From positions 1 to 49,675 of the forward strand of contig CALWLA010000017.1 of NCBI GenBank assembly GCA_944381405.1: a stretch of DNA of 49,675 nt, written 5' to 3'. The position numbers and the translations under genes were made by a program. Below, piece by piece: positions 1 through 49,675 of this stretch. The notes beneath the pieces are model-generated. The model saw only the letters and a program-made list of their open reading frames with translations. It was not told the DNA's origin and ran no database searches. Numbering within the stretch: the first letter of the stretch is position 1; every line of letters starts with the position of its first letter. The stretch is from an uncultured Lachnospiraceae bacterium. Its GTDB lineage: Bacteria; Bacillota; Clostridia; Lachnospirales; Lachnospiraceae.

Positions 1-948
1 TCCCACGATATTGGAGATGGATACCACCAGGGTGAAATACAGCAGCATGGCCCTTCTGCCGATGGTCCTGTCGATGGTAAGAAGCTCCGGGATATTGGTG
101 GCCGCTCCTGCCATCAGGAAGGTGATGGCCACGCCGGGAGCCGCTCCCGCTGCCACGATGGCTGCGATAAAGGGAATGTGTCCCACGGCGCAGACATACA
201 TCAGGGCCGCCACCACGGTGATGCCCAGAAGGGACACGAAGCCCGGCTGTCCCAGATAATCCTGGATAAAGGACTGGGGCACTACATTGAAAAGGAATGC
301 GGCCACCAGCATGCCGGATACCATGTATTTGCTGACGGTCACCGCCAGCTCGGTCAGGGACCAGCGCATGCCGCTGACAAGTTTTTCAAAGAAACTGGGC
401 TCCTCCATCTCCAGCTTGATGAGGCCGCCGCCCTCACCCCCTTCGGTCTCCAGGCTTTCCGTGCCCCGGAACACCTTCAGGTTGGGCTGAGCATGGGGAT
501 TGATGCCCACATGCAGCTCATCCCCTGCAAATCTGTTGGTGATCATACCGATGATCATGGGGCCCACAAAGCCGGTGATCAGATAGATGATGGCGATCTC
601 CTTGCCCAGAAGGCCGAATGCCAGCAGCAGGGCGATGGGGTTGATCATGGGGGTGCTGGTCATAAAGGTCAGGGTGGGGCCCAGATAAGCGCCGCTGTAG
701 TACATGCTGATACCGAGGGGAATGGTACCGCAGCTGCAGATGGGAATCAGCATCCCCGTTACCGTAGTCCAGAAGACCCCTGCGATGCGGGTGGAACCGA
801 TGGCAGTCTTCTGAATCTTTTCCGGCTTTAAAAATTCATGCAGCACCCCTGCCAGCAGAAAGCTGAAGGCCATCCAGACGGATGAACTGCAGATCATGTC
901 CCAGGCGGAATACAGGATATCCCACAGGAAACTGAAAAATGTACCCAT
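1..948 (-). CDS. saoE: DUF318/ArsP-like permease, predicted efflux transporter SaoE (3' end cut by window edge)
   Basis: Open from the ATG at 948 to the left edge with no stop, so at least 316 residues are encoded and the C-terminus is outside. The protein is a polytopic membrane protein of the DUF318 (YraQ/ArsP-like) permease family: several hydrophobic segments, a CSCG motif (Cys71, Cys73) before IPLG, and an STPMINP motif near residues 98-104, with a hydrophilic loop around residues 140-190. The family includes ArsP, an exporter of organoarsenicals. Its start codon shares one base with the stop of the upstream thioredoxin-like selenoprotein gene (TAATG), so the two are translationally coupled. 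Pairing with a Sec-containing thioredoxin-like protein suggests efflux of an organometal product; the name SaoE follows that context and is an inference. Confidence 0.8.
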   Translation of the reverse strand, partial: MGTFFSFLWDILYSAWDMICSSSVWMAFSFLLAGVLHEFLKPEKIQKTAIGSTRIAGVFWTTVTGMLIPICSCGTIPLGISMYYSGAYLGPTLTFMTSTPMINPIALLLAFGLLGKEIAIIYLITGFVGPMIIGMITNRFAGDELHVGINPHAQPNLKVFRGTESLETEGGEGGGLIKLEMEEPSFFEKLVSGMRWSLTELAVTVSKYMVSGMLVAAFLFNVVPQSFIQDYLGQPGFVSLLGITVVAALMYVCAVGHIPFIAAIVAAGAAPGVAITFLMAGAATNIPELLTIDRTIGRRAMLLYFTLVVSISNIVG

Positions 949-1202
949 TATAGCTTCAACGCCTCCTCAAAAGCATCTCTGACGGATTTCTTCGTCAGCT
1001 TGGTCACTGCTTTCTTTTCGTTGATCACAAGCATGCTTTTTGTGACCGCTCCGTATTTCTTGATGTAATCAAAATCCTGTCCGGCCCGATAGATCGCTAC
1101 CTCGATCCGGTCGCCGTACTGCTGCTTAAGGGACTCAACCTGGTCCGCAAATACCTCGCATCAAGCGCAGGCGCTGATGTATTCGATACAAGGCTTCTTC
1201 AT
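948..1202 (-). CDS. saoT: Thioredoxin-like selenoprotein SaoT with in-frame UGA (Sec14)
   Basis: Reading from ATG 1202 with the UGA at 1163-1161 taken as selenocysteine gives an 84-residue protein. The start has a Shine-Dalgarno (GGGAGG type, at 1213-1220). Near the N-terminus is C12-A-U14-C15, a CxxC redox motif with Sec as its third residue, followed by an amphipathic helix and a short thioredoxin-like alpha/beta pattern ending in a charged helix; the usual cis-proline is not evident. Read as a stop, the UGA would leave only 13 residues. The frame stays open for 70 codons after the UGA and ends at TAA exactly where the permease begins (TAATG). A hairpin suited to a bacterial SECIS lies 15-30 nt after the UGA. 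Small thioredoxin-like selenoproteins belong to the SAO system. No selenium machinery genes are in the window. Confidence 0.82.
1131..1146 (-). promoter_or_regulatory. Candidate bacterial SECIS hairpin of saoT
   Basis: In the mRNA, GGAC pairs with GTCC around the loop CAGGTTGA, 15 to 30 nt after the UGA. An extra C-G pair with one bulged A would leave loop AGGTT, close to the AGGUCU loop of the E. coli fdhF SECIS as I remember it. The loop G residues lie about 21-22 nt from the UGA, inside the usual 16-37 nt spacing. The stem is short. Confidence 0.6.
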
Positions 1203-1228
1203 AACGCAATATCCCTCCCTCTCCATCG

Positions 1229-1249
1229 GACAGGCTGTCAACGCCTGTC
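1229..1249. repeat. Inverted repeat GACAGGC-N7-GCCTGTC in the saoT leader
   Basis: A perfect 7-bp inverted repeat with a 7-base spacer lies just upstream of the saoT Shine-Dalgarno and downstream of the likely -10 box. The centre-to-centre distance of 14 bp would suit a dimeric repressor, or the transcript could fold it as a 5' UTR hairpin. No regulator gene is visible beside it. Confidence 0.5.
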
Positions 1250-1289
1250 AGTGATATTTCATACTTGCATTTTATTTCATTGACTTTGT

Positions 1290-1318
1290 ATTATATCGGA
1301 AAGGAACGGAAAAAGGAA
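1290..1318 (-). promoter_or_regulatory. Possible saoT-saoE promoter
   Basis: On the minus strand a perfect TATAAT (1295-1290) lies 17 bp after TTCCTT (1318-1313), which is only a weak -35. It would give a leader of about 80 nt containing the inverted repeat at 1229-1249. The weak -35 is compatible with activator-dependent use. Confidence 0.35.
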
Positions 1319-1374
1319 CCGAGGGAGCGCCTTTATAAAAAAACCAAATACAGCGCGGGTTTCATATTAACTTT

Positions 1375-1380
1375 TATAAT
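1375..1380 (+). promoter_or_regulatory. Possible -10 box of saoP
   Basis: A perfect TATAAT stands 124 bp before the chosen start. No good -35 was found at 16-19 bp, so this is a weak assignment. Confidence 0.25.
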
Positions 1381-1504
1381 ATTTCTATATCTATAAGGGA
1401 TTTTCTGATAGGATAGTCTGGAAAAATTAACGTAAGTAAATATTTCGGTCGAAAAAGGCCGGAAGGCTTACCACAATTGCATATTGAAGAAAGGAGGAAA
1501 TATT

Positions 1505-2332
1505 TTGCGCGAATCTGCTAGTTCAGTCAACCGGCAAATTGCGGCTTCCCGGAATTCGGACCGGCGTCGCTGGCGCAAAATGGGCGGAAAGAATTATAAC
1601 TTTCATGCCATCATCGCGCTGGTGATCATCTGCCTCGCCTGGACTGTAGCTGCCCATATTGTTGACCAGCCCTTTATTTTTCCTTATTTTGAGGACGTGA
1701 TCTCTCAGGTGCTCTATTCCCTGACAGACCTCTATGTCCTGGAAAACCTGGCCATTACCATGCGGCGCGTTCTGACCGGATGCCTGATCGCCTTTGTCAT
1801 CGGCTATCCTTTAGGCATGCTGATGGGCTTTTTCCCGAAGACCCTGCAGACCCTGTCGCCCTTCATCAACTCCCTGCGGCAGGTGCCTATCATGGCCTGG
1901 GTGCCTCTGGCCATCGTCTGGTTCGGGATCGGCGACGGCCCCACGGTATTCCTGATCGCCTTCAGCGGCATCTTTACCATCATCCTCAATACCGTGGCTG
2001 GCGTACAGGACATCAGCCGGGACTTTTATAACGCAGCCCGTTCCATGGGCGCCAGCACCCTGGGCGTTTTAAAGGATGTGGTGCTGCCGGCTTCCATGCC
2101 AGGCGTGCTCACAGGCGTGCGGCTGGCCATCGGCCTCGGATGGATGTCCGTTATATGAGCGGAGTTCATTGCGACAAGTGCCGGTTTCGGTTACATCATG
2201 GTGGAAGCTCAGGCCGATATGAATACAGCTACCGTTATCGCCTACATGGTTATCGCAGGCGTCATCGGTTTCCTGATCGATATCGTTATGTTAATGGTTG
2301 AGCGGGTGCTCTTGAAATGGAGAGAGGCCTGA
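1505..2332 (+). CDS. saoP: NitT/TauT-type ABC transporter permease with in-frame UGA (Sec218), predicted SaoP
   Basis: The start is set at TTG 1505 because AGGAGG (1492-1497) lies 7 nt upstream; an earlier in-frame TTG at 1484 would put the ribosome site inside the gene. The 275-residue product (one Sec counted) has the membrane segments and cytoplasmic EAA loop of SsuC/TauC-type permeases (AARSMGAS...LPASMPGVLTGVRLAIG, around residues 178-210). An in-frame UGA at 2156-2158 falls in GWMSVI-U-AEFIA, where relatives carry a small residue; the frame then runs 57 more codons with normal permease sequence to TGA at 2330. A hairpin follows the UGA at SECIS distance. No ATPase or binding-protein gene adjoins; a terminator follows at once. 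A nonsense-mutated pseudogene is the alternative. Confidence 0.75.
2178..2194 (+). promoter_or_regulatory. Candidate bacterial SECIS hairpin of saoP
   Basis: GTGCCG pairs with CGGT(T)AC, with one bulged T, around the loop GTTT. The loop lies 26-29 nt after the UGA and begins with G followed by U, both features of bacterial SECIS loops. The stem includes one G-U pair. Confidence 0.55.
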
Positions 2333-2354
2333 TCGAAAGATCACACCAGGAAAG

Positions 2355-2381
2355 GAACTGCCGGAAGGCGGTTCTTTTTTT
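2355..2381 (+). terminator. Rho-independent terminator of saoP
   Basis: An 8-bp stem GAACTGCC/GGCGGTTC with loop GGAA is followed by seven T, 23 bp after the saoP stop. It shows that no further plus-strand gene is in this transcript. Confidence 0.85.
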
Positions 2382-2386
2382 GTGCA

Positions 2387-2418
2387 GAAAAAGATGCGGA
2401 GCATCCCGCTCCGCATCT
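2387..2418 (-). terminator. Rho-independent terminator of the NlpC/P60 gene
   Basis: An 11-bp perfect stem (AGATGCGGAGC/GCTCCGCATCT) with a 5-base loop; on the minus strand it is followed by a run of T (the A run at 2388-2392). It lies just past the stop of the hydrolase gene. Confidence 0.85.
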
Positions 2419-2443
2419 GACTTTGCATATATGCCAATATCTG

Positions 2444-4822
2444 TTACTGGATCAGCCTTCTGTAATAGGGCCAGTTTGCCGACATTTCAGAAACCGTCAC
2501 GTTGTTGGTGACGCCGCCGGTCTCGTGGACCACGATCATGTTGCCGTTGCCTGCCCACTCCAGGAACATCACCACATGGGCGTCGGCGCCGGTCCTGACG
2601 ATGATATCTCCGGGAGCCAGCTCAGATCTTGCGATCCGCTCGCCGCAGCCGATGAGGGTTCCTGTGCTCTGTCCCGCCAGCCGCTGTCCCGTAACGGACC
2701 AGTAGACCCAGTTGATCCATCCGGAGCAATCCAGACCCCGCAGCACCCGGCCCTTGGTATCCGGCGGCACGATGGTGCCGAAATTATTGCTCTCATACCG
2801 GGGACCGCTGGGCTTTCCGCCCCAGTAATAGGGCACCTTGCCTACGGAATGCAGCGCAAAGCTGACAATGTCCTTCCGCTGCTGGGAAACGCTGTCGGGA
2901 ATCCGCGCCAGGTAAGCGTCGATCTCGCTTTCCGTCAGGGGATTCCGCACGTTGATGGCGGAGATGGTCAGGCCATAGCGCTTGAACCAGTCTTCGCTGT
3001 TCAGGGCTCTGGCATAGCCCAGCATCTCCTGGGTCCAGCCCTGCCACGATTCGTTGAAATTGGCTTCGTCGTTGCCCATGGTATCCCGCTGCACGAGGCC
3101 GTTCATATCGTCGATGCCGTAAATGGTCACGGTGATATAAAGATCGATATGTCCCGGACAGGTGGAAACGCTGCGGGTAGTGGTACCGCCGCCGCTCTGT
3201 TCCTGTACATCCGCCGCGAGGCTCGCCTCGTCAGCTCTCTGCTCTCTGCCGGAGGTCTCCATCAGGGCAGCGCCCGGGCCCTCCACCCTGGCTGTCTCAG
3301 GCAGGGTCGCTCCCTGGGCTTCCTGGGTCGTCTGGACTGCCGCAGTTTCCCGGGCTGTCGTAGTGGGCGCTGCTGTGGTCTCCGGCGCTGCCGCTGCCCC
3401 AGTCTCCTGGGCTGCAGGAGCAAGTCCCGGAAGGGTCGCCTCCTCGTTTTCCGCCAGCACATAAGCGCCGCGATAAGACAGTCCCTCGGCGCCTTCTATT
3501 CCGGAGAACGCCGCCAGAGTAGCCTCTCCTGCCGCAGCTTCCTCTGCCGCAGGTACGGTCGCTTCCGTCTGGGGCGCCGCCGTGGTCTCTGGTGCCACCG
3601 TTGTGGGAGCTGCCGTTGTGGCAGGCGCCGTAGTCTCCGGCGCTGTGGTGGCAGCGGCTGCAGTGGAGGGTGCAGTGGTTTCCTGCCGGGTCTCTGACTG
3701 GGTCATGACAGGAAGGGTGGGCGCCTGTTCCCCCGAAGCCCCCGCTTCGGAGCCGCTTCCTTCAGAGCTGCTTTCCCCACCTGCTGCGGAGGTCTGAGCC
3801 TGCTCAGCTGCGGTACCGCCGCTATAGATCAGGGAAGGCGCTTCCTCTGCTCCAAGGCTTTCCCTGCCTGCGCCGGTTCCATCCTCCTGGGTGCCGTTCC
3901 AGGAAATGAAGGGCATGGTGGCCTCCTCTTCCGCCTCCGTCAGGTCGTTGGCAGGGCCGTCGGTCTCCGGCAGGGTATAAACTGCAGGGGCGGATCCTGA
4001 GGATTCCGCCGTGCGCTTTGCCAGGGATTCCTCCAGCAGAAGCTGCTGCTGCTCCTGGGCGATGGCTTCCTCCGCCTCCTCCTGGATGGTCCTGTTGAGA
4101 CAGCCGGAGCAGTAATAAACGTTGCCCATGCTGATGCGGTAGCTGTGGGAATGCTCCCAGAGTTCCTCCGCATATTCCTGCATGGCCTCGGAATCATACA
4201 TATCGTGGAAATAGGAGTAAACGGATGCCATGGCCATGATCTCCTTTACCGCGGAATAGGCGTTGATCCGGTTCCCGTCTCCATCGTAAAAGGCCACGTT
4301 GGCATTTTTGAAGCTGCCGATCTTCCAGGTTGCCGGGTTGTCCGGATCCTGGGAGGAATCCTTGGGATTGTATTTTCCCATGATGCGGGAGGTAGGCAGA
4401 CCCAGCTGCTGGGCCATGGACTGGGGCGTCCGTTCGCTCATGTCGTAGATCTCCGCCATATACTGGGCTTCCTTTGTGGTAAGCTCCGTATAAAGACGGC
4501 CCGCATAGGAATTGATGACGTCGGAAGTATCCGCCCCGTCGGGATAAAAATAGGCCAGGTTCAGCACCGAGGGAGAGGGCTCGTAGGGTTCCTCCTCCAC
4601 GATCTCCGTAAGCCTGGAAGAAAGCTGTGCATACTGATAGCCCGGAACGGAGGAAAGCCCCGCTGCAGAGGCCGTAGCCTCGGAGGCTGTGGCGGCCTGA
4701 CCGCCTTCCTTTCCCGGTTCCGCCTTGATGATCAGGTCAAGTCCCACGGCAAAGGCCACCAGCAGGAAGGATACCAGCGATACGATGATGATCTGTTTTT
4801 TGTTAAGGTCTTTTGTCTGCAT
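2444..4822 (-). CDS. Membrane-anchored NlpC/P60 family cell-wall hydrolase
   Basis: The 792-residue product starts with a short basic segment and one membrane helix (about residues 9-31), so it is anchored with its bulk outside. Residues about 35-270 are a Glu-rich extracellular region of unknown fold. Residues about 320-560 form a low-complexity linker rich in Thr, Ala, Pro and Glu with short TTAAP/PETTA-type repeats, as in wall-spanning linkers. The last 120 residues are an NlpC/P60 domain: Cys699 in LDCSGW, His749 in DAHVV and His766 as likely catalytic residues. NlpC/P60 domains cleave peptide bonds of peptidoglycan stems. The ATG has no Shine-Dalgarno but sits 8 nt after an extended -10 box. 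It is a single-gene unit with its own terminator. Confidence 0.88.
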   Translation of the reverse strand: MQTKDLNKKQIIIVSLVSFLLVAFAVGLDLIIKAEPGKEGGQAATASEATASAAGLSSVPGYQYAQLSSRLTEIVEEEPYEPSPSVLNLAYFYPDGADTSDVINSYAGRLYTELTTKEAQYMAEIYDMSERTPQSMAQQLGLPTSRIMGKYNPKDSSQDPDNPATWKIGSFKNANVAFYDGDGNRINAYSAVKEIMAMASVYSYFHDMYDSEAMQEYAEELWEHSHSYRISMGNVYYCSGCLNRTIQEEAEEAIAQEQQQLLLEESLAKRTAESSGSAPAVYTLPETDGPANDLTEAEEEATMPFISWNGTQEDGTGAGRESLGAEEAPSLIYSGGTAAEQAQTSAAGGESSSEGSGSEAGASGEQAPTLPVMTQSETRQETTAPSTAAAATTAPETTAPATTAAPTTVAPETTAAPQTEATVPAAEEAAAGEATLAAFSGIEGAEGLSYRGAYVLAENEEATLPGLAPAAQETGAAAAPETTAAPTTTARETAAVQTTQEAQGATLPETARVEGPGAALMETSGREQRADEASLAADVQEQSGGGTTTRSVSTCPGHIDLYITVTIYGIDDMNGLVQRDTMGNDEANFNESWQGWTQEMLGYARALNSEDWFKRYGLTISAINVRNPLTESEIDAYLARIPDSVSQQRKDIVSFALHSVGKVPYYWGGKPSGPRYESNNFGTIVPPDTKGRVLRGLDCSGWINWVYWSVTGQRLAGQSTGTLIGCGERIARSELAPGDIIVRTGADAHVVMFLEWAGNGNMIVVHETGGVTNNVTVSEMSANWPYYRRLIQ

Positions 4823-4830
4823 AATGATTT

Positions 4831-4839
4831 AATATAGCA
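4831..4839 (-). promoter_or_regulatory. Extended -10 promoter directly before the NlpC/P60 gene
   Basis: TGC-TATATT on the minus strand is an extended -10 box ending 8 nt before the ATG, with no recognisable -35 and no Shine-Dalgarno. If used, the mRNA would begin at or next to the start codon. Confidence 0.4.
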
Positions 4840-4869
4840 CAAGTCCCGTCTTCATTTTTTACGTTTTGT

Positions 4870-5784
4870 TTAATTATTGCGGATTTTTCCCAGAAGCTCC
4901 GTGAAATAGTCCGGCAGGGGGGCGGAAAATTCCATGTATCTGCCGGTCCTGGGATGGACAAAGCCCAGCACCGCCGCATGGAGGAACTGGCCCCGATCCG
5001 TATAGGGGTCCTTTCTCATGCCGTAAACCGGATCCCCGAAGAGGGGGTGCTTGATGTAGGACATATGCACCCGGATCTGATGGGTCCTGCCGGTTTCCAG
5101 GCGGCATTCCACCAGAGCCGCATCCTGAAAATGCTCCAGCACCCGGTAGTGGGTCACCGCGTTCCTCCCCTTTCCCGGAGCTGCCGGGGCCATCTTCTTC
5201 CGGTCCTTTTCGGAACGGGCGATGGGCAGGTCCACGGTGCCCTCCTCCTCCCGGATATTGCCGTGTACCAGGGCGATGTAACGGCGGGTAATGGAGTGCA
5301 CCGCCAGCTGCTCCGCGATGGCCCTGTGGGCGGCGTCGTTTTTGCAGGCCACCAGAAGTCCCGTGGTATCCTTGTCGATCCTGTGGACGATCCCCGGCCT
5401 GAGCTCCCCGTTGATGCCGGAAAGGCTGTCCCGGCAGTGGAACAACAAGGCGTTTACCAGGGTGCCTGTGCCGTGGCCTGCCGCAGGGTGCACCACCATG
5501 CCCTTGGGTTTATTGACCACGATGAGATCCTGATCCTCGTAGACGATGTCCAGGGGGATGTCCTCCGGCAAAAGAGCCGTTTCCTCCGGAGCCTCCGGCT
5601 CCGGCAGCTGGATCAGATCTCCCTGATTCAGCAGGTAGCCGCTTTTCACCTGGCCGCCGTTTACGGTAATACGGCCCTCCTTCAGCTGTTTCTGTATATG
5701 AGAACGACTCATACCCTCCAGCAGCTCTGAAAGATATGAGTCAATCCTTGTTTTTTCCGTATGCTCGTAGGTAATCGCCGCCAT
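4870..5784 (-). CDS. rluD: RluD/RluA-family 23S rRNA pseudouridine synthase
   Basis: A 304-residue protein with an N-terminal S4 RNA-binding domain (about residues 12-60) and a pseudouridine synthase domain carrying the HRID motif (catalytic Asp137) in GIVHRIDKDTTGLLV and the upstream PAAGHGTGTLVNAL stretch. RluD-type enzymes isomerise uridines in 23S rRNA; the exact site here cannot be told from sequence. The gene lies 47 bp downstream of lspA, the usual lspA-rluD pair of Firmicutes, and is probably cotranscribed with sepF and lspA. Confidence 0.93.
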   Translation of the reverse strand: MAAITYEHTEKTRIDSYLSELLEGMSRSHIQKQLKEGRITVNGGQVKSGYLLNQGDLIQLPEPEAPEETALLPEDIPLDIVYEDQDLIVVNKPKGMVVHPAAGHGTGTLVNALLFHCRDSLSGINGELRPGIVHRIDKDTTGLLVACKNDAAHRAIAEQLAVHSITRRYIALVHGNIREEEGTVDLPIARSEKDRKKMAPAAPGKGRNAVTHYRVLEHFQDAALVECRLETGRTHQIRVHMSYIKHPLFGDPVYGMRKDPYTDRGQFLHAAVLGFVHPRTGRYMEFSAPLPDYFTELLGKIRNN

Positions 5785-5831
5785 GATTCAAATACGCCCG
5801 GAGACCGGGCGCCAAAAGCTCCTTTCAGAGA

Positions 5832-6335
5832 TCAGAAAAAATGCAGTTCCTCTTCCTTGTAACAGAACAGGAACAGAAGGGCCAGCACCACGCAGGAACA
5901 GGTGATGTAAATGTCCGCCACGTTGAATACCGGAAAATCGATGGGTTTGAAATAGATAAAATCCACCACATAGGAATAGCGCATCCTGTCTATGAGATTG
6001 CCCAAGGCTCCCGCCATGACAAACACCAGATCCAGTCCCAGGGGCAGATAGCGTTTCCGGGCCGGCATCCGCAGGATCACAAAAAGGGCCGCCAGGGATA
6101 CCAATATTCCAACAGCATAAAAGAACCAGTGCATCCCTTTCATGATTCCAAAGGCTGCACCGGTATTCTCCGTATACAGCAGTTCCAGCACCCCGTCTAT
6201 TAGGACCACCGGACCGCCGGGCTTTAAAAACCGGACTGCCAGTCCCTTGGTCCACTGGTCAAAAAACACCAGCAGCAGAAGGGCGATGAGAACAGCAAAA
6301 AGCCTTTTCCAAGGAAAAGGCCTTGTCTTAACCAT
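5832..6335 (-). CDS. lspA: Lipoprotein signal peptidase (signal peptidase II)
   Basis: A 167-residue membrane protein with four hydrophobic helices, the normal size for LspA. It has the NTGAAFG motif (residues 57-63) and the two catalytic aspartates, Asp116 in GNLIDR and Asp141 in FNVAD. It removes signal peptides from diacylated prolipoproteins in the cytoplasmic membrane. Its start overlaps the end of sepF by 8 bp, so translation is probably coupled. Confidence 0.95.
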   Translation of the reverse strand: MVKTRPFPWKRLFAVLIALLLLVFFDQWTKGLAVRFLKPGGPVVLIDGVLELLYTENTGAAFGIMKGMHWFFYAVGILVSLAALFVILRMPARKRYLPLGLDLVFVMAGALGNLIDRMRYSYVVDFIYFKPIDFPVFNVADIYITCSCVVLALLFLFCYKEEELHFF

Positions 6336-6858
6336 TAAAATTCAGCGCGCCGGCAGTCTGGGTCCTGACGCCTCCGGAAAGGATATCCTGGAAGTCTCCG
6401 GAAAGGTCGACGCTGCTGGGCGTTGCGATGAAGATAAACTTCGAGATCATCTGCAGATTGCCGTCCATGGAGTAGGTGGCGCCGGAGGTAAAATCGATGA
6501 TGCGCTGGGCAACGTCCATGTTCATGCCCTCCATGTTCAGCACCACTGCCTTACCTGCCAGCAGGTAATCGCAGATATCCCGGGAATCCTCTATAGAAGA
6601 CGGCTTGATCATGGTAACCTCCATGCCGCCGCTGCTCTGACGGATGGGAACCACCTTTCTGTTCAGGAAACCGCCGGTCCGCTTTTCACCGGACTTGCCC
6701 TCTTCCCCTGCGTTCTTCTTTGCAAAAGGTCCTGACTTCCTTCCCTCGGAAGGCTCGTCGTAGCCCTCCTCGTCGTACTCGTCGTCCAGGAAGTAGTCCT
6801 CGTCCTCTTCCTCAGAATTGAACTTGATTCCATCCATGAATTTTCCTAAAAGGCTCAT
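6328..6858 (-). CDS. sepF: Cell division protein SepF
   Basis: A 176-residue protein with an N-terminal amphipathic helix (MSLLGKFMDGIKF, membrane targeting in this family), an acidic and then basic linker (residues 15-75), and the C-terminal SepF domain (VVPIRQ, then DSRDICDYLLAGKAVVLNMEGM). SepF bundles and anchors FtsZ filaments at the division septum. It is first in its operon, with a strong promoter upstream. The ylmG/ylmH/divIVA neighbours common in Bacillus are absent; lspA follows directly. Confidence 0.92.
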   Translation of the reverse strand: MSLLGKFMDGIKFNSEEEDEDYFLDDEYDEEGYDEPSEGRKSGPFAKKNAGEEGKSGEKRTGGFLNRKVVPIRQSSGGMEVTMIKPSSIEDSRDICDYLLAGKAVVLNMEGMNMDVAQRIIDFTSGATYSMDGNLQMISKFIFIATPSSVDLSGDFQDILSGGVRTQTAGALNFNG

Positions 6859-6910
6859 TATTTCTCTCCTATCAAATACTCTGTATCCGTATCATACAGA
6901 CATCCCCTAT

Positions 6911-6939
6911 ATTATCAACAAAATGTAAAGATCTGTCAA
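6911..6939 (-). promoter_or_regulatory. SigA-type promoter of sepF-lspA-rluD
   Basis: TTGACA (6939-6934), a 17-bp spacer and GATAAT (6916-6911) on the minus strand, about 52 bp before the sepF start. It lies in the gap after nadD. Confidence 0.8.
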
Positions 6940-6974
6940 CCCGTATCCGCGTATTTTTTAACAGACTTTTCCTG

Positions 6975-7577
6975 TCAGCGGTACAGCTTTTTTTCCGCAA
7001 TATAGGAAAGGACGCGCTCCGGCACAAGCCCGCGGATATCGCCGCCCTTCCGTACCAGTTCCCGGATCATGGTAGAGGAGATCCGCTTGTTTTCACAGTG
7101 GATCTGCCGGATGTCGCAGCCGCTTTCCCGAAAGCGCTCCTGAAGCTCGGAGATCCCTGCCTGCAGTTCCTTTTCTCCAGCCCGTCCTGCGCAGAGGATC
7201 ACCGCATGCTGAAAGATCAGCTCCGGTTTGTACCAGGTCTTCATCTGCAAAAGGGAATCCGCTCCCAGGATGAAATAAAACCTCCGGTCTGGATAAGCTG
7301 CGGCAAGGGCCGTAAGGGTCTCCGCCGTATAGGTCCTGCCTTCCTTCCGTACCTCGTAGTCAGAGCAGACGAAGCCCGGCTTTCCGGCGATGCCGAGCCT
7401 TGTCATGAGAAGCCGTTCCTCTGCCGGCGTCACCTGTTTCTTTTCCTTAAAATAAGGCATGCCCGCAGGCATGAACCAGACCTCCGACAGGCCGTATTCC
7501 TCCATGGCCTGCCTGGCGATGTACAGATGGCCGTTGTGCAGGGGATCAAAGGTTCCGCCTATGATTCCGGTTTTCAA
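6975..7577 (-). CDS. nadD: Nicotinate-nucleotide adenylyltransferase
   Basis: A 200-residue nucleotidyltransferase with the N-terminal GGTFDPLHNGH motif (residues 8-18) and the later ISSTMIRE motif of NadD. It makes deamido-NAD from nicotinate mononucleotide and ATP in NAD synthesis. It overlaps the end of rsfS by 4 bp and ends the obg-yhbY-yqeK-rsfS-nadD run; in Bacillus nadD precedes yqeK, so the order is altered here. Confidence 0.94.
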   Translation of the reverse strand: MKTGIIGGTFDPLHNGHLYIARQAMEEYGLSEVWFMPAGMPYFKEKKQVTPAEERLLMTRLGIAGKPGFVCSDYEVRKEGRTYTAETLTALAAAYPDRRFYFILGADSLLQMKTWYKPELIFQHAVILCAGRAGEKELQAGISELQERFRESGCDIRQIHCENKRISSTMIRELVRKGGDIRGLVPERVLSYIAEKKLYR

Positions 7578-7939
7578 GACAGGGCCTCGATATCCACAAC
7601 AGTCTTGCCGTCCCGCCAGATCCGCTCGATGTCATAGAACAGACGGTTCTCCTTGTCGAAGATATGGATGATCACGTCGTTGTAATCCATCAGGATCCAG
7701 CCGGTTCCGTTCTTTCCCTCTGCCTGACGCAGGAAAAAGCCTTCCTTTGCCAGCTTTTCCTCTACATTGTCGCAAAGAGCTGCGGCCTGCTTCTGATTTT
7801 CTGCGGAAGCCACGATAAAATAGTCTGCCACTACGGAGACGCCGCTGATGTCGATGACGGTGATATCCGTGGCTTTCTTTTCGTCCAGGGCCTTGTAGGC
7901 CGTCTTTACCAGCTTAACGATGGATTCATGTTCAGTCAT
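7574..7939 (-). CDS. rsfS: Ribosome silencing factor RsfS
   Basis: A 121-residue protein of the RsfS/Iojap family (DITVIDISGVSVVADYFIVASAENQKQ, then GTGWILMDYNDVIIHIF). RsfS binds ribosomal protein L14 and blocks subunit joining when nutrients are short. It overlaps yqeK by 8 bp upstream and nadD by 4 bp downstream, so the three are translated as a coupled set. Confidence 0.94.
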   Translation of the reverse strand: MTEHESIVKLVKTAYKALDEKKATDITVIDISGVSVVADYFIVASAENQKQAAALCDNVEEKLAKEGFFLRQAEGKNGTGWILMDYNDVIIHIFDKENRLFYDIERIWRDGKTVVDIEALS

Positions 7940-8531
7940 TGGACTTTTTCCCCCTTATGATTTCTTCAAAATACCCCTTTGCCAAAAGCGTATCCGGATG
8001 GATATGGGACCGTTTTTTCAACAGATAGTCTACGGTGTCCGCAAGGATCTCCAGCATGCAGGCATCCAGGTCGGTAAATGCCAGCCTGCGGATCCTGGGC
8101 AGGTCCTCCGCCTTTGTGCGCCCCGGCTCGATATAATCCGCGATGAATACGATCTTTTCCAGCCTGGACATACCAGCCCTTCCGGTGGTGTGGAACTCCA
8201 CGGCGTTCAGCACATCCCCGTCCGTAACGCCGTACTTTTTTTCCGCCAGGATCCTGCCTGCCTTTGCGTGGAGCACCGCAGGGCTCAGGAGGATCTCCCG
8301 GCCAGGCTCCTGGCCGCTCTTTCTGTAGCGCATGAGCTGCTCTGCCTCTGTCCCGTACTTTGCGCAGTCGTGAAGGGTCCCCGCAAGCTCTGCTTTCAGA
8401 ATGTCCTCTCCGTGGCACATGGCCAGGGCCGCTGCCGTAAAGGCGACGCCCAGGGTGTGCTCATACCGTCCCGGATCCAGCTTTTTTTTTAGTTTTCTGC
8501 GTATTTCCTGTATCTCTGCGATCTCAGCCAT
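7932..8531 (-). CDS. yqeK: YqeK-type HD-domain Ap4A hydrolase
   Basis: A 199-residue HD-domain protein: GTLHDCAKYGT (HD motif, about residues 50-60), an upstream His in RYEHTLGVA and a downstream NAVEFHTTG. YqeK enzymes split diadenosine tetraphosphate to ADP and need a metal ion. It lies between yhbY (9-bp gap) and rsfS (8-bp overlap), its usual neighbourhood. Confidence 0.92.
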   Translation of the reverse strand: MAEIAEIQEIRRKLKKKLDPGRYEHTLGVAFTAAALAMCHGEDILKAELAGTLHDCAKYGTEAEQLMRYRKSGQEPGREILLSPAVLHAKAGRILAEKKYGVTDGDVLNAVEFHTTGRAGMSRLEKIVFIADYIEPGRTKAEDLPRIRRLAFTDLDACMLEILADTVDYLLKKRSHIHPDTLLAKGYFEEIIRGKKSND

Positions 8532-8540
8532 GGTTCTTCC

Positions 8541-8846
8541 TTACTCCGAAAGCTCGATCTTCCGTTTCTTGGGATCCTTCTGAAAACGGAACAGCACGAT
8601 CTTTCTGCCCACCACCTGGACGACCTGGGAATGGGTGCGTTCCGCCAGGACCTCTGCCAGCTGATTTCTGTCGTCATCACAGTTCTTCAGCACATTGATC
8701 TTGATAAGCTCCCTTTTTTCCAGAGCCTCGTCCACCGCCTTGGTGAACTCCGGCGTCAGGGATTCCTTCCCCAGCTGAAAAATGGGATCGATGTTCATAG
8801 CCAGGCCCTTCAGCCTGCTGCGTTCCTTACTAGTCATAATATTCAA
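8541..8846 (-). CDS. yhbY: YhbY-type CRM-domain RNA-binding protein
   Basis: A protein of about 100 residues with the CRM/YhbY fold pattern (SKERSRLKGLA, LGKESLTPEF, ending VGRKIVLFR). Relatives bind pre-50S ribosomal particles. The start overlaps the end of obg by 17 bp; the ATG three codons further in (MTSKERSR) is equally possible. Confidence 0.9.
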   Translation of the reverse strand: MNIMTSKERSRLKGLAMNIDPIFQLGKESLTPEFTKAVDEALEKRELIKINVLKNCDDDRNQLAEVLAERTHSQVVQVVGRKIVLFRFQKDPKKRKIELSE

Positions 8847-10119
8847 ACTCCATTCCCGCCACTCTGACGGTATCTCCTTCCGACAGTCCCAGAGCCTTGA
8901 GGCTGTCGATGATGCCCTGTTCCTTCATATAATTCTGGAAGAACAGGAAGCCCCGTTCGGATTCCAGATTGGTGTAGCCCAGCATTTTTTCCACCCGCTG
9001 GCCCTCCACCACATAAAGGCCCTCAGCCTCTTTATAGACATTGAGGGGTAGCTCATCGAAACGATGGGCCTCTACGTCGTATTCCTTTTCGTAGACCTTC
9101 GTATGGCCCTCGGTTTGGGAAAGCAGCTCCGCCACATGATTCAAAAGCTCCGGTACGCCTTTTTTCGTCACGGCGGAAATGGGGAATACCTGGATTCCCC
9201 TTGGCTCGCAGTACCGGCGGATGCGCTCCACCGGATCTTCCTGCCCCTCCTCCGGCACATAGGCGTCCATCTTGTTGGCAGCGACCACCATGGGACGCTT
9301 CAAAAGCTCCGGATCATAGGCGGAAAGCTCGGCTTCGATCTTTTCCATATCGGAAACAGGATCCCGGCCCTCGGTCCCGGCAGCGTCCACCACATGTACC
9401 AGCACCCGGCATCGGTCGATGTGACGCAGAAAATCATGTCCAAGACCAACGCCCTGGGAAGCCCCCTCGATGAGTCCCGGGATGTCCGCCATCACAAAGG
9501 AAGCTCCGCTGGGGAGATCCACGACTCCCAGGTGGGGCGTGATGGTGGTGAAATGGTAGTTAGCGATCTGGGGCCGGGCATTGGAGGAAACAGAGATCAG
9601 GGTGGACTTTCCCACGTTAGGGAAGCCCACAAGGCCTACATCAGCGATGACCTTCAGTTCCAGGGTCACATAAAGCTCCTGACCAGGCTTTCCGGGCTGC
9701 GCGTATTTTGGCGCCTGCATGGTGGCGGTGGCAAAATGCTGGTTTCCCAGTCCCCCTTTTCCGCCCTTAAGGATCACCTCCCGGAGATTGTCTCCGGACA
9801 TATCCGTGATGACTTTTCCGCTTTCCGCTTCCCGTACCAGGGTCCCGTAGGGCACCTTTACCACCAGGCTTTTTCCGTCCTTGCCGTGGCAGCGCTTTTT
9901 TCCGCCCTCTTCTCCGTCCTCAGCGATATATTTGCGGCGGTGCCGGAAATCCGACAGGGTATTGAGCCCCCGGTCCACCTCAAAGATCAGGTCGCCGCCC
10001 TTGCCGCCGTCCCCTCCGTCAGGGCCGCCGTTTGGCACATAAAGCTCCCTGCGGAAGGATACATGGCCGTCGCCGCCCTTGCCGCTCCGCAGATAGATTT
10101 TCGCCGTATCAGCAAACAT
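8830..10119 (-). CDS. obg: GTPase Obg (CgtA)
   Basis: A 429-residue protein with the three Obg parts: the glycine-rich Obg fold (residues 1-158), a GTPase domain with G1 GFPNVGKST, G3 DIPGLIEGA and G4 NKMD, and the C-terminal OCT domain (about 345-429). Obg is an essential GTPase of 50S assembly and stress signalling. It follows L27, separated by a terminator-like hairpin, and overlaps yhbY. Confidence 0.96.
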   Translation of the reverse strand: MFADTAKIYLRSGKGGDGHVSFRRELYVPNGGPDGGDGGKGGDLIFEVDRGLNTLSDFRHRRKYIAEDGEEGGKKRCHGKDGKSLVVKVPYGTLVREAESGKVITDMSGDNLREVILKGGKGGLGNQHFATATMQAPKYAQPGKPGQELYVTLELKVIADVGLVGFPNVGKSTLISVSSNARPQIANYHFTTITPHLGVVDLPSGASFVMADIPGLIEGASQGVGLGHDFLRHIDRCRVLVHVVDAAGTEGRDPVSDMEKIEAELSAYDPELLKRPMVVAANKMDAYVPEEGQEDPVERIRRYCEPRGIQVFPISAVTKKGVPELLNHVAELLSQTEGHTKVYEKEYDVEAHRFDELPLNVYKEAEGLYVVEGQRVEKMLGYTNLESERGFLFFQNYMKEQGIIDSLKALGLSEGDTVRVAGMEFEYYD

Positions 10120-10133
10120 TTCCTTCCTCCGAT

Positions 10134-10178
10134 ATAAAATTGGGACTGTGCAGATGCGTTTTTATCCCACAGTCCCAA
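10134..10178 (-). terminator. Terminator between rpmA and obg
   Basis: On the minus strand TTGGGACTGTG pairs perfectly with CACAGTCCCAA (11 bp) and is followed by TTTTAT. It lies between L27 and obg, so it probably ends most rplU-rpmA transcripts, with read-through supplying obg. Confidence 0.75.
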
Positions 10179-10210
10179 CTCATAAATAAGCAATATTCCA
10201 GTGCAGAAGC

Positions 10211-10480
10211 TTAATCAGCAGCTGCTGTCTCAGGGTATACGGAAACCTGCTTGCGGTCTCTGCCCTTTCTCTCGTATCTTACGGTACCGTCAACCTTGGC
10301 GAACAGGGTATCATCCTTGCCGATGCCCACGTTCACACCCGGATGGATGTGAGTTCCGCGCTGTCTGTAAAGGATGTTGCCGGCAAGTACGAACTGACCG
10401 TCGGAGCGCTTTGCTCCAAGACGCTGGGAATTACTGTCTCTTCCGTTCTTGGTAGAACCCATACCTTTTTTATGAGCCAT
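10211..10480 (-). CDS. rpmA: 50S ribosomal protein L27, without N-terminal extension
   Basis: An 89-residue L27 with the typical [13 protein letters not shown] start. The mature N-terminus of L27 reaches toward the peptidyl transferase centre. In most Firmicutes L27 is made with an extra FxxxF-type leader that the protease Prp removes. Here the protein begins MAHKKG, and TAA stands directly before the ATG in frame, so no leader is encoded. The prp (ysxB) gene usually found between rplU and rpmA is also missing: the gap is 47 bp. Confidence 0.96.
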
Positions 10481-10527
10481 TTATAACACCTCCCTTGTGT
10501 CCTTTCTGATGGATGCAACCGCACCCG

Positions 10528-10836
10528 TTACTTGCAGATCTCTTCGATCTTCACTTCCGTGAAAAGCTGTCTGTGGCCGTTCTTCTTGTGGTAACCGGTC
10601 TTTCTCTTGTACTTGTAAACGATCACCTTTCTGGCCTTGCCGTTCTTGGTAACGGTTGCCTTTACGGATGCGCCCTCAACGTAAGGATTTCCGACAGTTA
10701 CACCGTCGTCGCCCACAAGAAGCACCTTGTCGAAGGTTACCTGAGAGCCTTCCTCGGCTCCAAGCTTTTCTACACGAATGACATCTCCTGCGGCTACCTT
10801 GTACTGCTTTCCGCCCGTTGCAATAATAGCGTACAT
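10528..10836 (-). CDS. rplU: 50S ribosomal protein L21
   Basis: A 102-residue L21 ([14 protein letters not shown]..., [15 protein letters not shown] near the end), the normal length. It binds 23S rRNA on the outside of the 50S subunit. It heads the rplU-rpmA-obg run behind a strong promoter and a leader of about 80 nt. Confidence 0.96.
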
Positions 10837-10914
10837 ATGGTACCTCCTTCATCATTACTCGCTAATTTTGGTGGCATCAAAAAAGATGCGCTTAAACCTA
10901 GTTATGCGGCATAC
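10837..10914 (-). promoter_or_regulatory. rplU leader RNA
   Basis: From the predicted start site to the ATG the leader is about 80 nt and contains a small hairpin, GCATC/GATGC around a T-rich loop (near 10880-10895), then an AGGAGG-type ribosome site. Firmicutes often have an L21 leader motif here; I cannot confirm that this one matches. Confidence 0.35.
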
Positions 10915-10920
10915 TGGGAT

Positions 10921-10949
10921 ATAATAGCAAATCGCCTGCCTTCTGTCAA
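10921..10949 (-). promoter_or_regulatory. SigA-type promoter of rplU-rpmA-obg
   Basis: A perfect TTGACA (10949-10944), a 17-bp spacer and TATTAT (10926-10921) on the minus strand, as expected for a strongly expressed ribosomal protein operon. Confidence 0.85.
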
Positions 10950-10986
10950 GTGGTTTCCCTTTATTTCTCCCGCGTTTCCGCCGGAT

Positions 10987-11532
10987 CTATGCCGGACCTT
11001 TTTCATCCCTTGCGGAAAGGTCCTTTGCAAGAGGTTCCAGGTAATGGCACAGATACTCGCCCTTCCGGAAAATCGGGAGGCTCCGGTCCATTTCCTCGTA
11101 AGTAAAGGACTTTCTCCCCCCGGCCTCCATCCGCTGCCAGAAGCGGTACACCTCTGAAAAGGGAAGATAATACATTTCCTCCCGTTTCGTGAAATACAGG
11201 ATGATGAAGGCGATGCCCTGCTGTTTTTCAAAGGCCTCCATGAAAGCGATCTGATGGCTGTGAACGTTCTGCAGGGGGAAGGTGTCCTGGGCGCATTCCT
11301 TTGCATCGAAGCACACCGGCACCCCCTGGACGGAACCGATGTAATCCACCGTACTCTTCTGGTCGAAATAAGCCAGGGTGATCTGCCGTTCCTTGTTCAT
11401 CTCCACCGGAGTGATGGGGGTAGGGATCTTCTGGATCAGGGCCAGGCCGTTCTGCCGGTAGGCCTCGTTGGTGCGGTTCACCATATCCTCCAGCATGGAT
11501 CCCCGGAGTCCATGTCCCTTCCAGGCGGCCAT
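10987..11532 (-). CDS. recU: Holliday junction resolvase RecU
   Basis: A 181-residue protein matching RecU: GSMLEDMVNRTNEAYRQ and KIPTPITPV near the N-terminus, DYIGSVQGVPVCFDAKE as the nuclease core (Asp and Glu/Lys metal-site residues), then HQIAFMEAF. RecU cuts Holliday junctions in Firmicutes, in place of RuvC. The ATG directly follows the trpS stop (TAAATG), so translation is likely coupled. Confidence 0.9.
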   Translation of the reverse strand: MAAWKGHGLRGSMLEDMVNRTNEAYRQNGLALIQKIPTPITPVEMNKERQITLAYFDQKSTVDYIGSVQGVPVCFDAKECAQDTFPLQNVHSHQIAFMEAFEKQQGIAFIILYFTKREEMYYLPFSEVYRFWQRMEAGGRKSFTYEEMDRSLPIFRKGEYLCHYLEPLAKDLSARDEKGPA

Positions 11533-12648
11533 TTAAGCCTTTCCTGCGGGATGGCGTTCCATCCACTCCGAGATCAGAGCGTTGTTGTCGAAGTAATTGA
11601 TCTTCATGGCGGCCCTTACCTCTTCCAGGGTCTCCTGGGTCTTTTTTCTGGCCCGTTCCGTTCCCTCCCGAAGGATCTCATAGACTCCGGGAATATCCGC
11701 TTCCCAGCGGGCCCTGCGCTCCCGGATGGGGTCCAGCTCCTCGTTCAGCACTTTTTCCAGGAACTTCTTGCACTTCACATCCCCGAGGCCGCCCCGGCGG
11801 TAGTGATCCTTCATCTGGGCAAGGTTTTCGTAATCCGGCAGATACCGCTGGAAATGCCCATCCGTGGCAAAGGCGTCCAGATAAGTGAACACGGCGTTTC
11901 CCTCCACCTGTCCCGGGTCCGAGATGTTGATATGGTTGGGGTCCGTGAACATGGACATGACGCTCTTGTGCAGCGCCTCCCTGCTATCGGAAAGGTAGAT
12001 GCAGTTGCCCAGGGATTTGCTCATTTTCGCCTTGCCGTCGGTTCCCGGAAGCCTGCGGCAGGTTTCGTTGTCGTTCAGCATGATCCTGGGATCCACCAGC
12101 ACTTCTCCATAGGTGCTGTTGAATTTGTGGACGATCTCCCGGCACTGCTCCAGCATGGGCATCTGGTCCTCTCCCACCGGCACGCAGTTTGCCTTGAAGG
12201 CAGTGATGTCAGCAGCCTGGGAAATGGGATAGGTGTAAAAGCCCACGGGGATTCCCTCGCCGCCCTTGTCGAAGCCCCTCATGCGGATTTCCGTCTTGAC
12301 AGTGGGATTCCGTTCCAGCCTTGCGGTGGTCACCAGATTCATATAATAAAAGCTCAGCTCCGTCAGGGCCGGAAGGGCAGACTGGATGCAGATGGTGGTC
12401 TTCTCCGGATCGATGCCGCAGCTTAAATAATCCAGGGCCACCTCGATGATGTTGTCTCGGATCTTCTGGGGATTGTCCGCATTGTCTGTCAGGGCCTGGG
12501 CGTCGGCGATGAGGATATAGATCTCATCATAAGCGCCGCTCTCCTGCAGCGCCACCCGGCGCTTCAGGGAACCTACATAATGTCCGATGTGGAGCTTGCC
12601 CGTAGGCCGGTCTCCCGTAAGGATGATGTTTTTCTGTTTTTCAGCCAT
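11533..12648 (-). CDS. trpS: Tryptophan-tRNA ligase
   Basis: A 371-residue class I synthetase with the HIGH motif exactly present (residues 20-23) and KMSKS (208-212). It charges tRNA-Trp. It has an insert of basic sequence ([10 protein letters not shown], near 123-132) compared with the shortest bacterial forms. The 85-bp gap upstream is too short for a T-box leader. recU follows with no gap. Confidence 0.95.
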
Positions 12649-12733
12649 GTTCGTATATCTCCTGCTTTTTCTTTATAAAAAGTCTCTTATTCCTTCTTCA
12701 GACCCCGGGCCGCCAAGGCGCCGGGGAGGCTCT

Positions 12734-13618
12734 TCAGGCCCCGGACCGTCCTTCCTCCCGGATGGAAAGAAAGGCCGCCAAGTTCCCCCGTTTTTCGCCA
12801 TGCCTGCGGTGGGACCAGAACACCTCCGGATTGCACCTGGTACAGAGGTTGGTGGTAACGATGTTTTCCCGCCGCACCCCTGCGGACAGAAGGATCAGCT
12901 CGTTGGCCCGCCAGAGATCGATGTGATATTTCTCTCCGGCCTCTGTCCGGAAGGGCCCGAAGACCACCTCCGCCTGATGCGCCTGAAAGGCATCCCGGAA
13001 GGCCTCAGCCACCTCAGGTCCCACCTCAAAGCAGTCCCTGCAGATGCTGGGCCCGATGCAGCAGATCAGATCCTCCGGCCGGCTACCGTAAAGCTCTGAA
13101 AGACGCTGTACCGTAAGCGCTCCCATTCTGCCGGCAGTTCCCCGCCAGCCGCTGTGGGAAAGGCCTATGGCCCGCTTTACGGGATCCGCGATGTAAAGGG
13201 GCACGCAGTCCGCGTAAAAGGTCACTAAGGTAAGCCCCGGCACCCGGGTCACCAGGCCGTCCACGTCCCGGTAGTCCCGCTGCCGCAGCACCCCTTTTCC
13301 CAGATCCGCCTCGGTGGCCTCCCGGATATTGAGGGTATGGGTCTGCCAGGACAGCACCATCCGTTCCGGAGCTAGGCCCGCAGCCCTCCCCAGGCGGCGA
13401 TAATTTTCCAACACATGCTCCGGCGTCTCTCCGGGCTTTGTGAAAGTCAGATTCATACTGGACAGATGTCCTTCCGATACGCCGCCCAGCCTGGTGGAAA
13501 AGGCATTTTGAAAAAGCCCTGTTTCATCCAGCCTGCGAAAGCTCAGATAAGGGGTCTCTCCCTCTTCATGGAGGCAGAACACCTGATCCTGATTTTTATA
13601 TTGAAGCGGTAAATGCAT
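12734..13618 (-). CDS. pgeF: PgeF/YfiH-type multicopper polyphenol oxidoreductase (purine nucleoside phosphorylase)
   Basis: A DUF152 (YfiH) protein with the zinc-site pattern: His in LSWQTHTLN, Cys in YADCVPLYI, and His in LSHSGWRGT, followed by CIGPSIC. Members act as purine nucleoside phosphorylase/adenosine deaminase or edit cell-wall precursors. The start is placed at ATG 13618 (294 residues, MHLPLQYK), which still overlaps yraN by 23 bp; the frame could open 21 codons earlier but would run deeper into yraN. A GC-rich hairpin without a T run follows the gene (near 12700-12725). Confidence 0.86.
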   Translation of the reverse strand: MHLPLQYKNQDQVFCLHEEGETPYLSFRRLDETGLFQNAFSTRLGGVSEGHLSSMNLTFTKPGETPEHVLENYRRLGRAAGLAPERMVLSWQTHTLNIREATEADLGKGVLRQRDYRDVDGLVTRVPGLTLVTFYADCVPLYIADPVKRAIGLSHSGWRGTAGRMGALTVQRLSELYGSRPEDLICCIGPSICRDCFEVGPEVAEAFRDAFQAHQAEVVFGPFRTEAGEKYHIDLWRANELILLSAGVRRENIVTTNLCTRCNPEVFWSHRRHGEKRGNLAAFLSIREEGRSGA

Positions 13619-13949
13619 TTCTGATGATCCTGATCCTTCCGCCAAGTATTTCCGCAATGTCAAACCGTACCGGACGGTCAAAAAGCCTCTTTTCCTGCAG
13701 ATACAGCGCCGCCGTCCGGAGTATGCGCTGCTGCTTTTTCCGATCCACCGCCTGGGAGGGGTATCCGTAGGCGGCGCTTTTACGGTATTTCACCTCGATA
13801 AAGACCAGGGTGCCGTCTGGCTCCTCCGCCACCAGATCGATCTCCCCGGTGGGTCTTCGATAATTGGCGGCAAGGATCCGGCATCCCTGTTCCTGCAAAA
13901 ACAAGGCGGCAAGCCGTTCATAAGCCTCGCCCCGGGCGCGGTTATTCAC
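13596..13949 (-). CDS. yraN: UPF0102 family protein YraN (endonuclease-like)
   Basis: A 117-residue protein of the YraN family: RARGEAYERLAALFL, YRRPTGEIDLVAEE and LVFIEVKYR give the PD-(D/E)xK-type nuclease pattern, with Asp and ExK in place. Its role is not well established; it is nearly always next to rnhB, as here (8-bp overlap). Confidence 0.9.
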   Translation of the reverse strand: MNNRARGEAYERLAALFLQEQGCRILAANYRRPTGEIDLVAEEPDGTLVFIEVKYRKSAAYGYPSQAVDRKKQQRILRTAALYLQEKRLFDRPVRFDIAEILGGRIRIIRNAFTASI

Positions 13950-14643
13950 CCCGCACCTCGAAGTGGCTGAGAAAACTCACCCTGTGAATAGGGGTTTTCC
14001 CCAGCGTCCTCAGGGCTTCGATATGTTCCTTCGTGCCATAACCCTTGTTTTTGGCAAATCCATAGCCTGGATACTGCCGGTCGTATTCGTACATCATATG
14101 ATCCCTGGTCACCTTTGCCAGGATGGAGGCCGCGGCGATGGCGCCGCAGCAGCCGTCTCCCCCCACCAGACAACGCTGGGGCTGGGACAGCTCCGGAATG
14201 GGCCGGTTTCCGTCTACCAGCACCAGCATGTCCTTTTCCAGCTCTGGAAAAGGCAGCCCGGTCTTTTGGGAAAGCATCTCCCTGCAGCCTGCAAGAGCGG
14301 CCTTCATGGCCTCAAAGGTTGCCCCAAGGATATTGATCTCGTCGATACGGGGCGCATGGACGATTCCGATTCCATAGCCCAGAGCCTGCTCCCGGATCTC
14401 CCCAAAGAGCTGTTCCCGCCTCTGTTCCGAAAGCTTTTTGGAATCCTTCAGATATAAAAGCCGTGCCTCCGGAGGCAGCACGCAGGCCGCAGCTACCACC
14501 GGGCCGCACAAGGGCCCCCTTCCTGCCTCGTCGATTCCGGCCGCAAAAAGATACCCTTCCTGCCGGCAGGCTTCCTCTATGGCAGAAAGCGCCTGAATCC
14601 GCAGAAGCTCCTTTTCCAGCCGTTCTCCTGAAAGCCCTCTCAT
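13942..14643 (-). CDS. rnhB: Ribonuclease HII
   Basis: A 233-residue RNase HII with AGIDEAGRGPLCGPV (catalytic Asp38 and Glu39), LVDGNRPIP, and ASILAKVTRDHMM. It removes ribonucleotides from RNA-DNA hybrids. It overlaps rbgA by 4 bp and yraN by 8 bp, part of the conserved rbgA-rnhB-yraN run. Confidence 0.95.
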   Translation of the reverse strand: MRGLSGERLEKELLRIQALSAIEEACRQEGYLFAAGIDEAGRGPLCGPVVAAACVLPPEARLLYLKDSKKLSEQRREQLFGEIREQALGYGIGIVHAPRIDEINILGATFEAMKAALAGCREMLSQKTGLPFPELEKDMLVLVDGNRPIPELSQPQRCLVGGDGCCGAIAAASILAKVTRDHMMYEYDRQYPGYGFAKNKGYGTKEHIEALRTLGKTPIHRVSFLSHFEVRGE

Positions 14644-15542
14644 GATTCCGGCCTTTCCAGGCTGATCTTTCCCAGCCTTCCGCTGCGGAAATCCTCGATG
14701 AGGATACGGGAAGCCCGCTCATAATCCGGCTCTCCGCCCCGCTTCACGCATTTGCGTTTTTCAGCAGCCAGGGACAGAGCGCCAAGGGCTCTGCGGTCAA
14801 GTCCCAGCACCTCCGGAAGCGCATCCGAGTCCAGAAGTGTCTGAAGCTCTTCCCCCGTGAAGCCGTAGCGCTCCTGAAGGGCTCCGGGATAGGATGCCTG
14901 CAGCAGGGCGCAGAGCTTCATGGAAAGCTCCTCAGGATTTAAGATGTTGTCGTTGATTGCGCCGATCATGGCCAGATGCAGCCCAACGGTCTCGTCCTCG
15001 AATTTTGGCCACAAAACCCCTGGGGTATCCAACAGGAGAAATTCCTGATTCACTGTAAGCCACTGGTTTCCCTTTGTGACGCCAGGCTTGTCTCCGGTCT
15101 TTGCGGAGGCCTTTCCCACCAGTGAATTGATAAAGGTGGACTTTCCCACGTTTGGAATGCCGCAGACCATGGCCTTTGCCGCCCGGCGCTGGGTAAGGCC
15201 CTTTTTCCGGTCCCTCTCCCACTTTTCGGCGCAGAGCCTTGCCGCCGCCTGCCGCACCAGGCCGATGCCGTCCCGCTTTCTGGAATCCAGCGCCACCACC
15301 TCGCAGCCCTGGCTGCGGAATTCCCTGATCCAAAGTCCCGTCACCCCATCGTCCGCAAGATCGGCTTTGTTCAGGAGCACCAGCCGTTTTTTTCCTGCGG
15401 TGAGCTTCCGGATGTCCGGATTTTCCGTGGATCTGGGAGCTCTGGCGTCCAGAAGCTCGATGACCATGTCCACCAGCTTCACGTCCCCTGCCATATTTCG
15501 TTTTGCCCGGGTCATATGCCCGGGATACCACTGTATATTCAT
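14640..15542 (-). CDS. rbgA: Ribosome biogenesis GTPase RbgA (YlqF)
   Basis: A 300-residue circularly permuted GTPase: the NKADL motif (G4) precedes GIPNVGKSTF (G1) and DTPGVLWPK (G3). RbgA acts in late 50S assembly, helping L16 incorporation. The start is ATG 15542 (MNIQWYPGHM, the family's conserved beginning), which shares one base with the stop of the signal peptidase gene (TGATG). Confidence 0.95.
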   Translation of the reverse strand: MNIQWYPGHMTRAKRNMAGDVKLVDMVIELLDARAPRSTENPDIRKLTAGKKRLVLLNKADLADDGVTGLWIREFRSQGCEVVALDSRKRDGIGLVRQAAARLCAEKWERDRKKGLTQRRAAKAMVCGIPNVGKSTFINSLVGKASAKTGDKPGVTKGNQWLTVNQEFLLLDTPGVLWPKFEDETVGLHLAMIGAINDNILNPEELSMKLCALLQASYPGALQERYGFTGEELQTLLDSDALPEVLGLDRRALGALSLAAEKRKCVKRGGEPDYERASRILIEDFRSGRLGKISLERPES

Positions 15543-16093
15543 CAGTCGATCAAACCAATGTTCTGGAACGGCTGAAGCCGAAACCATACCTTTCCTATAA
15601 TATTCTCCAGCCGCACGTTTCCGATATTGATAAAGCGGCTGTCCTCCGAGGAGTCTCCGTTGTCCCCCAGAAGGAAGTACTCTTCCTCTCCAAGGGTCAC
15701 CGGGGTTTCCGCAAGTCCCGGCAGGGACAGTACCCCGATGCGGGGATCCTCCAATCTCTGGTCGTTGATGTAAACGGAGCCGGATACGATCTGCAGCTTA
15801 TCCCCCGGCAGGCCGACGACGCGCTTTACATTTTGCTGGCCCGTGTCCTCCCGCTCAAAAACCACCACATCAAAACGCTCCGGCGTACCCAGATCATAGG
15901 CAAGCCGGTTTACCAGACAGATATCCCCCGCCTCCAGGGTGGGGGACATGCTGTGTCCGTTTATGATGGTCTGGTTCAGGAAGCCGTAAACCAGAAACCA
16001 GGCGAAGGCTGCCGCCACGATGATGTCTGTGATCCAGTGCACCACGCTTCTCAGCCTCGAATTGTCCTCGTATGTATATAAATCAAATCCCAT
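15542..16093 (-). CDS. lepB: Signal peptidase I
   Basis: A 183-residue protein with one membrane helix (about residues 18-40) and the S26 catalytic motifs: Ser48 in GHSMSPTL and Lys90 in VKRVVGLPGD, then LLGDNGDSSEDSR. It cleaves secreted and membrane preproteins outside the membrane. Its place between rplS and rbgA is the usual one in Clostridia. Paralogues are possible elsewhere. Confidence 0.94.
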   Translation of the reverse strand: MGFDLYTYEDNSRLRSVVHWITDIIVAAAFAWFLVYGFLNQTIINGHSMSPTLEAGDICLVNRLAYDLGTPERFDVVVFEREDTGQQNVKRVVGLPGDKLQIVSGSVYINDQRLEDPRIGVLSLPGLAETPVTLGEEEYFLLGDNGDSSEDSRFINIGNVRLENIIGKVWFRLQPFQNIGLID

Positions 16094-16106
16094 GCCGCAT
16101 ATTCTA

Positions 16107-17015
16107 TCATATTTGCGCCGTGCTTTGCAAGCCGCCCCGCCGGAGTCTCAGAGATCCGGATACCAGGATCCGGGACTTGGAAAAGGCGCCGCCGAACTCT
16201 CCGTCCAGAGTCCAGGCAAGCTCGTCACCTGAAAACAGGAATTCCCGTCCCTGCCGGTACAGGATCAGCGGGGACTGAACGCTGCCGGAAAGCACGGATT
16301 CCAACAGGGTATTCAGCTCCGAAAGCTTCTGGGGCCTGCGGATCAGCAGAAGCTCAAACTTTCCGTCATCCAGTCTGGTCTCGTTTTTTACCAGGGACTT
16401 CATTCCCGCCACGGACATGGAATTGGTCACAAGTCCCAGGATAAACTCTCCGGTGATCCGCTCCCCGTCCACTTCCACCGTAACAGAAAGGGGTCTGAGC
16501 TCAGAGATGGACTTGATTCCGTTCATGACGTAGGCCAGATAGCCGAAGGCGTTCTTGGTCCGCTGAGGGGTCTTGTAGGCCACGTCCGTAAAGAGCCCGA
16601 AGCCCGCCACATACATGAAATAACGGTCCTCAAGCCTCCCTGCGTCCAGGCTGACGGTCTCCTCCGAGATGCTGGCGGCAAGGGCCTCCTCCGGTTCTGT
16701 GGGGATGCCGATGCTCCTGGCAAAATCATTGGTGGTGCCTGCGGGAAGATAGCCGAAAGGAAGGACAGGTCCCTTTTTCAGCATGGCGTTGGCGCAGGCA
16801 TTGATCATGCCGTCCCCTCCGCTGACCACAAGGAAGGTGTCCGGCTCTGCCATGGACAAGGCTTCGGTGAGATCGTCCCCTTTTTCCGTGAGATACACTG
16901 CGGGAAGGAAGCCCTTTGCCCTGTAAAACTGCAGCATCTTAAGGAGCCGGTCTCCGGAAAGCCCCCGGCCGGATTTCGGATTGCATATCAGCAGAAGTTT
17001 CTTTAACATCTTCAT
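16107..17015 (-). CDS. Diacylglycerol/lipid kinase family protein (YegS/DagK-like)
   Basis: A 302-residue DAGK-catalytic protein: ICNPKSGRG at the N-terminus, VVSGGDGMINACANAM (the GGDG nucleotide motif, near residue 63) and LPAGTTNDFARSIG. It would phosphorylate a diacylglycerol or related lipid at the membrane; DgkB-type enzymes recycle diacylglycerol from lipoteichoic acid synthesis. The lipid substrate is not shown by sequence. It follows the rplS terminator, and signal peptidase I starts 13 bp later. Confidence 0.88.
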   Translation of the reverse strand: MKMLKKLLLICNPKSGRGLSGDRLLKMLQFYRAKGFLPAVYLTEKGDDLTEALSMAEPDTFLVVSGGDGMINACANAMLKKGPVLPFGYLPAGTTNDFARSIGIPTEPEEALAASISEETVSLDAGRLEDRYFMYVAGFGLFTDVAYKTPQRTKNAFGYLAYVMNGIKSISELRPLSVTVEVDGERITGEFILGLVTNSMSVAGMKSLVKNETRLDDGKFELLLIRRPQKLSELNTLLESVLSGSVQSPLILYRQGREFLFSGDELAWTLDGEFGGAFSKSRILVSGSLRLRRGGLQSTAQI

Positions 17016-17073
17016 TCCCTTCCTCCCTCTGCCATGTCCTTTGCGGCATCGGGCCCCATCCTTTCGCAGGATG

Positions 17074-17106
17074 CAGAAAAGGCCCCGGGAAAGTTCCCGA
17101 AGCCCT
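17074..17106 (-). terminator. Terminator of rplS
   Basis: On the minus strand a 12-bp stem (with G-U pairs) around a 4-base loop is followed by TTTTCTG, just past the L19 stop. Confidence 0.75.
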
Positions 17107-17117
17107 GTTTCCGTTTC

Positions 17118-17468
17118 TTATCTGATCAGCTCTTTTACCTTTGCAGCCTTGCCGATCCTGTCGCGCAGATAGAAAAGCTTAGCGCGTCTTACCTTACCTC
17201 TTCTTACAACCTCGATCTTCGCAACGAAGGGGCTGTGGGTCGGCCAGGTCTTTTCTACGCCTACGCCGTTGGAGAGCTTTCTTACGGTGAAGGTCTCTCT
17301 TGCGCCGTGTCCCTGTCTCTGGATAACGGTACCCTCGAAAATCTGGATACGCTCGCGGTTACCCTCTCTGATCAGGTTGTGAACTCTGATGGTGTCGCCT
17401 ACCGAGAAATCCGCCAGCGCTTCTTTTCTGAGCTGTTCGTTCTCGATCTTCTCAATGATCTCGTGCAT
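17118..17468 (-). CDS. rplS: 50S ribosomal protein L19
   Basis: A 116-residue L19 of standard length ([22 protein letters not shown], then [10 protein letters not shown], ending [12 protein letters not shown]). It lies at the subunit interface. It has its own strong promoter and terminator here and so forms a single-gene unit, although trmD often adjoins it; the CorC-type gene separates them. Confidence 0.96.
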
Positions 17469-17577
17469 GTCTGTTCCTCCTTAAAATGATCTGACGTTCT
17501 TAACGCATGTTCGCGGCAGCGGACCGTCGTGCTTTTAATATGATGGAAAGGGGAAAATCCCCTGACGCAACTTATGT

Positions 17578-17606
17578 ATCATATCACGGGGAAAGGGTTT
17601 CGTCAA
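17578..17606 (-). promoter_or_regulatory. SigA-type promoter of rplS
   Basis: TTGACG (17606-17601), 17-bp spacer and TATGAT (17583-17578). The -35 and spacer lie inside the last codons of the CorC-type gene. The 110-nt leader that follows contains a GGGGA/TCCCC hairpin and could be an L19 leader. Confidence 0.8.
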
Positions 17607-18855
17607 GCTTGAAAATGCGAACCTTTTCCACGCGGGTTTCGTTGGCAGCCTCGATGACAAACCGCAGATCTCCCTGCTGAATGCTTTCCCCCTGATTCGG
17701 GAGATGCTCAAAAAGCCCTGTCAGATAGCCGCCGATGGAATCGTAATCCTCCGACTCCAGCTCCGTTCCCAGAATCTCGTTGAGATCGTTCAGCTTCATG
17801 GAGCCTTCCACCAGATACTCGTTTTCCGCAACCCGGATCCTGCTGATCTCCTCTTCCTCGTCCACGTCGTATTCGTCATGGATGTCGCCGACGATCTCCT
17901 CCAGCATATCCTCCAGGGTGATCATGCCTACGCAGGAACCGTATTCGTTCAGCACGATGGCCACGTTGCTGGAGGATTTTTTCATCTCGTTCAAAAGCTT
18001 TGTCACCTTTTTCAGCTCAAAGGTGTAAAGGGGCTCCCGCAGAAGGGACCGGAGGTCGAAATGCTCCGGAGAGCCCTTCAGGAAAACGTCCTTGATGTTC
18101 AGGATACCGATGATGTTGTCCGTATCCTCTTCGTAAACCGGCATACGGGTGTATTTTTCCTCCCGGAATACCTGGATCATTTCCTGGTAATCCGAGTCCA
18201 CGTCGATGCAGACCATATCCACCCTGGGAATCATGATGTCCTTGGCCGCCTGATCCCCGAAATCGAACACGTTGGTGATCATCTTCTTTTCATCGGTCTG
18301 GATGACTCCCTCCTCGTGGCTCATATCCACGATGGTCCGAAGCTCCTCCTCGGTGATGGTCTCCTGCTTCTTTCCGTTATCCAGCCGCAAAAGCTTCCGG
18401 ATGCCGCCGGAAAGGATGTTGATGACGTAGATCACCGGCGTCAGGATCCGCATCAGAAGATAAATGATGCCCGCTACCCCCATGGAAAGCCGGTCGGCGT
18501 TCTGGGAGGCGATGCCCTTAGGGGTGATCTCTCCGAACAGAAGCACCAGAAGGGTTATGATACCGGTGGAAACACCCACCGCCTTGCTGCTGAAGGTATT
18601 GGTGGCAAAGACCGTCACCAGCGCGGAAGCGCTCATGTTCACCAGGTTGTTTCCGATGAGGATGGCGCTGAGCATTTTCGGCTGATTTTCATTGACCTTA
18701 AGCACCGTCGCCGCCCTCCGGTCCCCGTTGTCCGACAGATTTTTCATGCGGATCTTGTTGCAGGCCATAAGGGCTGTTTCCGATGCTGAAAAGAAGGCGG
18801 ACAATCCTAGAAGCACTACGATAGCCGCAAGCTGTAAGACGCTTTCTCCCTCCAT
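17584..18855 (-). CDS. CNNM/CBS-domain CorC-HlyC family membrane protein
   Basis: A 423-residue protein: DUF21/CNNM membrane domain (about residues 1-190, with SAFFSASETALMA), a CBS-domain pair (about 205-325, IPRVDMVCID, then YTRMPVYEED and VLNEYGS) and a C-terminal CorC_HlyC domain (about 340-420). The family is linked to magnesium or cobalt efflux and is sometimes called hemolysin-like; ion specificity is not visible. It sits between trmD (5-bp gap) and rplS, so it interrupts a core ribosomal cluster. Confidence 0.9.
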   Translation of the reverse strand: MEGESVLQLAAIVVLLGLSAFFSASETALMACNKIRMKNLSDNGDRRAATVLKVNENQPKMLSAILIGNNLVNMSASALVTVFATNTFSSKAVGVSTGIITLLVLLFGEITPKGIASQNADRLSMGVAGIIYLLMRILTPVIYVINILSGGIRKLLRLDNGKKQETITEEELRTIVDMSHEEGVIQTDEKKMITNVFDFGDQAAKDIMIPRVDMVCIDVDSDYQEMIQVFREEKYTRMPVYEEDTDNIIGILNIKDVFLKGSPEHFDLRSLLREPLYTFELKKVTKLLNEMKKSSSNVAIVLNEYGSCVGMITLEDMLEEIVGDIHDEYDVDEEEEISRIRVAENEYLVEGSMKLNDLNEILGTELESEDYDSIGGYLTGLFEHLPNQGESIQQGDLRFVIEAANETRVEKVRIFKLDETLSP

Positions 18856-18860
18856 ATTTT

Positions 18861-19625
18861 TTAATTTCCTCCTAATTCCTGTTCCGCCAAAAGTCCTCTG
18901 AGATAAGCCTGCTCCTTTTCCGTAAGCCGTGCCTTCGGCAGAAGATCAGGGCGGAACCGCAGGGTCCGTTCGATGGATTGCTCCCTGCGCCATTTTTCCA
19001 CATTTCCGTGATGTCCGGAAAGCAGGATCTCCGGTACCCGCAGATCCCGGTAGACCTCAGGTCTCGTATATTGGGGATACTCCAGAAGCCCGTCGTGAAA
19101 GGTCTCGATATCCGCAGACTCCTCCTTCCCCAGGACCCCTGGCACCAGCCGGGAGATGCAGTCCATCATCACCATGGCAGGAAGCTCTCCCCCGGTAAGG
19201 ACATAATCTCCGATGGAGACGTTTTCCGTCTCCAGCAAGGTCAGGGCCCGCTCGTCAACGCCCTCATAGTGTCCGCACAGAAAGATCAGATTCTCCTCTC
19301 CGGCAAGTTCCTCTGCATAGCTCTGGTCAAAGACCCGGCCCTGGGGGGTCAGATAGATGACCCTGGGCTTTTTTTCCGCTCCCTGCCGCCGGATTCGTTC
19401 CAGAAGGGCCTCATAGCAGTCGCAGATGGGCTGGGCCTGCATCACCATGCCTGCCCCGCCGCCGTAGGGCGCGTCGTCCACATGACCGTGACGTTCGTTT
19501 GTATAATCCCGGATGTTCACCGCTTCCACGGAAATGGCGCCCTTTGCCATGGCTCTGCCCGTAATGCTCTGGGACATTCCCTGGAGGATCATCTCCGGAA
19601 AAAGGGTCATAACGTAAAAATTCAT
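18861..19625 (-). CDS. trmD: tRNA (guanine-N1)-methyltransferase TrmD
   Basis: A 254-residue SPOUT methyltransferase from ATG 19625 (MNFYVMTLFPEM, the family's typical start), with YGGGAGMVMQ, CGHYEGVDER and SIGDYVLTGGEL, the trefoil-knot S-adenosylmethionine site. It methylates G37 of several tRNAs and prevents frameshifting. It begins 4 bp after the rimM stop. Confidence 0.95.
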   Translation of the reverse strand: MNFYVMTLFPEMILQGMSQSITGRAMAKGAISVEAVNIRDYTNERHGHVDDAPYGGGAGMVMQAQPICDCYEALLERIRRQGAEKKPRVIYLTPQGRVFDQSYAEELAGEENLIFLCGHYEGVDERALTLLETENVSIGDYVLTGGELPAMVMMDCISRLVPGVLGKEESADIETFHDGLLEYPQYTRPEVYRDLRVPEILLSGHHGNVEKWRREQSIERTLRFRPDLLPKARLTEKEQAYLRGLLAEQELGGN

Positions 19626-19629
19626 ATAT

Positions 19630-20142
19630 TTACAGATCAGCAAGGCCGTCCAGGATGTGAACGGTCATTCTGTTGTTTTCGATGTCCACTTCCCTGATGC
19701 AGTCCCGGATGGCCGGAAGCATCAGATCCTTCTTGCCCTCCCGTTTCACGAGATACACGTCGTTGGCGCCGGTTTCCAGCACATCCTTCACCTGTCCCAC
19801 CGGCTCGCCCTCTTCCGTCACCACCTCCATACCGATGATGTCGGCGATGTAATACTCGTTTTCGGAAAGTTCCTCTCCCTGGCTGCGGTCGATGTAAAGC
19901 TCGCCGCCCCTGAGGAGCTCCGCGTCGTTCATGCTGTCGATTCCCTCAAACTTCAGGATCACCAGATTTTTGAAATATCTGGCCTCCTGGATCCTGAGCC
20001 GTTCCTTTCTGGGACCGTTTTTCAGCATGACCTCTTCGATCTCATTAAATCTAAGAGGAGAGTCGGTTGTTGGATAAACCTTTACCTCTCCTCTTATGCC
20101 ATGAGTCCTGGTAATAACGCCTACTCTTAAATCCGCGTTCAT
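19630..20142 (-). CDS. rimM: Ribosome maturation factor RimM
   Basis: A 170-residue RimM with the N-terminal beta-barrel (RVGVITRTHGIRGEVKVYPTTD) and the PRC-barrel C-terminal half (YYIADIIGMEV, then GANDVYLV, MLPAIRDCI). It helps assemble the 30S head around S19. Coupled with trmD downstream and khpA upstream. Confidence 0.95.
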   Translation of the reverse strand: MNADLRVGVITRTHGIRGEVKVYPTTDSPLRFNEIEEVMLKNGPRKERLRIQEARYFKNLVILKFEGIDSMNDAELLRGGELYIDRSQGEELSENEYYIADIIGMEVVTEEGEPVGQVKDVLETGANDVYLVKREGKKDLMLPAIRDCIREVDIENNRMTVHILDGLADL

Positions 20143-20169
20143 TTATCGTCCTCACTTCAAATCCGGTTA

Positions 20170-20400
20170 TCAGTCGCCGATATCCACGACTACCTTTATT
20201 TTTCCTCTCGAAGCCGCTGCGTTCAGCACCTGGCGCAGGGCCTTGGCGATGCGGCCTGACTTGCCGATCACCTTACCCATATCCTCCTGGGCCACCCTGA
20301 GCTTCAGCACGAGAAGATCCTCCTTGTGCACCTCGGTCACCACGACTTCCTCCGGATGATCCACCAGTGACTTTGCCATCACTTCAAGCAATTCCTTCAT
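20170..20400 (-). CDS. khpA: KH-domain RNA-binding protein KhpA (YlqC)
   Basis: A 76-residue protein with one KH domain containing the GxxG loop (GKSG in MGKVIGKSGRIAKALRQ). KhpA forms dimers with KhpB and binds many RNAs, affecting cell size and division in Firmicutes. It sits between rpsP and rimM as usual. Confidence 0.94.
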   Translation of the reverse strand: MKELLEVMAKSLVDHPEEVVVTEVHKEDLLVLKLRVAQEDMGKVIGKSGRIAKALRQVLNAAASRGKIKVVVDIGD

Positions 20401-20442
20401 AAGCCACCTCGTATTCTTATGCAGAAAGACTGCAGACAGGAT

Positions 20443-20688
20443 TTACTTGGAAATGCCTGCGATCTTTAAAAGCTTTGCAACGGTTTCCGTGGGCTGTGCG
20501 CCGGTTCCAAGCCACTTCTTTGCAGCCTCTGCGTCGATCTTGATCACGCTGGGCTCCTGGTTGGGATCATAGTAACCGATCTCCTCGATGAATCTGCCGT
20601 TTCTGGGGGAACGGGAATCTGCCACGATCACTCTGTAAAAGGGCTTTTTCTTCTGACCAAGTCTTCTTAATCTGATTTTAACTGCCAT
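20443..20688 (-). CDS. rpsP: 30S ribosomal protein S16
   Basis: An 81-residue S16 ([29 protein letters not shown]). It stabilises the 30S body. It is first in the rpsP-khpA-rimM-trmD-CorC run, 42 bp before khpA, with a good ribosome site. Confidence 0.97.
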
Positions 20689-20728
20689 GTTCTGCTCTCC
20701 TTAAAAATGATTGATTTAGATGTATATA

Positions 20729-20745
20729 AAAGCCTCCAGGGCTTT
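20729..20745 (-). terminator. Weak terminator after ffh
   Basis: On the minus strand AAAGCC pairs with GGCTTT around CTGGA, followed by TATAT. It lies between ffh and rpsP; a second hairpin (AGGACC/GGTCCT, near 20774-20788) precedes it. The short T tract makes this tentative. Confidence 0.4.
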
Positions 20746-20813
20746 CATACCTGTTATAACAAGCTTTGCATAAGGACCTGCGGGTCCTCTGTTCCCGGGC
20801 GTTCCTCAGTTCC

Positions 20814-22190
20814 TTAAAAAGGAAGCTTCAGTCCCTTTAAGGGATTTCCTCCGCCCATACCCGGAAGGCCGCCGAAGAGTCCCTTGTTTTTTTTGCCCAT
20901 TATGCCGCCCATCTGCTTCATCAGCTTCTGCATCTGCTCGAACTGCTTCACCAGACGGTTCACCTCGGCGATATCGCTTCCGGAGCCCCGGGCGATCCGC
21001 TGCTTTCTGGAGGGGTTCAGGAGCTTGGGATTGAGCCGTTCCTCCTTCGTCATGCTGAGGATGATGGCCTCCACCCGGTTCATCTGGCTTTCGTCGATGG
21101 CGTCGGCATTGATGCCGTTCATGCCGGGCATCATGCTCATGATGGCGGAAAGGCCCCCCAGCTTTTTCATCTGGCGCATCTGCTCCAGGAAATCCTCATA
21201 GGTAAATTCGCCCTTTCGGAGGTTTTTGGCCGCTTCCTTCTGTTTTTCCAGGTCCACCTCTTCCTGAGCCTTTTCGATGAGGGAAAGGATATCTCCCATG
21301 CCCAGGATACGGGAAGCCATGCGGTCCGGATAAAACTCCTGCAGATCCGAAAGTTTTTCTCCCATACCGGCGAAATAGATCGGCTTCTGGGTCACGGCCC
21401 GGATGGAAAGGGCCGCGCCGCCTCGGGTATCGCCGTCCAGCTTTGTGACGATGATGCCGTCGATGCCAACCTTTTCTGAAAACATGGAGGCCACGTTCAC
21501 CGCATCCTGTCCGGTCATGGCGTCCACCGTCAGCACCGTCACATCCACCGGGACCGCCGCCTTGATGTCTGAAAGCTCCTGCATCATATCCTCGTCGATA
21601 TGAAGCCGTCCCGCCGTATCCAGGATCAGGACGTTTGCGCCCGTTTCCTTTGCCCTGCGCAGAGCTTCCTCAGCGATCTTCGGAGGCGCCGTGTCGGTGC
21701 CCATGGAAAATACCGGAAGGCCGAGCTTTTCTCCGTTTACCTCCAGCTGGCGGATGGCCGCAGGCCTGTAGATGTCACAAGCTGCCAGCAGCACGTTCCT
21801 GCCCTTGGCCTTGAACTTGGCTCCCAGCTTTGCGGCGGTGGTGGTCTTACCTGCGCCCTGCAGGCCCACCATCATGATGACGGTGACCTCGTCCGAAGGC
21901 TTGAGCTTGAGCTCCGCAGGCTCTCCGCCCATCAGGCTTATGAGCTCCTCGTTGACGATCTTGATCACCATCTGGGCCGGGGTCAGGCTGTTCAGCACCT
22001 CTTCCCCCACTGCCCTGGCTTCCGTGTCCTTGATGAACTTCTTGACGATCTTGAAGTTCACGTCCGCTTCCAGAAGCGCCAGCTTGACCTCCTTCATGGC
22101 TGCATGGACGTCCTCTTCCGTGAGCCGTCCCTTGCCCCGAAGGTTCCGGAAAATGTTCTGCAGTTTTTCGGATAAACTTTCAAATGCCAT
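20814..22190 (-). CDS. ffh: Signal recognition particle protein Ffh
   Basis: A 458-residue SRP54: N domain (1-90), G domain with GLQGAGKTTTAAKLG, DTAGRLHID and TKLDGDTRGG, and a methionine-rich M domain (about 300-458) that binds SRP RNA and signal peptides. It targets nascent membrane and secreted proteins to FtsY, which is encoded nearby. Coupled with ylxM upstream (8-bp gap). Confidence 0.96.
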   Translation of the reverse strand: MAFESLSEKLQNIFRNLRGKGRLTEEDVHAAMKEVKLALLEADVNFKIVKKFIKDTEARAVGEEVLNSLTPAQMVIKIVNEELISLMGGEPAELKLKPSDEVTVIMMVGLQGAGKTTTAAKLGAKFKAKGRNVLLAACDIYRPAAIRQLEVNGEKLGLPVFSMGTDTAPPKIAEEALRRAKETGANVLILDTAGRLHIDEDMMQELSDIKAAVPVDVTVLTVDAMTGQDAVNVASMFSEKVGIDGIIVTKLDGDTRGGAALSIRAVTQKPIYFAGMGEKLSDLQEFYPDRMASRILGMGDILSLIEKAQEEVDLEKQKEAAKNLRKGEFTYEDFLEQMRQMKKLGGLSAIMSMMPGMNGINADAIDESQMNRVEAIILSMTKEERLNPKLLNPSRKQRIARGSGSDIAEVNRLVKQFEQMQKLMKQMGGIMGKKNKGLFGGLPGMGGGNPLKGLKLPF

Positions 22191-22198
22191 GGTATGCC

Positions 22199-22447
22199 TT
22201 ACTCTCCGTCCGTTTCCTCTGAAAGCTTCTTTTCCAACAGATGGAGCTTTTCTTCATATCCCTCCAGCTGCCGGTCACACCGCCGGATCAGGTCATGTAC
22301 CCCCTGACGGCTGATGCCGTACTGCTCCGCAAGCTCTGAGAGGGACATATCATCGTTGACCAAAAGGCCATAGATCTCCCGCTGGTGATCCGTCAAAAGC
22401 TCTCCGTATAGATCAAATAACATGCCCTGTCTTACGATTTTTTCCAT
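22199..22447 (-). CDS. ylxM: YlxM-type SRP-associated helix-turn-helix protein
   Basis: An 82-residue protein from ATG 22447 (MEKIVRQGMLFDLYGELL). It has the sigma-70 region 4-like helix-turn-helix (LTDHQREIYGLL, then SLSELAEQYGISRQGVHDLIRR). YlxM modulates the SRP GTPase in Gram-positive bacteria. The later of two possible starts is chosen because a perfect promoter lies immediately upstream and would exclude the longer form. Confidence 0.92.
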   Translation of the reverse strand: MEKIVRQGMLFDLYGELLTDHQREIYGLLVNDDMSLSELAEQYGISRQGVHDLIRRCDRQLEGYEEKLHLLEKKLSEETDGE

Positions 22448-22457
22448 AACATGCGCT

Positions 22458-22486
22458 ATTATACAGACAAAAGAAAGGGGTGTCAA
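22458..22486 (-). promoter_or_regulatory. Consensus SigA promoter of ylxM-ffh
   Basis: Perfect TTGACA (22486-22481), 17-bp spacer, perfect TATAAT (22463-22458). The start site would be about 8 nt from the ylxM ATG, so the leader is extremely short. The -35 lies within the inverted repeat at 22478-22505. Confidence 0.85.
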
Positions 22487-22505
22487 GTAGTTTTTCTTGA
22501 CACCC
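22478..22505 (-). terminator. Inverted repeat overlapping the ylxM promoter: terminator or operator
   Basis: A perfect 10-bp inverted repeat, GGGTGTCAAG/CTTGACACCC with an 8-base loop, followed on the minus strand by CCTTTCTTTTG. It probably ends the transcript of the CLC gene. Its 3' arm contains the TTGACA of the ylxM promoter. Confidence 0.6.
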
Positions 22506-22562
22506 ACAGACCCTCAGAAAGTCTTTTTTTTCTCCCCAGAGGAGCCGGAAGCTCCGGCTGGC

Positions 22563-23846
22563 TCAATGGGTAGTGGTATTGATGAACTCCGCCCTGGTCT
22601 TGGAATACATGATCCGCTGGGAGGAATAAAGGCCGCTGTAGCCGGAAAAACAGTAGGCCACGGCGATCACCAGGCTGTAAAAAGGCATGGCCTCCGGAGA
22701 CAGCATCTCCAGGGCGATCAGCAGGGTGGAGATGGGACAGTTGGTGGCCCCTGCAAAGACGCCCGCCAGGCCGCAGGCCGCGCAGAGCTCCGGAGAAAAT
22801 CCCAAGAGGTTCCCGAAGGCGCAGCCCATGGATGCGCCGATGCAGAACACCGGGACGATCTCGCCTCCCTTGAATTTGCCTCCCAGGGCAATGGCCGTAA
22901 ACAGCATCTTCAACAGAAAAGTCTCGTAGGGAATGCTGCCTGCCAGGGAAGCCTCGATGATCCCCATACTGGTTCCCTCGTACCGGTCAGTGCCGCACAG
23001 CAAGGTCAAAAGGATAAAGAGCCCCGAGGCCGCAAGGATCCGCAGATAGGAGTTTTCCGTGAGCCTTCCGTAAAGCCGGTTGGCAAGCTTCAGAAGCCCG
23101 CAGAAGGCCATGGCGCAGAGGCCACAGAGGATCCCCAGAAGGATCATGACCGCCGCGGCATGGAGGCTGAAGGCCGGGATCTCCTGAACGGCAAAGCTTT
23201 CAAAATTCACTCCCAGGCTCAGGGAAATGTAATAGCCCGTAAAGGAAGCCAGGACGCAGGGCACCAGGGCGGAAAAGTGCATGATGCCGATGGAGATCAC
23301 CTCGATGGGGAATACCGCCGCCGCCACCGGCGTGCCGAATACCGCGGCGAACACGGCGCTCATGCCTGCCATGACGCCGATCTTCCGGTCCTTTTCATCA
23401 AAAGCCAGGGCGCTCCCGAGAGATCCTCCAAGGCCGCCGCCGATCTGCAGGGCCGCTCCCTCTCTGCCAACGGAAGCGCCCGTCAGATGGGACAGCACCG
23501 TGGACACGAAGATCAGAAAGGGGATCTGCCGGTCTACGGGCTTGTCTCCCGTCACCGCCTCCAGCACCAGATTGGTGCCCCGGTTTCCCTTTTCGTGGAA
23601 GACCTCATGCAGGAATACGATGAGGAGTCCTGCAAGGGGCATGCAGAAAAGGAGCCAGGGATGGAGGGTGCGGGTCTCTGTTGCCCACTGGATCAGTTTT
23701 ACAAAGGCCGCTCCGATGAATCCTCCCGCCAGTCCGCAGATCACTGAAAAAAAAGTCCACTTGATAAAATAGCTCAGATTTTCTGAAAGTCCGCCCAGAA
23801 AACGCTTCCAGGCCTCTGTAATATCCGTTTTCACAGGGAGCCTCAT
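22563..23846 (-). CDS. CLC-family antiporter, fluoride (CLC-F/EriC-F) type
   Basis: A 427-residue CLC protein with about ten membrane segments. The pore motif is GASVGREGAALQIGGGLG; the chloride-type motif is GREGP, while GREG without the proline and followed by a LQIG-like stretch is typical of the fluoride-exporting branch. The gating glutamate is kept. Later motifs include VPVFCIGASMG and FAGATNCPIS. It would export fluoride in exchange for protons. It overlaps ftsY by 4 bp, so it is part of the smc-ftsY transcript; no fluoride riboswitch is seen. Chloride specificity remains possible. Confidence 0.8.
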   Translation of the reverse strand: MRLPVKTDITEAWKRFLGGLSENLSYFIKWTFFSVICGLAGGFIGAAFVKLIQWATETRTLHPWLLFCMPLAGLLIVFLHEVFHEKGNRGTNLVLEAVTGDKPVDRQIPFLIFVSTVLSHLTGASVGREGAALQIGGGLGGSLGSALAFDEKDRKIGVMAGMSAVFAAVFGTPVAAAVFPIEVISIGIMHFSALVPCVLASFTGYYISLSLGVNFESFAVQEIPAFSLHAAAVMILLGILCGLCAMAFCGLLKLANRLYGRLTENSYLRILAASGLFILLTLLCGTDRYEGTSMGIIEASLAGSIPYETFLLKMLFTAIALGGKFKGGEIVPVFCIGASMGCAFGNLLGFSPELCAACGLAGVFAGATNCPISTLLIALEMLSPEAMPFYSLVIAVAYCFSGYSGLYSSQRIMYSKTRAEFINTTTH

Positions 23847-24766
23847 TCCTTTTCCGTTTCAAAGAGGGCCCGGACAAAGCTTTCCGGATCGAAACGCTGC
23901 AGATCCTCCGCCTGCTCTCCCACGCCGATGTACTTCACGGGGATGGACAGCTCTGAGGAAATGGCCACGGCGATGCCCCCCTTGGCGGTGCCGTCCATTT
24001 TCGTCAGGATGATGCCGGTGGCCTCCGTCACGTTCAGGAACTCCCGGGCCTGGCTCAGGGCGTTCTGTCCGGTGGTGCCGTCCAGCACCAGAAGGATCTC
24101 CTTTTTTACCTCCGGCAGCTCCCGCTGGATGATACGCCCGATCTTGGACAGCTCCTCCATCAGGTTTTTCTTGTTGTGGAGCCGGCCTGCGGTATCGCAG
24201 ATGAGGATGTCCATATTCCGCTTTTTATAGGCGGCGATGGCGTCGTACACCACCGAAGCCGGGTCGGAGCCCTCATGCTGGCTGATGATGTCGATGCCGT
24301 CCCGTTCCGCCCAGGCCGTAAGCTGCTCGATGGCCGCGGCCCGGAAGGTATCCGCGGCGCAGAACAGCACCTTTTTTCCGGAGGCTTTGAAATTTGCCCC
24401 CAGCTTTCCGATGGTGGTGGTCTTGCCCACGCCGTTGACGCCGATCACCAGCACCACCGAAGGCTCCTCCTCAAAATCATAGGCCCCTTCCATAGGCCGC
24501 ATCTGGGCGGCGATGCTTTCGATCAGAAGCTCCCGGCAGGCTCCGGGCTCCTTGATGTGCTGCTCATGGATCTTTTTTTTGAGATCCGCCAGGATCCGTT
24601 CCGTGGTGGGGACCCCCATATCTGCCATGACGAGCTGTTCCTCCAGCTCCTCGAAGAAATCGTCATCCACCTGGGAATAATCGCCGAATACGCTGTCCAG
24701 GCCGTTTACCAGGCTGTCCCTGGTCTTGGTAAGGCCTGCCTTTAGCCGTTCAAAAAATCCTGCCAT
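23843..24766 (-). CDS. ftsY: Signal recognition particle receptor FtsY
   Basis: A 307-residue SRP receptor without a long acidic A domain, as usual in Firmicutes: N domain to about residue 95, then the G domain with [24 protein letters not shown] and [10 protein letters not shown]. It docks Ffh-ribosome complexes at the membrane. It lies 24 bp after smc. Confidence 0.96.
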
Positions 24767-24790
24767 GGTTTTTCCTCCTGTGTTCTGCTG

Positions 24791-27700
24791 TTACTGATCC
24801 AGCTGGCTGCTGACCAGATCCACGGAAACCAGGGCTGTAACGCCCTTTTCCTGCATGGTCACGCCGTAAAGCCGGTCCGCCGCCTCCATGGTTCCTCTGC
24901 GGTGGGTGATCAGAATAAACTGGGTATGCTCCGTCAGCCGGTGCAGGTATCTGGCAAAACGGCTGACGTTGGAATCGTCCAGAGCCGCCTCGATCTCGTC
25001 CAGGAGACAGAAGGGCGAGGGCTTCAGGTTCTGGATCGCAAAAAGCAATGCGATGGCCGTAAGGGCCTTTTCTCCGCCGGAAAGCTGCATCATGTTCTGG
25101 AGCTTTTTTCCCGGAGGCTGGGCGATGATGGAGATGCCTGCGGAAAGGACGTCTTCTCCCTCCTCCTGCATCAGCCTGAGATCTCCCTGTCCGCCGCCGA
25201 ACAAAAGCTTGAACACCTGGTCGAACTCCTCCCGGATCCGGGCGAATTTTTCGTTGAACTGGCGTTTCATGCCCTGATCCAGATCCTCGATGATCCTGAG
25301 GATGGCCTCCTCGGAGGCGGTGAGATCCTTCTGCTGGGCCGACAGGAATTTATAGCGTTCTGAAACGCTCTTGTAATCCTCCAGGGCCTGGAGATTGACA
25401 GGGCCCAGGCTGCGGATCGCTTTCCGAAGCTCTGCCGCTTCCTTTTTCAGGGCGGCGGTATCTCCCAGCTCCTCCCGGTACCATTCCTGGGCGTCGGAGG
25501 CGGTGAGCTCGTATTCGTTCCAGATATACTCTGTCTGGGAATCGAAGCGCTGGGTCTCCTTTTCCTTCTGGGCCTCGATGCGAAGCCGTTCCCGTTCCAG
25601 GCTCACGCTGCGCTCCGAAAGGGCCTCCCGTTTTTCAAAGAAGTCCTTTTTATCCGCAGAAAGGGCCTCTTTTTTCTGCTGCTGCTCTTGGATCTCCGAG
25701 GACAGCCGCTCCGCCCCTTCCTTCAGATGCCGGATGCTCTCCGTAAGGCTCTGGATCTCTCCTTCCTTTTCCCGGATCCGCTCATAGCCGGCGCTGCGGC
25801 CGGACAGAAGCTCCTCCCGTTCTCCGGAAAGGGACAGAAGCTCCCGGGAGAGCCGGTCCACCGTCTCTGCCAGGAAATCCGTTTTCTGGGAAAGGCCGCT
25901 GTACTGCAGCTTCATATCGCTGACGATGCCCAGGGATAAGCTGTTTTCCTCCAGGGACAGCTCTGCGAGCTCCCCTCTGAGCTCCTCCGTTTCCCGGGCC
26001 CGCTCCGCCGTAGCCGCTTCCGCCTCTACGATGCGCTGGTTGAGCTTGTCTACCTTCCTAAGGATCCCGTCCATCTGCTCCGCAAGCTCCCGGATCTCCC
26101 GCTGGCGGCCCATGAGATTGGAGCTGTTCTTATATGCACCGCCGGATATGGAACCGCCGGGGCTCAGGAGCTCTCCCTCCAGGGTCACGATTCGCAGGCC
26201 GTGGCGGTACTTTCTGGCGATGGCGATGGCGCTTTCCATGCTGTCCGCCACAAGGGTCCGGGACAGCAGATACTCGTTCAGCTTCCGGTAGGTCTCCTCC
26301 GTCTCCGTAAGCTCGGAGGCAAGGCCGATGACCCCCTTTTCCCTGCGGGCGTTTTCATATTCCTTTTTCTCTCCCGGACGGATCGCCGAAAGAGGCAGGA
26401 AGGTGGCCCGTCCCAGCCGGTTCTTTTTCAGATATTCGATCAGCACCTTGGCGGTCTCCTCAGAGTCCGTCACCACATTCTGAATGCTGCCTCCAAGGGC
26501 CGTCTCGATGGCCACCTCGTATTCCTTCCGGGTCTTGATCAGGTCTGCCACAACGCCGTGGACGCCTCTGACCCGGTCCCTGGCCTCCATCACCCGGCGG
26601 ATGCTCTGGCCGTAGCCCTCATACCGCTCCGCGATGTTCCGGAGGGAATCGTGACGGGTAGCCGCCACATGGTACTCCTGCTGGCAGTCGTTGAGGCTCT
26701 TCTGCAGATCCTTTTCCTGCCTCAGGGCGGCCTCCTGGGCCTCCTCCGCCTGTTTGAGCCATACCTCCGTCCGCTGCCGCCGCTCCCGAAGGCCGGAAAG
26801 GGCGGACTGCTTGGAGCGGATCTCCTGAAGCCAGGAGGGTTCTTCTTCCTCCGCTTCCTCCCTGCGGGCCTGATCCTGCAGGGCCGCCTTGCCAAGAGCT
26901 ACTTCCAGCTCCTTGCCGGAATAGGGCAAAAGCCCCTCCAGCCGTTTTCCATAGGCCAGAAGCTTTTCCCGGATCCCGGACAGCTCTCCCGCCGGGGCCA
27001 TGGGGCTCTCCATGCCCTCGGACTGCCCCTTTTCCACAAGCTCCAGCTGCGCGGAAAGGGCCTTTATGGAATTCAGGCAGGACAGGGCCTGCTCCTCCTT
27101 TTCCTCCTGGGAGAGCCTAAGCCTCTCAAGCCTTGCGGAAAGCTGCTCCGCGCTGGTCTTTTCCGCCTCGATCTGGGCCTTTGAAAGGGCGATCTGATTT
27201 TCCAGATTGCTGACTCCAAGGCCTGCCTTCCGTAGCTCCTCCTGTTTATCGGAAAGCTGCCGGTCCATTTCCGAAAGCCGCAGGTCCAGCTCTTCATAGT
27301 TTTCCCTGAGGCTGTCTCCCTCACTCCGGACAGCGGCCAGATCCTCTTCCGTGATCCGGAGCTTTTCCTGGATCTCCTGAAGCAGCTGCAGGCTCTCTCT
27401 GGACTCCCGGAGAAAGGCGTTCAGCTCGTAAAGCTTCTGCTGCTCCCGAAGCTTCAGATAGCTTTTGGCGTCCTCGGACTGCTTCCGAAGAGGCTCCACC
27501 TGCCGCTCCAGTTCCCGCAGGATATCGTTGATCCGGACGAGGTCCGCCCGCTCCGCCTCCAGCTTTTTCTCTGCGATCTGGCGGCGGCGCTTGAACTTAA
27601 CGATGCCGGCGGCTTCGTCAAAAAGCCCCCGGCGTTCCTCCGGCTTGCCGTTTAAGATGGCGTCGATCTGGCCCTGTCCGATGATGGAGTAGCCCTCCTT

Positions 27701-28102
27701 GCCGATTCCCGTATCGTAAAACAGCTCCTGCACGTCCTTAAGCCGCACTGCCTGTCCGTTCAGCCGGTATTCCGACTCCCCAGAACGGTAGAGCCTTCTG
27801 GAAACCGTCACCTCCGTATAGTCCACCGGCAGCACATGATCGCTGTTGTCCAGGGTGATGGCCACATGGGCGTAGCCCTGGGGCTTCCGCAGCTGGGTGC
27901 CTGCAAAGATCACATCCTGCATGGCCGCGCCTCTGAGGCTCTTGACCCGCTGCTCTCCCAGCACCCAGCGGACTGCATCCGCAATATTCGATTTGCCCGA
28001 CCCGTTGGGGCCCACGATTCCCGTCACGCCCTCGTGGAACTCCAGGACCGTTTTCTGGGCAAAGGACTTAAAGCCCTGTATTTCAATGCTTTTTAAATAC
28101 AT
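24791..28102 (-). CDS. smc: Chromosome segregation protein SMC
   Basis: A 1103-residue SMC ATPase. Walker A is GPNGSGKSN (residues 31-39); the hinge spans about 512-665; the signature LSGGEKALTAIALL begins near 1007, and the Walker B is FCLLDEIEAALDD. It forms the condensin core that organises the chromosome with ScpA and ScpB. The N-terminal coiled-coil arm (about 165-500) is of usual size, but the C-terminal arm is clearly shorter than in Bacillus, and the N arm contains a Pro/Gly-broken stretch (about 355-425). It lies 3 bp after rnc. Confidence 0.95.
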   Translation of the reverse strand: MYLKSIEIQGFKSFAQKTVLEFHEGVTGIVGPNGSGKSNIADAVRWVLGEQRVKSLRGAAMQDVIFAGTQLRKPQGYAHVAITLDNSDHVLPVDYTEVTVSRRLYRSGESEYRLNGQAVRLKDVQELFYDTGIGKEGYSIIGQGQIDAILNGKPEERRGLFDEAAGIVKFKRRRQIAEKKLEAERADLVRINDILRELERQVEPLRKQSEDAKSYLKLREQQKLYELNAFLRESRESLQLLQEIQEKLRITEEDLAAVRSEGDSLRENYEELDLRLSEMDRQLSDKQEELRKAGLGVSNLENQIALSKAQIEAEKTSAEQLSARLERLRLSQEEKEEQALSCLNSIKALSAQLELVEKGQSEGMESPMAPAGELSGIREKLLAYGKRLEGLLPYSGKELEVALGKAALQDQARREEAEEEEPSWLQEIRSKQSALSGLRERRQRTEVWLKQAEEAQEAALRQEKDLQKSLNDCQQEYHVAATRHDSLRNIAERYEGYGQSIRRVMEARDRVRGVHGVVADLIKTRKEYEVAIETALGGSIQNVVTDSEETAKVLIEYLKKNRLGRATFLPLSAIRPGEKKEYENARREKGVIGLASELTETEETYRKLNEYLLSRTLVADSMESAIAIARKYRHGLRIVTLEGELLSPGGSISGGAYKNSSNLMGRQREIRELAEQMDGILRKVDKLNQRIVEAEAATAERARETEELRGELAELSLEENSLSLGIVSDMKLQYSGLSQKTDFLAETVDRLSRELLSLSGEREELLSGRSAGYERIREKEGEIQSLTESIRHLKEGAERLSSEIQEQQQKKEALSADKKDFFEKREALSERSVSLERERLRIEAQKEKETQRFDSQTEYIWNEYELTASDAQEWYREELGDTAALKKEAAELRKAIRSLGPVNLQALEDYKSVSERYKFLSAQQKDLTASEEAILRIIEDLDQGMKRQFNEKFARIREEFDQVFKLLFGGGQGDLRLMQEEGEDVLSAGISIIAQPPGKKLQNMMQLSGGEKALTAIALLFAIQNLKPSPFCLLDEIEAALDDSNVSRFARYLHRLTEHTQFILITHRRGTMEAADRLYGVTMQEKGVTALVSVDLVSSQLDQ

Positions 28103-28105
28103 AAA

Positions 28106-28795
28106 TTACTTTTTGATTCCTAAAATCTTGATTGCCTGCAGGGCAGCATCCTGCTCTGCGGTTTTCTTGGACCTTCCCTGTCCCTTTGCGATCAGCTCCT
28201 CGTCGATATAGAGCTCTGAGCAGAACTGCTTCAGATGATCCGGGCTCTGAAGGGAATAGGTGTTGTACCGGAGGCTCATGCCCTCCTGTCTCTGGGTATA
28301 CTCCTGTACCAGGCTCTTGCCGTCCCGCAGAAGGCTCAGCTCGTCGATGTCCTCGATGATGTGGGCATAGATGAAGCGCTTTGCCTCCTGATAGCCTCCG
28401 TCCAGGAAAATGGCGCCGATGAGGGCCTCGAAGGTATCCGACAGGATGGAGGGTTTTTCCCTGCCGTCGGAGGTATCCTCTCCTCGGCCCAGGTAAATAT
28501 ACTGGCCGAGCCCGATGTCCTTTGCGCACACCGTAAGGGCTGCCTCGAACACCAGGGAGGCCCGTTTTCTGGTGAGCTCTCCCTCATCCAGCTTCTGGTG
28601 GGCCCGGTACAGGTAGTCGGAAACGATCAGCTCCAGCACCGCGTCCCCCAGAAATTCCAGCCGTTGGTTGGAGCGTTCCCGCTCCCAGCGCATCTCCCCG
28701 GAATAGGAGGGATGGGTCAGGGCATGCTTCAGCAGCTTTTCATCCTGAAAGGTGTATTGAATTGTTTCCTCAAGCTTTTTGATATCCGTATTCAT
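28106..28795 (-). CDS. rnc: Ribonuclease III
   Basis: A 229-residue RNase III: signature LEFLGDAVLELIVSDYLY (about residues 47-64), DTFEALIGAIFLDGG for the second metal-site cluster, and a C-terminal double-stranded RNA-binding domain (about 158-227, ending TAEQDAALQAIKIL). It processes rRNA and double-stranded RNA. It follows plsX by 3 bp; acpP, often found between them, is absent. Confidence 0.96.
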   Translation of the reverse strand: MNTDIKKLEETIQYTFQDEKLLKHALTHPSYSGEMRWERERSNQRLEFLGDAVLELIVSDYLYRAHQKLDEGELTRKRASLVFEAALTVCAKDIGLGQYIYLGRGEDTSDGREKPSILSDTFEALIGAIFLDGGYQEAKRFIYAHIIEDIDELSLLRDGKSLVQEYTQRQEGMSLRYNTYSLQSPDHLKQFCSELYIDEELIAKGQGRSKKTAEQDAALQAIKILGIKK

Positions 28796-28798
28796 GGC

Positions 28799-29824
28799 TT
28801 ATTGTTTACCGTCCTGCTGAACCTCTTTATCCTGAAGCAGCGCCTGGCTGATCTTTTCGTTGATGCCCAGGCGCACAAAGCTCTCGCACTGGATCAGGGC
28901 GTTGGCGATCTCCTTATGGGTGGCGTTTCCATGGCACTTCATCACCAGGGCCTTAAGGCCCAGAAGGGGTGCGCCTCCCGCCTCGGAGGCGTCGAACTTT
29001 TTCAGGGTCGCCTTTAAGGCAGGCTTGATCAACAGCGCGCCGATCTTGGAACGGAAGCTGCTCATAAGCCCCTTTTTCACCTCGGAGATCAGGGTCGCGC
29101 CGGTGCCCTCGTAAAGCTTCAGAATCACGTTTCCGGTGAAAGCGTCCGCCACCACCACGTCCGCGCCGTGATGGGGGATCTCCCTGGCCTCGATATAGCC
29201 CTGATAATTCATGCCCTCCAGGGCTTCGATGAGAGGCTTGGTCTCCTTGATCAGCTGATTGCCCTTTTCCTCCTCGAGGCCGATGTTCACCAGCTTCACG
29301 GAGGGCTCATGGATGCCGCATACATGTTCCATATAGATCTGTCCCATGCGGGCAAACTGCAGGAGCCACTGGGGCTTTGCATCCACGTTGGCCCCGCAGT
29401 CCAGCAAAAGACAGGGGGTGGTTTCCGTGGGGATCAGGCTTGCCAGAGGGGTACGCTCCACCCCCTTCAGCCTTCCGATCTTCAGCTGCCCTCCTGCCAG
29501 CACCGCACCGGAGGAGCCGGCAGACAAAAAGGCGTCCGCCCGGCCCTCTTTCAGCAGCATCAGTCCCTTTACGATGGAGGAATCCTTTTTTTTCTGAATT
29601 GCCGCCACAGGCGCTTCCTCCAGCGTGATGACCTCGGAGGCCTCCTGGATGGAAAGCCGGTCCTTGTCGTACTGGTAGGCCGCAAGCTCCTTTTCCAGCC
29701 TGTCGGCAGGGCCCGTCAGGATCACGGAAAGCTCTCCGCTTCTGGAAAGGGCCTCCACAGCTCCTTTTATGATCTCGCCGGGGCTGTTGTCTCCCCCCAT
29801 GGCGTCCAATGCAACTCTTATCAT
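28799..29824 (-). CDS. plsX: Phosphate acyltransferase PlsX
   Basis: A 341-residue PlsX (MIRVALDAMGGDNSPGEIIKGA; later HHGADVVVADAFTGNVILK). It makes acyl-phosphate from acyl-ACP for PlsY in phospholipid synthesis at the membrane face. Upstream rpmF is far away (at 36785) because the ABC exporter and Trk genes lie between; the nearest upstream gene is the second exporter subunit, 9 bp away. Confidence 0.95.
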   Translation of the reverse strand: MIRVALDAMGGDNSPGEIIKGAVEALSRSGELSVILTGPADRLEKELAAYQYDKDRLSIQEASEVITLEEAPVAAIQKKKDSSIVKGLMLLKEGRADAFLSAGSSGAVLAGGQLKIGRLKGVERTPLASLIPTETTPCLLLDCGANVDAKPQWLLQFARMGQIYMEHVCGIHEPSVKLVNIGLEEEKGNQLIKETKPLIEALEGMNYQGYIEAREIPHHGADVVVADAFTGNVILKLYEGTGATLISEVKKGLMSSFRSKIGALLIKPALKATLKKFDASEAGGAPLLGLKALVMKCHGNATHKEIANALIQCESFVRLGINEKISQALLQDKEVQQDGKQ

Positions 29825-29833
29825 GATTTCTCC

Positions 29834-31732
29834 TTAATCCAGCTCAAAAGCGCCGGTATACAGCTTGTAATAGGTGCCCTTCTGGGCGATCAGCTCCTCG
29901 TGGTTGCCCCGCTCGATGATGCGTCCGTGCTCCAGCACCATGATCACGTCGGAATTTCTGACGGTGGACAGCCTGTGGGCGATGACGAATACAGTCCTTC
30001 CCTGCATCAGGGCGTCCATGCCCTTCTGGACGATCTCCTCCGTCCTGGTGTCGATGGAGGAGGTGGCCTCGTCCATGATCATCACCGGCGGATCCGCCAC
30101 CGCCGCCCTGGCGATGGACAAAAGCTGCCGCTGTCCCTGGGACAGCATGGCGCCGTTTCCGGTGAGGAAGGTCTGATAGCCGTTGGGCAGCTGGGCAATA
30201 AAGGAATGGGCGCCTACCATCTTGGCGGCTGCGATGCATTCCTCATCGGAGGCTGCGGTATTGCCATAACGGATGTTGTCCATGATGGTACCGGTAAAGA
30301 GGTTGGTATCCTGCAGCACCATGCCCAGGGATCTGCGCAGATCCGCCTTTTTGATTTTTGCGATGTCGATGCCGTCGTAGCGGATCTCTCCCTCCTGAAT
30401 GTCGTAAAACCGGTTGATCAGGTTGGTAATGGTGGTCTTGCCCGCGCCGGTGCTTCCTACAAAGGCCACCTTCTGGCCGGGCTTCGCGTACAGGGTGATG
30501 TCATGGAGCACCGTTTTCTCCGGCACATAGCCGAAGCTTACGTCAAAGAACCGCACGTCTCCCTGGAGCTTTTCGTAGGTAGCGGTACCCTCCGCCTCCC
30601 CGGGCTGCTTCCAGGCCCAGAGGCCGGTCCTTCTGGGGCTTTCCTGCAGAACGCCGTCCTTTTCCGTGGCGTTCACCAGCTCCACCGTGCCCTCGTCCCG
30701 CTCCGGTTCCTCGCTGATGAGGGTAAAGATACGCTCCGCACCGGCGATGGCCATCACCACAAAGCCAAGCTGGCTGGAGATCTGGGTGATGTTATTGGAA
30801 AACTGGCGGGTCATCTGCAGAAAGGCCACCACGATGGCGATGGAAAAGGCAGAGCCGCTCAGGCTCAGGTTGCCCATGCCGGAGATCAGGAACATGCCTC
30901 CCGCAAAGGCCACGATCACATAGATGATATTGCCCATGTTGGCCACCAGGGGCATCAGCATGTTTGCATAGCGGTTGCCGCTTCTGGACTCCCCGTAAAA
31001 CTTGTCGGAGATATCCACAAAGCCCGCCAGGGCCTCCTTTTCATGGGAGAACACCTTTACCACCTTCTGGCCGTTCATCATCTCCTGGATATAGCCCTCC
31101 ATGGCGCCCATGTATTTCTGGTTGGCCATGAAATGCCTGGAGGCGGTGGTACCGAATTTTTTGGCTACGATGGTCATGAGCACGGAGCCTGCCACCACGA
31201 TCAGGGCCAGGGGGATGCTGTAATACAGCATGATGAAAAAGACGCACACCAGGATGGTGCCCTGCATCAGGGCGTTGGGCACTACCTGGGTGATCAGCTG
31301 ACGCAGAAGGTCGATATCGTTGGTATAATAGCTCATGATATCGCCGTGCTTGTGGGTATCAAAATACCGGATAGGAAGCCGCTGCATGGAGGCGAACATC
31401 CGGTTTCTCATGGCCATGAGGGAGCCCTGTCCCATAATGGCGAGGGCCTGCTGATAAAAGGAAGCGATCAGCAGGGAGAACACATACAGCCCTCCCAGTA
31501 CCATTACATAAGAAAGGATCCTTCCCCCCAGCTGAGACCAGTCCGCTCCCTGGGAAAGTCCCGTTTCGATGACATCGAATATGCGCTCCATGAAAATGGA
31601 GGGAATGGCGGAGATGCCGGCGCTTATGATGATGCAGAGGATGGTCACGGGCATCAGCACCGGATAAGCCTCGAAGATCTCCTGAAAGACCCATCCCATG
31701 GCTGTCTTCGGTTTTTTGTTCTGTTTACGCAT
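29834..31732 (-). CDS. ABC exporter half-transporter, catalytic-site subunit (TM288-like)
   Basis: A 632-residue protein with a six-helix membrane domain (about 20-335) and an ATPase domain (about 400-632) with Walker A GSTGAGKTT, signature LSQGQ and Walker B MIMDEATSSID. It keeps the catalytic Glu but has a variant signature, the pattern of one half of heterodimeric exporters such as TM287/288 or LmrCD. A linker of about 50 residues between the domains is longer than usual. ATG 31732 (MRKQNKK) is chosen, an 8-bp overlap with the partner gene. Substrate unknown; drug, peptide or lipid export are all possible. Confidence 0.88.
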   Translation of the reverse strand: MRKQNKKPKTAMGWVFQEIFEAYPVLMPVTILCIIISAGISAIPSIFMERIFDVIETGLSQGADWSQLGGRILSYVMVLGGLYVFSLLIASFYQQALAIMGQGSLMAMRNRMFASMQRLPIRYFDTHKHGDIMSYYTNDIDLLRQLITQVVPNALMQGTILVCVFFIMLYYSIPLALIVVAGSVLMTIVAKKFGTTASRHFMANQKYMGAMEGYIQEMMNGQKVVKVFSHEKEALAGFVDISDKFYGESRSGNRYANMLMPLVANMGNIIYVIVAFAGGMFLISGMGNLSLSGSAFSIAIVVAFLQMTRQFSNNITQISSQLGFVVMAIAGAERIFTLISEEPERDEGTVELVNATEKDGVLQESPRRTGLWAWKQPGEAEGTATYEKLQGDVRFFDVSFGYVPEKTVLHDITLYAKPGQKVAFVGSTGAGKTTITNLINRFYDIQEGEIRYDGIDIAKIKKADLRRSLGMVLQDTNLFTGTIMDNIRYGNTAASDEECIAAAKMVGAHSFIAQLPNGYQTFLTGNGAMLSQGQRQLLSIARAAVADPPVMIMDEATSSIDTRTEEIVQKGMDALMQGRTVFVIAHRLSTVRNSDVIMVLEHGRIIERGNHEELIAQKGTYYKLYTGAFELD

Positions 31733-33464
31733 TCTCTTCCACCGCCTTTCTCTGCTGAGATTCAAATACCTCCCGGTAAATGGTGTTGGAACGCAAAAGC
31801 TCTTCGTGGTTGCCGATTCCGTTGATCCTGCCCTGATCCAGAACGATGATCCGGTCGCAGTCCTGTACCGAGGAGATACGCTGGGCGATGATCAGCTTGG
31901 TGGTCTTCGGAAGGGACTCCCGGAAGGCCTTGCGGATGCAGGCGTCGGTATAGGTATCCACGGCGCTGGTGGAATCGTCCAGGATCAGCACCTTGGGCTT
32001 CCGCAGCAGGGCTCTGGCGATACAGAGCCTCTGCTTCTGTCCGCCGGAAACGTTGGTTCCCCCCTGTTCGATATAGGTGTCATAGCCGTCGGGGAAGGTG
32101 CTGATGAATTCGTCGGCTCTGGCCAGACGGCAGGCCTCCATCAGCTCCTCGTCCGTAGCGTCGGGATCTCCCCATCTCAGATTTTCCTTGATGGTTCCGG
32201 AAAACAGCACGTTCTTCTGGAGCACCACAGCCACCTCCCGGCGCAGGGTATCCAGATCGTAGTCCCGCACGTCCCGGCCGCCCACCTTGACGCTGCCGCC
32301 GGTAACGTCATAGAGCCTGGAGATCAGGCTGATGAGGGAGGTCTTGGAGGAACCGGTACCGCCTACGATACCGATGGTCTCGCCCTCATGGATATGCAGG
32401 TCGATGTCCTCCAGCACCTCTGCGCTGTCCTTGCCATAGGCAAAGGACACATGATCGAAGTCGATGCTGCCGTCCGCCACCTCCAGCACCGGATCGGCGG
32501 GATTCTTGATGGTGGGCTCCTCGTCCAGGATCTCCTCGATACGCTCTGCGGATTCCATGGACATGGAGATCATGGTGAACACCATGGACAGGATGTTCAG
32601 GCTCATGAGGATCTGCATGCCGTATACCACGATGGAGGAAATGCCTCCTACGTTCAAGGTAAGTCCCTGGCTGTTGATGATGGTCTGGGCGCCGATGTAA
32701 AGCGCTGCGGTGATGACCGTATAAATGCAAAGCTGCAGAAGGGGCGCGTTCCAGGCAAGGATCCGCTCCGCCGTAGTAAAGTTTGCCATCATATCGTGGG
32801 AGGCCTTTTTGAACTTTTCCTCCTCCAGATCTTCGTGCACATAGGTCTTTACCACCCGGATGCCCTCGATATTTTCTTCCACGGAGGCGTTCAGGTTATC
32901 GTACTTCCGGAAGGCCCGCCGGAACACCGGCATCACCAGCCGGACGATGATGAACAGCATCACCGCCACAAAGGGGATCATGCCCAGAAACATCATGGAG
33001 ATGTCCCTGGAGATCCGGAAGGACATGACGGTGGCAAAGATGATCATGACCGGGGCGCGCATCACCATGCGGATGATCATCATAAAGGACTGCTGCACGT
33101 TCATGACGTCCGTGGTAAGCCTCGTTACGATGGATGGCGTGGAAAATTTGTCGATATTTTCAAAAGAAAAGGACTGGATGCGCTCGAACATGTCCTTTCT
33201 CAGGTTTCTGGACAGTCCCGTCACCGCATCGGCAGATGCCATGCCGCTTCCGGCTCCGCATACCAGCGATGCAATCGCCAGCAGGACCAGCACAAGGCCG
33301 TAGTTACGGATGCTGTCCATATCTGACAGCCTGACGCTGGAGATCAGCTGAGCGATGGTGAAGGGAATCATGCATTCCAGAATGCCTTCAAATATGACAA
33401 GGATCATCGTGATGATCGTGGGAATCTTGTACTCCCGCAGGCTGTGTCTGATAATTCTGATCAT
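31725..33464 (-). CDS. ABC exporter half-transporter, degenerate-site subunit (TM287-like)
   Basis: A 579-residue membrane-ATPase fusion with six helices and an ATPase domain: Walker A GGTGSSKTS, canonical signature VSGGQ, and Walker B LILDDSTSAVD, in which Asp replaces the catalytic Glu. This is the non-catalytic-site partner of a heterodimeric exporter and pairs with the next gene, whose site is intact. It is first in the operon behind a strong promoter containing a palindrome; plsX, rnc and smc follow in the same direction. Confidence 0.88.
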   Translation of the reverse strand: MIRIIRHSLREYKIPTIITMILVIFEGILECMIPFTIAQLISSVRLSDMDSIRNYGLVLVLLAIASLVCGAGSGMASADAVTGLSRNLRKDMFERIQSFSFENIDKFSTPSIVTRLTTDVMNVQQSFMMIIRMVMRAPVMIIFATVMSFRISRDISMMFLGMIPFVAVMLFIIVRLVMPVFRRAFRKYDNLNASVEENIEGIRVVKTYVHEDLEEEKFKKASHDMMANFTTAERILAWNAPLLQLCIYTVITAALYIGAQTIINSQGLTLNVGGISSIVVYGMQILMSLNILSMVFTMISMSMESAERIEEILDEEPTIKNPADPVLEVADGSIDFDHVSFAYGKDSAEVLEDIDLHIHEGETIGIVGGTGSSKTSLISLISRLYDVTGGSVKVGGRDVRDYDLDTLRREVAVVLQKNVLFSGTIKENLRWGDPDATDEELMEACRLARADEFISTFPDGYDTYIEQGGTNVSGGQKQRLCIARALLRKPKVLILDDSTSAVDTYTDACIRKAFRESLPKTTKLIIAQRISSVQDCDRIIVLDQGRINGIGNHEELLRSNTIYREVFESQQRKAVEENA

Positions 33465-33556
33465 AATACTCCCTCTCCCTAACGTTCTATCGCAGGAAGC
33501 CCTTCCAAAGGCTTCCGCAATGAAAAGGCAACCCTAAAGCTGCCTCGTTGAGATTT

Positions 33557-33585
33557 ATTCTACCGCATATAAATTTATATGTCAC
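33557..33585 (-). promoter_or_regulatory. SigA-type promoter of the ABC exporter operon
   Basis: GTGACA (33585-33580), 17-bp spacer, TAGAAT (33562-33557), each 5 of 6 to consensus. The spacer is almost filled by a perfect palindrome. Confidence 0.75.
33566..33581. promoter_or_regulatory. Palindromic operator candidate CATATAAATTTATATG
   Basis: A perfect 16-bp palindrome between the -35 and -10 boxes of the ABC exporter promoter, touching the -35. A dimeric repressor bound here would block polymerase. No regulator gene lies beside it. Confidence 0.6.
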
Positions 33586-33593
33586 GCTTTTTT

Positions 33594-33622
33594 TCAAAAG
33601 GGGGCCGGGAAATCCCCGGCCC
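33594..33622 (-). terminator. Terminator of trkA-trkH
   Basis: On the minus strand GGGCCGGG pairs with CCCGGCCC around a short loop, followed by CCTTTT and, a little further on, a run of A. It lies 35 bp after the trkH stop. Confidence 0.75.
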
Positions 33623-33656
33623 TCCTGGCAAAACGATATTTTTCCCGCTTCCGGCA

Positions 33657-35099
33657 TCAGAAGCGCTTCCAGACCGCCTTGGAAAACAGCAGCATGATGG
33701 GGAAGATCTCCAGTCTTCCGATGAGCATGTCTGCGCTGAGCACCACCTTGCTCAGGTCTGACAGGCTGGAATAATTGCCCATGGTTCCCACCACGTCAAA
33801 GCCGGGGCCGATGTTGTTGTAGGTGGCGGCCACCGCCGTAAAGGTGGTCACCCAGCTCTCTCCGTCCAGGGAAACGATCAGCACGGAAACCACGAAGATC
33901 AGGATGTAGATGAAGAGATAGCTTCCCGTATTCTGAATGATGCTCTCCTCCACCGGCTTGCCATCCATGTGCACTCTTTTTACGATATTGGGATGCAGGG
34001 CGATGGCCAGCTCCCGCTTATAGGCTCTGAACAACAGCAGCACTCTGGAGACCTTGAGTCCGCCTCCCGTGGAACCGGCGCAGGCGCCGATGAACATCAG
34101 AAGAATCAGGATGCCCTGGGACAGGTTGGGCCAGTCGTTCAGGTCCTTTGTGGCATAGCCCGTGGTGGTGATGATGGAGCCCACATGGAAAGCCGCGTCG
34201 TTCACCGCCAGCGGCAGGGACGTATAAATACCGTGGGCAAAAAGATCGATGACGATCAGCAGGATGGAAGCCAGGATGATCAGCAGATACCACCGCACCT
34301 CCTCCATCTTGAAGGCGTCCCTGTTCTTTTTCACCAGTAGCAGGTAATAGAAATTAAAGTTGACGCCAAAGGCGATCATGGCGACGGTGATCACCACCTG
34401 CTGGGGAATGGTATAGGTGGAGCAGCCGGTATTCAGGACGCTGAAACCGCCGGTTCCCGCTGCGCCGAAGGTGATGCAGAGGGTGTCAAAAAGCGGCATC
34501 CCCAGAACCAGCAGCACCAGAATGGTGAGAACCGTCAGGGCCCCATAAAGCTCGTACAGGATCTTTGCGGAATCCGAGGCCCTGGGCACCAGCTTGGAAA
34601 TGGAGGGGCCCGGGCTTTCCGCCTTCATGATGTTCATCTGGGTGCCTCCGGTAAAGGGGACCAGCGCCAGCATGAACACCAGGATCCCCATGCCGCCGAT
34701 CCAGTGCATGAAGCTGCGCCACATGAGGACGCCCTTGGGCAGGGCCTCCACATCCGTCAGGATGCTGGCGCCGGTGGTGGTGTATCCGGAAATGGTTTCA
34801 AACACCGCATCGTAGACGCTTTGGATGGAACCGCTGAACAAAAAAGGAAGCATGCCCGTAAAGGCCAGGGCGATCCAGGTCAGGGCCGTTGCCACATAGC
34901 CCTCCTTGGAAAACAGCGCCCCTGCTGCAGGCTTCTTTCTGGTAAAGGGCAGCGCGATGACAAAGCAGATCAGTCCCGTCAGGACAAAGGGCATGATGCT
35001 CTCTCCGTAGGCGATGGCGCAGAGGATCGGCACCACCATGAGAATGCCCTCGATGCAGAGAGAGACGCCGATCACATATGTGATAATGCTGATATCCAT
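33657..35099 (-). CDS. trkH: Potassium uptake protein TrkH/KtrB-type channel subunit
   Basis: A 480-residue polytopic membrane protein of the TrkH/TrkG/KtrB family: repeated pore regions containing TTTGASILTD, GAAGTGGFSVLN, TTTGYATKDL and ATYNNIGPGFD, each with the conserved Gly of the selectivity filter. It imports potassium together with the cytoplasmic RCK protein encoded 19 bp upstream. Confidence 0.93.
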   Translation of the reverse strand: MDISIITYVIGVSLCIEGILMVVPILCAIAYGESIMPFVLTGLICFVIALPFTRKKPAAGALFSKEGYVATALTWIALAFTGMLPFLFSGSIQSVYDAVFETISGYTTTGASILTDVEALPKGVLMWRSFMHWIGGMGILVFMLALVPFTGGTQMNIMKAESPGPSISKLVPRASDSAKILYELYGALTVLTILVLLVLGMPLFDTLCITFGAAGTGGFSVLNTGCSTYTIPQQVVITVAMIAFGVNFNFYYLLLVKKNRDAFKMEEVRWYLLIILASILLIVIDLFAHGIYTSLPLAVNDAAFHVGSIITTTGYATKDLNDWPNLSQGILILLMFIGACAGSTGGGLKVSRVLLLFRAYKRELAIALHPNIVKRVHMDGKPVEESIIQNTGSYLFIYILIFVVSVLIVSLDGESWVTTFTAVAATYNNIGPGFDVVGTMGNYSSLSDLSKVVLSADMLIGRLEIFPIMLLFSKAVWKRF

Positions 35100-35118
35100 T
35101 TTTCAAACACCTCTACCC

Positions 35119-36477
35119 TTATGCCAGAATATCATGCAGCGCGGCGATGCCCCGATGCATGGTCACGATGATCACGGAGTCGTTTTCCTGGATCATATCC
35201 TTACCGGAAGGGATGATGCATTGCTCTCCCCGGATGATGCAGGCGATGATCATGTCTTTTTTGAGCCTTGCGCCAAGCTTTGACAGCGGCATGTCGATGA
35301 TGTCGTGGTCGTCCTTTGCCTTGAACTCCAGGATCTCGATGCGGTTGTCCAGATACCGGTAAAGGGTCTCCACGTTTCCTCCCATGCCGTTCTGCTGGGC
35401 CCGGACGTACTGGGCGATGATATCGGCGCAGATGAACTTGGGGAACACCACGGAGTCGATCTGCAGCTCGTCGATGACGTCGTTGAGATCCGTGCGGTTG
35501 ATCTTGGTGATGACCTTGGCGTTGGATACGTTCTTTGCAAAGGTGGCGCTGATGATGTTCTCCTCGTCGATTCCCGTAAGGGGAACAAAGGCCTCCACCC
35601 GGTTCAGCCCCTGCTTGATGAGGAAGGCCTTGTCGGTGCCGTCTCCGTGGATCACCTCTGCCTTGGGGAACACCTCGGAAAGCTGGTTGCACTTGCGCTC
35701 GTCGATCTCCACGATCCGCACCTGCCGGTCCTTTTTGCATAGCATGTCCGTCAGATAATGGGCGATGGTGCCGCCGCCTGTGATCAGGCAGGACTGGGCA
35801 GCCCGGTCCTTGATATCCAGGGCCTTGAAAAAGGCCTTCATCTCCTCCATGGCGCAGACGATGGAGATCTCGTCCTCATCCTGCAGCACAAAATCGCCGG
35901 AAGGGATGAACACCTCGTCCTCCCGCTGTACCGCGCAGACCAGGACATCGCAGCCTGTGGCAGCCTTCAGCTGCTGCAGGTTTTTCCCTGCCGCCCGGTG
36001 TCCGTTGATCCGGACGTTAAAGATCACGACCCTGCCCCCCGCAAAGGAGTCGATCCTGGTAAGGGCCGGATGCTGCAGCAGCTTGAAGATCTCCAGGGCC
36101 GCCGCCTGCTCCGGGTTGATGATCTTGGAAAGTCCCAGCTTTTTCTTCAGGAACTCCGTTTCCTTGGAATAGAGGGGGTTCCGGACTCTGGCGATGGTTT
36201 TGATATCCCCTGCCCCCTCTGCGATCAGACAGGACAGCAGATTCAGCTCGTCAGAGGGGCTGACTGCGATAAAGATATCCTTGGACCGGATATCCGCCTC
36301 CTTCAGGGTATTGATATCGGCTCCGTTTCCGAAGATCGGCAGGATATCGATCTCCTCCGCCACCTGCCGCAGAGCCTTTTCGTTGTTATCGATCACCGTT
36401 ACGTCATGGCCGTCGTTGACCAGGGTCTTTGCCAGCTCGGTACCCACCTTGCCGCAGCCTACGATCACCGCATTCAT
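35119..36477 (-). CDS. trkA: Trk system potassium uptake regulatory subunit TrkA
   Basis: A 452-residue protein made of two RCK units, each a Rossmann domain plus a RCK_C domain: the first begins MNAVIVGCGKVGTELAK, the second has ITGGGTIAHYLTDML (near 230). TrkA binds NAD(H) or ATP/ADP and gates TrkH. RCK_C domains of this family can bind cyclic-di-AMP in Firmicutes, of interest because a DarA-type receptor is encoded 2.9 kb away. First gene of the trkA-trkH operon. Confidence 0.94.
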   Translation of the reverse strand: MNAVIVGCGKVGTELAKTLVNDGHDVTVIDNNEKALRQVAEEIDILPIFGNGADINTLKEADIRSKDIFIAVSPSDELNLLSCLIAEGAGDIKTIARVRNPLYSKETEFLKKKLGLSKIINPEQAAALEIFKLLQHPALTRIDSFAGGRVVIFNVRINGHRAAGKNLQQLKAATGCDVLVCAVQREDEVFIPSGDFVLQDEDEISIVCAMEEMKAFFKALDIKDRAAQSCLITGGGTIAHYLTDMLCKKDRQVRIVEIDERKCNQLSEVFPKAEVIHGDGTDKAFLIKQGLNRVEAFVPLTGIDEENIISATFAKNVSNAKVITKINRTDLNDVIDELQIDSVVFPKFICADIIAQYVRAQQNGMGGNVETLYRYLDNRIEILEFKAKDDHDIIDMPLSKLGARLKKDMIIACIIRGEQCIIPSGKDMIQENDSVIIVTMHRGIAALHDILA

Positions 36478-36538
36478 ACTTCATTCTCCCTTAACTTACA
36501 GTTTGTCCTTATATAATAAAAAAGCGCAAACAAACAGG

Positions 36539-36550
36539 CCCCCGAAGGGG
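36539..36550 (-). promoter_or_regulatory. UUCG-loop hairpin in the trkA leader
   Basis: CCCC-TTCG-GGGG on the minus strand, extendable by AAAC/GTTT across an internal loop, with a T6 run 15 nt further on. It lies between the predicted start site and the trkA ATG and could be an attenuator or a stabilising hairpin. Confidence 0.4.
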
Positions 36551-36570
36551 CAGTTTCATTTACACACCCC

Positions 36571-36599
36571 ACTATAGCACGACTAAGGTGATTTTTGAA
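36571..36599 (-). promoter_or_regulatory. Probable promoter of trkA-trkH
   Basis: TTCAAA (36599-36594), 17-bp spacer, TATAGT (36576-36571) on the minus strand, giving a leader of about 85 nt. A second TATTAT-like box lies nearer the gene. Confidence 0.5.
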
Positions 36600-36692
36600 G
36601 CCAGAAAAATCATTCTTCCAAAATATGGCTATTCTGTATAGATTTTTTATTTTTTCTCAGGAAAACTGTCCTTTTTAGACACAAAATCCGAC

Positions 36693-36723
36693 AAAAAAAG
36701 AACCCCCAGTCTCCTGAGAGTTC
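36693..36723 (-). terminator. Terminator of rpmF
   Basis: A 10-bp stem with G-U pairs (GAACTCTCAG/CTGGGGGTTC) around GAGA, followed by seven T. A second hairpin, AAAAGCCA/TGGCTTTT at 36727-36749, lies just before it and may reinforce it. Confidence 0.85.
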
Positions 36724-36784
36724 CTGAAAAGCCATGATCACTGGCTTTTTGTGTTCCTGTACTCGCAAATTTGCAGGCAGCGGA

Positions 36785-36967
36785 TCAATCCTCAACCTTG
36801 ATGATCTCGCGCTTGTTGTAGGACCCGCAATTCTTGCAGACCCTGTGGGGCATAACCAGAGCTCCGCACTTGCTGCACTTTACGAGGTTCGGCGCACTCA
36901 TCTTCCAATTTGCTCTTCTGGAATCACGTCTTGCTTTAGAAGATTTATTCTTTGGACAGATTGACAT
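36785..36967 (-). CDS. rpmF: 50S ribosomal protein L32
   Basis: A 60-residue L32 (MSICPKNKSSKARRDSRRANWK) of the zinc-binding type: CSKCGALVMPHRVCKNCG supplies two CxxC pairs. A monocistronic gene with a consensus promoter and terminator. In many Clostridia the DUF177 gene precedes rpmF and plsX follows; neither holds here. Confidence 0.96.
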   Translation of the reverse strand: MSICPKNKSSKARRDSRRANWKMSAPNLVKCSKCGALVMPHRVCKNCGSYNKREIIKVED

Positions 36968-37057
36968 GTCTACACCTCCTTTTTGCTCAACATCAATGAA
37001 ACCGCAGATCCTTTATATATTTCATCCAACAGTTTTCATTTTTAGACAACATCAGAT

Positions 37058-37086
37058 ATTATACATACCAGATATTGTGTTGTCAA
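37058..37086 (-). promoter_or_regulatory. Consensus SigA promoter of rpmF
   Basis: Perfect TTGACA (37086-37081), 17-bp spacer, perfect TATAAT (37063-37058). The spacer and -10 carry two direct copies of AATATCTG on the minus strand, 17 bp apart, which could be a binding site. Confidence 0.88.
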
Positions 37087-37103
37087 GCAGTTTTTCCATA
37101 TAA

Positions 37104-37135
37104 CAGGGAGCCGCCCTGAAAAGGACTGCTCCCTG
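37104..37135 (-). terminator. Hairpin after ackA
   Basis: CAGGGAGC pairs with GCTCCCTG (8 bp), with some further pairing in the loop, followed by TTATATGG on the minus strand. The T tract is poor, so termination strength is uncertain. Confidence 0.5.
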
Positions 37136-37162
37136 CAGTGCTCGTTTCCGTCGGAAGCCGGA

Positions 37163-38362
37163 TTACTTTACAAGTGCCTCGGTATCCATGGCGATCTTCA
37201 GCTCCTCGTTGGTGGGAAGCAGAAGCACCTTTACCTTGGAGTCGTCGGCGGAGATCACGGTCTCCTTGCCTCTGACATCGTTCTTTGCGTCGTCGATCTT
37301 TACGCCCAGATAGCCAAGATACTGATCGCAGATGGCCTTTCTGGTGCCCTTGTCGTTCTCGCCTACGCCTGCGGTGAAGCAGATGCAGTCAACGCCGTTC
37401 ATGGCAGCTGCATAAGCGCCGATGTACTTTGCTACTCTGTATCTGAATGCCTCCAGTGCGGTTGCAGCCTTCTGGTTGCCCTCTTCCGCTGCCTTCTCGA
37501 TGTCGCGGAAGTCAGAGGAAACGCCGCCGCTCATGCCCAGCACGCCGGACTTCTTGTTGAGGATGTTCAGCATCTCGTTGACATCCTTGCCCTCCTTGTT
37601 GCAGATGTACTGCACGATGGCCGGATCCAGGTCGCCGGAACGGGTTCCCATGATCAGACCCTCAAGAGGGGTAAGTCCCATGGAGGTGTCTACGCAGACG
37701 CCGCCGATGGATGCGGAGATGGATGCGCCGTTGCCCAGGTGGCAAACGATCACCTTTGCGTTCTTGGGATCAAGTCCTGCAAACTCGATGGCTCTGTGGC
37801 TCACATAGTCGTGAGAGGTTCCGTGGAAGCCGTAGCGGCGAACGCTGTACTTCTCCAGGTACTCGATGGGAATCGCATAGGTATATGCCTTGGGCTCCAT
37901 ACCCATACCAAAGGAGGTATCGAATACGGCTACGTTGGGCTTGCCGGGCATAGCTGCCTCGCAGGCCTCGATGCCCATCAGGTTTGCCGGGTTATGCAGC
38001 GGTCCCAGGTCGAAGCACTCTCTGATGGCTGCCTTTACCTCGTCGTTTACAACGATGGACTTGGTGAACTTCTGGCCGCCGTGGAGCACTCTGTGGCCGA
38101 TGGCGTCGATCTCATCGACGGAAGCGATCACGCCGTGATCCTTGTCGGTGAGGGCTGCCATAACCATCTCAACAGCTCTCTTGTGATCCGGCATGGGCTC
38201 TGCCTGTACAAAATCCTCCTTGCCGGGAACCTTGTGGGTCAGCTGGGATCCCTCGATGCCGATACGCTCGCAGAGACCCTTGCACATAACCTCCTTGGTT
38301 TCCATGTTGATGATCTGGTACTTCAGTGATGAACTTCCGCAGTTCAGAACTAAAATCTTCAT
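37163..38362 (-). CDS. ackA: Acetate kinase
   Basis: A 399-residue acetate kinase (MKILVLNCGSSSLKYQ; RVLHGGQKF; NVAVFDTSFG; VCHLGNGASI; GTRSGDLDP). It makes ATP and acetate from acetyl phosphate, the energy-yielding end of acetyl-CoA fermentation. It follows pduL by 53 bp; pduL supplies its acetyl phosphate. Confidence 0.97.
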   Translation of the reverse strand: MKILVLNCGSSSLKYQIINMETKEVMCKGLCERIGIEGSQLTHKVPGKEDFVQAEPMPDHKRAVEMVMAALTDKDHGVIASVDEIDAIGHRVLHGGQKFTKSIVVNDEVKAAIRECFDLGPLHNPANLMGIEACEAAMPGKPNVAVFDTSFGMGMEPKAYTYAIPIEYLEKYSVRRYGFHGTSHDYVSHRAIEFAGLDPKNAKVIVCHLGNGASISASIGGVCVDTSMGLTPLEGLIMGTRSGDLDPAIVQYICNKEGKDVNEMLNILNKKSGVLGMSGGVSSDFRDIEKAAEEGNQKAATALEAFRYRVAKYIGAYAAAMNGVDCICFTAGVGENDKGTRKAICDQYLGYLGVKIDDAKNDVRGKETVISADDSKVKVLLLPTNEELKIAMDTEALVK

Positions 38363-38415
38363 TGGACTTTTTCCCCTTTTACTTTCTTATTAAAAACCTT
38401 ATGGTTTCTTGCATG

Positions 38416-38988
38416 TTAGCAGATGGTGCCCCGCATGTCTCTTCCGCAGGCAGCCGCATTGGACTCGTCGGTGTCGATGTGCATGGCCAGGGCATAGCTG
38501 TCGGATACCCGGATCACCGTGTCTCCGAAAATGGTCTTACGGCCGTTGCCGCTGTCCAGAAGCACGCTGACGATCTGTCCGTTTTCCACGCCGAAGCGCT
38601 CTGCGTCCGCCGGGGTCATGTGGATGTGTCTCTTTGCTACGATGACGCCCTCGGAAAGCTCCACCTCACCGGCAGGGCCTACCAGCTTGCAGGCGCCTGA
38701 GCCCTTGATATCTCCGGACTCCCGGATGGGGGCGTCGATGCCCAGTGATCTGGCGTCGGTGGCGGAAAGCTCCACCTGATCTGCGCTGCGGCAGGGTCCC
38801 AGGATGGAAACGTTCTTCAGTTCCTTTTTCGGTCCTACCACCGTGATGCGCTCGTTGGACGCATACTGTCCCGGCTGGGAAAGATCCTTCTTCACAGTCA
38901 GCTCATAGCCCTTGCCGAACAGCGCCTCCAGAGTCTCCTTGGTTACATGCACATGGCGCGCACTGGTCTCTACCATAAAATCGTTCAT
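38416..38988 (-). CDS. pduL: PduL-type phosphate acyltransferase
   Basis: A 190-residue PduL: two repeated barrel domains with zinc-binding histidines in SARHVHVT (residues 9-16) and AKRHIHMT (about 117-124). PduL converts an acyl-CoA to acyl phosphate and is unrelated to Pta. No microcompartment genes are nearby and no encapsulation peptide precedes the first barrel, so it probably serves as the housekeeping phosphotransacetylase with AckA. It lies 39 bp after darA. Confidence 0.93.
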   Translation of the reverse strand: MNDFMVETSARHVHVTKETLEALFGKGYELTVKKDLSQPGQYASNERITVVGPKKELKNVSILGPCRSADQVELSATDARSLGIDAPIRESGDIKGSGACKLVGPAGEVELSEGVIVAKRHIHMTPADAERFGVENGQIVSVLLDSGNGRKTIFGDTVIRVSDSYALAMHIDTDESNAAACGRDMRGTIC

Positions 38989-39027
38989 GACAGTTTTCCT
39001 CCAGATTTCTGAATATACATGAATATG

Positions 39028-39360
39028 TTAGAACTTCTCGAAACGGTCCACATTCACCACAAAGATCGTGGCCCCGCCCACTTCGACGTTCATGGGCATG
39101 GTGGCATAGTTTACCATGCTGGTGCCGGAAATGTAAGGCATGTTCACGGTAATGTTCTGTCTGGTACCGCATTCCTGACGGATCAGGTTAATGGCGTGGT
39201 CAACCCTGTCATCGTCGGTTCCGATCATCAGGGTGATATTGCCCTTTCTCAGGAAACCGCCCGTGGTGGCAAGCTTTGTGACGCTGTATTTTTCCTTGTT
39301 CAGCGCGGAGATCACATCGTCCTCGTTGTCATTCCGTATAATCGCATAGATCAGCTTCAT
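39028..39360 (-). CDS. darA: Cyclic-di-AMP receptor DarA (PII-like)
   Basis: A 110-residue PII-like protein (DUF970) starting at ATG 39360 (MKLIYAIIRNDNEDDV) behind GGAGG; TTGGFLRKGNITLMIG and GGATIFVVNVDRFEKF are typical of DarA/PstA proteins, which form trimers and bind cyclic-di-AMP at the subunit interfaces. Its targets are generally unknown. Usually it adjoins tmk or holB; here it heads the pduL-ackA run. Confidence 0.92.
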   Translation of the reverse strand: MKLIYAIIRNDNEDDVISALNKEKYSVTKLATTGGFLRKGNITLMIGTDDDRVDHAINLIRQECGTRQNITVNMPYISGTSMVNYATMPMNVEVGGATIFVVNVDRFEKF

Positions 39361-39390
39361 GGATTTACCTCCTTCTTGCATAGGATCAAG

Positions 39391-39408
39391 ACGCATATCC
39401 TGATGCGT
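39391..39408. repeat. Inverted repeat ACGCAT-N6-ATGCGT before darA
   Basis: A perfect 6-bp inverted repeat with 6-base spacer sits just downstream of a TATTAT box (39421-39416, minus strand). It would form the very start of the darA transcript as a hairpin, or serve as an operator. Confidence 0.45.
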
Positions 39409-39445
39409 TTCTATCATAATAACATAAAAATTTCAAAAAATCCAC

Positions 39446-39475
39446 TTTACGCTTGTATAAAATCGCGTATATAAT
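39446..39475 (+). promoter_or_regulatory. tmcAL promoter touching the start codon
   Basis: TTTACG (39446-39451), 18-bp spacer, TATAAT (39470-39475). The ATG is at 39482, 7 nt after the -10, and no Shine-Dalgarno precedes it, so the mRNA may be leaderless. An alternative pair, TTTCAA with TATAAA (39455-39460), would leave a leader of about 14 nt, still without a ribosome site. Confidence 0.55.
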
Positions 39476-39481
39476 TGCCCC

Positions 39482-40696
39482 ATGAAGATCATCGGAATCA
39501 TCGCGGAATTCAATCCCTTTCACAGGGGCCATGCGTTTTTGATAAACCATGCAAAAAATGTGCTGAAGGCGGACTGCGTGATCGTCGCCATGAGCGGCAA
39601 CTTCGTTCAGCGAGGAGAGCCTGCCGTCTTGGACAAGTTTGAACGGACCAGGATGGCCCTTGCCTGCGGCGCGGACCTGATCTTTGAGCTGCCTGTGGAG
39701 TTTGCCACGGCCTCCGCCAGAGAGTTCGCCTCTGCCGGCGTGGCTCTGCTGGAAAAGACCGGCATCGTTGACGGTCTCCTCTTCGGAACGGAAGGAATCT
39801 CCGCCCCAAAGGCCCTGCTGCCTGCGGCAAGGGGCCTTCTTTCAGAGGATACAGCCTATCAGGAAGCCCTACGGGAAGGTCTCAGATCCGGCGCGTCCTT
39901 TCCAAAGGCAAGGGAAGCTGCCCTCCGGGCCTCCGGCATTCCGGAGGCAGCGCTTTTGTCAAGCCCCAACAACATCCTGGCTGCAGAGTACCTCCGGGCC
40001 ATCCTGGAGCAGGGTGCTTCCCTTACCCCCTGCTGTCTGCCCCGTCAGGGAGACGGCTACCATGCGGACAGCCCCTCCGGCAGCCCCTTTGCCTCCGCCA
40101 CCGCCCTTCGGCGCATGATCCTTTCCGGGGAACCGGCAGAAAGCCTTTTGCCCTATGTGCCGGAATCCCTTTTTCCCCTCTATGAAAGCCTGCTTTCCGA
40201 AAGAAACCTTTCTGCCACAGGGCCTGACAGCCTTTCCGGGATGCTTACGGCAAGGCTCCTGTCCCTTTCCGCAGCCGGTGCGGACCTCTGCGATTTCTGG
40301 GACGTATCCCCGGAGATCGCCGGAAGGCTGTCCCGCTCCGCAGAGCGGCTCCTGTCCTGGAATGAGCGGGTGGAAAGCCTCTGGACCAAGCAGTATACCA
40401 GAAGCCGCATAAGCCGGGCACTGCTGCACATCCTTCTGAACATCCGCAGGGAAGCGGCAGAACAAAAAAAGGCCACAGGCTACATCTCATACCTGCGGCT
40501 CCTGGGCTTTTCTCCGGCTGGACGCAGCCTCCTGCCCGCCCTTAAGGACCAGGCCTCCTGTCCCATCGTCACCAAAGCAGCGGATCACCGGGAACTTCTT
40601 TCCGCGGATATCTACGCCTCCAATCTGTACTACGGGCTCAAAACAGGCCTTGTTCCTCAGTGCCGGAACGAATACCAGCGTCAGATCGTCTGTTAG
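39482..40696 (+). CDS. tmcAL: tRNA(Met) cytidine acetate ligase TmcAL (YlbM)
   Basis: A 404-residue nucleotidyltransferase-like protein with EFNPFHRGHAFLI (the HxGH-type motif) and MSGNFVQRGEPA near the N-terminus. TmcAL activates acetate with ATP and acetylates C34 of elongator tRNA-Met. The only plus-strand protein gene in the central part of the window, divergent from darA-pduL-ackA. Its use of acetate makes the position beside acetate-producing genes sensible, though the link is inference. Confidence 0.93.
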   Translation: MKIIGIIAEFNPFHRGHAFLINHAKNVLKADCVIVAMSGNFVQRGEPAVLDKFERTRMALACGADLIFELPVEFATASAREFASAGVALLEKTGIVDGLLFGTEGISAPKALLPAARGLLSEDTAYQEALREGLRSGASFPKAREAALRASGIPEAALLSSPNNILAAEYLRAILEQGASLTPCCLPRQGDGYHADSPSGSPFASATALRRMILSGEPAESLLPYVPESLFPLYESLLSERNLSATGPDSLSGMLTARLLSLSAAGADLCDFWDVSPEIAGRLSRSAERLLSWNERVESLWTKQYTRSRISRALLHILLNIRREAAEQKKATGYISYLRLLGFSPAGRSLLPALKDQASCPIVTKAADHRELLSADIYASNLYYGLKTGLVPQCRNEYQRQIVC

Positions 40697-40736
40697 AAAG
40701 ACCGGCTTTCCACCGGTCTCCAGTTTATTTCTCCGC

Positions 40737-41594
40737 CTACATCCGGAATATCTGGGACAGGCCGTCATGGGGCGCTACGCAAAGCTTCGGAAGCCGGGGT
40801 TCCCGATTCGCCTCCTGACAAAGGGTCCTGTATTCCTGCTCCACGGTGGCAAGTGCCAACTGTGGGGTATTGTTGTCCCTGGAGAGATGCCCCAGGAACA
40901 CCTGCTTTAAGGAGGGGCCTGCGATCTCCGAAAGGAGCCTGCCGCAGCTGTTGTTGGACAGATGTCCCTCCCTGGACATGATGCGGCGCTTCAGGCTCAC
41001 GGGATAGGGGCCGTTGGCCAGCATCCCCCGGTCATGGTTCGATTCCAGCAGGGCCGTATCCAGCCCCAGGAGATGATCCCGCACCCGATCGTCATAGTAT
41101 CCCATATCCGTAGCCACCGCAGCAGCAAAGCGCCTGCAGCCTCCCTGGGTCTCCTCATCGAAGGCGGACAGGGCCTCCTGCCCCTCGATCCGGTAGCCAA
41201 AGGGCTGGGCCGCATCGTGGGAGATGGCAAAGGGCAGCACGGAAAGCCCTCCGATCTTTAGAGGCCGGTCCTGATAGACCGGATTGAGGAATTCCCGCCC
41301 CGCATAGCTGAAATATTCGTCCCGCAGGGCTCTGGGCAGGCTCCGGAGGGTCCCCTCAGAGCCATAGACCGGCAACCCATAGGCGCTGCAGAGCCGTTTC
41401 AGCCCCTTGATATGGTCCGTATGCTCGTGGGTCAGAAAGATCCCGTCCAATTTTTCCGCACACAAACCGAGAGCCTTAAGGCTCTCGTCGATCCGTTTTG
41501 CGCTGATTCCGCAGTCGATCAAAATCTTTGCTGTATCCGTTGCCAGAAGGGTGCAGTTTCCGCTGCTGCCGCTGGCAAGACTGACAAATATCAT
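40737..41594 (-). CDS. WalJ/YycJ-type metallo-beta-lactamase fold hydrolase
   Basis: A 285-residue MBL-fold protein with SLASGSSGNC at the N-terminus and THEHTDHIKGL (metal-binding HxHxDH). YycJ/WalJ proteins are thought to be exonucleases linked to the WalRK system and DNA repair, but WalRK is not in this window. It overlaps coaE by 4 bp and ends the polA-coaE run, converging on tmcAL. Confidence 0.9.
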   Translation of the reverse strand: MIFVSLASGSSGNCTLLATDTAKILIDCGISAKRIDESLKALGLCAEKLDGIFLTHEHTDHIKGLKRLCSAYGLPVYGSEGTLRSLPRALRDEYFSYAGREFLNPVYQDRPLKIGGLSVLPFAISHDAAQPFGYRIEGQEALSAFDEETQGGCRRFAAAVATDMGYYDDRVRDHLLGLDTALLESNHDRGMLANGPYPVSLKRRIMSREGHLSNNSCGRLLSEIAGPSLKQVFLGHLSRDNNTPQLALATVEQEYRTLCQEANREPRLPKLCVAPHDGLSQIFRM

Positions 41595-42205
41595 CCTTTC
41601 CTTTCTCCGTCCCCTCCGTTTTTCTCAGAAAGCTGCTCATGGAGCTGCTGCTCCACAAAGGCCATATCCCTGCCGTTATCGATCACCAGGTCCGAAAGGG
41701 CTGCATAAGCGTCCTCCGGCATCTGCTGCCCCATGATCTCCAGGCATTTTTCAAAGCTGTAGCCCCGGTCTCCCATGAGCCGGTTCATCCGGACAGGTCT
41801 CGGGCAGAACACATACCAGACGGTATCGCAGAGCCCCCGGAGCTCATCTCCCGGAAGCGCCGTCTCCACCGCGGCGGACTTGCCCTCTGCCTGCAGATCT
41901 TTCAGCCGTTCCTCCACTTCCTTCCATACCGCCGGATGGACGATGGAATCCGACAGCCGCCGTTTTTCCGGATCGCTGTAGATCAGCCTGCCATAGACCT
42001 CCCTTTGGATCTCTCCCTCCGGGCCGAAGATCTCCGGACCAAGGGCTTTTCGCAAAGCCTCCCTTAAGGGGCCCGAGTTCTCCATCAGCTCCTTTGCCAC
42101 AGCATCCGTCTCGATGACTGTAAAACCGTATTTCCGGGAAAGCAGCTCAAGGATCATGGACTTGCCGCTGCCTACGCCTCCTGTCACGCCGATGATCTTA
42201 TTCAT
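41591..42205 (-). CDS. coaE: Dephospho-CoA kinase
   Basis: A 204-residue P-loop kinase with GVTGGVGSGKS (residues 6-16), an ETDAVAKEL DxD-type region and SIVHPAVWKEVEERL. It performs the last step of coenzyme A synthesis. Close linkage to polA is common in Firmicutes. It overlaps the preceding small gene by 8 bp. Confidence 0.95.
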   Translation of the reverse strand: MNKIIGVTGGVGSGKSMILELLSRKYGFTVIETDAVAKELMENSGPLREALRKALGPEIFGPEGEIQREVYGRLIYSDPEKRRLSDSIVHPAVWKEVEERLKDLQAEGKSAAVETALPGDELRGLCDTVWYVFCPRPVRMNRLMGDRGYSFEKCLEIMGQQMPEDAYAALSDLVIDNGRDMAFVEQQLHEQLSEKNGGDGERKG

Positions 42206-42512
42206 GTCCTTCCACCTCCAAAAGCGCTTCGTTCATCCATGCCAGGGCTTCCTCGATGCCCTGGTCGGAAAAAGCAAAGCTTTTCTGCCGGATCTGCGCC
42301 TCATCCGTCTCGCCATAGGCAAAGGGCTCCGGCCAGAGGCTGCAGAGCAGGACTCTTTCCCCTTCTGTTCCTTCCTCCGGGTCCTTTTTTTCCATCCGGA
42401 ACCGAAGGCCTCCCTTTGAACCCGTATACGCTGACTTTTTCAAAAAGGAAAGGGGCAGGATATCGTGCCGCGTGATGCTTTTGCTGATAAATTCCTCTTT
42501 AATGACAGTCAT
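42198..42512 (-). CDS. Uncharacterised 104-residue protein between polA and coaE
   Basis: I do not recognise a named family. From ATG 42512 (MTVIKEEF) the protein is soluble and mixed in character: a basic N-terminal third with ILPLSFLKKSAYTGSKGGLRFR, an acidic middle, and a helical C-terminus with GIEEALAWMNEALLEVEG. It overlaps polA by 14 bp and coaE by 8 bp, so coding between two core genes is near certain. The pattern SFLKKSAYTGS-GLRFR followed by WPEPFAYG looks like a small conserved family of Clostridia, a recollection I cannot verify. Confidence 0.8.
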   Translation of the reverse strand: MTVIKEEFISKSITRHDILPLSFLKKSAYTGSKGGLRFRMEKKDPEEGTEGERVLLCSLWPEPFAYGETDEAQIRQKSFAFSDQGIEEALAWMNEALLEVEGHE

Positions 42513-45258
42513 ACCAGTTGTCTCCTGACTGGACGTCCACCGCAAGCTTTACGGAAAGCTCAGCGGCCTCCTCCATCAATTTTTTCACCATGGCCTTTAC
42601 TTCCGCAAGCTCCTCCGGAGCCGTTTCGATCAGAAGCTCGTCGTGGACCTGCAGCACGATATGGGATTTCATGGGCTCCCGGATCCTCTCTCCCTCTGGC
42701 GTGAGGCCCGAAAGGGCCATGTTCACCCGGTTCATGGCGATCTTCATGATATCCGCCGCAGTGCCCTGGATGGGGGAATTCATGGCCACCCGCTCCCCGA
42801 AGCTGCGCTGCATGAAATTAGAGGAGGAAAGCTCCGGAATGGGCCGGATGCGTCCGAAGAAGGTCCGGACAAAACCGTTTTCCTTGGCGTGGGCCACCTG
42901 ATCGTCCAGAAATTTCTTTACGCCCGGATAGGTCTCAAAATATTTGTTGATGTAACCCTTGGCCTCCTTCTGGCTGATGCTGAGGCCCTCTCCCAGACCG
43001 TAAGCGGAAATGCCGTAGACGATGCCGAAATTCACCGCCTTGGCGTTCCGGCGCATTTCCGGCGTCACATCGGAAAGGGGCACATGGAACACCTCCGAGG
43101 CAGTCAGGGCATGGATATCCACCGCGTCCCGATAGGCGTTTATAAGCTTTTCGTCTCCGGAAAGGGCCGCCAGGATCCGAAGCTCCACCTGGCTGTAGTC
43201 CGCATCCACAAAGGTATGGCCCTCGGCGGGGATGAATACCTTCCGTAGCTCCTTTCCCTCCTCCGTCCGCACCGGGATGTTCTGCAGGTTGGGATCCGTG
43301 GAGGAAATACGGCCTGTGGCGGTAATGGTCTGGTTAAAAGTTCCATGGATCCTGCCGTCGCCGCTGATAAAGGCGGAAAGGCCCACCGCATAGGTGGAGT
43401 AAAGCTTGCTGAGGGCCCTGTACCGGAGGATCTTTTCCACCACCGGATACTCCGGTGCCAGCTTCTGCAGCACATCCGCCGCTGTGGAATAGCCGGTCTT
43501 GGTCTTCTTTCCGCCCTTCATGCCCAGTTTTTCAAACAGCACCGTGCCCAGCTGCTGGGGGGAATTGAGGTTGAAGCGCTCGCCTGTTTCCGCAAAGATC
43601 TCCGCCTCCACGGCGTCGATCTGTTTTTTCAAAAGCTCCGCATATTCGGAAAGGGCGTTCTCGTCCACCCGTATCCCTTCCCGCTCCATATCCGAAAGGC
43701 TGTAGCAAAGGGGCATCTCCACCTCTTTGAAAAGCCGTTCCATGCCCTTGTCCTTAAGCTGCCGCAAAAGCTCCTTTTTTGCCATCAGAGGGATATAGGC
43801 CAGTTGGGCAAGCAAAGATGCCGCATGCTCTGAAAGAGCTGTCTCCCGCTCCCCTGGGCCCTCTGCCGTATCCTCCTTCCGGGCCTTTTTCTTTTCCGTG
43901 GCTTCCCCGAAAAGGGCCTTCAGCAGATCGTTTTTCCCGATGAGCTCTCCGGCGCCCGGCACCTGCAGCCCCAGATAGTCCCTGGCGATGTCCTCCTGAT
44001 CGTAGCTGTCCTTCAAGGGATTCAGCAGATAGGCGGCGATGGAAAGATCCAGGATCCTGCTGCTGCGCCGGATGGGAAGATAAGGCAGCTGCTCCTTCAG
44101 ATTCAGGGTGCAAAGCTCCAGTCCCTTCCGGGCTGCCTCAGACAGCAACTCCCCTGCATCCTGCAAAAGCCTGTCTGCCGGATAGTCCTCTGAGGACCGG
44201 AACACATACAGCCGGTCCCTGGAAAGGCAAAGGGCAAAGGCTGTCCGCTCCTTTTCGGAAAGCAGGAAAAATCCCAGGGCCTTTTCCAAAAGGGCGTCCT
44301 TTAAGGCCACTGCCCCCAGAAAGGGATCCGTCACAAGCTTCGGCGAAGGCAGTTTTTCTTCCTGTGCCTTGGAAGCGCCCTTTTCTTCCATTTTTGCGGA
44401 AAACCTGGCAGCGATGGTCTTGAACTCATACTGCTTCATAAGCTCCAGGGCTTTTTCGTTGTACATGTCCGCAACCGCCGCCTGCTCGTAGGTAAAGTCG
44501 ATGGGCACCTCCGTGATGATGGTGGCGAGCTTCTTGGAAAGCTGCGCCATGTCATAGTGCTCCGCAAGGGCCTTCTGGGCCCGTTTTGGCACCTCATCGA
44601 TATGGGCGTAGGCGTTTTCGATGCTGTGGAACTGCTGGATAATGGTCCGGGCAGTTTTTTCTCCGATGGAGGGGACTCCCGGGATGTTGTCAGAGCTGTC
44701 TCCCATAAGGCCCTTCATATCGATGAACTCCAGGGGCGTAACACCCCATTCCGCCTTTACGTCCTCAGGATAATACTGGAAGACCTCCGTTCTCCCCTTG
44801 GAGGTCTTGGGGATGCTGATCTTGATGTCCTCGTCCGCAAGCTGCAAAAGATCCCGGTCTCCCGACAGCACCGTAACGGAGATTCCTTCCTTCTGGGACC
44901 TTTTTGCGATGGTGCCCAGGATATCGTCCGCCTCATACTGCTCCATGGTGAGGATGGGGATGTTCATGGCCTTAAGGATCTCCTGGATGATGGGCACCTG
45001 CTCCCGAAGCTCCTCCGGCATTTCCTTTCTGGTGCCCTTGTAACCGGAAAAAAGCTCCGTCCGGAAGGTATGTCTGGACAGATCAAAGGCCACCGCCAGA
45101 TGGTCCGCCTGTTCCTCGTCGATGACCTTGAACAAAATATTAAGGAACCCATACACCGCGTTGGTATGGATTCCCCTGGAGCTTGTGAGCATCGGGATGC
45201 CGTAAAAGGCTCTGGACAGAATGCTGTGTCCGTCGATCAGCAGAAGTTTTCCCTGCAT
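42499..45258 (-). CDS. polA: DNA polymerase I
   Basis: A 919-residue Pol I: 5'-3' exonuclease domain (1-300, MQGKLLLIDGHSILSRAFYG, then EADDILGT, GLMGDSSDNIPGVPSIGEKTA), a central 3'-5' exonuclease-like domain (about 320-510) and the polymerase domain with DYSQVELRILAALS, AVNFGIVYGISAYG and QVHDELL. The central domain lacks the DxE metal motif, so proofreading is probably lost, as in Bacillus and Thermus Pol I. It acts in Okazaki fragment processing and repair. The leader holds a duplicated hairpin module. Confidence 0.96.
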   Translation of the reverse strand: MQGKLLLIDGHSILSRAFYGIPMLTSSRGIHTNAVYGFLNILFKVIDEEQADHLAVAFDLSRHTFRTELFSGYKGTRKEMPEELREQVPIIQEILKAMNIPILTMEQYEADDILGTIAKRSQKEGISVTVLSGDRDLLQLADEDIKISIPKTSKGRTEVFQYYPEDVKAEWGVTPLEFIDMKGLMGDSSDNIPGVPSIGEKTARTIIQQFHSIENAYAHIDEVPKRAQKALAEHYDMAQLSKKLATIITEVPIDFTYEQAAVADMYNEKALELMKQYEFKTIAARFSAKMEEKGASKAQEEKLPSPKLVTDPFLGAVALKDALLEKALGFFLLSEKERTAFALCLSRDRLYVFRSSEDYPADRLLQDAGELLSEAARKGLELCTLNLKEQLPYLPIRRSSRILDLSIAAYLLNPLKDSYDQEDIARDYLGLQVPGAGELIGKNDLLKALFGEATEKKKARKEDTAEGPGERETALSEHAASLLAQLAYIPLMAKKELLRQLKDKGMERLFKEVEMPLCYSLSDMEREGIRVDENALSEYAELLKKQIDAVEAEIFAETGERFNLNSPQQLGTVLFEKLGMKGGKKTKTGYSTAADVLQKLAPEYPVVEKILRYRALSKLYSTYAVGLSAFISGDGRIHGTFNQTITATGRISSTDPNLQNIPVRTEEGKELRKVFIPAEGHTFVDADYSQVELRILAALSGDEKLINAYRDAVDIHALTASEVFHVPLSDVTPEMRRNAKAVNFGIVYGISAYGLGEGLSISQKEAKGYINKYFETYPGVKKFLDDQVAHAKENGFVRTFFGRIRPIPELSSSNFMQRSFGERVAMNSPIQGTAADIMKIAMNRVNMALSGLTPEGERIREPMKSHIVLQVHDELLIETAPEELAEVKAMVKKLMEEAAELSVKLAVDVQSGDNWYDCH

Positions 45259-45263
45259 CTATT

Positions 45264-45375
45264 TACTCCTTTCCTGCCGTGTACTTCACGGCATAGAGGG
45301 ATGCCGCTTTTGCGGCGTACTCCTTTCCTTGATTCCGCCGTGTTTCTCACGGCATGGAGGGATACCCGAAGGGTG
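45264..45375. repeat. Tandem duplicated hairpin module in the polA leader
   Basis: Two imperfect copies, 45264-45317 and 45318-45375. Each has TACTCCTTTCCT, then GCCGTG/CACGGC as a hairpin, then AGGGAT, then a second, non-identical hairpin (CCGC/GCGG in copy 1, ACCC/GGGT in copy 2). On the mRNA strand each copy ends with a GAAAGGAGTA ribosome-site sequence; the second on the transcript is the true polA site 4 nt before the ATG. Confidence 0.8.
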
Positions 45376-45399
45376 TTTCCTGCCCGCCGCAAGGCGTAT

Positions 45400-45738
45400 T
45401 TATCTGAAGATCAGAATATGAAGAAACAAAAGGCCGCAGAAAAGAATGCTCCAAAAGCACAGGGTATCCATGGCATAGGTAAACACCCGCACCACCCGGA
45501 TGACCTGGATATGGCGCCGGTCTTTCTGAAGCATGCTTTCATAAGCACGGCTGATATTATAGTCGTGATTTTCTTCCTCCAGGATCCCGATGCCTTCGCT
45601 GACGATGAAATTGATCTCCAGCTCCTCCCGGCAGGTCTCGCACTGAGAAAGATGGCGGAGAAATTCGTTCAGTTCGTCATCGGAAAGGGATTTGGCAAAA
45701 TATGCGTTGATATTTTTTCTGAACGTCAAGCAATCCAT
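45400..45738 (-). CDS. Small zinc-finger (zf-HC2-like) membrane protein, possible anti-sigma factor
   Basis: A 112-residue protein: an N-terminal region with HLSQCETCREEL, giving the H-x3-C-x2-C motif of anti-sigma zinc fingers, an earlier Cys (MDCLTF), a charged middle and one C-terminal membrane helix (about 87-110, SILFCGLLFLHILIF). This is the layout of ZAS-type anti-sigma factors, but no ECF sigma gene is nearby and the extracytoplasmic part is nearly nil. GTG 45744, two codons upstream, could also be the start and has a better-placed purine-rich site. Confidence 0.75.
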   Translation of the reverse strand: MDCLTFRKNINAYFAKSLSDDELNEFLRHLSQCETCREELEINFIVSEGIGILEEENHDYNISRAYESMLQKDRRHIQVIRVVRVFTYAMDTLCFWSILFCGLLFLHILIFR

Positions 45739-45798
45739 GGCCACATCATACCATTTCCGGCTGCGGAATTCAAGGCTGGGAGATCAGGGAAGGACGGC

Positions 45799-46788
45799 TC
45801 AGACGCCCGCCATCAGGTGCATGTTCCGGATCCTGCCGTCGGAGATTTCCTCCATGACGGAAAAGCCGTGGGGCTCCAGAAAATCGCTTTCAGAACCGCT
45901 TAATCCTTCCTGGCGAAGGAAGCGGGCCACCCCCTGGCAAAGACGCTCCACCGCTTCAAAGGTTTCTTTTCCTTCCTGATATTCCCTGAGCAAAAGCCCG
46001 GAAAGCATACCTGCCTCTTCCTTAAGCAGCGGCAGCTCTGAGAGCATCCAGAACTGCCATTTGTAATAGGGCTGATAGCAACGGTTCAAAAGAAACAGCA
46101 TGCCGCAGGCATGATCGATGAACTGGGAAAGGGCCAGGGCCGCCGCCTCTCGCTGTCCGTGCTTTAAACACCGCTCATAGTTATACTGTCCGGACTGGGC
46201 CATGAGCGCTGCTCTGGCTGCGATCTTTTTCAGCCATACGTCCTTCGGAAAACCGGAGGCAAAGGCTTTCCGGATGCCGGTAAAGTCTCCGGAACCATCC
46301 AAAAACACCGCTCCGTTTACCGTCTGAGCCAGGGCATATTCCGGAATGGAAAACCATTGCATGGGATCCTCCGGAGGACAGGGAAAGCGGGTCAGCCGGA
46401 CAAAAAAATCCGGGATGGCAAATACGCCCTTCCTGGCCCGGCCGAGGTATTCTGAAGGCAGCCGTTTCCTTCCCTCAAAGGTTTCCGGCAGCTTTTGATA
46501 AGCCCTGTAGAGCCTGAAACCGAACTGTTCATAATCCTCCCGGGAAAGCCAGAGGCAGAAACCCGGGTCGTAGTCGTGATCCTCCGAGACAGCGTCATCG
46601 TAGCCGAAACACTCCGACCCTTCCCCGCAGATTCCTGCGGCGATCCGCTCCAGAAGCTCCGGAAACTGCTGCCGCAGCATGGGAAGTCCATGGGCCTCAA
46701 AAAAGCGCCGGGAAAGGCCGATTCCCTTTCCCTCCCGGTCCTTCTGCTCATAAGCCCTTTTTGCCCCTGGATTTTCCTCAAGCCTCAT
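45799..46788 (-). CDS. DUF4037 protein with nucleotidyltransferase-like motif
   Basis: A 329-residue protein matching DUF4037. The region GSECFGYDDAVSEDHDYDPGF (about residues 56-76) resembles a nucleotidyltransferase core: G-S, then an acidic DHDYD cluster. A C-terminal alpha-helical part (about 200-310) contains conserved aromatic residues (NRCYQPYYKWQFWM). Function unknown; it could modify a small molecule, RNA or protein with a nucleotide. It overlaps the TPR gene upstream by 11 bp, so the two are coexpressed. Confidence 0.82.
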   Translation of the reverse strand: MRLEENPGAKRAYEQKDREGKGIGLSRRFFEAHGLPMLRQQFPELLERIAAGICGEGSECFGYDDAVSEDHDYDPGFCLWLSREDYEQFGFRLYRAYQKLPETFEGRKRLPSEYLGRARKGVFAIPDFFVRLTRFPCPPEDPMQWFSIPEYALAQTVNGAVFLDGSGDFTGIRKAFASGFPKDVWLKKIAARAALMAQSGQYNYERCLKHGQREAAALALSQFIDHACGMLFLLNRCYQPYYKWQFWMLSELPLLKEEAGMLSGLLLREYQEGKETFEAVERLCQGVARFLRQEGLSGSESDFLEPHGFSVMEEISDGRIRNMHLMAGV

Positions 46789-47518
46789 GCCGTCCGCTCC
46801 TGTTGCTCTGATAGATCTCCTCCGCCCGGCGGCTAAGTTCCTCCTCCATCAGGAAAAAGCCATAGTAGCCAAAGGTTCCGGCGCATTTCCGGCAGTTGAA
46901 AGCGTAATAGGCGTTCCGTTTTACGGAAGGGTCCTCAAAGCATTCCCATGCTTTTTGCAAAAGGGCGCTGGTCTTTTTCTCATCCTTCTGCCACCGGTCG
47001 TAAAGCACCGCCAGATTCACATAGGTGACGCCGATCTCAAGGCGGCTTTCCGGAAGCGTCTCCATGATGGACATGGCCTCCATGAAATAAGCCTCTGCGT
47101 TCTTATAATCCCCTGTGTCGGAAAGGGCCAGGGCCAGGTTGTTGTAAAGCCCTGCAAAACGGTAATCTCCCGGGAGCAGGAATTTTTCGTAAAGCCGCTC
47201 CGCTTCCTCATAGTAGGGCAGGCTTTCCTCCGTTTTTCCAAAGGCCTTCAGCGTGGTGGCCCCGTTCAGATAAGTGGTGGCCGCCGTAACGCTTTCCACG
47301 ATCTGCTGCCGGGCCAGAAGGGCGATGCCATCTCTCACAGCGGCAAGTCCCCGTTCCTGATCTCCCCGGTTTCTGTAAAAGCCCATCATCTCGTTCAGCA
47401 CCGTAAGCTCCGTCTGCCAGTCGCCCGAACTGCGGCAGGTTTCCAGGCAGTCCGAAAGCCAACGGTCCGCCTCGTCTCCCCGGTCCATATCCAGAAGCCT
47501 GTCCAGTTCCTTTACCAC
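46778..47518 (-). CDS. TPR-repeat protein partner of the DUF4037 gene
   Basis: About 246 residues of tetratricopeptide repeats: paired helices such as YLNGATTLKAFGKTEESLPYYEEAERLY, LYNNLALALSDTGDYKNAEAYFMEAM and TYVNLAVLYDRWQKDEKKTSALLQKA, with a Cys-x2-Cys near the C-terminus (NCRKC). The open frame extends upstream into the reductase gene, so the start is uncertain: GTG 47518 (after a GAGG) is chosen; ATG 47488 is the alternative. TPR domains bind proteins, so it may present substrates to the DUF4037 protein. Confidence 0.78.
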   Translation of the reverse strand: MVKELDRLLDMDRGDEADRWLSDCLETCRSSGDWQTELTVLNEMMGFYRNRGDQERGLAAVRDGIALLARQQIVESVTAATTYLNGATTLKAFGKTEESLPYYEEAERLYEKFLLPGDYRFAGLYNNLALALSDTGDYKNAEAYFMEAMSIMETLPESRLEIGVTYVNLAVLYDRWQKDEKKTSALLQKAWECFEDPSVKRNAYYAFNCRKCAGTFGYYGFFLMEEELSRRAEEIYQSNRSGRHEA

Positions 47519-47555
47519 CGCCTCGCCGGAAAGGCCGCTCCGGCCGCAGTCCCCC

Positions 47556-48398
47556 CTACCCAAGGGACACCCGCTCTCTGTCCGGATGCTCTCCGGACCA
47601 TCCGGTCTGGGGCATGGTGGAGATCCGGTACATATCTTCTTTGGAAATCTCGAAGGAAAGGTAATCCTGGTTTTCCAGCATCCGTTCATAGGAGGAAGCC
47701 TTGGGCAGAGGCTGCACCCCTCTTTGATAAACGTAGCGGAGGCAAAGCTTTGCTGCGGACACGCCGTATTGCTCAGCCATTTCCAGGATCATGGGGTCTT
47801 TCAGCACCCGCGCCCTGCCGAGAGGGCTCCAGGCCTGCACCAGGATGCCTTTTTCTTTGCAGTAGGCCACTGCGGCTTCCTGGGTATATCCGGGATGAAA
47901 CTCCAGCTGATCCACCGCAGGCATCACCTGAGCCTTTTTCAGAAGGGGTTCCATGTGCTGGGGAAGGAAATTGCTGAGGCCGATGGCCCGGATCTTCCCT
48001 TCCCGGTAAAGCTCCTCCATGGCACGCCAGGTATCCTGACCAAGCTCCCGCCAGTCGGTCCTCTCAAGATCCGGCCTGGGCCAGTGGATGAGATAAAGGT
48101 CCAGATAATCGGTCCCCAGGTTTGACAACGACCTCTGAAAGGCCTCCTTCGCTTCCTGATAACCCATTTCCGTCTTCCACAGCTTGGAGGCGATGAAAAA
48201 CTGCTCTCTTGGGAGCCCGCTTTCCCGCATCGCCTCTCCCAGATACCCCTCTGTTTCATAAAAGGAAGCGGTGTCGAAGTACCGGTAACCGGCCCGGATG
48301 GCTTCCTGGATCACGGCGCCGCTGTTTCCGTCTGCGGCCTTGTAGGTGCCAAAGCCGAAGACAGGGAGGCTTACGCCGTTGTTCAGTTCGTAGCTCAT
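47556..48398 (-). CDS. Aldo/keto reductase
   Basis: A 280-residue AKR from ATG 48398 (MSYELNNGVSLPVFGFGTYKA) with AGGAGG upstream. The barrel motifs are RYFDTASFYETEGYLGEAM (Asp and catalytic Tyr), ASKLWKTEMGYQ (catalytic Lys) and DLYLIHWPRP (catalytic His). NADPH-dependent reduction of aldehydes or ketones such as methylglyoxal is typical of this 2,5-diketogluconate reductase-like group; the true substrate is unknown. It overlaps the possible 5' part of the TPR gene. Confidence 0.92.
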   Translation of the reverse strand: MSYELNNGVSLPVFGFGTYKAADGNSGAVIQEAIRAGYRYFDTASFYETEGYLGEAMRESGLPREQFFIASKLWKTEMGYQEAKEAFQRSLSNLGTDYLDLYLIHWPRPDLERTDWRELGQDTWRAMEELYREGKIRAIGLSNFLPQHMEPLLKKAQVMPAVDQLEFHPGYTQEAAVAYCKEKGILVQAWSPLGRARVLKDPMILEMAEQYGVSAAKLCLRYVYQRGVQPLPKASSYERMLENQDYLSFEISKEDMYRISTMPQTGWSGEHPDRERVSLG

Positions 48399-48425
48399 GT
48401 GCTGTCCTCCTGCAGATTTTTTGTT

Positions 48426-48454
48426 ATTATATCTTTTAAAAGAGATACCGTAAA
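48426..48454 (-). promoter_or_regulatory. Promoter of the aldo/keto reductase operon with palindrome in the spacer
   Basis: TTTACG (48454-48449), 17-bp spacer, TATAAT (48431-48426) on the minus strand. The spacer contains the perfect palindrome TCTTTTAAAAGA (48432-48443), a possible operator. Confidence 0.6.
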
Positions 48455-48554
48455 GGATTTTCTCTGAAGTTATGTCCTGGTTATTTTCCAGATCATTTTG
48501 TTGCATTTATACCTTTTTTTCAGAATAGGGACACACAATTCCTTGAAAAAAAGA

Positions 48555-48583
48555 TTGACAAGCAGGTTATGGTTTATTATGAT
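48555..48583 (+). promoter_or_regulatory. Promoter of tRNA-Leu
   Basis: Perfect TTGACA (48555-48560), 17-bp spacer, TATGAT (48578-48583), ending 13 bp before the tRNA. Confidence 0.85.
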
Positions 48584-48596
48584 AATCATGCTTACT

Positions 48597-48676
48597 GCCG
48601 CTGTGGCGGAATTGGCAGACGCACTTGACTCAAAATCAAGCGGGAAACCATGCCGGTTCGAGTCCGGCCAGCGGCA
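48597..48676 (+). tRNA. tRNA-Leu (anticodon CAA)
   Basis: An 80-nt class II tRNA: acceptor stem GCCGCTG/CAGCGGC with discriminator A, D arm, anticodon stem CTTGA/TCAAG around CTCAAAA (anticodon CAA, reading UUG), a short variable arm and T arm GCCGG-TTCGAGT-CCGGC. CCA is not encoded. It is a monocistronic gene with its own promoter and terminator, and the toxin-antitoxin remnants begin just beyond it. Confidence 0.96.
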
Positions 48677-48707
48677 CTCTCTAAGTCCCTATTTATAGGG
48701 AGCTCAC

Positions 48708-48769
48708 CCACTTAAAAAGCTGTACAAATCTGTACAAGGGTATTTGCAGCTTAGAAAGTGGTTTTTTTT
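48708..48769 (+). terminator. Terminator after tRNA-Leu
   Basis: A long interrupted stem: CCACTT with AAGTGG and AAAGCTG with CAGCTT, plus an inner TGTACA/TGTACA pairing, followed by eight T. Confidence 0.8.
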
Positions 48770-48845
48770 ATGCCGTCAGCACGTCCCGTACTATCTGTGA
48801 TGTATCCTCTGTGGGCTTCTTTTTCCTTTTCCGGGAAAAACAAAC

Positions 48846-48872
48846 GGCCCATGGACCTAATGTCCATGAGCC
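48846..48872 (-). terminator. Terminator of brnA
   Basis: GGCTCATGGAC pairs with GTCCATGGGCC (one G-U type mismatch region) around a short loop; GTTTGTTTTTC follows on the minus strand. It lies about 48 bp after the brnA stop. Confidence 0.75.
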
Positions 48873-48919
48873 TTGCAGTTAAAAACCATCATCAAGATCA
48901 CTGCGGTTAAATCCCCACA

Positions 48920-49234
48920 TCATAGGCTTCTTGAGACCATATCTTTATCGTTTATCGCATTATCAAGCAGTCTGCTGAGAAAGCCTGTGTATCCCTTTCC
49001 TGTAGCTTTAGCCTTTGCCAATGTATCTGGGGATATCCTGAGAGCGATAACAGTCTTCTTATTGGCGTTTCGTCTATTTCTTGCAGCCTCTGCTATCTGA
49101 GCATACTGTTCCTCTGTAAGTTCAGGAGAATCCTCATCATAAACTATCGGCATTTTGGAAGCAGCCTCAAGCTCCATTAACTGTTCATGGGTCAATCCCT
49201 GACCTTTTACTATAGTCTTTTTAATCACTGCCAT
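48920..49234 (-). CDS. brnA: BrnA-family antitoxin
   Basis: A 104-residue protein from ATG 49234 with GAGGAGG 8 nt upstream. The C-terminal VIALRISPDTLAKAKATGKGYTGFLSRLLDNAI is the ribbon-helix-helix-like region of BrnA antitoxins, which neutralise the ribonuclease BrnT and repress their own operon. The toxin gene should precede it; only a 27-codon remnant does. The base composition is more AT-rich than the core genes, consistent with transfer. It is probably an orphan antitoxin that is still transcribed. Confidence 0.85.
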   Translation of the reverse strand: MAVIKKTIVKGQGLTHEQLMELEAASKMPIVYDEDSPELTEEQYAQIAEAARNRRNANKKTVIALRISPDTLAKAKATGKGYTGFLSRLLDNAINDKDMVSRSL

Positions 49235-49315
49235 AATAGAGCCTCCTCGCTTCTTTATGTTTAATTTTTCTTTTTCCTCGTCCCATTCAAAATTTAGTTC
49301 TTCCTGCCTTATCAT
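49235..49315 (-). pseudogene. brnT: Remnant of brnT toxin gene, fused in frame to brnA
   Basis: From ATG 49315 (GAGGA upstream) the first 27 codons encode MIRQEELNFEWDEEKEKLNIKKRGGS, which matches the start of BrnT toxins (FEWDxxKxxxNxxKHG). Instead of the remaining 65 or so residues, the reading frame passes straight into the brnA ATG. The catalytic residues of BrnT are therefore lost. The join lies in the ribosome site of brnA, suggesting a deletion between the toxin's N-terminal codons and its end. Confidence 0.75.
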
Positions 49316-49338
49316 CTATATATTCCTCATTTTTAATA

Positions 49339-49368
49339 AGTATAACTCAAAGTATTACTTTTAGTCAA
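49339..49368 (-). promoter_or_regulatory. Promoter of the brnT remnant-brnA unit
   Basis: TTGACT (49368-49363), 18-bp spacer, TATACT (49344-49339) on the minus strand, about 20 bp before the remnant start. The promoter seems intact although the toxin is gone. Confidence 0.65.
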
Positions 49369-49384
49369 TAATGGCATCAGATTT

Positions 49385-49595
49385 TCAGCCCTGAGTTTCA
49401 CGGTTCAGGGCTTTTCTATTGCTCAATGTTTCTGTACTCCGTGCAGGCATGACCGGGCTCTTCTCCACTTCATCAAAGACTTCGACGGCCTTGGCCAGAT
49501 GGCGCTCGGTGCCGCGCTTGTGGATGAGCATCCGCAGCATTTTTCTTTGACAGGTTGCGGATCAAATCTTTCAGCCGTCTGGCTGTCTTTATCAT
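49385..49595 (-). pseudogene. Gutted abiEii-like nucleotidyltransferase toxin gene
   Basis: From ATG 49595 the product begins MIKTARRLKDLIRNLSKK, which resembles the start of AbiEii/AbiGii nucleotidyltransferase toxins, then leaves the expected sequence and stops at 49473. A second frame entered about 55 nt in encodes LIHKRGTERHLAKAVEVFDEVEKSPVM, which resembles the C-terminal part of such toxins, and ends at 49385. The whole remnant is about 210 bp, against the 700-900 bp of a full gene, so the catalytic middle has been deleted. Confidence 0.6.
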
Positions 49596-49675
49596 AGAAG
49601 TACCTCCAAATACTGGCGTAAAATCTTCTCGACCCGGAACAGTTTGGCATAGCGCACCAGCGTCCGCAGGTCCTT
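49592..49675 (-). CDS. C-terminal end of an AbiEi-like antitoxin (continues past the window)
   Basis: The last 27 codons, ending at TGA 49594-49592, read KDLRTLVRYAKLFRVEKILRQYLEVLL, like the C-terminus of AbiEi antitoxins of type IV toxin-antitoxin systems. Its stop overlaps the toxin start as ATGA, the usual abiEi-abiEii layout. Only the tail is visible, so integrity of the rest is unknown. Confidence 0.6.
   Translation of the reverse strand, partial: KDLRTLVRYAKLFRVEKILRQYLEVLL

Follow-up and report, generated by a model that had tools for sequence, protein, structure and literature searches.

A SaoP-Type ABC Transporter Permease Gene with an In-Frame TGA Codon, Very Probably Read as Selenocysteine, in an Uncultured Lachnospiraceae Bacterium

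Organization of the saoP Locus

We analyzed a stretch of 49,675 nucleotides from an uncultured Lachnospiraceae bacterium (GCA_944381405.1, contig CALWLA010000017.1), below called the window; the genome to which it belongs comprises 2.0 Mb in 41 contigs and is 99.36% complete. The forward strand carries at positions 1505–2332 the gene saoP, which encodes an ABC transporter permease of the NitT/TauT type and is read through one TGA codon. The likely start is TTG 1505, preceded by the sequence AAGGAGG at 1491–1497 (spotted by eye), with TTG 1484 as an alternative start. The in-frame TGA (2156–2158, +) is codon 218 counted from TTG 1505, and 57 sense codons of family sequence separate it from the terminal stop at 2330–2332, so that the coordinates proposed in the first-pass annotation, a UGA at codon 218 and 57 further codons to the natural end, were correct. 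The hairpin with a GTTT loop, which had been said to start 20 nt past the UGA, was placed at positions 2178–2194 (+); it reads GTGCCG-GTTT-CGGTTAC, with the loop at 2184–2187. The terminal stop codon of saoP is also TGA, and a single message would thus use UGA both for selenocysteine (Sec) and as a stop.

The permease scores 386.5 bits with the NCBIfam model NF040733 (curated cut-off 295) and has TGA at the conserved SaoP column that holds Sec or Cys; we regard its membership in SaoP as practically certain. Its similarity to the taurine and sulfonate permeases TauC and SsuC is clear at the level of the family, but the scores with their models, 146.8 and 132.9 bits, are far below the cut-offs of 342 and 347. 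Earlier doubt whether the reported Sec-containing ABC transport families include this subunit is thereby settled, since SaoP is a named family. Neither the family nor its gene cluster is new: a 2026 review counts SaoP, SaoT, SaoB, SaoC, SaoX, and SaoL among the selenoproteins and, with reference to Haft and Gwadz 2023, presents the Sec-assisted organometallic (SAO) operon with six selenoprotein genes (PMC13188914).

Divergently adjacent to saoP lies saoT (950–1202, −), a gene for a thioredoxin-like protein with the motif CxUC (NF040730, 107.3 bits, cut-off 65), in which codon 14 is a TGA (1161–1163, −) read as Sec within CAUC. The efflux transporter gene saoE (1–948, −; NF040736, 459.4 bits, cut-off 325) is cut by the contig start. 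In the relative L018, residues 3–321 of the SaoE frame match the window and residues 325–382 match the start of another contig of the same genome, C20, from which it follows that the junction of the two contigs probably falls inside saoE. Past saoE, contig C20 encodes SaoC (175.7 bits, cut-off 80), SaoB (254.3 bits, cut-off 140), and SaoA (426 bits, cut-off 360), so that the SAO neighbors saoT, saoE, saoA, saoB, and saoC are all above their cut-offs. A complete saoL, the gene of the MerB-like lyase, was not found in the operon; saoA is followed by an apparent remnant corresponding to the last ~70 codons (L099:2477–2695, G000:C20, +), which keeps the Cys-TGA motif and matches only about residues 130 or 140 to 210 of the SaoL protein of L032. 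About 9 kb beyond the remnant, the same contig carries a SaoX gene with one in-frame TGA (G000:C20:11320–12336, L102; 478 bits vs. 300).

The locus is thus like the published SAO system in its model score, its Sec codon, the neighbors saoT and saoE, and the presence of SaoA, SaoB, and SaoC on the adjoining contig. It differs in that saoL is a remnant only and in that SaoB and SaoC, for which the review gives Cys-Sec (PMC13188914), have Cys-Cys in this genome, at the end of the protein in the case of SaoC.

Sec and Cys Forms of SaoP

A scan of genome contigs yielded 231 SaoP relatives, and the best 80 of the 231 were kept for alignment. In the column of codon 218, the window and these 80 homologues have TGA in 40 cases, TGT or TGC in 30, and codons for Ala, Gly, or Met in 11 (8, 2, and 1, respectively); because the alignment holds only the best 80 and one scan pattern, WMSVICAE, was biased towards Cys forms, these counts are not prevalences. 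TGA was therefore found in the same column in 39 of the 80 kept homologues, which come from other assemblies. Ala, Gly, and Met occur only in the 11 distant homologues among the kept sequences, with 29–38% identity. The first-pass annotation had named as contrary evidence homologues with Ala, Gly, or Ser and never Cys or Sec; inside the family this is not the case.

It is very improbable that the UGA is a real stop and that a 217-residue permease is made, with the downstream part surviving for another reason, since the Pfam match spans this part, which consequently belongs to the transporter domain, and the 30 Cys forms all encode it as an unbroken frame.

In the ten close relatives compared (of 16, L017–L032), no further in-frame stops were found downstream of the TGA, and changes are most frequent at third codon positions in all ten; in the comparison with L032, for example, the numbers of changes at codon positions 1, 2, and 3 are 8, 3, and 23. 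Synonymous changes downstream of the TGA outnumber amino-acid changes in eight of these relatives; L021 and L023 show the reverse, which counts against the Sec reading. The part after the TGA is also less constrained than the 160 codons preceding it. Three TGA forms have extra in-frame stops, which lie close to where the match begins in L056 and L085 and within the matched part in L082; the last of these may therefore be broken.

Within the genus, SaoP was detected in four of the 25 genomes searched, including that of the window, with one TGA in each; thus, TGA is present in all three of the other genus members that possess saoP (3 of 24 searched). The distribution of SaoP in the genus is patchy, and several of the remaining genomes are incomplete.

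These comparisons bear on the reading of the TGA as an artefact of sequencing or as the mark of a pseudogene in which a Cys codon has recently mutated to a stop. A single base separates TGA from TGC or TGT, the relative L082 has its additional stop, and the hairpin energy of the window is not exceptional (see below), all of which would fit such a reading. Against it, the codon recurs in 39 of the 80 homologues, which stem from other assemblies, and in every other genus member found to have saoP, and the frame stays open downstream in the ten relatives compared. As independent genomes share the TGA, we reject this reading, which is refuted as far as comparison can do so and retains a negligible probability.

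SECIS-like Hairpin Downstream of the TGA

The region following the codon was evaluated against 500 synonymous variants per sequence, with codon use drawn from the same gene; after duplicates were collapsed, 43 Sec-form sequences were reduced to 32 and 30 Cys-form sequences to 27. The mean energy z-score was −3.03 for the Sec forms vs. −0.19 for the Cys forms, with the z-scores not being independent because the sequences are related. At least seven of the eight family pairs form in 29/32 Sec forms vs. 1/27 Cys forms; the pair structure counted here was derived from a Sec-form fold and hence favors the Sec forms, while the energy test is independent of it. The codons at +7 (AGT) and +8 (GCC) are each found in 29 of the 32 Sec forms, as compared with 13 and 10 of the 27 Cys forms, in which the amino acid at +8 varies.

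The picture for individual sequences is more varied. In the window, seven of the eight pairs form, a number reached by a fraction of 0.036 of its synonymous variants, and the energy is unremarkable (z = +0.08). The window is one of four Sec forms of 32 with z above −1, the others being L021, L024, and L059. Fewer pairs form in L059 (5), L074 (4), and L080 (2); L074 and L080 nevertheless fold well (z = −3.48 and −3.80), and L059 is not outstanding (−0.56). Two of the 27 Cys forms, L047 and L053, reach z = −2. A SECIS-like hairpin shortly after the UGA, constrained at the codon level, is therefore a property of the Sec forms as a group and is weak for the window taken singly, and the case for it rests on the family.

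Sec Machinery and Gene Neighborhood

The genome of the window contains tRNA-Sec (60 bits, gathering score 47), selB (356.3 bits, cut-off 242.25), and selD (372.4 bits, cut-off 125), the last of which itself contains a TGA; the gene beside tRNA-Sec was read by eye as selA. As a control, the model RF01852 matched 14/14 known genomes, five of them over the cut-off, and only matches over the cut-off enter the following counts. Of the 39 TGA-form genomes, 37 have tRNA-Sec; it was not found over the cut-off in the other two (L028 and L060), whose assemblies may be incomplete. It is present in 25 of 30 genomes with the Cys form as well, so that the Cys form is not simply the result of lacking Sec. 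The idea that the Sec form tracks the presence of tRNA-Sec is, for the same reason, not supported.

The SAO neighbors accompany both forms of saoP. Among 42 Sec-form and 30 Cys-form loci, matches were obtained for SaoT in 37 and 25, SaoE in 39 and 27, SaoC in 33 and 28, SaoB in 33 and 29, and SaoA in 35 and 29, respectively. These counts refer to the best tblastn hit anywhere in the locus (E 1e-4, for SaoA also >40% identity); some of the matches are paralogues, such as the SaoE hits of 22–26% in L080 and L077, three of the 42 Sec-form loci are genus loci with short flanks, and several contigs are cut. The saoL gene, matched in 33/42 Sec-form and 12/30 Cys-form loci, is not universal. At the Sec position of SaoT, a stop codon aligns in 23 of the 37 matches from Sec-form loci and Ser or Thr, as aligned, in 14; in the 25 Cys-form loci, the position is occupied by Cys (14), Thr (7), His (3), or a stop (1).

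We consider the insertion of Sec at residue 218 to be as good as certain, and the gene, its family, and Sec insertion taken together to be highly probable. Judged from sequence comparison, the saoP gene of the window is very probably a real selenoprotein gene and a typical representative of a known family. Since the SaoP family is in print, what the window contributes is mainly a further example, with the SECIS-like element supported quantitatively; it also draws attention to another ABC locus of this genome that bears Sec codons.

Predicted Structure and Possible Role of Sec

A monomer model built from 31 sequences (mean pLDDT 82.7, pTM 0.73) places Sec, residue 207 in the numbering of the model, in a long predicted helix, 174–212. 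This helix is preceded by a predicted short helix, 161–169, which by our own reading would hold the EAA region. The closest solved structures are the cyanobacterial nitrate and bicarbonate permeases NrtB and CmpB, which share the fold (TMq 0.68–0.81 over the ten chains listed; best-ranked matches CmpB, 0.80, and NrtB, 0.79) and are also matched by sequence profile, with E-values of 1.3e-47 for NrtB and 9.5e-47 for CmpB. They differ from SaoP in having Ala at the place of Sec.

The first-pass interpretation had linked Sec, located just after the EAA loop, to direct handling of metals or organometals in the translocation path. Its first element, Sec, is strongly supported by the exchange of Sec and Cys, the hairpin of the Sec forms, the Sec machinery, and the Sec codon in the adjacent saoT, and the predicted model agrees with a place after the EAA loop. 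As for its last element, the handling of metals or organometals by the SAO system is a published hypothesis (PMC13188914).

The saoP mRNA is very probably translated through the UGA, with the hairpin just downstream directing the insertion of Sec at residue 218. For the transport itself, the following mechanism may be proposed. SaoP would form a homodimer with SaoA as the ATPase; SaoB would hand a thiophilic, perhaps organometallic, substrate to SaoP, and import would be driven by SaoA. Sec, in the helix that follows the EAA loop, could serve as a soft ligand or as the site of a transient adduct while the substrate is transferred. Cleavage of the metal–carbon bond would then be the task of a SaoL-type, MerB-like lyase, the metal would be exported by SaoE, and SaoT would keep thiols and selenols reduced. 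We put the chances of a soft-metal or organometal substrate of SaoP at about even, and direct contact between Sec and the substrate is somewhat less probable than that.

It is also possible, if rather unlikely, that Sec is inserted but, instead of contacting the substrate, acts in redox control, for example as part of a selenenyl-sulfide switch that SaoT reduces. The divergently adjacent position of the thioredoxin-like saoT gene with its CxUC motif, and the frequency of its matches in Sec-form and Cys-form loci alike (37/42 and 25/30), speak for a redox role; the predicted location of Sec inside a long helix of the membrane domain speaks against it, as it would make access by a thioredoxin unlikely. 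Sec within a helix of the membrane domain of a transporter is chemically unusual, and the natural occurrence of one permease with either Sec or Cys offers a direct route to test the role of the selenol in transport.

A Second Sec-Bearing ABC Locus

The second locus lies on contig C2 and may be the part of the finding that is possibly new. It includes a SaoL-like, MerB-related gene with a Cys-TGA motif (L100:5951–6805, G000:C2, −), which falls short of the model cut-off (110.3 and 109 vs. 140 bits) and in which the next in-frame TGA is probably the true stop. The same locus has a gene for a substrate-binding protein whose motif PNHPUAV contains an in-frame TGA (L100:8483–9592, G000:C2:130485–131591, −), together with an ATPase gene and a permease gene that carries Ala where SaoP has Sec (by eye).

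Since the CAMCAID motif seen in the L032 protein falls in a region that the saoL remnant of the operon lacks, the lyase step proposed above would fall to the SaoL-like protein of C2. It is conceivable, though on balance doubtful, that in this lineage two loci share the SAO function, with the saoP operon having lost most of its lyase gene and C2 supplying a SaoL-like Cys-Sec protein and a Sec-containing (HPU) binding protein. If true, such a split would add a family of Sec-containing binding proteins to the SAO theme.

At E 1e-10 or better, the sole match of the binding protein was SsuA_fam, with 90.5 bits (cut-off 163.5); neither the three places of the SaoX search nor the one place of the SaoB search included it. 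At E 1e-60, no close relatives but the protein itself were found in 61 genomes. With only two weak hits of the SaoL-like protein (E 0.15 and 0.50) near more distant binding-protein matches, wider linkage between the two genes is unproven. These distant matches number 11 in nine other genomes of 392, and in all 11 of them Cys occupies the Sec column.
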